From assembly GCA_026982315.1 (NCBI GenBank), contig JALSHI010000056.1:1-49979 (forward strand): a stretch of DNA of 49,979 bases, read 5' to 3'. Below, in pieces: positions 1 to 49,979 of this stretch. Below the pieces are notes generated by a model. That model worked only from the letters and a program-made list of their open reading frames with translations, was not told the origin of the DNA and made no database searches. Numbering within the stretch: the first letter of the stretch is position 1; every line of letters begins with the position of its first letter. Source of the DNA: Lysobacterales bacterium (lineage in GTDB: Bacteria > Pseudomonadota > Gammaproteobacteria > Xanthomonadales > Marinicellaceae). A program made the translations under genes and the position numbers.

Positions 1-40
1 CCCTGGAAGACATCCCAGCCTCAAAAAAGACCGGAACCAT
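1..40 (-). CDS. Possible start of an unidentified leftward gene (partial)
   Basis: An ATG at 38-40 on the minus strand opens a frame that stays open to the window edge, and a second in-frame ATG lies at 11-13 behind a GAGG. Only 13 codons can be read (MVPVFFEAGMSSR), which is too few to identify a family or to exclude chance. The strong promoters upstream could equally serve a stable RNA. Confidence 0.15.
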   Translation of the reverse strand, partial: MVPVFFEAGMSSR

Positions 41-73
41 GTCACTAAGGGCCTTCCCCTCAACAACGGAGCC

Positions 74-101
74 ATTATATCAAATAAATCGAATGTGTCA
101 A
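74..101 (-). promoter_or_regulatory. Strong leftward sigma70 promoter (P2) with overlapping dyad
   Basis: On the minus strand a perfect -35 TTGACA (96-101) and a perfect -10 TATAAT (74-79) are separated by 16 bases, so transcription would leave the window at its left end. A 9-bp inverted repeat AAATCGAAT (86-94) / ATTCGATTT (109-117) has one arm in the spacer and one just upstream of the -35. This could be an operator. The transcribed gene is not visible, so whether it is a stable RNA or a protein gene is unknown. Confidence 0.6.
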
Positions 102-194
102 CACTTTTATTCGATTTTTTGGGAATAATGCCGAGGCCTGATTCTCACTCATGCAGCTAAAATGGCTTTGCTGACTCCGGCAGGAAGGGCGGCA

Positions 195-222
195 ATTATA
201 CGCACTTGGTGATCAAACACAA
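195..222 (-). promoter_or_regulatory. Second leftward sigma70 promoter (P1)
   Basis: The minus strand has TATAAT at 195-200 and TTGTGT at 217-222 with a 16-base spacer, followed by a GC-rich stretch (GCCGCCC) downstream of the -10. It points the same way as the promoter at 74-101. Tandem promoters with GC-rich discriminators are usual for stable-RNA operons, but that assignment is inference because no RNA gene is in view. Confidence 0.4.
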
Positions 223-241
223 GTATTTTGTTAGGCGATAA

Positions 242-269
242 AAAACGCCGCTGGGAACAGCGGCGTTTT
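242..269 (-). terminator. Rho-independent terminator of slyD
   Basis: A perfect 12-bp stem (AAAACGCCGCTG / CAGCGGCGTTTT) with a 4-base loop is followed on the minus strand by a run of six T. It lies 45 bases after the slyD stop codon. Confidence 0.9.
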
Positions 270-314
270 AATGCGTTACTGGCTAGCTATTGATGCTACC
301 CAGCGCCTTTAATC

Positions 315-791
315 CTAGTGCCCGCCTGCGCCATGAACATGACCATGCGCTTTTTCTTCCTCGGTAGCATCTCGTACATCTGTAATGGTCACTTCAAAGT
401 TCAAGGTTTTCCCGGCCAGGGGATGGTTTGTATCCAATAACACTTCATCGCCCTCAACCCCGGCCACTGTGACAACGGCAATCTGGCCATTTGGCGCCTG
501 GGTTTGAAATTGCATGCCCGGCTGAATCTCGATATCGGCCGGAAACTGGGACCGCGGTACCCGTTGTACGGCCTCTGGGTTGTGTTCCCCATAGGCCTTG
601 GCCGGCTCAATGGAAACTGTGATTTCATCGCCTGTATTTTTTCCCTCAAGGGCTTCTTCCAGCCCGGGGATGATGTTGTTAGCACCATGCAAATAGGCAA
701 ATTGACCGTCTTGTGATTGATCAATCACATTTCCCTGGTCATCTTTCAGCACATAGTTCATGCTGACCACTTTGTCTTTTTCAATACTCAT
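315..791 (-). CDS. slyD: FKBP-type peptidyl-prolyl isomerase, SlyD-like
   Basis: This 158-residue cytoplasmic protein is a two-domain FKBP-type peptidyl-prolyl cis-trans isomerase and chaperone. The FKBP fold is split by an insert-in-flap domain at about residues 70-125. The conserved stretch LHGANNIIPGLEEAL (about residues 34-48) is the SlyD signature. The C-terminus is short and moderately His/Gly-rich (HGHVHGAGGH). E. coli SlyD instead has a long Cys/His tail for nickel delivery to hydrogenase, so this protein resembles the short-tailed forms and probably has weaker nickel binding. AGGAAG precedes the ATG. A single-gene unit is likely: the terminator lies directly downstream, and upstream is a 146-base gap from smc with a palindrome TCTGCAC-A-GTGCAGA (818-832) about 26 bases before the start codon. 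Confidence 0.93.
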   Translation of the reverse strand: MSIEKDKVVSMNYVLKDDQGNVIDQSQDGQFAYLHGANNIIPGLEEALEGKNTGDEITVSIEPAKAYGEHNPEAVQRVPRSQFPADIEIQPGMQFQTQAPNGQIAVVTVAGVEGDEVLLDTNHPLAGKTLNFEVTITDVRDATEEEKAHGHVHGAGGH

Positions 792-937
792 AATCTGTCT
801 TCCTAAAGGTTAATTTTTCTGCACAGTGCAGATTCACGGTTTAAGTAGGGTGAACACCAATATTTTCAAGCCCTCCACGGGCATTTTACTGGATTACGGT
901 AAGGCTTTTGGAACATTTCCAACCAAACACCGCGCTT

Positions 938-3900
938 TTACCCTGTTGAAACAGTTTGGCTGGCCAGTTTCTCTGCTTCAGCCAGGTCAACAGAAACCAG
1001 GCGGGAAACGCCTGGTTCCCGCATGGTGACACCCAAGAGCTGATTGGCAATTTCCATTGTGACCTTGTTGTGGGTCACAAATACAAACTGGACCTTTTCC
1101 GACATTTCCTTGACCATTTGCGAAAACCGTCCCACATTCGCATCGTCCAGTGGCGCATCCACTTCATCCAAGAGGCAAAAGGGCGCGGGGTTCAGATTGA
1201 ATATGGAAAACACGAGTGATACGGCAGTCAAGGCTTTTTCCCCGCCGGATAGCAGCTGGATACTGGAGACCCGTTTTCCTGGCGGGCGAGCCATGATGCT
1301 GACACCTGTGGTTAACAAATCGTCACCTGTCAACTCGAGGTAGGCCTGACCACCTCCAAACAATTTGGGGAAGAGCTTTTGAATATTGGTGTTGACAGCA
1401 TCAAAGGTTTCCCTGAATAGCGCCCGGGTTTCCTTGTCAATTTTGGCAATGGCTGTTTCCAGGGTCTCCAATGCTTCCAGTAAATCCGCATTCTGTTCAT
1501 CCAGATAAGCCTTGCGCTTGGCTTCTTCTTCATATTCGCTGATCGCTGCCAGATTAACCGGCTCCAGACGGGTGATTTGCCGTTGTAACTGCTCCAGCTG
1601 CCTTTCCAGGCTATCGACCGTCACATTTTCATCCATGCTGTGCAAAATCTCTTTCAAAGCCCCGCCGCTGTTTTCCAGTTGCTCCTTGAAGGCGTTGGCT
1701 TTCATTGCATGGCTTTGTTCACTGAGGCGGGCGGATTCCAGACGGTTGCGCTGCTCATCGGCCTGTTGAGCCAGTTCCTGGCGCTGTTTTTCCAGTTCAT
1801 CCATCTGTTGTTGGCTGTCCTGCAATGCCTGACGGGCCTTGTCCCGGGCTGTTTCGGCCTCCAATCGGCTGGCAAGCAAGGCATTCAATTCGTCCTGGGG
1901 ATTGTCCTGTTTGGCGCTGGCTTCGTGAAGTTGTTGCAAAACAGCGTGCCTGCGTTTTTGCCACTGGTCCAGTTGCTCACTGAGCCGGAGCATGCCCTGG
2001 CGAATGGATTCCGCCTGCGTTTTCTTGTTCTGGTTAAGCATTTTTTGTTGATAAAATGCGCTGGACAGGTCGTTGATCTGCTGCCGCAAAGTGTTTCGCT
2101 TGTCATAGAGCCCTTGCTGGTATTGCTGCTGCTCGGCCCGAAGGTGTTCCAGTTCTTCCACTTCCAGAAGTGCTTCTTCCAGTCGACCTCGCGCCTGTTT
2201 GATCTGTTCGTCATCTGCTTGCATTTGTTTCTGCAATTGACTGGCTTCTTCACTCAACTGCTGCTGGCGCTGCTGTAATTGAACGATCTTGTGCTGACGA
2301 TTTTCTGCCTGGCTGGCCAACTCCGCCAAGCGCCGGTGGCGCATATTGACATCCAATTGTAGTTGGTCGGCTTCTTGCGACTGTTGCTGCTGCTGTTGCC
2401 GCAACTGTTTGATCGCATCAACCGTTTCCGCGATTTTTTCTTCTAATGCTTCAATGGTTTCAGAGAGCTCTGCCAGCTCTTTTTTGCGCAGGAGAAACCC
2501 GGCCTTGGCATCGCCCTTGTTGACATGCAGCCAGTTTCGTCCTAACCACAGGCCATCCGGGGTGATCACCGACGCGCTAACCTCCAGCCGTGAACGACGA
2601 GCCAGGGCATCCGCCTGGTCTGTGGCCACTTGCACATCATTCAGCCAATCAAGCACCACGGCAGGGCCCTGGACAAAAGCCGCCAGGCTGCCCGGCCTGG
2701 CAGAAAAGCGGTCGCCAGCACCGGCTTCCACCAGCGTTAAGCGGCCCGCATTCCAGTGAGCCATGGCTTCAATCAGGGCTTCACTGGCCTGCTCAGTCAC
2801 AATCGATTGCAGACGCTCTCCCAGAACAACTTCCACGGCAGTTTCCCAACCGGGCTCCACATCCAGCATACTGGCCAGCACGGCGGCATCGTCCAGTTTA
2901 TACTGGTTCAACCATTTTTGACGAGGACCTTTCTCTCGACCCAGCGCCGCTTGCTGCAAAGCTTCCAGGGACCCTCTGCGCCCCTTGGCCTGATGCAACG
3001 CCAACTGATCCTGATTAAGCCTGTCCTGAAGCTGGCGCAGGCGGTCGGCTGTTTGCTGTTGGGCCTCCCGCATTTGCGCATGTTGTTCCATACGGGCCTG
3101 CAGTTGTTTTTGTGCCTCTTCAGCCTGAGCCTGCAAGTGGCGCCACTCTTTTTCCAGTGGCTCGATGGACACGGTGGTGGTTTCAGCGGTTAATTGGTCC
3201 AGGCGGCGCGTTTGCCGGGCCATTTGTTCTTCGGCGGCCGCAATGCGCGTTTTTTCCACTTCGACAATCCGGCGCTTTTCCGCCAGACTGGCGTTCAATT
3301 GATTCCAGTCCTCTTGCCAACTGTGGATTTCTTCTTCCAGGGTTTCCAGGGCCAACTGCTGCTCTTGCAAGCGAGCCTCGTTTTGGGCTAATTGCGGTGC
3401 AGCCGCCGTGATTTCTTTTTCCAGCGCTTGCAGGGTTGCCTTGTCTTGCTCAAGCTGGTCTGTTGCTTGCTGAATACCCTTTTCAGCATCTTCCAACTCG
3501 CGCTTTTGACGTTCACTCATGGCTTGCGCATATTGAATGGCCTGCTCGATTTTTCCAATACGGGCATTAATCTGGTACAGGTTTTCCTGCCGTTCATTGG
3601 CTTCTTCACCAAGCTGGTAATGCGCCACCCGGCGTTTGTCCAATTCCGTTTCCAGATGAGTCAACTGGGCGCGAATCTTTTCAAGCTCGGTTTCCATTGA
3701 CCGGGCTTTTTCCGCTTCGACCTCGGCATGCTGCCGCCACTGACGCCAACGCAACGCCAACAGTTGCGCTTCTATGGCGCGAAACTGTTCTTTGAGTTCG
3801 GTGTAACGCTCGGCATTTTTCGCCTGCCGCTGTAAATGCAACAGGCGTTTTCCCAATTCAGCGCGAACATCATCCAGCCGCTCCAGGTTTTCACGCGTGT

Positions 3901-4456
3901 GGCGAATACGGTTCTCGGTTTCTCTGCGACGCTCCCGATAGCGGGATATGCCAGCGGCTTCCTCAATATAGGCGCGCAGCTCTTCCGGACGGGACTCCAC
4001 CACACGGGATATCATGCCTTGTTCAATAATGGCGTAACTGCGGGGACCCAGACCGGTTCCCAAAAACAGGTCGACAATGTCTTTTTTGCGGCATTTGCTG
4101 CCATTCAAGAAATAGCTGGATTGGCCGTCACGGGTGACCTGACGTTTGACAGAAATTTCATTGTATTTGGCAAACTCGCCTTTGATGGTGCCGTCAGAGT
4201 TGTCAAAAACCAGCTCGACCATGGCGCTGCCCACCGGCTTGCGGGTGGCAGAGCCGGAAAAAATCACATCCGTCATGGAAGCCCCGCGCAACATTTTGGC
4301 GCTGGTTTCTCCCATTACCCACCGAACCGCATCAATGATATTTGATTTTCCACAGCCATTGGGGCCAACAACACCTATCAGGTTGCTGGGCAAATAAACA
4401 TCGGTGGGGTCAACAAATGATTTGAATCCGGCCAGTTTTATTTTTGATAATCTCAT
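938..4456 (-). CDS. smc: Chromosome segregation ATPase SMC
   Basis: This SMC protein (1172 residues from the chosen start) is the core ATPase of bacterial condensin. It forms an antiparallel coiled coil with ATPase heads and acts in chromosome compaction and segregation together with ScpA and ScpB. The Walker A motif GPNGCGKS is at residues 31-38. Two very long Gln/Glu-rich coiled coils flank a Gly-containing hinge (about residues 500-640). The C-terminal head carries the ABC signature LLSGGEKA and Walker B CLLDEVDAPLDD. The open frame extends 27 codons further upstream, but the family begins at MRLSKIKLAGFKSF, so I start there (ATG 4454-4456). The gene diverges from queF. Gammaproteobacteria that use MukB lack smc, so this favours a non-enteric lineage. 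Confidence 0.96.
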   Translation of the reverse strand: MRLSKIKLAGFKSFVDPTDVYLPSNLIGVVGPNGCGKSNIIDAVRWVMGETSAKMLRGASMTDVIFSGSATRKPVGSAMVELVFDNSDGTIKGEFAKYNEISVKRQVTRDGQSSYFLNGSKCRKKDIVDLFLGTGLGPRSYAIIEQGMISRVVESRPEELRAYIEEAAGISRYRERRRETENRIRHTRENLERLDDVRAELGKRLLHLQRQAKNAERYTELKEQFRAIEAQLLALRWRQWRQHAEVEAEKARSMETELEKIRAQLTHLETELDKRRVAHYQLGEEANERQENLYQINARIGKIEQAIQYAQAMSERQKRELEDAEKGIQQATDQLEQDKATLQALEKEITAAAPQLAQNEARLQEQQLALETLEEEIHSWQEDWNQLNASLAEKRRIVEVEKTRIAAAEEQMARQTRRLDQLTAETTTVSIEPLEKEWRHLQAQAEEAQKQLQARMEQHAQMREAQQQTADRLRQLQDRLNQDQLALHQAKGRRGSLEALQQAALGREKGPRQKWLNQYKLDDAAVLASMLDVEPGWETAVEVVLGERLQSIVTEQASEALIEAMAHWNAGRLTLVEAGAGDRFSARPGSLAAFVQGPAVVLDWLNDVQVATDQADALARRSRLEVSASVITPDGLWLGRNWLHVNKGDAKAGFLLRKKELAELSETIEALEEKIAETVDAIKQLRQQQQQQSQEADQLQLDVNMRHRRLAELASQAENRQHKIVQLQQRQQQLSEEASQLQKQMQADDEQIKQARGRLEEALLEVEELEHLRAEQQQYQQGLYDKRNTLRQQINDLSSAFYQQKMLNQNKKTQAESIRQGMLRLSEQLDQWQKRRHAVLQQLHEASAKQDNPQDELNALLASRLEAETARDKARQALQDSQQQMDELEKQRQELAQQADEQRNRLESARLSEQSHAMKANAFKEQLENSGGALKEILHSMDENVTVDSLERQLEQLQRQITRLEPVNLAAISEYEEEAKRKAYLDEQNADLLEALETLETAIAKIDKETRALFRETFDAVNTNIQKLFPKLFGGGQAYLELTGDDLLTTGVSIMARPPGKRVSSIQLLSGGEKALTAVSLVFSIFNLNPAPFCLLDEVDAPLDDANVGRFSQMVKEMSEKVQFVFVTHNKVTMEIANQLLGVTMREPGVSRLVSVDLAEAEKLASQTVSTG

Positions 4457-4561
4457 GGATACCGTGATTTTTCTTGCCTGATGACGCGCTTTTGGGTAAG
4501 GTGCGCCCATGCTGAACAGCCTGCAGGGCAAACCCAACTAAACGCACAAGGATAATCGCTA

Positions 4562-4921
4562 ATGAGCACAAAACCAAGTAAAGAACTCGAAACTTTTGTC
4601 AATCCCCAACCCGAACGGGATTACGTGATTTCCATTCGGGTGCCTGAATTTACCTGTCTGTGCCCCAAAACCGGCCAGCCGGACTTCGCCACCATGTATC
4701 TTGATTACACACCCGACCAGTTATGTGTAGAGCTCAAGTCACTCAAACTCTATGTGTGGTCATTTCGCGACAAAGGCGCTTTCCACGAAGCGGTCACCAA
4801 CGAAATCCTGGATGATCTGGTCAAGGCGCTGGACCCCCGCTGGATGAAATTGCGCATGGAGTTCAATGTGCGGGGCGGTATTTATACCGATGTGACTGTT
4901 GAGCACCATCAGAACAAATGA
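4562..4921 (+). CDS. queF: NADPH-dependent 7-cyano-7-deazaguanine reductase (QueF, short form)
   Basis: QueF reduces the nitrile preQ0 to the amine preQ1 with two NADPH in the queuosine tRNA-modification pathway. At 119 residues this is the single-domain (type I) form, unlike the long duplicated E. coli enzyme. The catalytic Cys34 lies in [10 protein letters not shown], with Asp41 as the proton donor, and His75/Glu76 follow the QueF motif [14 protein letters not shown]. These match the catalytic residues of the Bacillus enzyme by spacing. AAGGA precedes the ATG. A possible promoter TTGCCT-17-TAAGGT lies in the 105-base gap to smc. I see no preQ1 riboswitch there. A strong terminator follows directly, so the gene appears to be transcribed alone. 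Confidence 0.95.
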
Positions 4922-4950
4922 CAGATCCCGTTTTTTCAGTATGTCCCATT

Positions 4951-4981
4951 AAAAAACCCGTTGCCAGGCAACGGGTTTTTT
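4951..4981. terminator. Bidirectional terminator between queF and pnp
   Basis: A perfect 15-bp stem (AAAAAACCCGTTGCC / GGCAACGGGTTTTTT) with a single-base centre is flanked by A and T runs. It can stop queF (+) and the leftward pnp operon (-). Confidence 0.93.
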
Positions 4982-5007
4982 AATGGTGGATCAAAAGCCA
5001 TTTCGCT

Positions 5008-7107
5008 TTATTCTGTTGGCGCATCCTCATTCAGCAAGGCCTTCATGCTAAGGCGAATCCGCCCTTGCTTGTCGATCTCCAACACCTTGACCTTGACCAC
5101 ATCGCCTTCTGTCAGCTTGTCTGTAACCTTGGCCACTCGTTCATTGGAAATCTGTGAGATATGAACCATGCCGTCCTTACCCGGCAACAGGTTGACAAAA
5201 GCGCCAAAATCCATGATTTTGACCACTTTGCCCTCATAAGTCGCGCCCACTTCCACGTCGGCGGTTAACAATTCGATGCGTTTTCGCGCATCTTCAGCCG
5301 CTTCCTTGTTGGTTGATGCAATCACCACTGTTCCGTCATCGTTAATATCGATGGTGGTGCCGGTTTCTTCGGTAATCTGGCGAATGGTGGCGCCTCCTTT
5401 GCCAATAATGTCGCGGATTTTGTCCGGCTTGACTTTGATTGTCAGCAAGCGCGGAGCATATTCCGACATTTCCGTGCGGGCAGAAGGCAGTACCTGTTCC
5501 ATTTCGCCCAAAATAAAGTCGCGTCCGCCTTTGGCCTGATCCAGAGCCTGACGCATAATTTGTTCATTAATGCCTTCGATTTTGATATCCATTTGCAAGG
5601 CGGTAATGCCAGCAGCCGTGCCTGCCACCTTGAAATCCATGTCACCCAGGTGATCTTCATCGCCAAGAATGTCTGAAAGCACTGCAAATTTGTCGCCTTC
5701 CTTAATCAGGCCCATGGCGATACCGGACACCGGCGCTTTCAAAGGCACACCAGCATCCATCATGGACAGGCTGGAACCGCAGACTGAGGCCATCGAGCTG
5801 GAGCCATTGGATTCGGTAATTTCAGAAACCACGCGAATCACATAGGGAAACTCTTCGACAGAAGGCACAACGGCCAGCAGGGCGCGCTTGGCCAGACGAC
5901 CATGTCCGATTTCCCGCCGCTTGGGGCCGCTCATAAAGCCGGTTTCGCCCACACAGTAAGGTGGAAAGTTGTAGTGCAGCATGAAGTTATCTTTGCTTTC
6001 ACCTTCGATATTGTCGGTGATTTGCGCATCGCGGCCTGTGCCCAATGTGGTTACCACCAGCGCCTGGGTTTCGCCACGGGTAAACAGGGCCGAACCGTGC
6101 GTCCGGGGCAACAGGCCAACACGGATATTGATGGGCCGGACTTCATCCAGATCGCGGCCGTCAATGCGTTTTTCACCCGAAATGATTTTTTGGCGGACAA
6201 TCTGCTTTTCCAGGGAAGAAAAAATGTCCTTGACCTGATCGGCTGTTGGTTCACCGTCTTCGGCGGCAAACGCTGCCACTGCTTCGTCCCGCAGAGCACC
6301 CAGCGCTTCATAACGCTCCTGCTTGTTGTGGATTTCGTAAGCCTTGGCAATTTTGTCGGCAAATTTTTCTTCAATGGCTTTTTTCAATTCTTCTGGAACA
6401 ACCGGCGGTTGCCAATTCCAATCCGGTTTGCCAGCTTCCGCCTTCAGTTCTTTAATGGCTTCAATCACCGGTTGCATCTGCTCATGGCCAAAAGTCACAG
6501 CGCCCAGCATCACGTCCTCTGGCAATTCCTTGGCCTCAGATTCCACCATTAAAACCGCATTGCCAGTGCCTGCCACCACCAAATCCAAATCGGAGTCCTG
6601 AAGTGTTTCCAATGACGGGTTCAGCAGGTACTCGCCATTTTTATATCCTACCCGCGCCGCCGCAATGGGACCATGGAAGGGCGCGCCGGTCAAGCTCAGC
6701 GCTGCTGAAGCGCCGATCATGGCAGGGATATCCGAGTCGATATCTTCACTATAGGAAAGAACGGTTGCAATCACCTGCACTTCATTCATAAACCCTTTTG
6801 GAAACAGGGGGCGAATGGGCCTGTCAATTAAACGGGAAATCAGTGTTTCGCGCTCACTCGGACGTCCTTCCCGCTTGAAAAAGCCCCCGGGAATACGGCC
6901 CGCCGCATAGGTTTTTTCCTGATAATTGATGGTCAGCGGAAAAAACTGCTGCCCCGGTTTGGCTTCTTTTTTGGCGACCGCGGCCACCAATACCACAGTG
7001 TCTCCCATGGTGACCAGAACAGCGCCATCGGCCTGTCGGGCGATTTCGCCGGTTTCCAAAGTAACGGTATGCCGTCCGTACTGAAATGTTTTTGTGATTT
7101 TTGCCAC
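5008..7107 (-). CDS. pnp: Polyribonucleotide nucleotidyltransferase (PNPase)
   Basis: PNPase is a trimeric phosphorolytic 3'-5' exoribonuclease of the RNA degradosome that also adds 3' tails. The 699 residues show two RNase PH domains separated by a helical region, then a KH domain with the GKGG loop (about residues 565-600) and a C-terminal S1 domain (about 622-690, [19 protein letters not shown]). The start codon is GTG (7105-7107) with AGGA seven bases upstream. It is the last gene of the nusA operon, 178 bases after rpsO. The intervening transcript contains two stem-loops in the position where RNase III and PNPase autoregulate pnp in E. coli, so similar control is likely. Confidence 0.97.
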
Positions 7108-7181
7108 AGTTCGTTCCTATTTTCGTTGAGTTGAGTCGCCTGATTGTGCTGGGTTACCACCATTTCCCAAACAGTAAACGC

Positions 7182-7228
7182 ATCAAAGGCGGCAAGGTGC
7201 CGCCTTTGATTGAGCGGCTTACGCCGCT
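7182..7228 (-). promoter_or_regulatory. rpsO-pnp intergenic stem-loops (processing or attenuation)
   Basis: A perfect 13-bp stem (ATCAAAGGCGGCA 7182-7194 / TGCCGCCTTTGAT 7198-7210) with a 3-base loop is adjacent to a second hairpin, AGCGGC (7213-7218) / GCCGCT (7223-7228). No clean T-run follows on the minus strand, so this is an imperfect terminator at best. By position it corresponds to the E. coli rpsO terminator and pnp RNase III processing region. The functional equivalence is inferred. Confidence 0.7.
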
Positions 7229-7285
7229 GCCAGTGGGTACTGCACTGGTTTGTCCTGTCTGTTGCAGACAAGGCTGTTTCATCGA

Positions 7286-7552
7286 TTAACGACGCAAACC
7301 AAGACGCTTGATCAGATCCTGATACCGCTGCTCGTCTTTCTTTTTCAGATAGCTGAGCAATTTGCGGCGTTGATTCACCAGCTTGAGCAAACCACGACGG
7401 GAATGCAGGTCTTTCTTGTGGGTCTTGAAATGATCGGTCAGATACTGAATCCGCGCTGTTAACAGGGCCACCTGTACTTCCGGGGATCCGGTATCATTTT
7501 CACCGCGCTGGTAATCGTTAATGATTGCCTGTCGTTCTGCTGTAGTCAACAT
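7286..7552 (-). CDS. rpsO: 30S ribosomal protein S15
   Basis: S15 is a primary 16S rRNA-binding protein of the small subunit platform. The 88 residues match the family length. Typical features are [17 protein letters not shown] and the conserved C-terminal half [20 protein letters not shown], ending in RLGLRR. The open frame continues 34 codons upstream, but homologues start at MLTTAERQ, which is preceded by TTGGAGA at good spacing (ATG 7550-7552). It sits between truB and pnp as in E. coli. S15 represses its own translation in many bacteria through mRNA leader structures, and a large stem-loop is present upstream here. Confidence 0.97.
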
Positions 7553-7599
7553 GACTGTTTTCTCCAAAATAAACCTTAAGTGAATGTCGGCGAAGACGA

Positions 7600-7668
7600 C
7601 TTGAGGTCCTGCCATGCCATCGCCGGGTTGCACCTTAGGCGCACGCAATGGCATGGCACGACTTCAAG
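7600..7668 (-). promoter_or_regulatory. Candidate S15 autoregulatory leader upstream of rpsO
   Basis: The arms 7600-7620 and 7648-7668 pair over 21 positions with only two mismatches. The inner 10 bases (GCCATGCCAT / ATGGCATGGC) are perfect, and a CGCC/GGCG pair lies inside the loop. It is in the rpsO 5' region, 48-116 bases before the start codon. Leader structures that bind S15 are known, with different shapes in different phyla. This one is assigned by position only and could instead be a processing site or a weak terminator after truB. Confidence 0.5.
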
Positions 7669-7788
7669 CAAGCCCCGCGCCAAGGCAGGCTATTTTACCC
7701 TGAGTTTCCATTGAAAGGAATTGATTTACTCACTCATTTGCCGGTTTTTCGTCCCCAACCAAGATCAAACTGCTAACAAACAGGCCAT

Positions 7789-8739
7789 TTATGCGCGCTG
7801 TCTGCCTGCGGCATAGCTCTTTAAAAACAGTTTCTTGACCCGTGTCTGGCCGTTAACCAATATCTCTCCCAGTCCTAAAAACACCGATTGCGCGTCATAC
7901 AATCGGTAGATACCCGCAGGCTCGGAGCGCTGAATGCGTTGCCCATGGATCAAGGCTTGAGCCTGATCCGCTGTCAAGGTCAGTTCCGGGTATTCCTGAA
8001 GCGCATAATCCAGCGGCAAGAGATAATTAACCGGGGCCGCGGCACCTTTCAATTCATCCAGCGTCACCATTGGCCCTTGCAAAATACTCACTTGCGTTCG
8101 CCGCAACGCCGTCAAGTGGCCATATGTACCCAGGGCCTTGGCCACATCTTCCAGCAAGGTGCGGATGTAAGTGCCTTTACTCACCGTCATGCGGAAATTC
8201 AACACATCGCCCTGGCGCCCCAGATATTCAAAACAGTGAACCGTAATCATACGTGGCGGCCGCTCCACATGCACCCCTTCACGCGCCCACTCGTACAAGC
8301 GCTTCCCCTGGTGGTGCAAGGCAGAATACATGGGAGGAATTTGCTCAATCTGCCCACTGAACTGGCGGCAGGCGGCCAAAATAGCCTCGTCACTGATCGC
8401 GAAAACCGGCAAGCGCCGGGTTTCTTGACCAGTGGCATCACCAGTGTCGGTTTCCCAGCCCAGCCGCAGGCTGGCTTCGTAGGTTTTGTCCGAGGCCAGC
8501 ATAAAATGGGCGATGCGCGTAGCATCCCCAAAGCAGCATGGCAGCAGGCCTGTGGCCATGGGGTCCAGACTGCCCGTATGGCCGCCTTTGGCGGCGTTGA
8601 GCATGCGGCGGGCTTTTTGCAAGGCCTGATTTGATGTCATGCCCGATGGCTTGTCCAGCAACAGCAGGCCATGCACGTCCTGCCAACGGCGTTTTTGCCT
8701 TGTGAGAGAGCCTGTGTCAGTCATAACAGCCAGTGACAT
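7789..8739 (-). CDS. truB: tRNA pseudouridine(55) synthase TruB
   Basis: TruB converts uridine 55 in the T-loop of most tRNAs to pseudouridine and also acts as a tRNA folding chaperone. The 316-residue protein carries the catalytic Asp59 in GHTGSLDPMATG, preceded by the motif HGLLLLDKPSGMTS. The catalytic domain runs to about residue 240. The C-terminal 70 residues, including RLYDAQSVFLGLGEI, fit the PUA-like domain. Two Met codons are possible (8739 and 8724), neither with a strong ribosome-binding site. The longer form is given. It lies 67 bases after rbfA in the nusA operon and is followed by the rpsO leader. Confidence 0.95.
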   Translation of the reverse strand: MSLAVMTDTGSLTRQKRRWQDVHGLLLLDKPSGMTSNQALQKARRMLNAAKGGHTGSLDPMATGLLPCCFGDATRIAHFMLASDKTYEASLRLGWETDTGDATGQETRRLPVFAISDEAILAACRQFSGQIEQIPPMYSALHHQGKRLYEWAREGVHVERPPRMITVHCFEYLGRQGDVLNFRMTVSKGTYIRTLLEDVAKALGTYGHLTALRRTQVSILQGPMVTLDELKGAAAPVNYLLPLDYALQEYPELTLTADQAQALIHGQRIQRSEPAGIYRLYDAQSVFLGLGEILVNGQTRVKKLFLKSYAAGRQRA

Positions 8740-8806
8740 TTACCGCTGAAAAGCGTTTTCCAGACCATTGTCCATTTGCACAAACCACCCTAAACGTATG
8801 GCCGTC

Positions 8807-9214
8807 TCACTCCGACCCGGCACCATCTTCACTGGCTTGTTCGTCACCGGCGGCATCTGATCGTTTTTTGTCGGTGGCCCGCGCATATTCAATCAGGGAT
8901 TCCAGATGCTTGCCGCGTTCCAGAGAGTCGTCATAAATAAAACGCAACTCAGGGACCCGCCGGGCACGAATTTCCTGGGCAATGGCTTTCCGCAACCGGC
9001 CTGAATTTTCTTTTAGCTGCTTGAGTACTCTCTGGCTGGTGGCCGGATCAAGCACATTGATATAGACTCGCGCCAAGGATAAATCCCGCGTCACTTCCAC
9101 ATCTGAAACCGCCACATGCATGAGCCCTTCTTCCTGCAGTTGCCGAATGGCGGCACCCAGCACCCGGCGGATTTGGGCCGCCAGGCGATCACTGCGGGTA
9201 AGTTCACGTCGCAT
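8807..9214 (-). CDS. rbfA: Ribosome-binding factor A
   Basis: RbfA binds the 30S subunit near helix 1 of 16S rRNA and supports late maturation and cold adaptation. The 135 residues form a single KH-like fold. Family motifs include SDVEVTRDLSLARVYINVL (about residues 37-55) and PELRFIYDDSLERGKHLESLI (about 88-108, written here as a whole motif spanning 21 positions). The C-terminal 20 residues are acidic and probably disordered. AGGGGA precedes the ATG. It starts nine bases after the infB stop, which fits tight co-expression. Confidence 0.95.
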   Translation of the reverse strand: MRRELTRSDRLAAQIRRVLGAAIRQLQEEGLMHVAVSDVEVTRDLSLARVYINVLDPATSQRVLKQLKENSGRLRKAIAQEIRARRVPELRFIYDDSLERGKHLESLIEYARATDKKRSDAAGDEQASEDGAGSE

Positions 9215-9223
9215 GATGTTCCC

Positions 9224-11797
9224 CTAATCCAGTGTCCGCTGAACTTCTACGCGTTCATAACATTCGATCTGGTCGCCTTTTTTGATGTTGTCGTATCCCT
9301 TAACGCCGATACCGCACTCTGTTCCTGCCACCACTTCCTTGACATCGTCTTTATGACGGCGCAGGGATTGCAGTTCGCCTTCAAAAATCACCACGTCATC
9401 ACGCAGTACGCGTATGGGGCTTTCGCGTCTGATGACCCCTTCGGTGACAATACACCCGGCCACCGCGCCAAATTTGGATGAACGAAAGACTTCCTTGACT
9501 TCCGCCAGACCAATGATATTTTCCTGGGTTTCCGTGCCCAAAATACCTGTAATGGCTTCCTTGACCCGGTCAATGGCTTCGTAAATGATACTGAAGTAGT
9601 GCAGATCAATATCGTTTTGCTTGATAACTTCGCGGGCCACGGCGTCTGCACGCACATTAAAGCCGATAATAATGGCATCGGATGCCAGAGCGAGTTGGGC
9701 ATCGGCATTGGTAATGCCGCCCACACCTGAGGAGATCACCCGCACATCCACGTCATCGTTGGACAATTTGGTTAATGCATCGCGCAATGCTTCCACCGAA
9801 CCTTGCACATCGGCCTTGATCAGCAGATTGACCACCAGCTTTTCTTCCTTGCCCATTTGCGCCATGAGATTTTCCAGCTTGGCGGCCTGTTGCCGGCGCA
9901 AACGTTCCTGGCGGGCTTTTTCCCGCCGTTCATTGGCCGCTTCCCGCGCCTTGCTTTCATTCTTGACGACAAGAAACTCGTCACCGGCCTGCGGCACCCC
10001 GGACAAACCCAGCATTTGTACCGGAATGGACGGCCCCGCTTCCTTGACCTCATCGCCCAGTTCATTCAACAGGCGGCGTGCGCGGCCAAATTGTTCACCA
10101 CACAACACCATGTCGCCCTTATGCAAGGTGCCGCTTTTCACCAGCAAGGTGGCCACCGGGCCACGGCCTTTGTCAAGACTGGATTCGACCACAACGCCAA
10201 CCGCTGGCGCGTCTTTGACCGCCTTAAGCTCCATAATCTCAGCCTGCAGGGAAATGGCCTCCAGCAAGTCGTCCACGCCCTGACCGGTTTTGGCGGATAC
10301 CGGCACAAAAATGGTATCGCCGCCCCAGTCTTCGGGAATCACCTCGTGCTTGCTGAGCTCCTGTTTGACCCGGTCCGGATCCGCATCCTCCAGGTCAATT
10401 TTGTTTACTGCGACAATGATCGGCACACCCGCTGCCTTGGCATGTTGTATCGCTTCAATGGTCTGTGGCATGACGCCATCATTAGCAGCCACAACGATGA
10501 CAGCAACATCCGTGACCTGAGCGCCCCGGGCGCGCATGGCGGTAAAGGCCGCGTGGCCAGGTGTATCCAGAAACGTGATATTGCCATTGTCGGTTTTTAC
10601 ATGGTAGGCGCCAATATGCTGAGTGATGCCGCCGGCTTCACCGGCAGCGATTTTGGAATGGCGAATATAGTCGAGCAACGATGTCTTGCCATGATCCACA
10701 TGCCCCATAATGGTTACCACCGGCGCCCGGGATTCAGCGTCATCACTGGCTTGCAGGACTTCCTCTTTCAGTTGTTCTTCAATCGTTTCTTCCTTGGCTT
10801 CAACCGCATTGTGTCCCATTTCTTCGACAACCAAGATGGCGGTTTCCTGATCCAGAATCTGATTGATGGTGGCCATCATGCCCATTTGCATGAGGGTCTT
10901 GATGACTTCCGCAGACTTCACCGCCATGGCTTTGGCCAAGTCACCCACGCTAATGCCTTCGGCAGGTACGGCCACGGTTTTTATCACCGGCGCGGTGGGC
11001 TTGGCGAATGCGTGTTTGTCGGAACGCAAATCATGCATGGCCTCACGGCGACGGGAGGCGTCCACATGTAGCTGCTTGCGCCCAAAGCGGGTTTTTGGCG
11101 CGGCTTTTTTTCCTTTGTTTTTCTTCGCTGCGGCCTTGGCCTCTTTGGCTTTGGCCATGCGCTTTTGTTCTTCCAGCATTTTTTGCTGGGCTTCTTCCTC
11201 CTTGCGGCGTTCTTCTTCCAGCCGTTCACGCTCGGCGGCCAGTTCCGCCTCGCGACGAGCAGCTTCGTCCTGGCTGCCGGTCTGTTTTTTACGCGCTTCT
11301 TCCTCGGCCTTTTTACGCGCTTCTTCCTCGGCTTTTTGGCGGGCTTCTTCTTCGGCTTTCTTGCGAGCCGCTTCTTCGGCCTCGCGCCGCAATCGTTCTT
11401 CTTCCTCGCGTTTGCGCCGGGTTTCTTCCAGAATACGAATGGCTTCCTGGCGATCGCGTTCTATTTCATCGTCAATCGGCTGCGGCTCTGTGATTCTTTT
11501 GCGTTTTTTGATCTCAATATTGACGGTTTTGGTCTTGGAACGTGCGCCACTGCCAGAGGACACTTTCAAGGTGCTGGTGGTCTTGCGCTTCAAGACCACT
11601 TTTTTTCGTGGCGAGAGGTTTTTCTTTTCTTTCCCATGGCTGCTGCGCAGGTAGTCCAGCAACTTTCGCTTGTCATCATTGCTGATAGAGGCGTCTGCAT
11701 TGGTGATATCTATGCCGGCGTCCTTGAGCTGCTCCAGCAGGGTTTCTACTGGCACGCGCAATACTTCGGCCATTTGCTTTACGGTTATTTCAGACAT
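9224..11797 (-). CDS. infB: Translation initiation factor IF-2
   Basis: IF-2 is the GTPase that brings formyl-Met-tRNA to the 30S subunit and promotes subunit joining. The 857 residues show an N-terminal helical subdomain (1-55), a long Glu/Lys/Arg-rich coiled region (about 90-230, with repeated KKAEEEAR units), a second N-domain, and then the G domain. GHVDHGKT is at 365-372, DTPGH follows, then NKID and SAKTG. The remainder contains domains II, III and the fMet-tRNA-binding C2. AGGAGAGG precedes the ATG. It lies between nusA and rbfA as expected. The initiator tRNA it recognises is encoded at the head of the same operon. Confidence 0.97.
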
Positions 11798-11839
11798 TCT
11801 CGCCTCTCCTGTATCCTGCTTTCTCAGAGTATTACTGTG

Positions 11840-13324
11840 TTATTCAAACCAATGCTGGCGCGCTTGCATAATCAGTTCGCCGGCTTTTTCTTCATCCATT
11901 TCGATAAGCTCTGTCAATTCCTCAACATCCAGTTCAGCCAAGTCATCCCGGGTCTCAATGCCTTTGGCCGCCAACTGAAAAGCCAGTTTTTCATCCATGC
12001 CCTCAAGATTTAACAAGTCCTCGGCCGGCTTGTGCTTCTCCAGTTCTTCCTCGTTGGCAATCAGCTGTGTCAGCAAGGCGTCACGCGCGCGCTGGCGTAA
12101 CTCCTGGACCACATCTTCGTCAAATTCCTCAATTTTAAGTAACTCGGCCTCAGGCACATAAGCAATCTCTTCAATGCTGGTGAAATCTTCCGCCACCAGT
12201 ACGCTGGCCAGATCTTCGTCCACGTCCAGTTGCTCCACAAAGTTCTGGATGAACTTCCGGGCTTCATCCTCACTTTTTTCTTCAGCCTGCTCCACAGTCA
12301 TGACGTTGATGGTCCAGCCGGTCAGCTCACTGGCCAGGCGTACATTTTGCCCGCCACGCCCAATGGCCTGGGACAACTGGTCTTCAGCCACGGCCACATC
12401 AATGGATTTATTTTCTTCATCCAGAACGATTTTTTCGATTTCCGCCGGGCTCATGGCGTTAATCACAAATTGCGCCGGATTTTCATCCCATAGAATAATA
12501 TCAATGCGCTCGCCGCCCAGTTCATTGGAAACGCTCATGACCCGGGAGCCGCGCATGCCCACGCAAGCGCCAATGGGGTCAAGTTTTGGATCATGGGAAA
12601 ACACCGCCACTTTGGCGCGAAAACCGGGGTCACGAGCCGCGCCCTTGATTTCGATAAGGCCCTGACCCACTTCCGGCACCTCGACCTTGAACAGCTCAAT
12701 CAAAAACTCCGGGCTGGTGCGCGTCAAGCGTAACAACGGCCCGCGGTTTTCGCGATTCACATCGTACAGCATGCCACGCAGACGATCACCCCGGCGCACA
12801 TTTTCGCGCGGAATGGCCTGCTCACGGGGAATAATGGCTTCTATGTTGTTGCCCAAATCGAGAAACACATTGCCGCGTTCATAACGCTTGACCAATCCAT
12901 GCAGCACTTCGCCAATCCGGTTTTCGTATTCTTCCACCACCTGCTGACGTTCGGCTTCACGCACTTTTTGCAAAATCACCTGTTTGGCGGTTTGGGCGGC
13001 GATTCGCCCAAACTCGATTGACTCCAGCGGTTCTTCAATAAATTCGCCCACCTGGATTTCCGGGTCTTTTTTGCGCGCCTCTTCCAGGGTTATCTGACGG
13101 TCTTCATTTTCGATATCGGCTTCGCTCTCGACCACTTCCCAGCGGCGGAAGCTTTCATAGTCACCGGTGGTTCGGTCCACAGAAACCCGCACATCCATAT
13201 CCTTGCGGCGAATTTTCCGGGTGGCTGAAGCCAGCGCACTTTCCACAGCTTTGAAGATCACTTCCCTGTCCACACCCTTTTCGTTGGACACGGCTTCGGC
13301 CACATAGATGATTTCTTTGCTCAT
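11840..13324 (-). CDS. nusA: Transcription termination/antitermination factor NusA
   Basis: NusA binds RNA polymerase and modulates pausing, intrinsic and Rho-dependent termination, and rRNA antitermination. The 494 residues match the E. coli length. An N-terminal RNAP-binding domain is followed by S1 (about 135-200, GLVKRYERGNVFLDLGNN) and two KH domains (about 200-345, containing GMRGSRV and AIGRGGQNVRLAS). Two acidic C-terminal repeats with helix-hairpin-helix character follow, as in enteric NusA, which uses them to contact the alpha subunit CTD. GGAG lies upstream of the ATG and the gap to rimP is 12 bases. Confidence 0.97.
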   Translation of the reverse strand: MSKEIIYVAEAVSNEKGVDREVIFKAVESALASATRKIRRKDMDVRVSVDRTTGDYESFRRWEVVESEADIENEDRQITLEEARKKDPEIQVGEFIEEPLESIEFGRIAAQTAKQVILQKVREAERQQVVEEYENRIGEVLHGLVKRYERGNVFLDLGNNIEAIIPREQAIPRENVRRGDRLRGMLYDVNRENRGPLLRLTRTSPEFLIELFKVEVPEVGQGLIEIKGAARDPGFRAKVAVFSHDPKLDPIGACVGMRGSRVMSVSNELGGERIDIILWDENPAQFVINAMSPAEIEKIVLDEENKSIDVAVAEDQLSQAIGRGGQNVRLASELTGWTINVMTVEQAEEKSEDEARKFIQNFVEQLDVDEDLASVLVAEDFTSIEEIAYVPEAELLKIEEFDEDVVQELRQRARDALLTQLIANEEELEKHKPAEDLLNLEGMDEKLAFQLAAKGIETRDDLAELDVEELTELIEMDEEKAGELIMQARQHWFE

Positions 13325-13336
13325 CGGACTACTCCG

Positions 13337-13786
13337 TTAAAATTTGGGATCCAGTTTGGCTTTGAGAATATTACCAAACTCGATGGTCACCGGGTTATTA
13401 TCAGAATCCAGGGTAATGTTGTCACCTTCCACGCCCAAAATACGACCGCGGAATTTGCGCTGCCCGTCAATCGCTTGCGCGACGGTAACGCGGGCATTTT
13501 CACCGGCAAACTGCGCGAATTGTTCAGGATTAAACAAGGTCCGGTCCATACCTGGTGATGACACTTCCAGTGTATAGGCAGACTTAATGGGGTCTTCCAC
13601 ATCCAGCACACCGGAAACTTCGTGACTCACCGTGGCGCAGTCATCCACCGAAATGCCATTGTCATGGTCAATATAAATACGCAGCAGGGCGTCTCCCTTT
13701 CTGGGCTGATATTCTATTCCCCAAAGCTGGAAACCCAGATCTTCGATGACCGGTTGCAGCAAGGTTGCCAGTTGTTCTGTTTTCAT
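13337..13786 (-). CDS. rimP: Ribosome maturation factor RimP
   Basis: RimP is needed for 30S subunit maturation. The 149 residues show the N-terminal alpha/beta domain (LLRIYIDHDNGISVDDCATVS, the family's central motif region at about 42-62) and VSSPGMDRTL at about 85-94. A small SH3-like C-terminal domain follows. The frame stays open through the upstream tRNA gene, so the long reading frame to 14017 is an artefact. I start at MKTEQLATLLQPVIEDLG (ATG 13784-13786), where homologues begin, although the ribosome-binding site is weak. It is the first protein gene of the operon, 105 bases after the tRNA. Confidence 0.94.
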   Translation of the reverse strand: MKTEQLATLLQPVIEDLGFQLWGIEYQPRKGDALLRIYIDHDNGISVDDCATVSHEVSGVLDVEDPIKSAYTLEVSSPGMDRTLFNPEQFAQFAGENARVTVAQAIDGQRKFRGRILGVEGDNITLDSDNNPVTIEFGNILKAKLDPKF

Positions 13787-13891
13787 GTTGTGGATATCTG
13801 ATATTTGACCAATAAAAAAAGGCCCACACTGGAGCCTTCTTCTTGTGCCATTTCTGAGGCTTTGTTCCAAAGCCAAAGGCTTTGGGAAATG

Positions 13892-13968
13892 TGGTAGCGG
13901 GGGCAGGATTTGAACCTGCGACCTTCGGGTTATGAGCCCGACGAGCTGCCAAACTGCTCCACCCCGCA
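13892..13968 (-). tRNA. metY: tRNA-fMet (initiator, anticodon CAT)
   Basis: A 77-base tRNA with an encoded CCA end reads on the minus strand. The anticodon loop is CTCATAA, flanked by three G-C pairs (GGG/CCC) in the anticodon stem, and the D stem has A11-U24. Both are initiator hallmarks. Position 1 is T and position 72 is T, so the 1-72 pair is a U-U mismatch. The usual bacterial initiator has C1-A72; either way no Watson-Crick pair forms, as formylation requires. It heads the rimP-nusA-infB operon as metY does in E. coli. Confidence 0.96.
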
Positions 13969-13982
13969 TCAACAAGGCGTGC

Positions 13983-14011
13983 ATTTTAACCATTGCGTTT
14001 TCAAAAAGCAA
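13983..14011 (-). promoter_or_regulatory. Promoter of the metY-nusA-pnp operon
   Basis: The minus strand has TTGCTT (14006-14011), a 17-base spacer and TAAAAT (13983-13988), placing the start a few bases before the tRNA 5' end at 13968. The bases after the -10 (GCACGCC) are GC-rich, as in growth-rate-controlled stable-RNA promoters. The control mode is inferred. Confidence 0.6.
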
Positions 14012-14026
14012 GGGCATTCGTGCCCT
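14011..14026 (-). terminator. Possible small terminator upstream of the metY promoter
   Basis: A 6-bp stem AGGGCA / TGCCCT with a 4-base loop is followed on the minus strand by TTGCTTTTTG. It overlaps the -35 of the metY promoter at one base. It may stop read-through from upstream. The 168 bases between it and the terminator at 14195 hold nothing I recognise. Confidence 0.35.
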
Positions 14027-14194
14027 GCTGTGGCTTTATTGGCAATCAGGCTATCTTCAGGAGAAAGCCGCGACCCCAGGTGATACTGACAAGCCTCTCT
14101 CAATCGGCGCCATCGCTACCCTGGCGTGCCATTGGCACCTGACCAGACAAAGAGCCAAGAATAACTGAACACTAATACTGACAGCCCACGGCAA

Positions 14195-14225
14195 TAAAAA
14201 CCCCGGCGCCTCGCCGGGGTTTTTA
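14195..14225 (-). terminator. Rho-independent terminator of the P-domain protein gene
   Basis: A perfect 14-bp stem (TAAAAACCCCGGCG / CGCCGGGGTTTTTA) has a 3-base loop and lies 20 bases after the stop codon of the 14245-17517 gene. Confidence 0.93.
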
Positions 14226-14244
14226 TACTGATATGACTCCGGAT

Positions 14245-17200
14245 TTACTCGAATCCGTGCTTGAAAATCAGATCCGACCCGGCACCACACGGATTGACTG
14301 CCGGCGCGGTAATGGTTTCGAATGTCAGACCCCAGCCGTCCAGCTGACCGCCGTCAATATTCGCGCCATCGGTAATTTTCAGCGTCCAGACGCCATCGGC
14401 ATTTTCGCCATCAAAAGCCGATAAAGCCTGACTGGGCTGGTAAGTGCCACCGCCACCGGCTGGTCCACAAGGCCAGGCGCCAGGCGGAGCCTCATCATCC
14501 AGGTTGATATCAAAGTTATCAGTGCTGTCACAGGACGGGCTCATGATGGTAATGGTGGTCCCAGCCGGCGAAGTGAGTTCAAAAGTCAAGTCACCCATAT
14601 AGGTATGGGTGCCCACCAGATTATCCACATTGACATCGCTGAGAATGCCAACTCCAGCCACCGTTATCGTCGACGTGGTCACACTGCCGCCATCCGGACC
14701 AATGGGGTGTGGCACATCGGTGCTGGTTTCTGGTGTGATGGTCTGAACGCCGGTGAAAAAGCTGGTGGCCGCTGACACATTGGAGTCACCACATTGGTTG
14801 GTGGCCTTGACCCGCCAGTAATAACAGGTGTTGGGATTCAGCATAGCCGTCTGTACTTGCGTGTCAGGAATGCCAGGCAACGTAAAGTCGACGGTGGTAA
14901 AAGACGGATCAGTGGATATTTCGGCTGTATAGTTCTTGGCCTGAGCGCTGGCGCTCCAGATCAGGTCCGCCGCCAGTGTCGGAATCATACTGCCGCTGCC
15001 AGGGCTGGTATTGACTGGGTCACCGGGGTTGGCCGTGGCCAAATCCAGAAACACCGGAGCAGATGCCGTGACCGTGGGATCAGCCGCATCGGTGCCCGTT
15101 GCCATGATGGTGTATTGACCAGCGGCTACCGAACCCAGACCGGCCACGGTAAAGCTGGTGGCATTGGCCGGCGCATTTACCGGATTGGGCGCAAAGGAAC
15201 AAGTCGCGCCCGCCGGACAGCCACTATCTGTCATATTGGTGGTGCCGGTAAAGCCTTCACTTAATACCAATGGATAACTGACTGAGGCTGTATTCAGGCT
15301 ACATGCCTGCTGGCTGTTAGGGGTGGCAACAACACTCACACAACTGGGCACTTTGAACGTACCAATACGGGTTTGCCAGGGCGCATTGCCTGTGGTGGCG
15401 ATATATTCCGATGTCATCCAGAAGGTGCACTGGTCTACCGGATCCACCTCCATGGAGGCATAGTCACCCCATCGATTGGATGAGCTGGTTTGCACGCCAG
15501 CACCGGCAATCAACTCGGCTTCCGTATGCAAGGTGCCTGGCGCATCGCCCTTTTCATGCACGGCATAGCGAATGGAAGGATAAACATCCTGGGCCGGATC
15601 AGTGGGATGATCCAGCAAGGCGCTGTACACCAGGCCAATATTACCCGACCCATCCATGGCAATGCTACCTAGCCAGCGATTGACATCATCCGGCGCGTGC
15701 GTGCCTTCCTGAAACACACTCCAACCTGAGCCAGTGTTGCGCAGCTCAAACCAGCGCGGAGCGGCATGGTCGCCACTGGCCAGGGTATCCACCGTCCAGG
15801 TGCCCAGCAGGGTTTGATGGTCGCCAAAGTTACGATAGGTAAACCGTTGCAAAGGCCACCAGGAGGTGGTGGAAAGCTTGGAAGAACCACCGGGTTCAGG
15901 CAAGCAATCAGTGACAAAGAAACCACAGATGGTCCAGATAAAATCCGTGATTTCCCCGCCAGCGCCGCCAGCGAAGCTGTGCACCAGACTATAGGTGGAA
16001 TTGGCAGGCGTGTTCCAGTCCACATCAAAGGCCCATAAATCCAGGCTATCGTTGGGCGGGGAGCCAAAATACGGCTCACCACCGTCACGAATGGTATAAA
16101 ACAGCCCCGGCGTCCCCAGCGGTGGCGGCGTGGTTCCATCCACATCCGCCGGCATCATCAGGTTGGAATATCCCTGAAAATACTGCGCCGGACGAGCGGG
16201 CAAGCCTGCCAGCATGTTTTCCCTGTCCATGGCATAAACGTCATATTGCCCCTGGGCGCCGGAGTCGGTGCCCATGAAATAGGCGTTATTGTCAGGGTCT
16301 GGCCAGACCCCCAATTTGAAATAATCAGGAAATCGCTGGGTATCCACTTGATACAAATAATAGGTGCCGGTGGGATCATCAGTGGTCGAAACGGCAAAGC
16401 ACACCGCCTGCCCACTGCTCACTGCAAACTGGGTTAGTACCCAGCGCTCGGCAAACTCGTCATACATGAAAATGGCATCGCCACTGTTATCGGCCTCGCA
16501 TGGACCGCCAAACCCTGTCCACAGCGTATTGGTATTAAATGGCCCGCTGTTGAGCGTGCCGTCCTTGTTATAAATGGCAAAAGACAGATTGACCACTTGC
16601 ACATAGTGATTTTTGCCCACTGCCCCTTCCGTATCAGGCGGCAATACACCATTAACATTGTTGATGCCCTCAAAATTCAGAATGGGCGGCGGTGTCGCCG
16701 GCAAAGCGCCTGAGGCGGCCCGGCTGCGTGACAAAGCCGCCAACGGGTCATCCTTTCGAGGCGCAGTTGTGCCAAAACGCTTGCCGTTTTTATCATAAAG
16801 ATCCTCATGGCGAGGTGGATTGACCACACTATCGGATACTGGCCCGGAAACCGGCAACGCCAGGGGTAAGGAGCGCACAGGCTGGCTCAGTTTGGGGCCA
16901 ATAACCGGCAACTGGAAGGGGCTTTGAGCCACTTCAAGGACGCCACTGGTTGTTTTTGTCCCTGCGGCGGCCACAGGGTACAGTTTTGCCGCCTGCACAG
17001 CGGTGGCCATCCCTTTGTGACGGTAGTGTTTCCAGTGGGGTTTGCCGTCATCAGGCTGACGCAAGCCGCGCATGATGAGGGTCGATGCCAGGCTGTGACC
17101 AGCCGGAAGCACCCTGAACAAAGGCGCATAGCGGGTGTCTCCGGCGACCACCTGGACCTGTAACTCCGGAAAGTCCCGAAAAATCTCCTTGGTTGAACGA

Positions 17201-17517
17201 TAAACGCCCGTGGCTGGTCCGTCTTCACTGTGACCACGGCCCAAAGGCAAATCAAACTGTCCGTTTCTAATCTGCACCTTGGCAAATTTTTCAATCAGCA
17301 GGGGTTTGGTCGAACCCGGCTTGTAATAGTGCAAAGCCACATTTTTTACGGCTGTTAGTGGCCGGTTGTTTTCATCAAATATTTGCCCGTGATATATGGG
17401 CGTGGCATAAGGCGCTGGTTTGAGCTGGGGCTGTTTTGGCGTGTTTGACGCCATCACTGACCCCATGGCGCAGAGCATGGCGGTGCCCAACGCCCACAAA
17501 AGACAACATTTTTTCAT
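14245..17517 (-). CDS. Large secreted protein with C-terminal P-domain and GFE tail
   Basis: This 1090-residue protein has a clear Sec signal peptide (about residues 1-23, cut after VMAS). No catalytic motif is evident. The N-terminal 260 residues are Pro-rich. A central part (about 280-700) looks like a beta-rich repeat region with many aromatic and Asp/Gly turns. It is followed by an Ig-like segment (about 745-830), a fibronectin-type-III-like domain (about 835-925, with CYYWRVKATNQCGDSN) and a proprotein-convertase P-domain (about 940-1065, with YMGDLTFELTSPAGT and DGVWTLKITD). The protein ends SDLIFKHGFE, a tail type seen on many secreted proteins of Xanthomonadales-like bacteria. AGGGAGGA precedes the ATG. 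A possible promoter TTGAAA-16-TACACT lies at 17600-17627. Its function is not recognised; adhesion or an inactive protease-like exoprotein are options. Confidence 0.85.
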   Translation of the reverse strand: MKKCCLLWALGTAMLCAMGSVMASNTPKQPQLKPAPYATPIYHGQIFDENNRPLTAVKNVALHYYKPGSTKPLLIEKFAKVQIRNGQFDLPLGRGHSEDGPATGVYRSTKEIFRDFPELQVQVVAGDTRYAPLFRVLPAGHSLASTLIMRGLRQPDDGKPHWKHYRHKGMATAVQAAKLYPVAAAGTKTTSGVLEVAQSPFQLPVIGPKLSQPVRSLPLALPVSGPVSDSVVNPPRHEDLYDKNGKRFGTTAPRKDDPLAALSRSRAASGALPATPPPILNFEGINNVNGVLPPDTEGAVGKNHYVQVVNLSFAIYNKDGTLNSGPFNTNTLWTGFGGPCEADNSGDAIFMYDEFAERWVLTQFAVSSGQAVCFAVSTTDDPTGTYYLYQVDTQRFPDYFKLGVWPDPDNNAYFMGTDSGAQGQYDVYAMDRENMLAGLPARPAQYFQGYSNLMMPADVDGTTPPPLGTPGLFYTIRDGGEPYFGSPPNDSLDLWAFDVDWNTPANSTYSLVHSFAGGAGGEITDFIWTICGFFVTDCLPEPGGSSKLSTTSWWPLQRFTYRNFGDHQTLLGTWTVDTLASGDHAAPRWFELRNTGSGWSVFQEGTHAPDDVNRWLGSIAMDGSGNIGLVYSALLDHPTDPAQDVYPSIRYAVHEKGDAPGTLHTEAELIAGAGVQTSSSNRWGDYASMEVDPVDQCTFWMTSEYIATTGNAPWQTRIGTFKVPSCVSVVATPNSQQACSLNTASVSYPLVLSEGFTGTTNMTDSGCPAGATCSFAPNPVNAPANATSFTVAGLGSVAAGQYTIMATGTDAADPTVTASAPVFLDLATANPGDPVNTSPGSGSMIPTLAADLIWSASAQAKNYTAEISTDPSFTTVDFTLPGIPDTQVQTAMLNPNTCYYWRVKATNQCGDSNVSAATSFFTGVQTITPETSTDVPHPIGPDGGSVTTSTITVAGVGILSDVNVDNLVGTHTYMGDLTFELTSPAGTTITIMSPSCDSTDNFDINLDDEAPPGAWPCGPAGGGGTYQPSQALSAFDGENADGVWTLKITDGANIDGGQLDGWGLTFETITAPAVNPCGAGSDLIFKHGFE

Positions 17518-17685
17518 GATTCCTCCCTCGAAATGGTTTGGTGGTCAAAGAGTATTCAATGAGTCAATCAGGTGTGAGTCTTTATAATTATTCCACCCAA
17601 GTGTACTCTTGCTGGCCGGTGTTTCAAGAAAAAAAACAGTTTCCCACAGCTTGGCGGGGGATTAATCAGACTTTTTTCACAGAAA

Positions 17686-17705
17686 AGCCGGCGCACAGGC
17701 CGGCT
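17686..17705 (-). terminator. Rho-independent terminator of ychF
   Basis: The 7-bp stem AGCCGGC / GCCGGCT with a 6-base loop is followed on the minus strand by TTTTCTGTG. It lies 63 bases after the ychF stop codon. Confidence 0.75.
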
Positions 17706-17768
17706 ATACTCATAATAAATAGATAAGGGCGCAGGCCACCGCTGGCGGACTGCTGTCACCCAGGTTAA

Positions 17769-18860
17769 CTACACATTAAAACGAAAATGCAGGATGTCTC
17801 CTTCCTGAACAATATAGTCCTTGCCTTCCAGACGCAGTTTTCCGGCATCCTTGCACCCTTGCTCCCCGCCATAGCGGATAAAATCATCATAGGCCATGGT
17901 TTCAGCACGGATAAAACCCTTTTCAAAATCCGTATGAATGACACCGGCAGCCTGAGGTGCTGTGGCGCCGCGTTTCACCGTCCAGGCCCGCACTTCCTTG
18001 ACGCCAGCGGTAAAAAACGTCAACAAATCCAGCAGCGAATAACCGGCGCGAATTACCCGGTCAAGCCCGGGTTCATTCAGCCCAAGGTCAACCAGAAAAT
18101 CAGCCTTGTCAGCATCGTCCAGTTCGGCGATTTCCGACTCAATGGCCGCACACACCGGCACCACCTGAGCGCCCTCGCCGGCGGCATATTGTCGCAACTC
18201 CTCCAGCAAAGGGTTGTCCTCGAAACCGGCTTCATCCACATTGGCGATATACATCATGGGCTTGGCGGTTATGAAATTAAATTCTCGGATGAGTTTTTGT
18301 TCGTTATCATCCAGCGTCAACACCCGTATGGGCTTGCCCTCGGCCAGTTGATTGACCACTCTTTCCAGAGTAGCGGCACGCATTTTGGTCTCCTTGTCCC
18401 CGGATTTGCTTTGTTTGCGGGCTTTTTCCAGCCCCCTTTCGGCGGATTCCAGGTCCGCCAAGGCTAATTCCGTATTAATGGTCTCGGCATCAGAAACCGG
18501 GTTGATAACACCATCCACATGCACCACATCGGGATTTTCAAAGCATCGCACCACCTGGGCAATGGCGTCGGTTTCCCGAATATGAGACAGAAACTTGTTG
18601 CCCAGCCCCTCGCCTTTGGAGGCGCCTGCAACCAAACCGGCAATGTCCACGAATTCCATTACCGTGGGCAGAACCCGTTCCGGCTTGACGATTTCGGCCA
18701 ATTTTGGCAGGCGTTCGTCTGGCACCTCCACCACGCCCACATTGGGTTCAATGGTACAGAAGGGATAGTTGGCCGCTTCAATCCCGGCCTTGGTCAAGGC
18801 ATTGAACAAAGTCGATTTGCCCACATTTGGCAAGCCAACGATACCGCATTTAAAACCCAT
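17769..18860 (-). CDS. ychF: Redox-regulated ribosome-binding ATPase YchF
   Basis: YchF is an Obg-family P-loop protein that prefers ATP, binds ribosomes and affects oxidative-stress responses. The 363-residue length is standard. The G1 loop GLPNVGKST is at residues 9-17. A coiled insertion spans about residues 130-200. The G4-like segment reads MYIANVDE in place of NKxD, which is the family's mark of relaxed nucleotide specificity. The C-terminal 85 residues form the TGS domain. In many proteobacteria pth precedes ychF, but here the upstream gene is a DUF962 protein, 80 bases away. Confidence 0.96.
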
Positions 18861-18940
18861 GGCTTATATCCTGATAAAAGTGAAGATGGGGATGAGAAAA
18901 ACAGGCGACGGATTGTAACAGAAAGCCGCTGGGCCGCCGC

Positions 18941-19282
18941 TTATTTGCCGGATTTGATGCGAATTTTCCCCGTCAAGACCTGATACAGCATTTTCCAGTC
19001 GCCCATAAAGCTGTACAGGGGATATGTGAACGTGGCCGGCCGGTTTTTTTCAAACACAAAGTGCCCAACCCAGGCAAAGCCATAACCGGCCACAGGCAAT
19101 AGCCATAAAAGCTGATAATGGCCACTGACCACGGCATACAGCAGCAAAGCCAGCACCAGCAAAGAACCCAGCACATGCAACAACCGGCTAACCGGGTGTT
19201 GGTGCTCACTCAGGTAAAACGGATAAAATTCCGCAAAACTGCGATATCGTTTGGCACTGTTTCGATGCGTATTATTTGTCAT
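18941..19282 (-). CDS. DUF962 / Mpo1-like membrane protein
   Basis: This 113-residue protein belongs to the DUF962 (YGL010w, Mpo1-like) family. Yeast Mpo1 is an iron-dependent dioxygenase acting on 2-hydroxy fatty acids. Bacterial members are uncharacterised, so the same activity is only a possibility. Conserved features are the N-terminal SFAEFYPFYLSEHQHP and the pattern HVLG...GHFVFEKNRPATF, whose His residues could bind metal. Two to three hydrophobic segments occupy about residues 35-75. The frame is open 15 codons further upstream, but ATG 19280-19282 has CGGAGA at seven bases and matches the family start. It is divergent from the radical SAM gene. Confidence 0.82.
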   Translation of the reverse strand: MTNNTHRNSAKRYRSFAEFYPFYLSEHQHPVSRLLHVLGSLLVLALLLYAVVSGHYQLLWLLPVAGYGFAWVGHFVFEKNRPATFTYPLYSFMGDWKMLYQVLTGKIRIKSGK

Positions 19283-19336
19283 GGTTATCTCCGTCTCGCT
19301 TCTTGATTTTACGCCAAACCACCCCATAGTAAAGCC

Positions 19337-20227
19337 ATGTTGCTAAATTATCACGAGCCGCTTTTTCGACCACCTTCTGAAGCCAACAGCCTGATCTTTC
19401 AGGTCACCTTGGGCTGCAGTTTCAACCGGTGCAGCTTTTGCGTCATGTATAAAACCAAGACATACAGCGAAAAGCCGCTGGAACAGGTTTTGTCAGAAAT
19501 TGACCGCATGGCATTTCTCGGGCCACAAATCGAAAAGGTTTTTTTGGCCGATGGCGATGCCCTCAACCTGCCCACGTCGCACTTACTGGCGATTCTGGCG
19601 CATTTGCATGAACGCTTCCCCCGTCTGCGCCAGGTTTCCTGTTACGCTCTGCCAGGCAACCTGAAGAAAAAAAGCCTCTCGGAACTCAGAGACTTGCGGG
19701 CAGCCGGGCTGTCTTTGATTTATTACGGCATTGAAACCGGTTCGCCAAAGCTGCTCAAACGCATTGTCAAGGGCGCCACGCCGGAAATCATGATTGCCGG
19801 CTTGAACAAGGCCAGCGATGCCGGCTTGCGAATTTCCGCCACAGTGATTCTTGGCCTGGGTGGAAAGCACCTGTGGAAAGAACATATGACCGGCACGATA
19901 GCGCTGATCAACCAGGTCCGCCTTGACTACCTGTCTACCCTGCAATTATTTCTGCATGACAGTGTTCGTGATGCATTTATCCAACATTTTGAAAAACAAG
20001 GCGACGTTTTTGTGCCACAGGACGACCCGGGCATTCTGACTGAGCAATATCATTTGATTTCCGGCATTAATCCGGCTCAATCACTGGAGTTCCGCTCCAA
20101 TCACGCTTCCAATGCCCTGCCGCTGAAAGGACGGCTACCGGATGACAAAGCCCACTTGCTGAAGCTGGTTGAAGCCGGCCAGAGCGGTCACATTCCCTTA
20201 CGGCCCAAAGCTTACCGGGCCATGTGA
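19337..20227 (+). CDS. Radical SAM protein with CX4CX2C cluster motif
   Basis: This 296-residue protein has a radical SAM core. The iron-sulphur motif GCSFNRCSFC places Cys27, Cys32 and Cys35 in a CX4CX2C spacing rather than the usual CX3CX2C. The related GCSxNRCxFC motif is known to me from a COG1032-type group. Further features are VFLADGDALNLP (about residues 72-83), the GIETGSPKLL motif (about 136-145) that contacts SAM, and VILGLGG (about 172-178). No B12-binding or TRAM domain is present. Substrate and pathway are unknown. It has no clear ribosome-binding site, and is 54 bases from the divergent DUF962 gene. Confidence 0.83.
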   Translation: MLLNYHEPLFRPPSEANSLIFQVTLGCSFNRCSFCVMYKTKTYSEKPLEQVLSEIDRMAFLGPQIEKVFLADGDALNLPTSHLLAILAHLHERFPRLRQVSCYALPGNLKKKSLSELRDLRAAGLSLIYYGIETGSPKLLKRIVKGATPEIMIAGLNKASDAGLRISATVILGLGGKHLWKEHMTGTIALINQVRLDYLSTLQLFLHDSVRDAFIQHFEKQGDVFVPQDDPGILTEQYHLISGINPAQSLEFRSNHASNALPLKGRLPDDKAHLLKLVEAGQSGHIPLRPKAYRAM

Positions 20228-20263
20228 GCCTAATTTAAAAAACACTCCCTGAGCGGATTTCGT

Positions 20264-20578
20264 CTAGTTCAGCTCATCCAGGATTTCATCAGCCATTTCA
20301 CAAGCGGCCTGTAAATCCCCATCCTGCCCTTGGGCAGCCGAGGCGATTTCTCGAATTTTGCCGGCCACTTGCATCATCTTGTTAATGTCGCCGGATGTGG
20401 CCAGATTTTGCATTTTTTGCTGAATTTCCTCTGTTTTGGCCTTCAGATCATCTTCAGTACACGATGACGAGCAGGCCGAGAGAAAGGCCAGGGCGACAAA
20501 AGCCACGACAAACAGCCGGAACTGGCCGCCACTTGCTGGCCGAGGCGCATGGTATTCTGCTTTGTCATCTTTTTTCAT
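20264..20578 (-). CDS. Small predicted lipoprotein, function unknown
   Basis: This 104-residue protein has a hydrophobic stretch (about 22-35) ending in a canonical lipobox LSAC, so Cys36 would be lipidated after cleavage. The n-region before it is unusually long (21 residues) and hydrophilic. The mature part is short, helical and rich in Glu, Gln, Lys and Met, with KTEEIQQKMQNLA suggesting a coiled coil. It has no recognised family. AGGGGGATCC precedes the ATG. It lies 77 bases downstream of apbE on the same strand but has a candidate promoter of its own, so membership of the redox cluster is uncertain. Confidence 0.68.
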   Translation of the reverse strand: MKKDDKAEYHAPRPASGGQFRLFVVAFVALAFLSACSSSCTEDDLKAKTEEIQQKMQNLATSGDINKMMQVAGKIREIASAAQGQDGDLQAACEMADEILDELN

Positions 20579-20612
20579 GGATCCCCCTGTGGTTTGATGA
20601 TTACGAAAAAAT

Positions 20613-20641
20613 ATGCTATCACATCACCCGAACTGGACCAA
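20613..20641 (-). promoter_or_regulatory. Candidate promoter of the small lipoprotein gene
   Basis: The minus strand has TTGGTC (20636-20641), a 17-base spacer and TAGCAT (20613-20618), ending 34 bases before the start codon at 20578. Confidence 0.35.
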
Positions 20642-20655
20642 AATCTTTATTTTTC

Positions 20656-21597
20656 TTATTTTGGCCATTGAATGTAGTGCCGGACCCCTTCTCTGGCCAA
20701 AAAGTCGCCCGCATATTTTCCTTGCAGCATGGCGCAGGTAGCCAGCAAACCAGCTTGCGTCGCCGTACCACCAACCACTGTCACCGTGGCCGGGCCATGA
20801 GGAACCGGCCAGCCGGTTTTAGGATTGAGCACATGCCCCAAACGCTGACCTTTTCCGTCCACAGCAAAGCGTTTGGTGTCACCACTGGTGGCCACCGCTC
20901 CTGTCACCAGGGCTAGGCCGCTCTGCTTTTCCTGCCCGACCAGCGTTTCCACACCAATGTGCCAGGGCTGGCCATCCTTTTTGCTTCTGGCAGCCAGCAC
21001 GTCCCCACCAAAATTCACCAGCACGCCACCCTTTGGCAATGCCTGCAGAAGCTGCATTCCCACCCGATCAACGGCATATTCCTTGCCAATGCCGCCAAAA
21101 TCCAGTTGCACACCTTCTTTCAGGCGCACCGCATCAGTGCGCAATTCAACCTTGTCCCATCCCACAGATTTTCGCGCCTCTGCCACCACGTGCCGGGGTG
21201 GTGGCGGCGACTGCCCATCAAAGCGCCATAAACACATCACCGCGCCAATGGTAATATCAATCAAGCCGTCAGTGGCCTGCCAGCACGTATCTGCTAGCTT
21301 CAGCAACGCCATGGTTTCCTCATCCACCGGTTGCCAGCCGGTGGCGCGGTTGATGCGGCCAATCACGCTCTCTGGCAAAAACCGGCTGAATTTCTCTTCA
21401 ATTCGCCAAGCCTCATTGGCCGCCTGCTCAACCAAGACATGCGCCTGATTTTCATCAGCACATTCCACACACACTTCACACGGACTTTTCATGGCCTCAA
21501 AAGTCCCCAGCCACAAGCCGGGACGACGTTGACGAACCACTGGTGGCGAGCGATTAATCATCCTACCACTTGGTTCGGTATCCAATGGTAATGGCAT
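20656..21597 (-). CDS. apbE: ApbE-family FAD:protein FMN transferase
   Basis: ApbE enzymes use FAD to attach FMN covalently through a phosphoester bond to Ser or Thr in target proteins. This 313-residue protein shows the family motifs ATDGLIDITIGAV (about 109-121), QLDFGGIGKEYAVDR (about 169-183), VNFGGDVLA (about 195-203), ATSGDTKRF (about 239-247) and HVLNPKTGWPV (about 257-267). No signal peptide or lipobox is visible, although many ApbE proteins are periplasmic. An alternative start at 21561 would begin one base after the DUF3570 stop. The longer start overlaps that gene by 35 bases and has GGTGA upstream. It is the last gene of the cluster, and its likely substrate is the DUF3570 product upstream. 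Confidence 0.9.
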   Translation of the reverse strand: MPLPLDTEPSGRMINRSPPVVRQRRPGLWLGTFEAMKSPCEVCVECADENQAHVLVEQAANEAWRIEEKFSRFLPESVIGRINRATGWQPVDEETMALLKLADTCWQATDGLIDITIGAVMCLWRFDGQSPPPPRHVVAEARKSVGWDKVELRTDAVRLKEGVQLDFGGIGKEYAVDRVGMQLLQALPKGGVLVNFGGDVLAARSKKDGQPWHIGVETLVGQEKQSGLALVTGAVATSGDTKRFAVDGKGQRLGHVLNPKTGWPVPHGPATVTVVGGTATQAGLLATCAMLQGKYAGDFLAREGVRHYIQWPK

Positions 21598-22861
21598 AAA
21601 AGGTCACCGATGGCGGCCCCTCGGCAATCCACTCGCTGTTCAGTGTCAATCCATCCCATGAATCCGGATTTTGTTTAACTTGCTCCAGATTCAAGGAGAT
21701 ACGTCGATCATCCGGCAAGTGATAAATGATTTTCATTCCCGCAGTGGCAGTAGTCAGTCCCCCCAGACGATAGTCCGATGAGGCATAAGTCGGCAAATCA
21801 TCCGATGCGGCCAAATACGGCACATAGAAATCCGCAGCGCTCTGCCGGCTATACCGCAAATGTGGCCTCAATTGCCACTTGTCACCAGCACGCAGATAAA
21901 ACTCCATATCGCCGGTGTGGCTGGCAATACCCCAGTCATCACGGAAATACCGGTAAGACAGATGCAGTGAATGCTCTCCCAGGGCGGTCACCATTTTGCC
22001 AGCCAGCGTTTGCCTGACTCTTTTATCCGGGCGCTTCTCCCATAAATAGTCCTCTGCCCGCCCATTGGTGTCCAGCAGCGCCACAACTTTATACGGGTCA
22101 CTCAGGTAGCCATTAGAAAGACTCAAACCATAGTTTGCGCTGAGAACGGTATATTGATTCAATACATGAGAAATACCAATCAAGCCTTCCAGAGTGAGTT
22201 TCTTCTCCCCTTCAAGGAAGTCATCATCGTCTTCATACCCATCTTCATCTTCATCGTCGTCATCATCCTTTAGAGTAAAGCGGCCGGAAGGGGCTGTCAC
22301 TGTATCAAAAATCGAACCGAATTCAGGCCGCAAGCCACCTCGAGGGCTAATAACATCGAAACTCAACCCCAAAGAACCTGATACAGTGGTCTGCTTGTCA
22401 GCCGAGTCTTTAGCCACCAATAAACTGCTGCCCAGAGAGAGATAATCTCTCTCCACAGAGAAGTTGGCACCCATTTCATACCGGCTGGCACCATGATCAA
22501 AAGGCTTTCCGCGGACAACACCCATGGCCAGACGCTGATCCTCAAAACCATTATCCAGCGGCGTTTCCCCGGCAGCTACCACAAACCCGGGGAATTCCTG
22601 AGAAACGGTCAAGGCCGGCGCGCCATTGGGAGAAGCGCCAGTCAGGGCGTCAAAAACCACCGTATAACGAAAAAAGTCATTCGTATCGTACTCCTTAGTA
22701 GCGATAACCACCGGTTCCACCACTGAAACACGGTCCTGCCCTTCACTGTCCGTTTCCGAATACAGCAGCATACCGCTGTCTACCAGCCAGTCATCTGCAT
22801 GCCCCTGAGTTGACACCAGCAGACTGGCCACAGCCAACCCCAGTTTTTTATTTAATTGCAT
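21563..22861 (-). CDS. DUF3570 outer-membrane barrel-like protein with possible flavinylation motif
   Basis: This 432-residue protein has a signal peptide (about residues 1-22) and alternating hydrophobic/polar strands with an aromatic C-terminus, YAITIGYRTKW, as in outer-membrane beta-barrels. It fits DUF3570, of unknown function. Residues 71-77 (22631-22651) read DALTGAS, which matches the D-x-x-S/T-x-x-S/T pattern used by ApbE enzymes. Ser77 would be the acceptor. A second oddity is an acidic run at 199-214 (22220-22267, nearly all Asp/Glu), probably an exposed loop. I start at ATG 22859-22861, because the upstream candidate is TTG and GGGGGAGG precedes this ATG. It overlaps the DUF4266 gene by 10 bases. 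Confidence 0.83.
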   Translation of the reverse strand: MQLNKKLGLAVASLLVSTQGHADDWLVDSGMLLYSETDSEGQDRVSVVEPVVIATKEYDTNDFFRYTVVFDALTGASPNGAPALTVSQEFPGFVVAAGETPLDNGFEDQRLAMGVVRGKPFDHGASRYEMGANFSVERDYLSLGSSLLVAKDSADKQTTVSGSLGLSFDVISPRGGLRPEFGSIFDTVTAPSGRFTLKDDDDDEDEDGYEDDDDFLEGEKKLTLEGLIGISHVLNQYTVLSANYGLSLSNGYLSDPYKVVALLDTNGRAEDYLWEKRPDKRVRQTLAGKMVTALGEHSLHLSYRYFRDDWGIASHTGDMEFYLRAGDKWQLRPHLRYSRQSAADFYVPYLAASDDLPTYASSDYRLGGLTTATAGMKIIYHLPDDRRISLNLEQVKQNPDSWDGLTLNSEWIAEGPPSVTFYAITIGYRTKW

Positions 22862-23085
22862 CCGCAACCTCCCCCGCCAACACCATAACCGCCTGAAGCG
22901 GCCTCTTTACTGAAGTACATGTGTTCGTCCAGATATCCTTGGACTGGATCTGGTTCCATTTGCATATCCGCACGGGCCAGTTGTTTCCGTTCCCATGGCT
23001 TAACCCGTTGCGGTTTAAGTTGCGCACAAGACGCACTGAGCGCTACTGCCATCAATATCAATAGCCATCGACTTCGCTTTTCCAT
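22852..23085 (-). CDS. DUF4266 small lipoprotein with Gly-rich CGCN tail
   Basis: This 77-residue protein has a signal sequence with LSASC as a slightly non-canonical lipobox, with Cys20 as the likely lipid site. The mature part contains KPWERKQLARADMQM (about 29-43) and DEHMYFSKEAASGG (about 53-66), characteristic of DUF4266. It ends in a Gly-rich stretch with Cys74, Cys76 and terminal Asn77. The CGCN end looks like a metal, thiol or modification site, but no function is known to me. AGGAGGG lies seven bases before the ATG. It precedes the DUF3570 gene with overlap and follows a TlpA-like gene by 68 bases. DUF4266, DUF3570 and ApbE commonly co-occur in proteobacteria, which is from memory. 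Confidence 0.85.
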   Translation of the reverse strand: MEKRSRWLLILMAVALSASCAQLKPQRVKPWERKQLARADMQMEPDPVQGYLDEHMYFSKEAASGGYGVGGGGCGCN

Positions 23086-23153
23086 CGAAAACCCTCCTGT
23101 AAGTTAAAAATGTTATCAATGTGAAATAGTAAATAAATAACACAAGCCAGGAC

Positions 23154-23669
23154 TTAATGCAGCGCCTGTTGAATGCGCCCCTCCAGTTCCTGGGCATCTT
23201 TTTTCCGAAACCCGGTGTGATGCATCACAATCTGTCCCTTGCGATTAATCAGAATGCCTGTTGGCATGCCTTTGACATTAAAGGCTGCTGCTGTGCGACC
23301 CTCTGGATCATGGAAAGTGGCAAAAGTGACTGGTCGCGACTCAAGAAACCGCAAGGCGTCTTGTTTGTCTTCATCAACACTCACAGCCAAAACCACAAAA
23401 CCCTGCTTTCCATAACGGGATTGCATGGTATCCAGCCAAGGAAACTCATATCGGCACGGCCCGCACCAGCTGGCCCAAAAGTCCAGCCAGATGGTTTTTT
23501 CCCTGTAGTCCGCCAGGATATGGCGTTGTCCATCCAACCCTGTCAAGGGCTGTTGCCACTGTTGCTGTGTGATAACAGAAAAATCTTTGGCCAACACATG
23601 AAATGGCGCAACCAGACAAACAAACCCAAACCAAAAAACCAGTTTTATTTTTTTCACTTCTTTCCCCAC
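23154..23669 (-). CDS. TlpA-like thioredoxin-fold protein
   Basis: This 171-residue protein has a signal sequence (about 1-27) and a thioredoxin fold with WCGPC, placing redox Cys69 and Cys72 in the periplasm. Other features are FWASWCGPC, the cis-Pro segment GMPTGILINRKG and AVSVDEDKQDA, typical of the TlpA/ResA group that reduces or oxidises periplasmic thiols. The open frame continues to a TTG at 23750, but I start at GTG 23667-23669 with AGGA eight bases upstream; a second GTG at 23655-23657 is also possible. It heads the leftward DUF4266-DUF3570-apbE cluster, which suggests it handles the Cys pair of the DUF4266 tail. That role is inference. Confidence 0.88.
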   Translation of the reverse strand: MGKEVKKIKLVFWFGFVCLVAPFHVLAKDFSVITQQQWQQPLTGLDGQRHILADYREKTIWLDFWASWCGPCRYEFPWLDTMQSRYGKQGFVVLAVSVDEDKQDALRFLESRPVTFATFHDPEGRTAAAFNVKGMPTGILINRKGQIVMHHTGFRKKDAQELEGRIQQALH

Positions 23670-23752
23670 TAAAATATCCTGGCTAGGAAAATACCCACTC
23701 GGCAAATGAAACGCAATTTTTACTGGCAAAAATTGAAAAAAAAATTGCAAAA

Positions 23753-23768
23753 TGAGAACTATCTCTCA
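23753..23768 (-). promoter_or_regulatory. Imperfect dyad upstream of the redox cluster
   Basis: TGAGA (23753-23757) and TCTCA (23764-23768) form an inverted repeat with a 6-base centre, 84 bases upstream of the tlpA-like start. It loosely resembles a Fur-type site, matching about 10 of 19 consensus positions by my count, which is too weak to assign. The rest of the 320-base gap (23670-23989) shows nothing I recognise. Confidence 0.2.
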
Positions 23769-23989
23769 CTTCCCTGGATTAAAATGACAGCGTTTACCAA
23801 CACAGCGGCATCCGGGGTCACGGTCGCACCGTCATCTCAATCATAGTGCTGGTACGTGGCGACCAAATTTGTCACCCTTTGGAATTTTGTGCCGAGGCAA
23901 CCACTGCGAACGAACAGGAAATGTGACTGGATTCACAGCTCATCAACACGAGCCATATCCTTTATTTTTCCCTGGGATGGGAATAAGCT

Positions 23990-25414
23990 ATGCTGACTAT
24001 CAGACATAACAGGTATTCCATGAGAACACTTTTTCCAGCATTGCTATTGGCACTCACCACTATTGTTCTGCCCGTTCTGGCGAATGATGGCGACATCCTG
24101 GAACATATTCGCCAACACGGACAAAATAGCCGCCTGGCCTATGAGCTCGTCGAATCCCTCACCACCGAGGTGGGACCACGGCTGGGTGGCGGCGAGAACG
24201 ACGCCCGCGCCAGAGAATGGGCGCAAGCCATGCTCAAAAAACTGGGGTTTGATGAGGTTCACACCGAGCCGGTCACTTTCCCGCGCTGGCGGCGAGATGT
24301 GGAGTCCGCCACGGTGGTGACCCCTTACCGGCATACGCTGGCGGTGACTGCTCTGGGCGGCTCCGGCCCGACGCCAACAGGAGGCATCACTGCGGAAGTC
24401 ATTGCTTTTGATTCCCTGCAAGCACTTCGGCAAGCCAGCAAAAAGGACATTCAGGGCAAAATTGTTTTCGTCAATCAAGCCATGCCCCGTCACAAAGATG
24501 GCCATGGTTACGGGCAAACCGTTGGTGCCCGCTACATGAGCAGCCAGATTGTCGCCGAAAAAGGGGGCAAGGCAGTGCTAATTCGTTCCATTGGCACGGA
24601 TAACAATCGGCTGCCCCATACCGGCATCATGAAAGTCTCCGCCGACAAGCCCGGCGTCCCGGCCGCCGCCGTATCCATACCCGATGCCCAGCTCTTGCAC
24701 AATCTGCTCGCCCGCGGCAAACCTGTCAATGTGCACCTGAAACTGGGTTCTCATTGGGATGGCGAATACACCTCGGCCAATGTGCTGGGTGACCTGCGCG
24801 GCGAGGAAAAGCCGGATGAATACGTATTGCTGGCCTGTCACCTGGATTCCTGGGACTTGGGCACCGGTGCCATTGATGACGGCGCCGGCTGTGCCATCAT
24901 GATGGCCGCCGTGGCCCATTTGAAGGCGCTTGATCTCAAACCCAAACGCAGCATCCGGGTGCTGCTTGCAGCCAATGAAGAGTATGGCCTGGCCGGTGCC
25001 AAGGCCTATGCCAAGGCTCACGCGGCAGAGGCTCGAAAGCACGTTATCGGCGGCGAATCCGACTTTGGCGCCGGGCGCATTTATCGCTTTGATTCCCATG
25101 TTCAAAAACAGGCTTTTGGCGTCATGGATGAAATAGCCCGGGCCATTGCGCCACTGGGCATTACCCGGGGGCACAACCAGGCAAAAGGCGGCGCCGACGT
25201 TTCCAGAATGAAAGCCTTGGGCATGCCGGTGGTGGATATGAAACAAGATGGCACAAACTATTTCGATTATCACCACACCGCCAATGACACCCTGGACAAG
25301 ATTGACCCTGAGGCCATGGCTCAGAATGCCACCGCCTGGGCACTGTTTGCCTGGTTGGCGGCCAACCATGAAGGCGACTTTGGCTGGTTTGAAAGCACTC
25401 AACACGACCCATGA
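23990..25414 (+). CDS. Secreted M28-family metallopeptidase (carboxypeptidase Q-like)
   Basis: This 474-residue protein has a signal peptide and an M28-type di-zinc peptidase domain. The metal-binding set includes His284 in ACHLDSWD, bridging Asp296 in AIDDGAG, Glu pair in LAANEEYG, Asp in GESDFG and a late His in YFDYHHTAN. A PA-domain-like insert fills about residues 140-260. The arrangement resembles plasma glutamate carboxypeptidase / carboxypeptidase Q. It would release amino acids from peptides in the periplasm or outside. ATG 24020 is an alternative start that gives a shorter n-region. Its stop overlaps the next start codon as ATGA (25411-25414), so the kinase gene is translationally coupled. 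Confidence 0.88.
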   Translation: MLTIRHNRYSMRTLFPALLLALTTIVLPVLANDGDILEHIRQHGQNSRLAYELVESLTTEVGPRLGGGENDARAREWAQAMLKKLGFDEVHTEPVTFPRWRRDVESATVVTPYRHTLAVTALGGSGPTPTGGITAEVIAFDSLQALRQASKKDIQGKIVFVNQAMPRHKDGHGYGQTVGARYMSSQIVAEKGGKAVLIRSIGTDNNRLPHTGIMKVSADKPGVPAAAVSIPDAQLLHNLLARGKPVNVHLKLGSHWDGEYTSANVLGDLRGEEKPDEYVLLACHLDSWDLGTGAIDDGAGCAIMMAAVAHLKALDLKPKRSIRVLLAANEEYGLAGAKAYAKAHAAEARKHVIGGESDFGAGRIYRFDSHVQKQAFGVMDEIARAIAPLGITRGHNQAKGGADVSRMKALGMPVVDMKQDGTNYFDYHHTANDTLDKIDPEAMAQNATAWALFAWLAANHEGDFGWFESTQHDP

Positions 25415-27888
25415 CCCGCACCCGTAAACAAGGCGCACCAGAAAATGCCAACCTTTCAGGAGAGGCGGGACGCAAAACCGTGCCCATCAAAAATGTACGC
25501 ATTGCAGGTTACACCCTTTTGCGTGAAATCGGCCGGGGCGGCATGTCCATTGTTTATCTGGCCGAGCAGGACTCCCTGAAGCGCGAAGTCGCCATCAAGG
25601 TTTTGAAAAAAAACGTGGCTAATGACCCGGAAGTGGCCAACCGCTTTCTGCACGAGGCCAAAATCATCGCCAAACTGGACCATCCCAATATCGTCAGCAT
25701 TTTCGAAGTGGGGCACACGGCCGATGGCGACCCCTATTACAGCATGCCCTATTTGCGGTTTGGAGACTTGTCCCAGGCAGAATTCAAGTTTGACAAAGAC
25801 ATCAAACACCTCATGTACGGCGTCTGCGAGGGACTGGCTTATTCCCATGAGCACGATGTCATTCATCGCGACCTGAAACCGGCCAATATTCTCTTTGATC
25901 ACTTCGGCAATGCCCAAGTGGCTGATTTTGGCATTGCCCTGTCACGCAACAGCAAACGCTGGACCAAGCAGGAACACATTATCGGCAGCGCCTGCTACAT
26001 GAGCCCTGAACAGGCGTTATCGAAACCCGTGACCCAGGCATCTGACCTCTATTCCCTGGGCACAATACTCTACGAACAGCTCACCGGCTCACCACCCTTT
26101 GAAAAAGACGATGACCTGTCCACGCTGGTGGCGCACATCAATGAACCCATTCCCCGCCTGCCACCGGAAAAAGCCCACTGGCAAGGGATCATTGACAAGG
26201 CATTGGCCAAACACCCTGAAGATCGCTTTTTCAATGCCCTGGAGTTCAAAAACGCCGTCCAGCAAGTCTCTCCCGGCTATGCCCGGGCGTTTTCTCAGGC
26301 TTTCTCAAGACACCCCAAAGGCGCCATAGCGGCTATCCTGACTACCGCCGCGGCCTTGCTCTGGTTTCTCTGGCCTTTTGATTATCACGGCCAATCGGCA
26401 AACACCACCGTACCGGCTGTTTCTACACCCCCGGCCACGCTCACGCAACACGAAGACAACGGCGCCGAAATACAACCAAGAACTGCCACAAAACCACCTG
26501 AACTCGATCAGCTGGAACTGTCTGAGTCCACTCTGGATAAAACCACCTTGCCAGAAACCGCCAAAGAGACCAGCAGCGACACGCTACCTGCCCCGGAAAC
26601 AACATCCACCGAAGAAAACACAGCAAAGCCACCAACGGCTCGTGACATTCTCTCTGCCCAGGGACAAGGCGCCGAAGGATTAACCCCGGCTCAAGCCATC
26701 ACTCTCATTTCCGCCGGTTTCCAAAAAATCAAGGAAAAACGCCTGACCCGACCGGCAGGCAACAATGCCCTGGCCTATTTTACCGAGGTACTTCGCAATT
26801 ATCCCAACAACAAACGCGCAACCCAGGGCGTACAACTGATATTCAATTACTTCCTTGAACAAATACGACAGGCCCTGCAAGCCGGAAACCTTACTGAAGC
26901 CCGCCGATATGCCGAAAAGCTTCAGGCGCTCTACAACCAAACCGGCCTGCATAGTAGTTCAAAAACCCTCGCCGCTGAAATCATCCACAGCGCCGAACAG
27001 CGCATGAATACCTTGCGTAAAACCCATCAGGCTGATGCCGCCGAGACCCTTGCGGCGCTAGTGGCCCTGGCTTTGCCCGACCAGCATGAAGCACTGGCGG
27101 CATTGCAGGCAAGCGCTGCGGCCATTCCCCGCCCTGGCGATCACTTGCCCGACAGTCAGGGACTGGAAACCATTTTTGTGTCTGCCGATCCGGCGCGCCA
27201 TGTTGCCGCTTTTGGCCTCATGCCCCATGAAGTCACCGTCGCCGAATATGCCCGGTTTGCCAAAGCCACGGGGCGGAAACCGGCCCGTTGCCAACACAAG
27301 GCGGTCTTCAAGCCATTCGCCAGCAAAACCTGGCGTAAACCACCCTTCAAGCAAACCCCGCAGCATGCGGTGATTTGTGTTTCCTGGGCTGATGCCAACG
27401 CGTTCGCCAAGTGGATTAGCGATCAATCGGGCAACACATACCGTTTACCCACTGAAAAACAGTGGCGATCACTGGCCCGCTGGAAAACCGCTGGCAGCAC
27501 ACCCTGTCAAAAAGGCAATGTGGCCGGGCAGGAAACCAAAGGCCTGCATATCAACAGCCAACCCGAAAAACAACCATGGAAGTGCCGCGATCAATTTGTG
27601 TTTACCGCGCCGGTGACCGGATTTTCTCACAACTCCCTGGGAATCAGCGATATTTGGGGCAACAGCGCCGAGTGGCTGGCCGGTTGCAGCCAAAAAAAAG
27701 CGCCAAACACCAAAAACTGGCTAAAAAAAATCTCCAGTCCCAAAGGCGACAGATGCCAACGAATCTATGCTGGCAATTCCTGGCTGGATGGCACCGGCAT
27801 CGATGCCATGAGCTTCCGTTCCAGCTCCGAGCAAAAAGCCTATACCCATGTGGGCTTTCGCCTGGTGCGTGATTTAAACCCGGACTGA
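25411..27888 (+). CDS. Ser/Thr protein kinase with C-terminal FGE-sulfatase-like domain
   Basis: This 825-residue protein has an N-terminal Hanks-type kinase (about 33-285). It shows the Gly loop IGRGGMSIVY, Lys63 in VAIK, HRDLKPAN with Asp154 and DFG at 172-174, so it should be active. One transmembrane segment (about 305-323) places a Pro/Thr-rich linker (about 330-410), a helical region and a C-terminal FGE-sulfatase-like domain (about 590-822) outside the cytoplasm. That domain keeps PHEVTVAEYARF, YRLPTEKQW, GNSAEWLAG and VGFRLVRD. The region where true FGE has its copper-binding Cys pair reads FRSSSEQ, so oxidase activity is unlikely and ligand sensing is more plausible. It overlaps the upstream peptidase by 4 bases. 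Confidence 0.9.
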   Translation: MTRTRKQGAPENANLSGEAGRKTVPIKNVRIAGYTLLREIGRGGMSIVYLAEQDSLKREVAIKVLKKNVANDPEVANRFLHEAKIIAKLDHPNIVSIFEVGHTADGDPYYSMPYLRFGDLSQAEFKFDKDIKHLMYGVCEGLAYSHEHDVIHRDLKPANILFDHFGNAQVADFGIALSRNSKRWTKQEHIIGSACYMSPEQALSKPVTQASDLYSLGTILYEQLTGSPPFEKDDDLSTLVAHINEPIPRLPPEKAHWQGIIDKALAKHPEDRFFNALEFKNAVQQVSPGYARAFSQAFSRHPKGAIAAILTTAAALLWFLWPFDYHGQSANTTVPAVSTPPATLTQHEDNGAEIQPRTATKPPELDQLELSESTLDKTTLPETAKETSSDTLPAPETTSTEENTAKPPTARDILSAQGQGAEGLTPAQAITLISAGFQKIKEKRLTRPAGNNALAYFTEVLRNYPNNKRATQGVQLIFNYFLEQIRQALQAGNLTEARRYAEKLQALYNQTGLHSSSKTLAAEIIHSAEQRMNTLRKTHQADAAETLAALVALALPDQHEALAALQASAAAIPRPGDHLPDSQGLETIFVSADPARHVAAFGLMPHEVTVAEYARFAKATGRKPARCQHKAVFKPFASKTWRKPPFKQTPQHAVICVSWADANAFAKWISDQSGNTYRLPTEKQWRSLARWKTAGSTPCQKGNVAGQETKGLHINSQPEKQPWKCRDQFVFTAPVTGFSHNSLGISDIWGNSAEWLAGCSQKKAPNTKNWLKKISSPKGDRCQRIYAGNSWLDGTGIDAMSFRSSSEQKAYTHVGFRLVRDLNPD

Positions 27889-28087
27889 CGACTGCCCTAT
27901 TACCGTTGATGTGATGCTGGTCAGCCACTCGTGCGCCTTCTAGAAAACTTCTCTCTTTAGTCCCCCTGGCTGGCCAAAAATTAAATCGTGACTTCTGGCC
28001 TGTTTGCAAGGCTTCTTCTGCAAGCTACCATCACAGCCTCAACCCCGTTTTTAGTAATCAAACAAAGCTTTATCTGTGTGGCAGATT

Positions 28088-30358
28088 ATGACTCATGTAT
28101 TCCATCCCAGCGCCAATCCACCCATCCATGCCCTTCGACGCGCGTTAATGATGGTTGTTGCACTCATTGCCTTGTTTTGCCAACCGGGTTGGGCTGACAA
28201 AACGACTCAAACCGCACCTGAAAACCCGGTTGCCGTACCTGAGATTCATGCAAGCTACCGCATTGACGGCATTTTGGACGAAACTTTCTGGCAACAGGCA
28301 GCCACCGTGGAATTACCGGTGGAAGTCGACCCGGGTATCAATACGCCCGCGCCGCAAAAAACCACCGCATATCTGGTGGATACCGGACAGGCTCTGCTAG
28401 TGGCCTTCAGGGCTGAAGACACGCAACCGGAGCATATTCGCGCCCGTCTGCGCGACCGTGACAACCTGTTTGATGATGATTTTGTCGGTGTGATTCTGGA
28501 CACCTATAACGACAACCTGCGGGCGCTGGAGTTTTTTGTTAATCCACTGGGGGCACAGGCCGATTTGATTCGCGACGATAACAACGGTGGTGAAGACAGT
28601 TCCTGGGACGCCATCTGGAACAGCGCAGGCCAAATCACCCCTACAGGCTATGTGGTGGAAATGGAAATCCCCTATACCGAGATGCAAATGCCGGCCACGC
28701 GTGGCAAAAAAATCTGGGGCATCGCATTTTTGCGCAGTCTCCCACGCAGCACCCGGTATCAAATACTGGATCATCCGCTGGATCGGAACAATTCCTGCTT
28801 TTTGTGCCAGTCGCGGCGCTTTACCGGTTTTGCCAATGCCCATCGTGGGCGGGATCTCGAGATAACCCCCAGCCTCACCTTAAAAGCCGAACAAAACCGG
28901 CCCGATATCAACGCCCCTTATTCCGGCATCACAACAGACATTCAGCCGAGCCTGGATATCAACTGGGGCATCAGCCCGAATTTAACACTCAATGCCACCA
29001 TAAACCCGGATTTTTCCCAGGTCGAAACCGACTCTGCGCAACTCAACATCAATGAAACCTTTGCCCTTTACTATCCGGAAAAACGGCCTTTCTTTCTGGA
29101 AAATGCCGATTATTTCAGCACACGCCTTAATCTGATTCACACGCGGAATATTGCAGCCCCGGATTACGGGCTACGGCTGGTGGGGAAAACAGGCGATCAC
29201 GCCTGGGGCACTTTCTTGACCAATGACAGCCTGACAACCATCCTGCTGCCGGGCACCTTTGGCTCCCGTTTGGTTTCCCTGCAGCGGGAAAGCCTGGACT
29301 TTGCCGGCCGTTTTCGTCATGACTTTGGCAATTCTTCCACTGCAGGCGCCCTGGTCACACACCGTAGCGCCAGCGGTTATCAAAACAGCGTTCTTTCTGC
29401 AGATAGCCGTTACCGTTGGTCTGATAGCATCACTCTCAGCGCCCAACTGGCTCATTCCCAAACACGCAACCCACCTGAGGCCATGGAGTATGGCCTTGAA
29501 AAAACAACCACAGGCTCCGCCATCTATGCCGCCTTCGAGCATCGCACCCAACACTGGAATAACCGCCTGACATTTCGCGACTTTGACCGGAACTTTCGTG
29601 CTGATCTGGGCTTTATCAACCAGGTTGGCTACCGGAAAACAACCCTGGATAATCGCTATAGCTGGTTTCCGGCACAGCAAAGCTGGTGGAATCGTATCAA
29701 TGCTTTTGTTGACTGGGATTACAGTCAAACCGACACACATCGATTGCTGGAAAATGAAGTGGTCAGCGGCGCTTTCATCAACGCGATCAAACAAAGCTAT
29801 TTTGGTCTGATTGGTATCGCGCGCAAACGGCTGTGGAACAACGCCTATTACAACGAAAACAAAGTCGGCGTGGAAGCTGGTCTGCAACCATCCCCGGCCT
29901 GGCGCGTGGGTGTGGGTCTGCGTCGTGGTGATGCCATTGACTTTGCCAATGACGCTCTGGGCAATCAGGACAATGCCAATGTGCGCTTGCAAGCCAACCT
30001 GGGCATCCATTTTACTGGCGCCCTTAGCCACAGCTATCGCCATTTGCAACGCGAAGGGGAAACGGTTTTCATGGCCAATCAAACCGATATTCGCTTATCC
30101 TGGCAGTTTGACATTCGCCAACGGCTGCGCATGGCAGCGATTTATACCCGCTTGAACCGGAATCCCGCCATGTATGCTGAAGCTGTCACCGAGAAAAGCC
30201 GATCCCTGAGCACGCAATTGATCTACTCTTACAAAATCAACCCAAAAACCCTCGTCTATCTGGGTTATGCCGACGGCGCGCAAGCCACTGAAATGGACAA
30301 CTTCACACGCACCGAGCGCACCTTATTTGCCAAGTTCAGTTATGCCTGGAAGTCCTGA
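28088..30358 (+). CDS. DUF5916 beta-barrel protein with N-terminal CBM9-like domain
   Basis: The 756-residue product has a signal peptide (MMVVALIALFCQPGWA region), then a carbohydrate-binding family 9-like domain (about 45-225, with IDGILDETFWQQA and LVAFRAEDTQPEHI). A long C-terminal beta-barrel follows (DUF5916-type), with FALYYPEKRPFFLENAD as the family's typical stretch and an aromatic end FAKFSYAWKS. CBM9-like domains of this type often accompany outer-membrane transport or sensing of saccharides or other organics. The function here is unknown. The open frame begins at a GTG (28076), but ATG 28088 gives a better start; ATG 28148 is another option. No strong ribosome-binding site is visible. 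It is 199 bases after the kinase gene. Confidence 0.85.
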   Translation: MTHVFHPSANPPIHALRRALMMVVALIALFCQPGWADKTTQTAPENPVAVPEIHASYRIDGILDETFWQQAATVELPVEVDPGINTPAPQKTTAYLVDTGQALLVAFRAEDTQPEHIRARLRDRDNLFDDDFVGVILDTYNDNLRALEFFVNPLGAQADLIRDDNNGGEDSSWDAIWNSAGQITPTGYVVEMEIPYTEMQMPATRGKKIWGIAFLRSLPRSTRYQILDHPLDRNNSCFLCQSRRFTGFANAHRGRDLEITPSLTLKAEQNRPDINAPYSGITTDIQPSLDINWGISPNLTLNATINPDFSQVETDSAQLNINETFALYYPEKRPFFLENADYFSTRLNLIHTRNIAAPDYGLRLVGKTGDHAWGTFLTNDSLTTILLPGTFGSRLVSLQRESLDFAGRFRHDFGNSSTAGALVTHRSASGYQNSVLSADSRYRWSDSITLSAQLAHSQTRNPPEAMEYGLEKTTTGSAIYAAFEHRTQHWNNRLTFRDFDRNFRADLGFINQVGYRKTTLDNRYSWFPAQQSWWNRINAFVDWDYSQTDTHRLLENEVVSGAFINAIKQSYFGLIGIARKRLWNNAYYNENKVGVEAGLQPSPAWRVGVGLRRGDAIDFANDALGNQDNANVRLQANLGIHFTGALSHSYRHLQREGETVFMANQTDIRLSWQFDIRQRLRMAAIYTRLNRNPAMYAEAVTEKSRSLSTQLIYSYKINPKTLVYLGYADGAQATEMDNFTRTERTLFAKFSYAWKS

Positions 30359-30444
30359 TTGGCGCCGGGTTGAGATAAACACCTTTTCCTTGTCACCAAA
30401 TGAGTTTGGCGAAACTCCAACCACCTGAAGTTATTCTTCCTGAG

Positions 30445-30478
30445 TGGATTCCGGGTCTCGCTACGCTCGCCCGGAATG
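30445..30478. repeat. REP-like palindromic repeat, copy 1
   Basis: A 34-base unit begins TGGATTCCGGG and ends CCCGGAATG; the arms ATTCCGGG / CCCGGAAT can pair around a loop rich in CTCGC. An identical 34-base core occurs at 30933. The downstream flank has AAAACCCTCGCC in both copies. Confidence 0.85.
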
Positions 30479-30751
30479 CCGGAATGGCGAAAATAAAAAC
30501 CCTCGCCCGGAATGGCGAAGTAAAGAAAGCTGGTCTGATATGATAAAAATGGAAGCAGAAGTCTCCGCTCTCGTTATGCCTGCTAATGGCGGAAGTCCAC
30601 AACACCATCGCATCCATCAAACCCCTGTCATTCCCGCCCCCTACGTCGTCATTCCCGCGGAAGCGGAAATTCTCTACCCTTGCTGCCATATCCCATGCCA
30701 CTGACACCATCACTCATGCGAAAGCAGGCAAGGAATCCAACAACCACACAC

Positions 30752-30792
30752 CGTCATTCCCGTCCCCTACATCGTCTTCCCGTCCCCTACAT
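30752..30792. repeat. Short tandem repeat of about 20 bases
   Basis: CGTCATTCCCGTCCCCTACAT (30752-30772) is followed directly by CGTCTTCCCGTCCCCTACAT (30773-30792), and a similar GTCATTCCCGCCCCCTACG is at 30627. The units merge into the palindrome at 30797. Confidence 0.8.
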
Positions 30793-30796
30793 CGTC

Positions 30797-30816
30797 ATTC
30801 CCGCGAAAGCGGGAAT
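30797..30816. repeat. Palindromic repeat ATTCCCGC-GAAA-GCGGGAAT
   Basis: A perfect 8-bp stem with a GAAA tetraloop lies inside GTCATTCCCGCGAAAGC and the bases that follow. This is a widespread short palindrome type in proteobacteria, comparable in form to Neisseria dRS3. A degraded copy is near 30650. Confidence 0.8.
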
Positions 30817-30932
30817 CCATACCACATATCGGGGCAGTGACAGCCCAAGAACTTCGCAAACTTAACACCCTTTGGCGGTACTCTGAAAGCCTGCGGGTAC
30901 ATGCCTGCTGGTACGCCGTGCCGCCTGAGGAA

Positions 30933-30966
30933 TGGATTCCGGGTCTCGCTACGCTCGCCCGGAATG
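30933..30966. repeat. REP-like palindromic repeat, copy 2
   Basis: This has the same 34-base core as 30445-30478, on the same strand and preceded by the same CCTGAG. The flank then reads ACGAAGAAAAACCCTCGCC, very close to copy 1. Confidence 0.85.
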
Positions 30967-31398
30967 ACGAAGAAAAACCCTCGCCTAGAATGGCAATGAA
31001 GGGGGGGACAGTGGAATGAAGAAAAGGAAAGTTCGCCTAAAATAACGGAGCCCAGGTAGCTTGTCGGAATAGCGGTGGAGGAAAGTCGTCCGGGTGGCGA
31101 AACAGGAAAATTCGTCTGGAATGATGGGGAGGTTGGGTGACTGTGCGTTCAGTCGAGTTCCCTAGCTAATACCAGAATTTGTATCTGCATGGCTGCGAAG
31201 AAGGTCTGACGATGGCTTTCAGGGCTCTGAGCCCCGCTTATGCGCACCTGTGTGAACATGACATCTTCAATCAGAAAGAGAAATGCACCTGAAAGACCAT
31301 AACTATCTGAGGCAAATTCAACTCTGGTATCACGTTTAAAAACAGGGCGCTGTCACAGCTAGCCGCCAGCCATTAAGCGCTTGATGTTCAGATACAAA

Positions 31399-31422
31399 AA
31401 AGGGTGGCCGAAGCCACCCTTT
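31399..31422 (-). terminator. Rho-independent terminator of the Oar-like gene
   Basis: A perfect 10-bp stem AAAGGGTGGC / GCCACCCTTT has a TTCG tetraloop on the minus strand and is followed by a T-run. It lies 23 bases after the stop codon. Confidence 0.93.
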
Positions 31423-31444
31423 GGTGTTGTAGTGATTGGCTCGC

Positions 31445-34400
31445 TTACCAGTCGTAACGGAAACCAATCTGGCCTCTCCAGGAAGAGCGCAAGCGATCAA
31501 CACGGGTATGATCAGTGCGGCCATTCCAGTCGAGAATCCAGCGGCCTTGCTCGTCGATACCTTCATAATTGGCCACGTCGGCAGTGCCAAAGCTGACAAA
31601 GCGCACTTCGCCCCAGTCCTTGTCCAGCAGATTGGCCACGTTTTCAATATCAAAGAACAAGGTGGCGCGTCCCGGACCCATTTGTGGCAGCTCTTGGGAG
31701 ATGCGCAGATCCCAGCGATGGCGAGTGGGTTGTTTAAACGCATTGCGAGGTGCTACACCGCCACGGTAGGCATCCAGCCCGCTATCCTGCAGGAACTGTT
31801 CAAATGCCGCTTGATCGGCCGGGTTGGTGAGCACATACTCACCCGGGTTTGGCACATAAAACAGGTCGTTGTAGGACACGGCATCGCCATTGGCGTCATT
31901 ATCGAAGATATAGCTGAACGGACGGCCGTCTTCGCGGGTGTAAACCACGGAGAAACGGGTAATGGTGTCGCCAAAGAAATTGTTTTCATAGTTCAACCAA
32001 CCCACAAAGCGGTTTTCCACTTCGTAATTTGACGTGCTCAGCTCTTCATCGTTGGGGTTCACCGACGGACGATTGCGCCAACCGGAAATGGCCCGGCTGG
32101 ATACACCGGAGTTCACGTCTGTGGAATCGGTGTAAGTGTAAGCCGCCTTGGCGCTGAAATGTTCACCCAACGGTTTTTCCAGGCTCAGAGTCAGGCTCTT
32201 GGTGGAACCCTGGCTGGTGTTGGTAAGGAACATCACGTCACTAAAGGCCGGGTTGGCATTGGCGCGGGATTCACGCCGATTCGGATTGGCCGGATCTTCG
32301 TAGTAAGAATAACGGCCATCCGGCAGAGTACCTGTGGGCGCACCCAGGTTCAGATGCTGGTACATAATGTCTTCCAGATTGCGGGTATAAATGAATTCCG
32401 CGCTGGCAATCAGGCCATGCCAGGGCAGTTCCGCATCCAGGGCCAGGTTGGCGCGCAACTTGGTCGGGAACTGGAAGTCAGGATCCAGCGCATCCACACC
32501 CATGCGGCCATTGCCATCACCCGGACGGGGCTGGTTGTCAGGATCCGGGTTAAAGCCAAAGTCGCCAGAGCGATCGAAATACTCAGCAATGGCCAGACCA
32601 GTATTGGTGAAGCTGTTGGACAACCACACATCCGGCGTGGAACCCATGAATACACCCACACCGCCACGCAGTTGCATGTAGAGGTCGTCGCTCATGTCAT
32701 AGTTAAAGCCAAGACGTGGCTGGAAAACGCCGGTATCCAGCACAGCATTATTGGGGAAGCCAAAAGCCGCTTCAAAATCAGGATTGAATGCCGGCTTGTC
32801 TTTAACGTCTGGCGTGTCATAACGGAAACCGTAGGTCACAGTCAAACGGTCATTCACCATCCAGTTATCCTGGGCAAACAAACCGGTCATGGCGTATTGC
32901 CAGTCAGCCGCAGGATAAGGATTATTGGGATCGCGGCCAATACGGAACACATAGCGGGAATAGTTGCCAGCGGCAAAGTCTTCGATGCTGTCGAACTCGT
33001 AACGGCCCAAGGAGCTTTCCACAAAGACGTTGTGGGTGTCCTTGTCTTTATAGTCGAAGCCAAACTTGAAGGTGTGCTGGCCCATGAAATACTCACCGGC
33101 GGCAAAAGCGCTGGTTGTATCAACCACCAGGTCGTTGGCATGGCGGAAGCGCTCGCGACCCAGATAAACTGTACCATTGTCTGTGTCAATTTCCACATGC
33201 GGCAGGCGAGCGTTCACCTTGGGGTATTTGTGCATCTGGGACTTGGACAGACGAATTTCCGTGGAGAAGTTCGGTGTCCAGTCTGAATACAAAATGGCGG
33301 ATGTGTTGTCAAAATCGAAGTTATTGTCGTACCAGTGCGAGCTGAAGGAACGACGGGAACCGCCGTTGTTGGCCAGACGCACATCGACGTCTTCGGACTT
33401 GTTGTAACGCACGCTCAAACGATGCGCGTCATTGATGTTCCAGTCAATTTTGGCCAGCAGTTTTTTACTGGTGGCGTCCAGTTCGGTTGGCGCATTGTAG
33501 GAGCCTGGATCAAAACCATAAACATTCTGGGCAATATCCGCAATGGCTTGCATATCGGAATCCGGCACGAAAGAGTCGAAAGCCACTTCGGTTTCTTTCT
33601 GATCTTCGTAGGAAATAAAGAAGAACAATTTGTCCTTGATAATCGGACCACCAACATTGACAGAATAGGTGCGGTCAGTAAATTTATCAGCCACACCGGA
33701 GCGCAGCATGTCTTCATTGCGGTAATACGCCGATACGCGGCCGGAAAATTCGTTGGTGCCGCTCTTGGTTACCGCATTAATGTTGGCGCCGGTGAAGTTG
33801 CCCAGTGCCACATCATACGGAGAAACCTGAACGCTTAACTGCTCGATACTGTCCAGCGAGTAGGGTTGACGAGTGCCTGGCAGACCACCGGCTTCCAAAC
33901 CAAATTCATCATTGGTCGGTACGCCATCAATGGCAATGTTGTTGTAACGGTTATTGGTGCCAGCCACAGAAATGCCGCCGCGATCATCCACAGAAACCCG
34001 CGGATCCAGGCGCACAAAATCCGCCAGTGAGCGGTTAATGGAAGGCAGGTTATCCATTTGTTCGCGGGTCACTGTGCTACCTGCACCCATGTTATCCGCA
34101 CTAAAGGTATCGGAAGTGGCCACCCCCACCACCTGGACAGTGTCCAGCTTGTAGGAATCAGGCACCACAACCGCATCCACAGTCCGGGTTTCGCCCAGTT
34201 TCAAGGACAGATTTTCTTCCTTGGCGGTTTGGTAGCCGTCTTTGCTGACAGTGACTTCATAAGGACCACCCACGCGCAAGCCGCGGGCGTAAAAATGGCC
34301 TTCTTCGGAAGTCGTTGTGGTTTTGGTTGTACCAGTGGGTTGGTGAACAATCACCACCTCGGCGCCAGCCACTGGATTGCCTTCGGCATCCTTGACCGTG

Positions 34401-34504
34401 CCCTGGATGGCAGATGAGGTCACTTGCGCCACAGACACGCCAGCTGTCAAGACAGCCAGGGCCAGCACGGCAAATAACCAGCTAACTCGCTTAATGTTTT
34501 TCAT
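31445..34504 (-). CDS. Oar-like TonB-dependent receptor with carboxypeptidase-regulatory-like domain
   Basis: This 1019-residue outer-membrane protein has a signal peptide (about 1-26, ending VSVAQ), then a carboxypeptidase-regulatory-like fold (about 30-115, with GTVKDAEGNPVAGAEVVIVH). A plug (about 130-235, with IAIDGVPTNDEFGLE) and a large beta-barrel end in QIGFRYDW. The plug's VSPYDVALGNFTGANINAVTKSG is typical of Oar-like receptors. Such proteins import ligands or act in adhesion; the substrate is unknown. No periplasmic or ABC partner is nearby, so context gives no substrate. AGGGTG precedes the ATG. The 346-base gap upstream (34505-34850) is shared with the divergent PhoD gene and holds no further gene. 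Confidence 0.9.
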   Translation of the reverse strand: MKNIKRVSWLFAVLALAVLTAGVSVAQVTSSAIQGTVKDAEGNPVAGAEVVIVHQPTGTTKTTTTSEEGHFYARGLRVGGPYEVTVSKDGYQTAKEENLSLKLGETRTVDAVVVPDSYKLDTVQVVGVATSDTFSADNMGAGSTVTREQMDNLPSINRSLADFVRLDPRVSVDDRGGISVAGTNNRYNNIAIDGVPTNDEFGLEAGGLPGTRQPYSLDSIEQLSVQVSPYDVALGNFTGANINAVTKSGTNEFSGRVSAYYRNEDMLRSGVADKFTDRTYSVNVGGPIIKDKLFFFISYEDQKETEVAFDSFVPDSDMQAIADIAQNVYGFDPGSYNAPTELDATSKKLLAKIDWNINDAHRLSVRYNKSEDVDVRLANNGGSRRSFSSHWYDNNFDFDNTSAILYSDWTPNFSTEIRLSKSQMHKYPKVNARLPHVEIDTDNGTVYLGRERFRHANDLVVDTTSAFAAGEYFMGQHTFKFGFDYKDKDTHNVFVESSLGRYEFDSIEDFAAGNYSRYVFRIGRDPNNPYPAADWQYAMTGLFAQDNWMVNDRLTVTYGFRYDTPDVKDKPAFNPDFEAAFGFPNNAVLDTGVFQPRLGFNYDMSDDLYMQLRGGVGVFMGSTPDVWLSNSFTNTGLAIAEYFDRSGDFGFNPDPDNQPRPGDGNGRMGVDALDPDFQFPTKLRANLALDAELPWHGLIASAEFIYTRNLEDIMYQHLNLGAPTGTLPDGRYSYYEDPANPNRRESRANANPAFSDVMFLTNTSQGSTKSLTLSLEKPLGEHFSAKAAYTYTDSTDVNSGVSSRAISGWRNRPSVNPNDEELSTSNYEVENRFVGWLNYENNFFGDTITRFSVVYTREDGRPFSYIFDNDANGDAVSYNDLFYVPNPGEYVLTNPADQAAFEQFLQDSGLDAYRGGVAPRNAFKQPTRHRWDLRISQELPQMGPGRATLFFDIENVANLLDKDWGEVRFVSFGTADVANYEGIDEQGRWILDWNGRTDHTRVDRLRSSWRGQIGFRYDW

Positions 34505-34798
34505 GAAAGCACCCTAAGTTTTTTTAAAAAAGACCAAATTAAGTCCGGAACTACTTCTACGCATCACCCTGTATCAGAGCAAGACGCTTTGCCATTTTAG
34601 GAAAGCATTGTGACAGTCATGTTAAGCTTGCGTTTTTCCGCACGCGCAAAAGCCTTGCCACAGCAATGGCGGCATTATTTTCGCATACCAGGGCCCTGTC
34701 TCAAAGTTTTTTGTTAATCTTTTGTAAAACCTGCACTGACACTCAACGGAGCCGTCCGCCGATTCATGTGCTGTTGGTTCGCCAGCGCCACTTTCCTT

Positions 34799-34807
34799 TG
34801 CTAGAAT
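34799..34807 (+). promoter_or_regulatory. Extended -10 promoter candidate for the PhoD-like gene
   Basis: TGCTAGAAT (34799-34807) fits an extended -10 element. No good -35 is at the right distance. It lies 44 bases before the start codon at 34851. Confidence 0.4.
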
Positions 34808-34850
34808 GCGCCCTTGATTTATTCATTAATTTTGACCTAAGGTAGCTCAG

Positions 34851-36260
34851 ATGACCACTTTTCCGTTCCCGCAACAAAGACGCCGCCCTACTCCGCACGC
34901 AATCGGTTTTGCCGCATTGCTGGTGCTTGCACTGATAGTCAACCAGGCCTCGGCAAACGAGATTCAAGCCGGCCCCATGCTCGGCCATACGGCCCTGCGA
35001 GGGGCCAGCATTTGGGTTCAAGGAAAAGAACCCGGGCTGGTGAGTATGCGCTACTGGCGAAAAGGCCAACCTGATTTGCCCTTTACGATTGACGCGCAGC
35101 TAACGGCTGAAAAGTACAGAACACACACCTTTGAGCTGGCCAATCTGGAACCTGGAACCGAATACCAATACCAGATATTTTTCGACGGCACACAGCCTGA
35201 AAACAGCCCGGTCTATTCCTTTAAAACCCAGCCGTTGTGGATGTGGCGTACCGACCCACCACAATTTTCTGTCCTGGCAGGTTCATGCAATTTCGTCGTC
35301 GATACACCTTACGACCGCAAAGGAAAACCCTATGGCGGCGATTACGAAATCTTTGACGCCATTGCCCGGCAAGATGCGGAGGCCATGTTCTGGCTGGGGG
35401 ATAACTGGTATTACCGCGAAGTGGATTTTGATAGCCACCAGACCATGAACTACCGGGCAGAGCGCAATCGTATGCAACCGTATTTGCAGCCGATTTACCA
35501 CAAGTTCGCCAACTATGCGATTTGGGATGACCACGATTTTGGCCCTGATAACAGTGGCGGCTATTTTCCATTTAAAGAGACTGCGCTGGATTTATTCAAG
35601 GCTTATTGGGCTAACCCTTCCTATGGCCTGCCGGAAACACCCGGCGTATTTACCAAGGTACGCATCAACGACGTCGATTTTTTCCTGCTGGATGACCGCT
35701 ACCACCGCGACAATGAACACTACCCGGACGGTCCGGACAAAGCCATGTATGGCAAAGCCCAAATGAAGTGGCTCAAAAACCAGCTGGCCGCCAGTCGCCA
35801 GCCCTTCAAGTTTATTGTTGGCGGCAACCAGATGCTCAATGACTACAGCCGTTTTGAAGGCTGGAGCCAGTATCGTCATGAGAGGGACGCTTTTCTCAAA
35901 TGGTTGGCGGAAAACAAAATCGAAGGCGTCTTTTTCCTTAGCGGCGACCGTCACCACACCGAGCTGCTGAAAATCAAGCGGAAAAATGCCTATCCCTTAT
36001 ACGAACTGACCTGCTCCCCCTTTACTGCCGGTACCCACCTGGATGCCATCAAGCGGGAGCTGAAACCCATATTGGTGCCCGGCTCGCTGGTGGGTGAAAA
36101 GAATTTTTGCAAACTCACATTTTCCGGCCCGCGCAAAGACCGTGATTTAACCATTGAGGTTTTTAACAAAGACGGAAAGCGCAAATTCAAGACCAAAATC
36201 AAGCAAAGCACACTGACCTATAGCCAGTATAAAAATCGGCAGAAGAAGCGCCACCATTAA
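34851..36260 (+). CDS. PhoD-like alkaline phosphatase/phosphodiesterase
   Basis: This 469-residue protein has a long N-terminal signal region with RRR and a hydrophobic stretch (about 18-33). The n-region is only loosely Tat-like. An N-terminal beta-sandwich (about 38-125) precedes a metallophosphatase domain with GSCN, FWLGDNWYY, IWDDHDFGPDN and FLSGDRHHTE as the metal-binding set, as in PhoD. Members release phosphate from phosphomono- or diesters in the periplasm or outside. The C-terminal tail is Lys/Arg/His-rich. The start has AAGG nine bases upstream. The next gene, a sensor kinase, begins two bases after the stop, so the two are probably one transcript. Confidence 0.88.
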   Translation: MTTFPFPQQRRRPTPHAIGFAALLVLALIVNQASANEIQAGPMLGHTALRGASIWVQGKEPGLVSMRYWRKGQPDLPFTIDAQLTAEKYRTHTFELANLEPGTEYQYQIFFDGTQPENSPVYSFKTQPLWMWRTDPPQFSVLAGSCNFVVDTPYDRKGKPYGGDYEIFDAIARQDAEAMFWLGDNWYYREVDFDSHQTMNYRAERNRMQPYLQPIYHKFANYAIWDDHDFGPDNSGGYFPFKETALDLFKAYWANPSYGLPETPGVFTKVRINDVDFFLLDDRYHRDNEHYPDGPDKAMYGKAQMKWLKNQLAASRQPFKFIVGGNQMLNDYSRFEGWSQYRHERDAFLKWLAENKIEGVFFLSGDRHHTELLKIKRKNAYPLYELTCSPFTAGTHLDAIKRELKPILVPGSLVGEKNFCKLTFSGPRKDRDLTIEVFNKDGKRKFKTKIKQSTLTYSQYKNRQKKRHH

Positions 36261-36262
36261 GC

Positions 36263-37804
36263 ATGAGAAAGTCCCAACTTAGCAAGCTGGAAAGCATCAC
36301 AGGGGAGACCCAGCTAATTCGCTATCTGAATCTTTTCAGGGTGCTGATGGCCGCCCTTTATGCGGGTTTGCTGTTTTCAGGCCACGCCGAAAAACTGGGT
36401 GTTTACCCTGTGCCCTTGCTGGGGCGCGAAGTGACTCTGGCTTATTTGTTATTTGCCATTCTCGTGCTACTGGTCAGCCTGTTGCACAAAAAGTGGATAC
36501 TGAAACTGGGCAAAGCCGCATTGATGCTGGATGTTTTCGTATTGATCTATCTGGCCTGGAGTATCAATGGTGTCGACAAGGGCTTTGCCATTTTACCGGT
36601 GGTGATGCTGGGCGCCATTGCCGCCTTGTTTCATACCTCGCTGGTTATCCTGCTGATGCCCTTTCTGGCGTCTGTTTTTTTATGGCTGGTGCCGGTTTTT
36701 TCTCATCTTCCCTTACAAAACGCCACCCATTCCACCTTGCTGTTGCATTCGCTGATTTATTTTCTTATCACCTGGTTGGGGCTTCGCCAATCAGCCACGG
36801 CCAAGGAAACCCTGACCATTGCCCGCCAGCAACGGAAAGATATTGTGTCGCTGACCCAGCTTAATGCCGCCATTATCGACAAAATGCGTACTGGCGTGAT
36901 TGTGCTCGACAATAGCCACCAGCCAGTTTATTGCAATCGTGCCGCGCGCCGTTTACTTGCTATTCCAGCCAATAATGCCATCCCCCACCAGTTGCTGGAT
37001 GCCGCTAACAAACAGGAAAAATTTATTTACACCTCGCCCACAGGCGACAAAATCAGCGTCTATCACCAAATGCCTGATGGCGATTCGGATATCTCCCTGC
37101 TGTTTATGGAAAACTCTCGCGAGCTGGCCAAAACGGCGCATGAAATGTCTCTCAGTGCCCTGGGACGATTATCCGCCAGCATTGCCCACGAAATTCGAAA
37201 CCCCTTGTCCGCCATTTATACCGCATCACAGTTGCTGGGAGAATCCCCGGCCATCCGGGATGAAGATCGAGACCTCACCCAAATTATCAGCAAGCAAATC
37301 GAGCGCGCCAACATCATTATTGAAAACGTCCTGAACCTCTCCCGGCAACATGTAGCCAATCCGGAAAATATCGAGTTAAAAGCCCATTTGAAAGACTTCC
37401 TGATCCAATTTTGCGACAACCAGAAACTGGATATTCGCCTGGTTAAATTCTATACCCCACAACAGTCGGTGCGGGTCTTGTTTGACAAATCCCACTTAAA
37501 CCAGATTCTCTGGAACCTGTGCAAAAACGCCATCAAACACGGGCAGACCGATAACGGCATTCCCAAACTGTCCTTAACCTTGCACAACAGTCCATCAGGC
37601 ACTCACCTGGATATCATGAATCCAGGACCACAGATGGATCCCCATGCAGAAAAGCAACTGTTTGAACCTTTTTTTACCACCCACACCCAGGGAACCGGGC
37701 TGGGCCTGTACCTGAGTCGAGAGCTCTGTCAGTCCAATAACGCCACCTTGAACTATCGCTACATTGGCAATCAGCATCGCTTCCGCATTCACTTCGACCA
37801 GTAA
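36263..37804 (+). CDS. PilS-like membrane histidine kinase without adjacent regulator
   Basis: This 513-residue protein has about six hydrophobic segments in the first 190 residues, a PAS-like region (about 205-290, with MRTGVIVLDNSHQPVYCN) and a transmitter domain. His309 lies in SIAHEIRNPLSAIYTASQLL, with N in LCKNAIKHG and a G box at GTGLGLYLSREL. The plan resembles PilS, the sensor for type IV pilus genes, but no response regulator or pil gene is adjacent. It sits two bases after the PhoD gene, which suggests phosphate- or envelope-related sensing instead. The ribosome-binding site is weak, so translation may depend on coupling. Confidence 0.87.
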   Translation: MRKSQLSKLESITGETQLIRYLNLFRVLMAALYAGLLFSGHAEKLGVYPVPLLGREVTLAYLLFAILVLLVSLLHKKWILKLGKAALMLDVFVLIYLAWSINGVDKGFAILPVVMLGAIAALFHTSLVILLMPFLASVFLWLVPVFSHLPLQNATHSTLLLHSLIYFLITWLGLRQSATAKETLTIARQQRKDIVSLTQLNAAIIDKMRTGVIVLDNSHQPVYCNRAARRLLAIPANNAIPHQLLDAANKQEKFIYTSPTGDKISVYHQMPDGDSDISLLFMENSRELAKTAHEMSLSALGRLSASIAHEIRNPLSAIYTASQLLGESPAIRDEDRDLTQIISKQIERANIIIENVLNLSRQHVANPENIELKAHLKDFLIQFCDNQKLDIRLVKFYTPQQSVRVLFDKSHLNQILWNLCKNAIKHGQTDNGIPKLSLTLHNSPSGTHLDIMNPGPQMDPHAEKQLFEPFFTTHTQGTGLGLYLSRELCQSNNATLNYRYIGNQHRFRIHFDQ

Positions 37805-37848
37805 CCGTTACCTCAAACCTTTTTCCAGCTCAAAAGCGAGAATTCTGT

Positions 37849-38427
37849 ATGACTCTTATCAACGAACTCCAGCAACGCGCCGGCCACTGCTGCGAGCTCT
37901 GCGGCGCCGATAAAAATCTTGATATCTATCTGCTGCCGCCGGACACCCGCGAAACAGCAGATCAGGCCATTCTGGCTTGTGATGTGTGTCGGGACCAAAT
38001 CACCCAAAAAGCGCCATGGCGCCCGGAGCACTGGCGAGACTTAAGCGAAACCATGTGGTCGCCTGTTCCCGCGGTTCAGGTGATGGCCTGGCGAATTTTG
38101 AACAGCCTGCCGGACGCTCCCTGGGCCATGGAGTTACTTGATACGCTGTATCTGGAAGACGACGTGCTGGCATGGGCCAAGTCCGGATTACCCAAAAGCA
38201 CCGAAAACGACTGTCGTCATCGTGACAACCATGGCGCACCCCTGGCCGCAGGAGACAATGTGGTTCTGACCAAAGACCTGAATGTCAAGGGAGCCAATTT
38301 CACCGCCAAACGCGGCACCGTAGTACGCGGCATCTCTCTGTCAGCCGACAACCCGGAACACATTGAGGGAAAAGTCAACGGCCAGCGCATTGTCATATTG
38401 ACGCTGTTTGTCAAAAAAGCCAAATAA
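37849..38427 (+). CDS. PhnA/YjdM-like zinc-ribbon protein
   Basis: The 192-residue protein has N-terminal Cys pairs (CCELCGADK at about 14-22 and LACDVCRD at about 43-50), which fit a zinc ribbon. A C-terminal PhnA domain follows, with GDNVVLTKDLNVKGANFTAK and GTVVRGISLSADNPEHIEG. PhnA/YjdM is often annotated in phosphonate use, but its activity is not well established. A link with the neighbouring PhoD-like phosphatase is only suggestive. The gap to the kinase is 44 bases, so co-transcription is possible. A terminator follows. Confidence 0.87.
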   Translation: MTLINELQQRAGHCCELCGADKNLDIYLLPPDTRETADQAILACDVCRDQITQKAPWRPEHWRDLSETMWSPVPAVQVMAWRILNSLPDAPWAMELLDTLYLEDDVLAWAKSGLPKSTENDCRHRDNHGAPLAAGDNVVLTKDLNVKGANFTAKRGTVVRGISLSADNPEHIEGKVNGQRIVILTLFVKKAK

Positions 38428-38460
38428 CGTCATTCCTTAAAACGCAACTCGCCCAAACAC

Positions 38461-38484
38461 AAAGAGGCCTCAAGGGGCCTCTTT
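38461..38484. terminator. Bidirectional terminator between phnA-like gene and rhlE
   Basis: The 9-bp stem AAAGAGGCC / GGCCTCTTT with a 6-base loop lies between convergent genes (stops at 38427 and 38523). T content is modest on both sides. Confidence 0.7.
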
Positions 38485-38522
38485 GCTGGTTCGGTTCTCA
38501 CCCGCGTGGTGCCGTTAACACC

Positions 38523-39833
38523 TCAGGCGGCAGCCTGGCTCCGATAACGGCCGGGGCGCTGCGAGTTTTTTTTGCGCTGACCATGACCACTGCGCGCTGT
38601 ACGGGCGCTGCTTTTTTTCGCGCCTGCGCGTCCACCCGCGGAATGCCGACGTGGCGCCCGATGGCCCTTGCCTTTTGTGATGGGTTCCGCTTTGATGCAG
38701 GGATCAACCTCATAGCCTGGCATCACTTCACGCGGCAAATCGCGCTGCAACAGGCGTTCAATATCCCGCAAGAGTTTTCGCTCATCGACGCATACCAGGG
38801 AAATCGCTTCACCTTCATGCCCTGCCCGACCCGTTCGGCCTATGCGATGCACATAGTCTTCCGCCACTTGTGGCAGCTCAAAGTTGACAACGTGGGGCAG
38901 CTGGTCGATATCCAGTCCGCGAGCGGCAATGTCCGTGGCCACCAGCACCCGGGTTTTGCCCGCCTTGAACTGACGCAAAGCCCGGGTACGCGCCGCCTGG
39001 GATTTGTTGCCATGGATGGCATCGGCTGACAAACCTGACTTTTCCAGGTATTCAGCCAAGCGATTGGCGCCATGTTTGGTGCGGGTAAAAACCAGCACCT
39101 GCTGCCAGTTATTGGCACCAATCAGGTGGCTCAGCAGTTCTGATTTGCGCTTTTTGTCCACCGGCATAATGCGCTGGGAAACCGTTTCCGCCGCCGTGTT
39201 CTCGCGCGCCACTTCCACTGTCGCCGGGTCATGCAAGAGGCCTGAGGCCAACCGCCGGATATCCCGCGAATACGTGGCTGAAAACATCAGGTTCTGACGC
39301 TGTTTGGGCAACTGTTGCTGAATCTTTTTAATATCGTGAATAAAACCCATATCCAGCATGCGGTCGGCCTCGTCCAGCACAAAAATTTCAACCCGGGACA
39401 AATCCACATTGCCCTGTTGCACATGGTCCAGCAAACGCCCGGGGGTGGCAATAACGATATCCACACCATTGTGTAATTGCCGAATTTGAGGGCCGGGCTT
39501 GACGCCACCAAAAATCACAACCGATTTCAGCGGCAGATATTTTCCGTAGCGGCGCACGCTTTCGGCCACCTGCGCGGCTAACTCCCGCGTTGGGGTCAGC
39601 ACCAAAGCGCGAGGCGTCCGTTTGCCAGCTACGGACTTCTGGCTGAGTTTCTGCAACATCGGCAGGGTAAATCCCGCCGTTTTCCCTGTGCCTGTCTGGG
39701 CACCGGCCAATAAATCCCGGCCGGAAAGCACCAGCGGGATTGCCTGGGCCTGAATGGGGGTGGGTTCGCTATAACCTTGTTCGGACACAGCGCGAAGTAA
39801 TTCGGCTGACAAGCCGAGGTCATTAAATGTCAT
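38523..39833 (-). CDS. rhlE: DEAD-box ATP-dependent RNA helicase, RhlE-like
   Basis: This 436-residue protein has the full helicase core: Q-motif region ([11 protein letters not shown]), Walker [28 protein letters not shown] and [10 protein letters not shown]. The C-terminal 75 residues are Lys/Arg/Ser/Gly-rich ([13 protein letters not shown]), as in RhlE-group helicases that remodel rRNA and mRNA. The open frame extends to a GTG at 39860, but I start at ATG 39831-39833, where TGGAGA lies eight bases upstream and homologues begin. It is probably a single-gene unit, convergent with the PhnA-like gene. Confidence 0.93.
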
Positions 39834-40016
39834 GATTTTTCTCCAGAATCGACCTGACACAGCACGGTGCTTGTGGAACGATCCAGGCGAAATTCAAATA
39901 AGGGGGTAGTTGAAAGGGACAGAATGTCGGAATTCAAGAGCCGCCATGATCGTTAAATGGCAGCGATAAAGTCATTGTAACACGGAACCGAACAAAAACA
40001 TCAACAGTTATCGAAA

Positions 40017-40048
40017 AAACAAAAGAGGCGCGTTGGCCTCTTTTGTTT
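40017..40048 (-). terminator. Rho-independent terminator of the pnt operon
   Basis: A 13-bp stem AAACAAAAGAGGC / GCCTCTTTTGTTT with a 6-base loop is followed on the minus strand by a T-run. It lies 28 bases after the pntB stop codon. Confidence 0.9.
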
Positions 40049-40076
40049 CCTTAACCCCGACCAAGAAACAGGCAAG

Positions 40077-41483
40077 CTACAGTTCCTTCAGCTCCTGAAT
40101 AAGCTGGGTAACCACTTCCTGCGCATCGCCAAACAACATGCGGGTGTTGTCCTTGTAAAACAGTGGATTTTCGATGCCTGCAAAACCTGTGCCGCGTCCC
40201 CGTTTGACCACAATCACATTCTTTGACTTATCCGCTTCCAGAATCGGCATGCCGTAAATCGGGCTGTTCGGATCGTCACGGGCCGCCGGGTTCACCACGT
40301 CATTAGCGCCGATCACCAACGTCACATCCGTATTGGGAAACTGCGGGTTGATATCCTCCATGTCTTCAATCAAATCATAAGGCACACCTGCCTCGGCCAG
40401 TAGTACGTTCATGTGGCCTGGCATGCGTCCGGCCACCGGGTGAATGGCGAATTTGACATCCACGCCCCGGTCCTGCAGCATTTTAACCAGCTCCCACAAC
40501 TTGTGTTGCGCCTGAGCCACAGCCAACCCGTAACCGGGCACAATCACCACGCGATCAGCAAAACCCAGTTGCACCGCTGCATCCATGGAGTCAATGGGTT
40601 TCATGGAGCCGGTCACCGCTGCCGCCTCACCTCCGCCTGCAATGGCGCCAAACAACACATTAAACAGGGAACGGTTCATGGCTTTGGCCATTAACTGGGT
40701 GAGCAAAGTCCCGGCAGCCCCCACAAAAGTACCAGCGATAATCATGGCTTCGTTGCCCAGCACGAACCCTTCAAAGGCCACCGCCAGGCCGGTAAAGGCA
40801 TTGTACAGAGAAATGACCACAGGCATATCCGCCCCGCCAATGGGCAAAGTCATCAGAATGCCCAACACAAAAGCCATCACAAAAAAAGCCAGAATCAGAG
40901 TGGGGCTTGGCTGTTGTACCACCAAATAACCAACCACGATGACAGCAATGGCCACCAGGGCATTAAAGACATTTTGTCCCGGGAAGGTATAGCGCTTGTC
41001 AATCCACCCTTGTAACTTTCCAAAGGCAATCAGAGAGCCGGAAAAAGACACCGTGCCAATAAAGGCGCCAATCACCGCCAGCCAGCCAATCACACCATGG
41101 AGACAATCATGCCCAGCGGAAACAACACCTGCGGCACAAACATCAGCATGCTGCAAGGCGTTGACCAACGCATAGGCTCCAATGGCGGCTGCCGAACCAC
41201 CACCCATGCCGTTGTACAAAGCCACCATTTGCGGCATATCGGTCATGGGAACACGCTTGCCTTGATACCAAGCCCAAACAGCGGCCAAAAACAAGGCCGT
41301 GATAATCAACAGGCCATTATGGAGATTTGGCATAAGAAAAGTAGCGCCTGTGGCGATGACCATGCCAATACCCGCCCACACAATGCCACTGCGCGCAGTT
41401 TTGGGAGAAGTCATGCGCCGCAAGCCGGCGATAAACAGTATGGAAGCTGCGAAATAGGACAGTTTCATCACAAAGTCAATCAT
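40077..41483 (-). CDS. pntB: NAD(P) transhydrogenase subunit beta
   Basis: PntB is the membrane subunit that uses the proton motive force to transfer hydride from NADH to NADP+. The 468 residues contain about eight to nine transmembrane segments in the first 260 (for example GIVWAGIGMVIATGATFLM). A C-terminal NADP(H)-binding domain follows (about 290-468), with VPGYGLAVAQAQHKLWEL and VIGANDVVNPAA. The ATG overlaps the pntAB stop codon as ATGA (41480-41483). It is the last gene of the operon, before a terminator. Confidence 0.96.
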   Translation of the reverse strand: MIDFVMKLSYFAASILFIAGLRRMTSPKTARSGIVWAGIGMVIATGATFLMPNLHNGLLIITALFLAAVWAWYQGKRVPMTDMPQMVALYNGMGGGSAAAIGAYALVNALQHADVCAAGVVSAGHDCLHGVIGWLAVIGAFIGTVSFSGSLIAFGKLQGWIDKRYTFPGQNVFNALVAIAVIVVGYLVVQQPSPTLILAFFVMAFVLGILMTLPIGGADMPVVISLYNAFTGLAVAFEGFVLGNEAMIIAGTFVGAAGTLLTQLMAKAMNRSLFNVLFGAIAGGGEAAAVTGSMKPIDSMDAAVQLGFADRVVIVPGYGLAVAQAQHKLWELVKMLQDRGVDVKFAIHPVAGRMPGHMNVLLAEAGVPYDLIEDMEDINPQFPNTDVTLVIGANDVVNPAARDDPNSPIYGMPILEADKSKNVIVVKRGRGTGFAGIENPLFYKDNTRMLFGDAQEVVTQLIQELKEL

Positions 41484-41797
41484 GCCGATTTCTCCCTGGT
41501 TTGATCCTTACGCGATTCCTTTTTGGATTTGAACATTTCCAGCATGCGCTCAGTCACCACATACCCGCCGACGGCGTTGCCCGCGCCAAGGAATACACCA
41601 ATAAAGCCGATAATCTTTTCCAGTGTTGTGTCTGCGTGCCCCAGCGCCACCATTGCTCCCACCAGCACAATGCCGTGAATAAAGTTGGAACCCGACATCA
41701 GCGGCGTATGCAACACCACCGGCACTTTGGAAATAATCTCGAAGCCCAGAAAGGCCGCAAGCATAAAGATATAAAGACTGGCAAAACCGTCTATCAT
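41480..41797 (-). CDS. pntAB: NAD(P) transhydrogenase subunit alpha part 2
   Basis: This 105-residue protein provides the transmembrane helices that form the C-terminal end of PntA in two-subunit enzymes. Hydrophobic segments occupy about 7-30, 37-52 and 60-82, ending in a charged tail. The motif FEIISKVPVVLHTPLMSGSN is diagnostic of this family. It overlaps pntAA by 4 bases (ATGA, 41794-41797) and pntB by 4 bases. The split alpha subunit is the Rhodospirillum-type three-gene arrangement. Confidence 0.94.
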   Translation of the reverse strand: MIDGFASLYIFMLAAFLGFEIISKVPVVLHTPLMSGSNFIHGIVLVGAMVALGHADTTLEKIIGFIGVFLGAGNAVGGYVVTERMLEMFKSKKESRKDQTREKSA

Positions 41798-42915
41798 GAT
41801 TTTTCTCCTGTCAAAACCGGATGCACCATCTGGCCGTCACGCGTCAACACGGAACCCGCCAGAATTTCATCATCCCAATCAAAGTCAAGCGCGCCATCCT
41901 TGTTCAACAAGGTGGAGAAATTATACAAATTGCGGGAATACATCAGACTGGCATCCATGGGCACAGTGGCCGGTACATTCAAGGGCCCAACGACTTTGAT
42001 GCCATCGATTTCCAGCGTTTTGCCCGGCTCGGTCAATTCACAGTTGCCACCGCCATCGGCCGCCAAATCCACAATAACACTACCGGTTTTCATGTTTCTG
42101 GCCATATCGGCCGTAATAATTTTGGGCGCCGGCCGGCCAGGCACCGCTGCTGTGGTAATCAATACATTGACCTTGCCGAGAAAATCTTTCAGCGCCTGGC
42201 GCTGCTGCGCCAGTTCTTCTGGCGTCAATGCCCGGGCATAGCCGCCTTCGCCCACGGCTTGCACGCCCAAATCCAGAAATTTGGCCCCCAGGGATTCCAC
42301 CTGCTCGGCGGTTTCCGGGCGCACATCGTAAGCCGTCACAATCGCACCCAGGCGTTTAGCCGTGGCAATGGCCTGCAAACCAGCCACCCCAGCGCCAATC
42401 ACCAGCACATGGCTGGGACGGATGGTGCCAGCGGCGGTGGTCAGCATGGGGAAAAACCGCGGGCTTTCACCAGCAGCTATCAACGTGCCTTTGTAGCCAA
42501 CCACGGCTGCCTGGGAAGACAGGGCATCCATGGCCTGGGCGCGGGTGGTTCGCGGAATCAGTTCCACCGCAAAAACCACCTGGTGACGCTCAGCGGCAAC
42601 CTGAAACCGCTCAGGACTGGAAAAAGGCGACATAAAGCCAATGATACAGGCGCCGGTTTTGGTCGCCTTGAAAAAGGCCGCATCCGGTGGGGAAACACGG
42701 AAAACGATATCCGCCCGGTTCAATACGCTATGCGCATCGTCCACCACTTCACAATCACCATAATCACTATCGGGAAAACCCGCGGCAACACCCGCGCCAC
42801 TTTCCAGCATCACATGCCAACCCCATTTGCGGATTTTGGCCGCCACCTCCGGAGTCAAGGCGACTCGCCGCTCCAATTCACTGGTCTCGTTGACGACACC
42901 GACGATTACACTCAT
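41794..42915 (-). CDS. pntAA: NAD(P) transhydrogenase subunit alpha part 1
   Basis: This 373-residue soluble subunit binds NAD(H) for the transhydrogenase. It belongs to the alanine dehydrogenase / PntA fold. Features are the N-terminal RRVALTPEV motif, DALSSQAAVVGYKG (about 130-143), the Rossmann loop GAGVAGLQAIATAKRLGA (about 175-192) and TAAVPGRPAPKIIT in the mobile region. AGGG precedes the ATG. A promoter sits just upstream. It is first of pntAA-pntAB-pntB, all translationally coupled by 4-base overlaps. Confidence 0.95.
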   Translation of the reverse strand: MSVIVGVVNETSELERRVALTPEVAAKIRKWGWHVMLESGAGVAAGFPDSDYGDCEVVDDAHSVLNRADIVFRVSPPDAAFFKATKTGACIIGFMSPFSSPERFQVAAERHQVVFAVELIPRTTRAQAMDALSSQAAVVGYKGTLIAAGESPRFFPMLTTAAGTIRPSHVLVIGAGVAGLQAIATAKRLGAIVTAYDVRPETAEQVESLGAKFLDLGVQAVGEGGYARALTPEELAQQRQALKDFLGKVNVLITTAAVPGRPAPKIITADMARNMKTGSVIVDLAADGGGNCELTEPGKTLEIDGIKVVGPLNVPATVPMDASLMYSRNLYNFSTLLNKDGALDFDWDDEILAGSVLTRDGQMVHPVLTGEKS

Positions 42916-42948
42916 AACAGGCCCTACATTGTTGACTTGACTGACTGC

Positions 42949-42978
42949 ATTATAGGCAGTTTGCCATCAATGTTACAA
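42949..42978 (-). promoter_or_regulatory. Promoter of the pnt operon
   Basis: The minus strand has TTGTAA (42973-42978), an 18-base spacer and a perfect TATAAT (42949-42954), with the predicted start about 27 bases before the pntAA ATG. The divergent nitroreductase gene shares this 98-base region. Confidence 0.55.
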
Positions 42979-43013
42979 TCGCAAACTGTGAATGAAATCC
43001 ATCGAAAAAACAA

Positions 43014-43595
43014 ATGACTAGCCTGCACAATAAAAAACCGGAAGCCCTGGAATTATTGCGCACGCGCCGTTCTGTGCTGGCGCGCAATCTGACGAACCCC
43101 GGCCCTGATAAAGACACGCTCCGGGACATCTTTGAAATCGCCCTGCGTGTTCCTGACCACCGTAAGCTGGAACCATGGCGGCTCATTCTCATTACCGGCG
43201 AAAACCGCCAAAAACTGGGCGAAAAACTGGCGGCAATCAGAGCGGCCAACGGCGAAACCGAGCCCGCCTTGCTGGATATGGAACGGCAACGGTTTACCCG
43301 CGCACCCATTGTCGTGGCACTGGTATTTTCACCCCGGGATGATGGCAAAACGCCTGAAATCGAGCAGCTGCTATCCACCGGCGCTATAGGACAAAACCTG
43401 CAACTGGCCGTGGCCGCCCATGGTTTTGGCAGCCAGTGGGTGACCGATTGGTGCGCCTATGACGATCATGTCAAACAGGAGTTAGGCTTAAAACCACATG
43501 AACACATTGCCGGCTTTATCCACATTGGCACACCCCGCCAGCCTCCACGAGAGCGCCCCCGTCCCGCCCTGAAAGACAAACTGTCAATCTATTAA
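43014..43595 (+). CDS. Nitroreductase family protein, YdjA-like
   Basis: The 193-residue protein is a small FMN-dependent nitroreductase-fold enzyme. Residues 14-21 LLRTRRSV and RVPDHRKLEPWRLILI (about 45-60) bind FMN phosphate and ribityl. GAIGQNLQLAVAAHGFGSQWV (a 21-position stretch at about 123-143) is the dimer and flavin motif region. The C-terminus GFIHIGTPRQPPRERPRP is typical of the YdjA subgroup. The physiological substrate is unknown. It is divergent from pntAA, so co-regulation with the transhydrogenase is conceivable but unproven. Confidence 0.9.
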   Translation: MTSLHNKKPEALELLRTRRSVLARNLTNPGPDKDTLRDIFEIALRVPDHRKLEPWRLILITGENRQKLGEKLAAIRAANGETEPALLDMERQRFTRAPIVVALVFSPRDDGKTPEIEQLLSTGAIGQNLQLAVAAHGFGSQWVTDWCAYDDHVKQELGLKPHEHIAGFIHIGTPRQPPRERPRPALKDKLSIY

Positions 43596-43641
43596 ACCCG
43601 TCCCTGTCCAGCGCTTGTCGCCACGGCATTGCAGCACCAAC

Positions 43642-43669
43642 AAAAAACCGGTCCAAAGACCGGTTTTTT
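43642..43669. terminator. Bidirectional terminator between the nitroreductase and SdrD-like genes
   Basis: A perfect 12-bp stem AAAAAACCGGTC / GACCGGTTTTTT with a CAAA loop lies between convergent genes (stops at 43595 and 43711). A second weak hairpin AAGATC / GATCTT is just beyond it. Confidence 0.93.
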
Positions 43670-43710
43670 GTGCTTCTTCAAGATCTTTTTCGGATCTTTG
43701 CAAGGGCAGC

Positions 43711-46700
43711 CTAGCTGCCAAAGCGTCTTCTGCCTGGCCATAACACAACCAGGATACCGGCCATTAGTACCAATACGCCAAACATGCCCATCACCGGAAT
43801 CACTTCAGGCGGCAACAACACCACGCCAAAGACAATGGGCCCACCCGGCGGTTGTGGCGTACTGGTATCCAAAGCGATCGCCACTTCTGTGGGCAGGAAG
43901 GGAGAGTCGCAATCACCCAGAGCCGGATCAGTCGCATCGAAAGTCACCACATAACATGCTTGCGGGTTGGGCGGCGCAGGCGCCAGAGCCACCGGCACAT
44001 TTGTAAAGCTGTAGTTACCATTGGCGTCTGTATTCTGGCTCATATACACCGTATCACCAGTGCCGTTACAGTCGGTGTCACGATAAAGCTGGATGGCCAC
44101 ATTGGGACGGCCTTCACCGGCGTCATAGGCGCCATTCTGCGGTGAACCATCACAGTAGAGCAGACCATCAATCTGACCAACGGCAGCATGAATTCCTGCA
44201 TCAATGGTCAAATCTGTATTGGTCAAAGTAATGCTCTGCACTTGCCCTGTGGCTGGATCAGCATCCGAATCCATGATGTCACTACCCACATTGGCCTGGG
44301 TAAACACCCAACCTGACGGTAAATTGCTAAATGCCACGCAGTAACTGCCAGAAGGCAAGGGGCCGAAGTTATACCAACCATCAGCCACTGGCGTGCCGCC
44401 AGTACTCGTGGTGGTTGTGGCCACTGGCGTACCACTACATGTGGCATTGTTATACAAAGCCACATCAATGCCATTGACACCGGGCTCGCCAGCATCCTGT
44501 TGACCATTCTGGTTATTGTCGTACCACACATAATCACCCAGCATCAATTGCTCGTCAAAGCCAAAGTGATTGTCCGGGCTGGAAGGATTTGTGGCATCCA
44601 GGTCTGGTCCCGTACTGGTGGCGGTGATGGGGTTATTGCACACACCAAGGTCAGGGTCGGCGGTATTCACCTGAACCACGTAACAGACTGGCGAACCTGG
44701 CGGCCCTGCCATCAAACCGGTGTAAGCATAACCCGTGGCTGTGGTGGCCTGAGTGACGCCGCTGGCCACTTCACCGGCATCCACCACATTATTGCAATTG
44801 GTGTCTGTATAAAGCGTGACATCAATGGGGCTCATCACCACATCCGGCGGGCCATCAAAAGTGGTATTGGCAGGTGTCGAATGTTCGCACCACACCACAC
44901 CGCTGATATCTCCGACCGCAAACAAGCCCAGATCATTGGTCGGATCGCTGGCTGTGAGAGTGATATTGGTAATCACCGCACCAGCGCCGCCTGCCACACC
45001 ATCGGAGTCGATGGTATTGTCAGAGCCCTGATTCGCCGGGCTAATTAAATAAGTGGCGGGGTATCCTGTGAACTCCACACAATAGGTCGTGGCATTGTTC
45101 AAGCCGGCAAATTCATACCAGCCGTCAGTAGCGGGCGTGCCGCCATTGGCTGTCACGGTGCTGGCCGCCGGTGTGCCAGTGCAACTTCCGTTGGTGTAGA
45201 GATTGACCGTAACGCCATTAATGCCCGGTTCACCGGTGTCCTGCAAACCATTCTGGTTGGCGTCATACCACACAAAATCCCCCAACGTCAGGTTCACTTC
45301 CAGGCCAAAGTTGTTATTGGCGCTCGTTGGATTGTCTGCCGTCAAGTCAGGAAATGTCTGAACTGGTGTAATGGGGGCATTGCACACACCCAAGTCCGGA
45401 TCAGTGGTGTCCACCTCAACAATATAGCAACCCGGCGGATTGGTGCCAGGCGGGCCGGTCACCAAGGGGGTAAAGGTATAATTCCCCGCTACTCCTGTGA
45501 TGCCGCCAATGGCGGTGCCGGCTTCAGCGCCGTCCAGGGTGTTGTTACAGTTACTGTCTTCATACAGCGTCACCGTCACATTGTTCTGCGGCGTGTCGCC
45601 ATCACCCGGATCATAGGAAGTGTTTGGATTCGTGGGGCTTTCGCACCACACCAACCCGGTAATACTGCCGGGCACATAGACGCCCATGTCTTCATCCAGA
45701 TCATCCTGGGTCAGGGCAATATTGTCGATGCAGGCCGAGGCATTGGCATCGGAGTCCACAGTATCATCTGCGCCCTGATTGGCCGGGCTGGTCACAGCGC
45801 CTGTGGGCAAGTTTGAAAATTGCAGAGAGTAATTGCCCGACACCAAGTCCGTAAACAGATAATTGCCATTGGCATCAGTGGTCGCGGTAATACCTGTGGG
45901 GTTGGCGCAACCTGAGCCGGTATGCAATTCCACCTGCACATTGGCCACGCCCGGTTCACCGGCATCCTGAATGCCATCCTGATTGCTGTCGTACCAGACC
46001 GTGTCTCCCAAATCAAAACCACACAACATAATGTCTACATCACCGAACAGGCCTTTGGCGAAATCCGTCGGATTACCGTCCAGATCAGCCACCACAGACT
46101 CGTACAAGTCACTGGCCCACATGGACACGGTCGCACCCGGTGTCCCTGGAACCGTATCCATGTATTGATAGCCGTAATAAATGGTGGAACGCAGATCCAG
46201 GGCATCGGCAGTAATCAGTACGTAGTTATCACGCCCGGTAATTTGCGGACTGCCGGCAGTACCAACGTCGTGATAAGCCCAGGCCGCGCCGCCGCGGGCA
46301 TTAATGCCTTCATAGTTGACAGCAGCATTGAAATCAATGGCTTCACCCACTCCGTATTTGGACTGGTTCATGCTGATGGTCCACACACCCGCATTGTCAA
46401 TGTCATATTCCAGTAAACGCGAACGGTGCGCCTTGGTTTCCGGAACAGCCGAGTTAAACCCCACCTCGGACAACAACACCTTGCTGCCTGATTTGTTAAA
46501 CTGAATATCACCCACCGGCATGCTGAAGTCATCCGTACGCGACACCGTCTGGTTGGGAAAAGCGCCCGGATTAATTACATTCAACTGGTTGCGTTGGGTC
46601 ACATCCAAAAATGGCACATCCAGCACATGCTGGTCACTGGCCGTATCAAAGGCGCCGCCAGGCGTTAATCCCACTGAACGAATGGTGTTATGGACGGTAT

Positions 46701-47589
46701 TGGTCTGGGTGGCGCCATCATCATCCAGAACATTGCCAGCGCCATCAGACGCATCAATGGCCCATACCGAGTAATACAACTTCCGGTCGCGGGGGTTCCA
46801 GGCCAAACCCAAAATCCGCTCACCCATGGGCGCCAGGACAGATGGGCCAGAATCTTCCGGAATCGCCGGGTCGATATCCGGGTTATAAACTTCCAGCACC
46901 GCAGTGGCGCCGGTGGCATTGGGATCAATGCGGTAAATGGAACCGGTATCCATACCCACCACAAACAGTTGCTGTGTGGCTTCATCGTAAGTGACATAAC
47001 TGGCGCCAAAATTTTCATTGGCATTGACATCATTGGTGATATTGACGATTTGCGCGACTGTCCCGGTGGCGCCGTCAATGCGGTAAACGATCATGGGTCC
47101 AGCCGACAGCGGCGCTGAAATTTGCCCCGGGTTTGTGGGCTGCCCCCACAGGCGGGTTGAGACCGTAAAAATATCGCCTGTCACCGGATCAATGGCCGTG
47201 GCAAACACATTTTGCGGACCACTTCCGCCAATATCAAAATCACTGGGCAGCCAGGTTTGAATGGTCGGAGTCGCCCCGTCCTGATTGGTCTCCCAACGTT
47301 GGGCTGGCACATCATGCAAGGCGCCATAACCGGTGACATTTTTAATGGTTAACGTCCCCGGTATGCCTGGCAGCACCGCTGGATTCAACGGGTAACTGGT
47401 ATGAATGGAGTAGCCGTTTTGCAACAAACGGCCACTTAAGTCGGTTTGACAGCTTTGCTGCCCCCACACCGTTGACGCCATGCTTAAGCTCGCCAGGCAC
47501 AAGATCAAAAATCCTGTAAGCCTGCCGATTCCGGCTTTTTTCAAAGGCACATGCCCGCAAACCGGGCCACCAGGTTGACTCCCCGCCAT
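43711..47589 (-). CDS. Large secreted SdrD-like B-domain protein with C-terminal membrane tail
   Basis: This 1292-residue protein (from ATG 47587-47589, preceded by GAGGAGAG) has a signal peptide ending ASTVWGQ. The first 500 residues look like a beta-propeller-like region (AIDPVTGDIFTVSTRLWGQ). Six SdrD B-like domains of about 120 residues follow. Three of one type begin LGDxVWYDxNQ, at about residues 526, 766 and 1015. They alternate with three of another type with VWCE or LYCD, at about 643, 893 and 1138. The C-terminus is Pro-rich, then one hydrophobic segment and a basic end PGRRRFGS, like IPTL-type sorting tails. The open frame continues 13 codons upstream of the chosen start, but no ribosome-binding site is there. 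Adhesion or surface display is the likely role. Confidence 0.85.
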   Translation of the reverse strand: MAGSQPGGPVCGHVPLKKAGIGRLTGFLILCLASLSMASTVWGQQSCQTDLSGRLLQNGYSIHTSYPLNPAVLPGIPGTLTIKNVTGYGALHDVPAQRWETNQDGATPTIQTWLPSDFDIGGSGPQNVFATAIDPVTGDIFTVSTRLWGQPTNPGQISAPLSAGPMIVYRIDGATGTVAQIVNITNDVNANENFGASYVTYDEATQQLFVVGMDTGSIYRIDPNATGATAVLEVYNPDIDPAIPEDSGPSVLAPMGERILGLAWNPRDRKLYYSVWAIDASDGAGNVLDDDGATQTNTVHNTIRSVGLTPGGAFDTASDQHVLDVPFLDVTQRNQLNVINPGAFPNQTVSRTDDFSMPVGDIQFNKSGSKVLLSEVGFNSAVPETKAHRSRLLEYDIDNAGVWTISMNQSKYGVGEAIDFNAAVNYEGINARGGAAWAYHDVGTAGSPQITGRDNYVLITADALDLRSTIYYGYQYMDTVPGTPGATVSMWASDLYESVVADLDGNPTDFAKGLFGDVDIMLCGFDLGDTVWYDSNQDGIQDAGEPGVANVQVELHTGSGCANPTGITATTDANGNYLFTDLVSGNYSLQFSNLPTGAVTSPANQGADDTVDSDANASACIDNIALTQDDLDEDMGVYVPGSITGLVWCESPTNPNTSYDPGDGDTPQNNVTVTLYEDSNCNNTLDGAEAGTAIGGITGVAGNYTFTPLVTGPPGTNPPGCYIVEVDTTDPDLGVCNAPITPVQTFPDLTADNPTSANNNFGLEVNLTLGDFVWYDANQNGLQDTGEPGINGVTVNLYTNGSCTGTPAASTVTANGGTPATDGWYEFAGLNNATTYCVEFTGYPATYLISPANQGSDNTIDSDGVAGGAGAVITNITLTASDPTNDLGLFAVGDISGVVWCEHSTPANTTFDGPPDVVMSPIDVTLYTDTNCNNVVDAGEVASGVTQATTATGYAYTGLMAGPPGSPVCYVVQVNTADPDLGVCNNPITATSTGPDLDATNPSSPDNHFGFDEQLMLGDYVWYDNNQNGQQDAGEPGVNGIDVALYNNATCSGTPVATTTTSTGGTPVADGWYNFGPLPSGSYCVAFSNLPSGWVFTQANVGSDIMDSDADPATGQVQSITLTNTDLTIDAGIHAAVGQIDGLLYCDGSPQNGAYDAGEGRPNVAIQLYRDTDCNGTGDTVYMSQNTDANGNYSFTNVPVALAPAPPNPQACYVVTFDATDPALGDCDSPFLPTEVAIALDTSTPQPPGGPIVFGVVLLPPEVIPVMGMFGVLVLMAGILVVLWPGRRRFGS

Positions 47590-48111
47590 AAGACTCTCCT
47601 CTATTTTTTGTGTGTGTAGAATACCCATTGAATGACTCTATCTGGCTGTGATTGCCCACCTTCCCGATGGGTGCTGCGTTCAGGATAACGCGGCAATTAT
47701 GAATAGAGCATTCCCCTTTACCATACACAAATGTATTGACTTGTTCAATAACTTGCAGGTAAGCCTGGATGAGTAAGTGGTTAAGGTATGTAAAATTGAC
47801 TTCGGTTATGAAAAAAAATAAAACCAGCCTCTTCGATGAAATAAATAATGGAAATTATTGTCACCTTCCATGTAAAACAATCTACAAGTATTGTTTACAA
47901 TTTAACACCCTTATCTCTTGTGCTAAACGTCCAAATTCATTTGGCAGGCCACCTGAGCACACCAGCACAAAATATTCACGCAACACGCTCACAAAATGAA
48001 GCCGACACAATGCATGCCATTGCCAGAAGATATTTTCCTCTGCACACAGATACCGACCGGTGTAAACCAAAGGCTTTGCAGTCAAGTCGCCCGAACAGTA
48101 AAATACGCGAC
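47590..48111. other. Intergenic region between the SdrD-like gene and thiS
   Basis: These 522 bases contain the candidate promoter at 47720 and an AT-rich stretch (47800-47910) with a dyad TGTAAAACAAT / ATTGTTTACA (47871-47899, one bulged base). No TPP riboswitch motif is visible, although thiS follows. A reading frame starting at 47848 that runs into thiS lacks homology to anything I know and is probably an artefact. Confidence 0.6.
47720..47748 (-). promoter_or_regulatory. Candidate promoter of the SdrD-like gene
   Basis: The minus strand has TTGAAC (47743-47748), a 17-base spacer and TATGGT (47720-47725), giving a leader of about 120 bases before the start codon at 47589. Confidence 0.45.
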
Positions 48112-48312
48112 ATGGAAATTATCTTGAACGGCCAACTCCACACCTTGGCCGAAAACACCACCCTGGATCAACTTGTGGAACAACTGGGCCTGTCTGGCCA
48201 GCGCTATGCGGTGGAAATCAATGAGCGCATAGTGCCGCGCTCACAACACGCGCGCACCCACTTGCACGAGCAAGACAAGGTAGAAATCATCCAGGCCATT
48301 GGTGGCGGCTAG
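48112..48312 (+). CDS. thiS: Sulfur carrier protein ThiS
   Basis: ThiS is a ubiquitin-fold protein whose C-terminal Gly-Gly is thiocarboxylated to give sulfur to the thiazole of thiamine. The 66 residues start MEIILNG and end IQAIGGG, with the required terminal Gly pair. AENTTLDQLVEQLGL (about 11-25) and RYAVEINERIVPRSQHA (about 31-47) are family-typical. A longer frame opens at 47848, but it does not match ThiS, so I start at ATG 48112. The ribosome-binding site is weak. It is followed 33 bases later by thiG. Confidence 0.93.
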   Translation: MEIILNGQLHTLAENTTLDQLVEQLGLSGQRYAVEINERIVPRSQHARTHLHEQDKVEIIQAIGGG

Positions 48313-48345
48313 CCATTTGCAAAAAAACACATTCAGGACCACAAC

Positions 48346-49128
48346 ATGACCGCTGATCCGTTGATTATCGCTGGCAAAACCTATACATCCCGGCTGCTAA
48401 CAGGCACCGGCAAATATGCCGATTTTGAACAAACGCGCCAGGCCACCGAGGCCGCAGGCGCTGAAATTGTAACGGTGGCGCTGCGGCGAACCAATCTGGG
48501 GCAAAACCCGGGCGAACCCAATTTGCTGGATATCCTGCCTCCCGATGAGTTCACCATTCTGCCCAACACCGCCGGCTGCTACACGGCCGCTGACGCCATT
48601 CGCACCTGCCAGCTGGCGCGCGAGCTTCTGGACGGACACGCGCTGGTCAAACTGGAAGTGCTGGGCGATGAAAAAACCCTTTATCCGGACATTGTCGCCA
48701 CACTGGAAGCGGCTGAGTTTCTGGTCAAAGATGGTTTTGATGTCATGGTTTACACTTCTGACGACCCCATCATCGCCAAAAAACTGGAGGATATTGGCTG
48801 CGTGGCGGTCATGCCTCTGGCCGCCCCCATTGGCTCAGGACTGGGCATCCAGAATCGCTACAACATTCTGACCATTGTGGAAAACGCGCGAGTCCCCGTG
48901 ATCGTGGATGCCGGTGTTGGCACCGCGTCGGATGCCGCCGTCGCCATGGAACTGGGCTGTGATGGCGTACTCATGAATACCGCCATTGCTGGCGCGCAGG
49001 ATCCGGTCCTCATGGCGTCGGCCATGAGGCACGCTGTTATCGCCGGACGCCAGGCCTTCCGCGCCGGGCGCATCCCCCGCAAGCGTTATGCCTCAGCCTC
49101 ATCGCCCATTGATGGCACCTTTTTTTAA
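48346..49128 (+). CDS. thiG: Thiazole synthase ThiG
   Basis: ThiG condenses 1-deoxy-D-xylulose 5-phosphate, dehydroglycine and the ThiS thiocarboxylate into thiazole phosphate. The 260-residue TIM barrel has the imine-forming Lys102 in [25 protein letters not shown] (about 20-31), [10 protein letters not shown] (about 74-83) and [20 protein letters not shown] (about 186-205) are family motifs. AGGA precedes the ATG. It is followed closely by trmB, as in Pseudomonas. Confidence 0.95.
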
Positions 49129-49141
49129 GGACATATCCTGC

Positions 49142-49873
49142 GTGAGTAAAAACCACAAAGCCGCCAAGGACAAACAGCGCCCCTATACCCACCGAATTCG
49201 CAGCTTTGTTATTCGTGGCGGCAAGATCACCCCGTCCCAACAACGCGCCCTGCATGAACTGCTGCCCCGTGTTCGGCTTGACAGTGGCACACCGTTTTGT
49301 GCCCGGAAAGTTTTTGGCAACGACGACCCGGTATGGATGGATATCGGCTTTGGCAATGGCGAGTCCCTGATTCACGCCGCCCAACATTACCCGGATGTCA
49401 ACCTGGTCGGCATTGAAGTACACCCCCCTGGCGTGGGCCATTTACTGCTGGCCATGGAAAAATATGGCCTGGATAATATCCGCCTGTACCAAGAGGATGC
49501 GGTGGATGTGCTGGAAAACAGCTTTGCCCGCAACAGCCTGGATGCCGTCCACATTTATTTTCCCGATCCCTGGCATAAAAAGCGCCACCACAAGCGGCGC
49601 CTCATTCAACCCGAGTTTATCGCATTGCTGGAACAAAAAATCCGCCCCGGTGGCCGATTGCACCTGGCCACCGACTGGAAGCCCTATGCAGAAGCCATGC
49701 ATGAGGTCATGCAACAATTCCCGGCTTTTGAGAATCAGGCCGTAGCCAGTGGGTTAGAACCACTTGCCGCACCCCGGCCACCATGGCGGCCGGTCACAAA
49801 ATTCGAACGCCGCGGGCAACGTCTGGGCCATCACAGTCACGATTTGATCTACACCCTTCACAAATCTGCCTGA
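49142..49873 (+). CDS. trmB: tRNA (guanine-N7)-methyltransferase TrmB
   Basis: TrmB methylates guanine 46 in the tRNA variable loop with SAM. The 243-residue protein shows WMDIGFGNGESLIHAA as the SAM-binding loop, VGIEVHPPGVGHLL, and the catalytic stretch YFPDPWHKKRHHKRRL. The C-terminus TKFERRGQRLGH is characteristic. I choose the GTG at 49142-49144, where AAGGA lies about 10 bases upstream. The frame is open upstream from ATG 49088, but that form would overlap the thiG end and lacks homology. Confidence 0.94.
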   Translation: MSKNHKAAKDKQRPYTHRIRSFVIRGGKITPSQQRALHELLPRVRLDSGTPFCARKVFGNDDPVWMDIGFGNGESLIHAAQHYPDVNLVGIEVHPPGVGHLLLAMEKYGLDNIRLYQEDAVDVLENSFARNSLDAVHIYFPDPWHKKRHHKRRLIQPEFIALLEQKIRPGGRLHLATDWKPYAEAMHEVMQQFPAFENQAVASGLEPLAAPRPPWRPVTKFERRGQRLGHHSHDLIYTLHKSA

Positions 49874-49893
49874 CAGCCAGCGCAGCAAACATA

Positions 49894-49979
49894 TCAACCG
49901 GCCTTTTTCACAGCGGCACCCTGTTCACCCACCAGGCGATGGCCCTGCTTTTCACACATGGCGCTGGCCAGTTGCATTT
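49894..49979 (-). CDS. C-terminal fragment of an unidentified leftward gene (partial)
   Basis: A minus-strand frame is open from the window edge to a TGA at 49894-49896. The last residues read MQLASAMCEKQGHRLVGEQG and then AAVKKAG. The Met at the edge could be the start or internal. The sequence looks coding in composition, but I cannot name a family. Convergent with trmB. Confidence 0.35.
   Translation of the reverse strand, partial: MQLASAMCEKQGHRLVGEQGAAVKKAG

Follow-up and report, generated by a model that had tools for sequence, protein, structure and literature searches.

A DUF3570-type flavinylation module with its flavin site on the predicted outer side of a modelled 16-stranded barrel

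The window, a 49,979-nt stretch of a Lysobacterales contig (JALSHI010000056.1), holds genes for a TlpA-like protein, DUF4266, DUF3570 and ApbE in a single leftward run, all on the minus strand and all with strong Pfam matches (Table 1), which bears out the four-gene cluster proposed by the first-pass annotation. The 10-base overlap that it gave for DUF3570 and DUF4266 is exact (DUF3570 ATG at 22861, DUF4266 stop at 22852), and apbE, said there to overlap or abut DUF3570, starts at an ATG (21561) one base past the DUF3570 stop; an alternative in-frame ATG at 21597 would give a 35-base overlap. The tight packing described for the whole cluster applies to DUF4266, DUF3570 and ApbE, while TlpA is placed more loosely, with 68 bases from its stop to the DUF4266 start. 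For the TlpA-like gene the best start, preceded by GGGGAAAG, is the GTG at 23657; position 23669 is a possible alternative. The small ORF 3’ of apbE is possibly a fifth gene of the cluster, and the two congeneric loci, L011 and L012, each have a relative of it following their cluster. A promoter and terminator scan of the cluster gave no signal above shuffled background.

Table 1. Genes and sites of the cluster, in positions of the window.
Feature	Position	Strand	Remarks
TlpA/ResA-like periplasmic thioredoxin-fold protein (CGPC)	23154..23657	-	GTG start; Sec signal peptide ending ...HVLA
DUF4266 small lipoprotein, lipobox SASC	22852..23085	-	PF14086, E 8.9e-23
DUF4266 C-terminal arm KEAASGGYGVGGGGCGCN	22855..22908	-	Fixed-length Gly-rich tail ending Cys-Gly-Cys-Asn
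DUF3570 outer-membrane beta barrel	21563..22861	-	16 predicted strands; signal peptide; aromatic C-terminus
Flavinylation motif TGAS, residues 74-77, acceptor Ser77	22631..22642	-	End of strand 3 / start of extracellular loop L2
Second flavinylation motif position of relatives; AGET here, degenerate	22562..22573	-	Site lost in the window genus
Asp/Glu-rich insertion, predicted extracellular loop L4	22220..22267	-	Only in the window genus among 74 aligned proteins
ApbE (FAD:protein FMN transferase), dedicated DUF3570 clade	20656..21561	-	Without signal peptide
Small lipoprotein-like ORF 3’ of apbE	20264..20578	-	No family match; conserved in genus only

The TlpA-like protein matches Redoxin/AhpC-TSA above the Pfam cut-offs (E 5.7e-20); with its thioredoxin-fold match, its CXXC (CGPC) and an export signal recognised by eye, it belongs with the TlpA/ResA-like proteins, and since the NCBIfam ResA and TlpA models match below their cut-offs, we give it no closer name. 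DUF4266 matches PF14086 across all 50 positions, is a lipoprotein by its lipobox and ends in ...GGGGCGCN, combining the family match with a C-terminal CXC formed by Cys74 and Cys76. The length of this tail is nearly invariant: 14 residues separate a K/R from the CxC in 89 of 91 distinct proteins (88 by pattern, plus L080), and 85 of the 91 end in CGCN. Among the exceptions, L027 has no CXC (1/91) and the L031 ORF extends beyond it. Such a glycine-rich CGC tail would be suited to passing electrons between TlpA and a flavin, a relay to which we give even chances.

The same families recur together well beyond the window. DUF3570 is present in 73 of 276 genomes of the class, together with DUF4266 in 69 and alone in 4, and DUF4266 never occurs alone. 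Around 88 distinct DUF3570 loci (91 before L001, which is the window, L002, the same as L012, and L003, the same as L011, were dropped) we found DUF4266 in 87, a TlpA-like ORF in 79, ApbE in 56 and all four in 53, with many of the loci cut by contig ends. Intact clusters among these loci include those of Undibacterium pigrum DSM 19792 and Zhongshania antarctica DSM 25701. Where apbE is missing from the DUF3570 locus, an ApbE of the dedicated clade is encoded elsewhere in 15 of the 16 genomes examined. The co-occurrence named in the first-pass annotation is thus strong in both the 88 loci and the 276 genomes, not the rare pairing that would have undone the module idea, and it upholds the earlier reading of a cell-envelope redox module. 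Of the four genomes with DUF3570 but no DUF4266, the three loci with a scored barrel have different gene surroundings, which means that some members of the DUF3570 family do something else. We rejected a DUF4266-DUF3570 fusion in L171, where a 21.7-bit match to a custom profile was not confirmed as DUF4266 by Pfam.

DUF3570 itself matches PF12094 with an E of 2.5e-91 (307 bits against a cut-off of 25), and a sequence search found no related solved structure (best E 0.38, unrelated). The AF2 model has 16 strands (pLDDT 87.4, pTM 0.85), and its best structural matches are barrels of the outer membrane: BamA (Z 22.4, rmsd 3.7 over 285), the polysaccharide exporter 4y25 (Z 20.6), CymA (18.8) and OmpG (17.9). 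A chain of the Mtr complex, 6r2q_B, is also among the matches (Z 16.0, rmsd 8.4). A second modelled DUF3570 (L078) again has 16 strands, with both flavinylation motifs within loop L2. For these predictions, model A3 left out 5 of 78 usable DUF3570 sequences as near repeats and drew on no protein below 330 aa, and model A4 used 48 of the 78. An even number of strands closing the barrel, a signal peptide and an aromatic C-terminus are all present in the predicted models, which, together with the matches to outer-membrane barrels, support the earlier assignment of DUF3570 as an outer-membrane barrel.

The two ends of this predicted barrel differ. On one side all seven turns are 2–5 residues long, while on the opposite side five of eight loops span 19–47 residues; because the loops on that side start after strand 1, we take the long loops to be extracellular. 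Conservation is concentrated there, with 46 of 53 positions conserved at 80% or more lying on the outer side, compared to 204 of all 334 positions. The peptide G[YF]LSDPYK served as seed for the scan that collected relatives, of which the best 80 of 418 were kept, and it biases conservation within that stretch, but with the seed stretch removed 38 of 45 conserved positions are still on the outer side, a result reached in 11 of 100000 shuffles.

The flavinylation motif, whose function in DUF3570 we take from the parts of Meheust 2021 (PMC8238504) drawn on here, falls on this conserved side, which suggests that the flavin faces outward in the model, where an extracellular loop begins. Judged by [S/T]GA[S/T], the pattern of flavinylated DUF3570, the window protein has one motif, TGAS. 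Among the 74 aligned proteins, the first-site acceptor is Ser/Thr in every one (74/74) and the full [ST]G[AS][ST] is kept in 68. The second site is lost in the window genus, so two flavins are not essential, and the acidic L4 loop found in that genus is missing from 71 of the 74. We make no claim that loss of the motif goes with loss of ApbE: the Crenothrix protein (L054, genome G089) has AGAS and its genome has no ApbE of the dedicated clade, but Opitutaceae with AGAT or VGAT retain theirs.

ApbE matches PF02424 over its full length (E 1.9e-62; 211.6 bits against a cut-off of 25.6), and it lacks the export signal or lipoprotein anchor typical of most ApbEs, which family membership does not need. 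In a tree that omitted ORFs with the profile start missing, those with fewer than 200 residues aligned and duplicate sequences, every DUF3570-linked ApbE falls in one clade (75 rows, support 100/98). None of these 75 is hydrophobic enough to pass the signal-peptide cut, compared to 23 of 35 outside the clade, although the measure is crude and the other 12 of the 35 are likewise below the cut. The other intact ApbE of the window genome is a lipoprotein (lipobox VFAGC). Taken together, a signal-less dedicated clade beside a lipoprotein ApbE points to attachment of the flavin to DUF3570 in the cytosol, before export, which we consider probable. The absent ApbE signal, the predicted outward side of the flavin site and the retention of only one of two sites had all escaped the first-pass annotation.

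Alternatively, ApbE could enter the periplasm by a route invisible in its sequence and act there, as it does on NqrC and RnfG; most known ApbEs do work in the periplasm (PMC12052999, in the part consulted). We hold this to be unlikely, since no in-frame upstream start yields a signal peptide in the window or across the DUF3570-linked clade, and since, as the same source describes, signal-less cytosolic ApbEs exist, such as that of Klebsiella pneumoniae. The Klebsiella enzyme modifies a soluble cytosolic fumarate reductase, whereas the substrate here would be an exported barrel. Transfer of FMN by ApbE to DUF3570 has been demonstrated for a pair from Chlorobium luteolum, where the recombinant barrel was flavinylated though mostly pelleted and purified under denaturing conditions (Meheust 2021, eLife, PMC8238504, as far as excerpted), which also speaks against a periplasmic route. 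The excerpted text calls the cognate apbE ‘signal peptide-truncated’, and therefore the missing signal may not hold in Chlorobium, whose phylum lies outside our sample.

With attachment in the cytosol as the preferred reading, the module could work as follows. ApbE would place FMN on the unfolded barrel precursor before Sec export. In the periplasm, the TlpA-like thioredoxin would exchange electrons with the lipoprotein DUF4266, whose fixed-length glycine-rich Cys-Gly-Cys arm may extend into or beneath the 16-stranded barrel and exchange electrons with the FMN covalently held on the outward-side loop. Electrons would then pass between the FMN and a partner outside, which is most likely an acceptor, for example a metal ion; that they run outward could go either way. 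In the window genome the electrons would come from a full-length DsbD whose gene lies on another contig. No DsbD was seen among the neighbouring ORFs identified around the cluster. The proposal as a whole, a DUF3570-type flavinylation module with a thiol relay to an outward FMN and cytosolic flavin attachment, has in our view roughly an equal chance of being right or wrong. Its strongest form, a cytochrome-free outer-membrane conduit with cytosolic flavinylation, FMN at the outward mouth and the CGC arm extending through the barrel to connect periplasmic thioredoxin with the surface flavin like a wire made of thiols, is tentative and rather doubtful. Such a conduit would resemble the Mtr-type porin-cytochrome conduits in leading electrons through a barrel of the outer membrane, but FMN and thiols would replace the hemes, and a barrel match at the Z 16.0 level is generic.

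A different use of the same parts is metal reduction or uptake, in which the CGC tail, held in reduced form by TlpA, would chiefly bind metal, while the flavin would reduce surface Fe(III) or Cu(II) for uptake or detoxification. This would agree with the finding of 25 such clusters that carry genes for the iron transporter VIT1 (Meheust 2021, PMC8238504, in the excerpts used), with the acidic L4 loop of the window genus, and with L168 and L169, where DUF3570 is fused to a His/Met-rich C-terminal region that has no domain match. On the other hand, most relatives lack the acidic loop, and neither VIT1 nor any other metal transporter was found among the recurrent neighbours that were domain-scanned (representatives only), for which reason we rejected a link of the module to iron transporters; we consider the metal reading improbable.

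The arrangement is also alike in principle to Erv2-type thiol oxidases, in which a mobile C-terminal CXC arm connects a thiol protein with a flavin and the shuttle disulfide lies beside the flavin (PMC4019985, in the section used). It could be a thiol-oxidising branch of the envelope that makes disulfides: TlpA would take electrons from protein thiols, CGC would hand them on to FMN, and the flavin would be re-oxidised by oxygen or some other oxidant on the outside. The proteins, however, are unrelated: arm and flavin sit on separate chains, the FMN is covalent, and no family match to the Erv/ALR FAD-binding helical CXXC domain occurs in the four proteins, so that this is not an Erv member. The 64 of 88 loci with no DsbD-like ORF within reach suit an oxidising role, but in the other 24 there is a DsbD-like ORF, which makes DsbD, a reducing system, the recurrent extra partner. 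It would also be odd to find a further thiol oxidase where DsbA and DsbB exist. DsbD is likewise present in 227 clusters of Meheust 2021 (PMC8238504, as excerpted), and we judge thiol oxidation to be quite unlikely. Finally, that DUF3570 is an ordinary solute porin with a structural or regulatory flavin would fit its common porin-size fold but is very improbable, as its outer loops, the part that usually varies in porins, are the conserved part here and the linked thiol proteins would be left unexplained.

The module is already known: the DsbD-type and DsbD-less flavinylation clusters in the consulted parts of Meheust 2021 (eLife, PMC8238504) share the four families with the window, 316 clusters of these families are listed there, and the DUF4266 CXC tail is noted there as possibly redox-cycling. 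With module and ApbE substrate published in 2021, the earlier statement that no function is defined was too strong. The window differs from those clusters in having one flavin site instead of two, an acidic loop and no DsbD nearby. Barrel topology, the outward site and the missing ApbE signal are not discussed in those parts of the paper, where ‘barrel’ and ‘porin’ occur 0 times; added here, by computation, are the barrel topology, the outward-side site with the conservation around it, the signal-less ApbE clade and the fixed DUF4266 tail length.

DUF3570 is among the few proteins shown to carry an ApbE-attached flavin, and it models here as an outer-membrane barrel. If its flavin does face outward and is fed by thiols, this would be heme-free electron transfer over the bacterial outer membrane, and if ApbE modifies an exported protein while this is still in the cytosol, the cofactor would be attached before Sec export, unlike in the usual periplasmic flavinylation. 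With DUF3570 in 73 of the 276 genomes of the class, the module is a common one.

All four genes of the leftward cluster were confirmed on the minus strand, each with a clear Pfam match. The 10-base overlap claimed between DUF3570 and DUF4266 measured 10 bases, and apbE, said to overlap or abut DUF3570, starts one base past the DUF3570 stop; 68 bases separate TlpA from the downstream DUF4266. The genome is a gammaproteobacterial assembly of 2.24 Mb in 70 contigs. Behind apbE lies a small lipoprotein-like ORF (20264-20578, minus strand) whose relatives are confined to L011 and L012, the loci of two congeneric genomes that share their contigs with two Lysobacterales MAGs. At 25411-27888 (plus strand) a Ser/Thr kinase is fused to an FGE-sulfatase domain, and the start of this gene overlaps the final part of an M28 peptidase gene.

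Cluster genes in the window, in order of transcription
Order	Gene	Coordinates	Strand	Basis
1	TlpA-like protein	23657-23154	-	clear Pfam match
2	DUF4266	23085-22852	-	clear Pfam match
3	DUF3570	22861-21563	-	clear Pfam match
4	ApbE	21561-20656	-	clear Pfam match

The redox module proposed in the first-pass annotation is right but not new, because passages of Meheust et al. 2021 (PMC8238504) already describe an ApbE flavinylation module with DUF3570 and DUF4266 and report flavinylation of the Chlorobium luteolum DUF3570 by ApbE. Full-text searches by family name and Pfam accession found no other literature on DUF3570 or DUF4266, a literature search for a flavinylated beta-barrel outer membrane protein found none, and DUF3570 is not treated in passages of the 2024 follow-up (PMC11334425).

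Co-occurrence of the families elsewhere was likewise borne out. Among 88 distinct loci (the window, 10 loci from a genome search and, mainly, the best 80 of 418 relatives from the DUF3570 search), DUF4266 was present in 87, a TlpA-like ORF in 79, ApbE in 56 and all four families together in 53; the sole locus without DUF4266 (L064) is truncated by a contig end. A second, cluster-independent test, with each family searched separately in 276 genomes of the class, found DUF3570 and DUF4266 both present in 69, DUF3570 without DUF4266 in four (G105, G142, G209, G262) and DUF4266 without DUF3570 in none. Distribution within the order is patchy, the module being found in 3/3 genomes of the window's genus (its own counted), 0/30 of the remaining family and 7/28 from other families of the order.

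Part of the DUF3570 family lies outside the four-gene module. In three of the four DUF3570-only genomes (loci L171, L172, L173) the barrel sits in other gene settings, a divergent DUF3570 adjoining SH3 and small outer-membrane barrel genes, with no ApbE match within the stretch fetched and DUF4266 not confirmed by Pfam; the hit in the fourth (L174) is weak. At L172 there is, in addition, a lipobox-bearing CxxCH protein. In Methylococcales-type genomes (L131, L133, L142, L146, L149, L150) a second, divergent DUF3570 adjoins the dedicated ApbE, and the first cluster has DsbD in place of ApbE. A DUF1501-type gene adjoins DUF3570/DUF4266 at L019, L020, L021 and L024, and a 534-aa lipoprotein-like ORF with no family match lies by the pair at L019, L020, L021, L023 and L024.

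By structure prediction DUF3570 is an outer-membrane barrel. In the model of the window protein (pLDDT 87.4, pTM 0.85) there are 16 strands, and the solved structures matching it best are outer-membrane barrels. Turns on one side are all 2-5 residues, and the opposite side includes loops L2 (30 residues), L4 (47), L5 (28), L7 (28) and L8 (19). Known barrels have both termini on the periplasmic side, and with DUF3570 placed likewise the long loops would therefore be extracellular, a side assignment based on predicted models and usual barrel topology. The flavin motif TGAS (site 1, residues 74-77) is modelled where strand 3 enters loop L2; the model of a two-motif protein (L078) again has 16 strands, with both motifs within this loop. 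In 74 aligned proteins, loop L2 holds two motifs in 27, one in 41 and none by the strict pattern in 6, and the site 1 acceptor Ser/Thr is kept in 74/74. The window genus has one motif, the second place reading AGET, AGKT or AGQT.

Conservation reaches 80% or more at 53 positions, and 46 of them fall in extracellular loops or outer strand halves, the outer face making up 204 of the 334 DUF3570 positions considered. Because the seed used to collect the proteins sits in loop L5, the count was repeated without residues 250-259, which left 38 of 45 conserved positions on the outer face, a count that 11 of 100000 shuffles reached. In porins it is usually the loops that vary, so a conserved outer face is most simply read as marking an active site at the predicted barrel's outward mouth.

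Once the barrel is assembled, an outer-face loop would be all but out of reach of an ApbE in the inner membrane; it is therefore sensible that the flavin be attached before export, in the cytosol. Flavinylation of the Chlorobium DUF3570 barrel, though the protein was mostly in the pellet and purified denatured in the experiments described in PMC8238504, fits such an order of events. According to parts of a review (PMC12052999), ApbEs are mostly periplasmic, and cytosolic ones also exist. In a tree of 110 ApbEs (those of the loci, the window genome and 31 further DUF3570-carrying genomes), one clade of 75 (support 100/98) takes in all DUF3570/DUF4266-linked rows, plus 10 unlinked ones from genomes with DUF3570. 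In hydrophobicity all 75 stay below the cut of 2.0 for a signal peptide, the highest score being 1.94 (L008, where the candidate start is upstream in a long open frame); outside the clade 23/35 reach it, most of these with a lipobox. An ApbE of this clade was found elsewhere in 15 of 16 checked genomes whose DUF3570 locus lacks apbE. The window genome has three ApbEs: the cluster's own, without a lipobox, one on contig 24 (C24:154-990, L092) with the lipobox VFAGC, and a near copy of the latter on contig 44 (C44:12869-13717, L091), cut by the locus edge. This near-identical pair, both near a contig end, may be a duplication or a broken repeat.

We take FMN at the barrel's outer mouth to be too distant from the periplasm for direct transfer, and some bridge would therefore be needed. 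Within the cluster the DUF4266 tail is the sole candidate, and we infer that its CGC would link the periplasm with the FMN. By pattern, 88 of the 91 distinct sequences have a spacing of exactly 14 residues between the conserved Lys/Arg and the CxC (89 with L080, which the pattern overlooked), and the C-terminus is CGCN in 85 and CGCY in 3. The constant length of this Gly-rich stretch suggests an arm that docks and not a loose linker, and DUF4266 looks like a shuttle arm. The Erv2 thiol oxidase, as presented in part of PMC4019985, likewise has a C-terminal CXC shuttle, which adjoins a flavin.

A DsbD-like ORF is present at 24 of the 88 loci (mainly the best 80 of 418 relatives), 21 of them without ApbE, and DsbD is encoded elsewhere in the window genome, which favours outward movement of electrons. 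An acidic L4 insertion is confined to the window genus and absent from the remaining 71 of 74 aligned proteins, and in two genomes DUF3570 is fused to a His/Met-rich C-terminal region (L168:1982-4741, L169:1866-4577) with HMHM and MxM motifs and no Pfam or NCBIfam match; the DUF4266 tails there end CGCY. This region is a possible metal-binding partner. Insertion and fusion hint at metals and prove nothing.

The four-gene module is thus real, conserved and already published, and the window contributes a one-site, acidic-loop member. What is added is a sharper mechanism, in which the flavin would face outward, flavinylation would be cytosolic and the putative CGC arm is of fixed length.

Follow-up and report, generated by a model that had tools for sequence, protein, structure and literature searches.

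The DUF3570 protein encoded in the window (the whole 49,979-nucleotide stretch of DNA analyzed here) appears to be an outer membrane β-barrel that carries a covalently bound flavin. The reading that we favor, to which we assign a probability of roughly 0.83, is that the linked ApbE flavinylates Ser77 of this protein, that attachment takes place in the cytosol, that the FMN comes to lie in the lumen of the outer membrane barrel, and that it acts there as an electron relay. That DUF3570 can be flavinylated has been published before. Should the model be correct, a covalent flavin would sit in an outer membrane barrel near the cell surface, DUF3570 would be a non-cytochrome candidate for electron transfer across the outer membrane, and flavinylation would occur on the side of the inner membrane opposite to that of the textbook picture of ApbE.

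The DUF3570 gene (21563 to 22861, minus strand) encodes a protein of 432 amino acids when read from the ATG at 22861. This start is preceded, seven bases upstream, by GGGGGAGG, and an in-frame TTG at 22867 would lengthen the protein by two residues. The protein matched PF12094 with an E value of 2.5e-91 and a score of 307 bits, above the curated cutoff of 25. Residues 1 to 22 (MQLNKKLGLAVASLLVSTQGHA; 22796 to 22861, minus strand) probably form a signal peptide, as read from the sequence with the cleavage site placed by eye.

The earlier note had picked out a DALTGAS motif at 22631 to 22651 as an ApbE flavinylation site, and minus-strand translation, together with the PF12094 match, confirmed that these are residues 71 to 77 of the DUF3570 protein. 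The motif conforms to the seven-residue consensus D-x-x-[S/T]-G-A-[S/T] which, according to a 2025 ApbE review (PMC12052999), permits Ser as the acceptor; by this rule, the predicted FMN acceptor is Ser77 (codon at 22631 to 22633, minus strand). The strict form of the motif arose in 0.67% of shuffled versions of the protein, and its occurrence here was the only one among the stop-to-stop frames of at least 100 amino acids in the window (31,651 residues). The same consensus is found in NqrC, RnfG, and other FMN_bind proteins, from which the window protein differs in its predicted 16-strand barrel, in the membrane concerned, in having Ser rather than the usual Thr, and in lacking an FMN_bind domain (the Pfam scan did not find PF04205 in it, PF12094 being its only match).

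A DUF3570 protein has already been flavinylated experimentally. According to the text of Meheust et al. 2021 (PMC8238504), the protein of Chlorobium luteolum became flavinylated upon coexpression with its cognate ApbE, DUF3570 has two conserved [S/T]GA[S/T] motifs, and Ser-to-Ala changes at both were required to abolish the modification. The coexpression was performed in a cytosolic system in which DUF3570 was insoluble, which shows that an unfolded or aggregated DUF3570 protein can be modified and leaves the native location unfixed. As described in that text, the C. luteolum protein shares with the window protein its Pfam family, the [S/T]GA[S/T] class of motif, a Ser acceptor, an apbE gene in the cluster, and DUF4266 and thioredoxin-like neighbors; it differs in having two functional sites, whereas the window protein has one. 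We did not retrieve the C. luteolum protein itself: a wide alignment had no conserved stretch that could be scanned for, and a second scan yielded nearer relatives. By analogy with this homologue, and with the acceptor position conserved as described below, Ser77 is very probably a genuine ApbE flavinylation site. Since the flavinylation of DUF3570 is already published, the idea in the earlier note is right in kind and known for the family rather than new.

The genes around DUF3570 also match the published arrangement. The first gene of the cluster (23154 to 23750, minus strand; exact start uncertain) encodes a TlpA/ResA-like thioredoxin (FWASWCGPCRYEFPW) that matched PF08534 (E value, 5.7e-20) and PF00578 (E value, 1.9e-17); its match to PF13899, the thioredoxin model used in PMC8238504, was marginal (E value, 0.068). 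It is followed by a DUF4266 gene (22852 to 23085, minus strand; PF14086, E value of 8.9e-23), the end of which overlaps the start of DUF3570 by 10 bases and which encodes a small lipoprotein-like protein ending in GGGGCGCN, a C-terminal CxC. The apbE gene (20656 to 21561, minus strand) begins one base beyond the DUF3570 stop codon, the junction reading TAG-G-ATG, so that the adjacency of the two genes reported in the earlier note was borne out. DUF4266 adjoined DUF3570 in 95 of 99 loci with full flanks, and a relative of the thioredoxin-like gene lay no more than 2.6 kb from DUF3570 in 87 of them. The C-terminal GCGC of DUF4266 was conserved across loci. In the window and in loci L077 to L276, the terminal GGGGCGCN was almost invariant, being replaced only rarely by CGCY or CGCE.

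In the text of PMC8238504, DUF3570 genes cluster with apbE, DUF4266, a thioredoxin-like gene, and sometimes DsbD, and 316 such clusters without DsbD are reported. The window resembles these clusters in having DUF4266, thioredoxin-like, DUF3570, and ApbE genes together; it differs from those with DsbD in that no DsbD gene stands beside the window cluster, the only DsbD_TM match in the genome being on contig C9 and not on contig C56. The window operon is thus the published flavinylation operon minus DsbD.

To follow the motif across genomes, we took 120 further neighborhoods and aligned their DUF3570 proteins; PF12094 occurred in 15 of 200 genomes in the order sample, in 95 of 369 in the class sample, and in 20 of 299 in the phylum sample. 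Conservation of D71 and S77 had been set beforehand as the test that could overturn the claim, and in all 71 loci with an adjacent apbE, position 71 was D (53 loci) or E (18 loci) and position 77 was S or T. G occupied position 75 in 67 of the 71; at position 76, 55 loci had A and 13 had S. In 63 of these loci, a complete [ST]GA[ST] was present either at the first site or at another one located 13 residues further along; of the 8 loci in which the strict motif was absent, most read GSS rather than GAS. The second site characterizes a different clade, in which, for example, ESMSGSS precedes QVMSGAT. The alignment showed that the second-site stretch is deleted from the window protein and from its two congeners, and so the window protein has one site in place of the two described in PMC8238504. 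We rejected DTVTAPS, which we had considered as a further flavin site of the window protein, because in the alignment the true second site follows the first by 13 residues.

A third clade reads D-x-[IV]-[ST]-S-A-S, retaining the Asp and the Ser, with Gly75 replaced by Ser. In all 22 loci of this clade with full flanks, DUF4266 and the thioredoxin-like gene adjoined DUF3570, while apbE was present in only 3, each time as a different type bearing a signal peptide. DUF4266, which accompanies DUF3570 also in the absence of apbE and the flavin motif, looks like an obligatory partner, and the change at Gly75 in a clade mostly without an adjacent apbE fits a loss of flavinylation. Because D71 and S77 are kept in this clade, their conservation alone is no proof of flavinylation, and the alignment suggests that they are probably conserved in part for another reason, namely structure. 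The earlier note had also counted the neighboring apbE as support for the site. The adjacency stands; the association of motif with apbE across loci does not help, since it reflects one deep split in the tree and independent pairs gave no support. For that reason, the Fisher p of 3.6e-4 obtained for apbE adjacency over 112 loci is not taken as evidence, and adjacency was dropped as a way of testing the motif.

Structure prediction placed the protein in the outer membrane. An AlphaFold2 model built with 48 homologues was a 16-strand barrel (pLDDT, 89.2; pTM, 0.84) in which the N-terminus, modeled with a short helix, was of low confidence. Foldseek and VIA-align placed the model among many outer membrane barrels (Z of 15 to 22 at ~10% identity), many of which tied, so that no specific barrel family stood out, and a sequence search for a relative in the PDB gave no credible match (best E value, 0.098). 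OmpG, CymA, FadL/Occ, PorB, and the BamA barrel share the fold with the model, from which they differ in sequence (~10% identity, with Foldseek TM-scores mostly below 0.5) and in that the window protein has a conserved lumenal pocket with an ApbE motif. With a signal peptide, 16 strands of alternating faces, a C-terminal W, and the modeled barrel all present in the prediction, the DUF3570 protein is almost certainly an outer membrane β-barrel. An Asp/Glu-rich stretch (22212 to 22275; DDDDDEDEDGYEDDDD) lies in the long extracellular loop that connects strands 7 and 8; the stretch was modeled with low confidence, is partly common to the genus, and could bind cations.

The motif ends strand 3 (residues 62 to 78) and is followed by a long loop (residues 79 to 101). 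When strand faces were assigned by alternation in the sequence rather than from the coordinates of the model, family-wide hydropathy indicated that F64, Y66, V68, and F70 face the lipid, whereas D71, G75, and S77 lie on the polar side, toward the lumen. Of the 39 alignment columns with at least 75% identity, most belonged to the extracellular half, and the strand positions among them mostly pointed into the lumen. The conserved lumen-facing residues are Y34, D71, G75, S77, R110, S135, E137, D169, G251, R281, R304, D308, R336, S338, and Q340. A relative with two sites (L144) was also modeled as a barrel, with its sites at residues 116 to 122 and 136 to 142 flanking the loop between strands 3 and 4. 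In known outer membrane barrels, both termini are periplasmic, which puts the long loops outside and hence the motif at the extracellular end. The model and this topology rule together make it highly likely that Ser77 points into the lumen, at the extracellular end of the barrel, with invariant residues around it.

We propose the following sequence of events. The product of the downstream apbE gene would take FMN from FAD and attach it to Ser77 through a phosphoester bond, doing so in the cytosol on the unfolded DUF3570 precursor, and the flavinylated precursor would then be exported and inserted by BAM. In the finished barrel, the FMN would point into the lumen at the extracellular end, within a ring of invariant polar residues, where it could serve as a one- or two-electron relay from periplasmic thiol proteins to a surface-located acceptor, which might be a metal. 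Electrons might pass from thioredoxin to the DUF4266 cysteines (CxC), on to FMN, and then to the outside acceptor, a route suggested by gene association and put forward tentatively, at somewhat below even odds. Cytosolic attachment before export is probable, because the ApbE lacks a signal peptide and the site would be buried once the barrel had folded. The full combination of a signal-less ApbE, cytosolic flavinylation, and a lumenal FMN linking a periplasmic thiol chain to an outside acceptor with no cytochromes is, taken jointly, rather doubtful.

Alternatively, Ser77 might be flavinylated in a protein that is mainly a channel for metals or small molecules, with the FMN gating the mouth or reducing cargo there and no thiol chain involved. 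In three natural fusions (L091:5866-8625, L102:4930-7641, and L114:5890-8625), DUF3570 is followed by a Met/His-rich extension of roughly 350 residues at the C-terminus; the extension had no Pfam match, and its composition suggests a link of DUF3570 to metal. The survey in the text of PMC8238504 places a VIT1 iron transporter in 25 DUF3570 clusters, and the Asp/Glu-rich extracellular loop found in the window genus would also suit a channel. Against these points, the thioredoxin-like and DUF4266 genes persist without apbE and the motif throughout the clade in which Gly75 is replaced by Ser (22 of 22), so that the system appears to be built around its thiol partners, and we consider a channel that dispenses with them unlikely.

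The choice of the cytosol as the site of attachment in our preferred reading turns on the ApbE. The window apbE, whose product has the core F-E-A-M-K-S-P-C-E, matched PF02424 with an E value of 1.9e-62. An alternative in-frame ATG lies at 21597; from either start, the N-terminus consists of short polar residues followed directly by the transferase core, and neither start yields a signal peptide. By a hydropathy scan, used here in place of SignalP, a signal-peptide-like stretch was present in 5 of 134 ApbEs adjacent to DUF3570 (4 of another type and 1 borderline). Among 42 other ApbEs, most of them encoded by the same genomes, 31 had such a stretch; of the 11 signal-less ones, 7 represent the DUF3570 subtype at unlinked positions and had been included on suspicion.

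Scores against a profile of the DUF3570-linked subtype were bimodal in the genomes compared, with subtype matches at 292 bits or more (384 bits for the window protein) and other ApbEs at 218 bits or less. Within the class sample, of the 49 genomes having a motif-type DUF3570 (a number counted by hand from tables), 46 carried the subtype, as did 2 of the 46 other genomes with DUF3570 and 1 of the 274 without it. The three misses were a genome with a split apbE (G231), one in which the contig ends (G430), and one with the motif DVMTGPS (G250). In this last genome, which lacks the DUF3570-type ApbE, the broken motif belongs to a DUF3570 protein of the motif clade (L134), a possible case of independent co-loss of motif and subtype. 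All 13 genomes of the order sample that had the subtype were among the 15 with DUF3570, and the other two had a divergent adjacent ApbE. Six genomes carried the subtype elsewhere than beside DUF3570 (G205, G335, G454, G202, G388, and G319), and in the first five of these, the DUF3570 protein bears the motif. Presence in the whole genome is a better test than adjacency, although it shares in part the same phylogenetic limitation.

The subtype occurred without a motif-bearing DUF3570 in three genomes, G232 (L320), G254 (L321), and G390 (L323), in which we found no convincing alternative motif-bearing target beside the ApbE. In G254 and G390, the DUF3570-type ApbE adjoins a porin-like gene. The text of PMC8238504, as searched here, discusses neither the barrel fold nor a signal-less ApbE, and the barrel geometry and the signal-less subtype, together with the probable cytosolic attachment to which they point, are apparently new.

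Ser77 might instead be flavinylated in the periplasm, before the barrel folds, by a lipoprotein ApbE of the same genome, with the linked ApbE either exported without a classical signal or serving another target. The genome does have further ApbE copies, on contigs C44 and C24, the latter with a lipobox-like N-terminus, and according to PMC12052999, the majority of characterized ApbEs act in the periplasm. The linked subtype, however, tracks the motif-type DUF3570 nearly one to one (46 of 49 versus 1 of 274 genomes), and clade members that have DUF3570 without the subtype show a degraded motif despite the presence of other ApbEs, which makes periplasmic attachment improbable. A precedent for the cytosolic attachment that we prefer is described in the same review, namely, a Klebsiella pneumoniae ApbE that lacks a signal peptide, as does the window ApbE, and that acts in the cytosol on a soluble fumarate reductase; its target remains in the cytosol, whereas that proposed for the window ApbE goes to the outer membrane. 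The two other ApbE copies of the window genome (L001 and L002) lie at contig ends and share nearly the same sequence where the transferase core begins, which could reflect either a recent duplication or an effect of assembly.

An alternative in which the motif is a turn in the barrel structure and stays unflavinylated in this organism, with apbE serving FMN_bind proteins, would agree with the retention of D71 and S77 in the clade that lacks G75 and mostly lacks an adjacent apbE, and with the two FMN_bind proteins of the genome (matches on contigs C68 and C24), but it is very improbable given that a homologue is flavinylated at such motifs (in the text of PMC8238504), that position 75 is Gly in 67 of 71 loci with an adjacent apbE and Ser in the apbE-poor clade, and that the linked ApbE subtype is missing from nearly all genomes without DUF3570.

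Elsewhere in the window, at 25411 to 27888, there is a predicted Ser/Thr protein kinase, the C-terminal region of which resembles, by eye, the domains of formylglycine-generating (sulfatase-modifying) enzymes.
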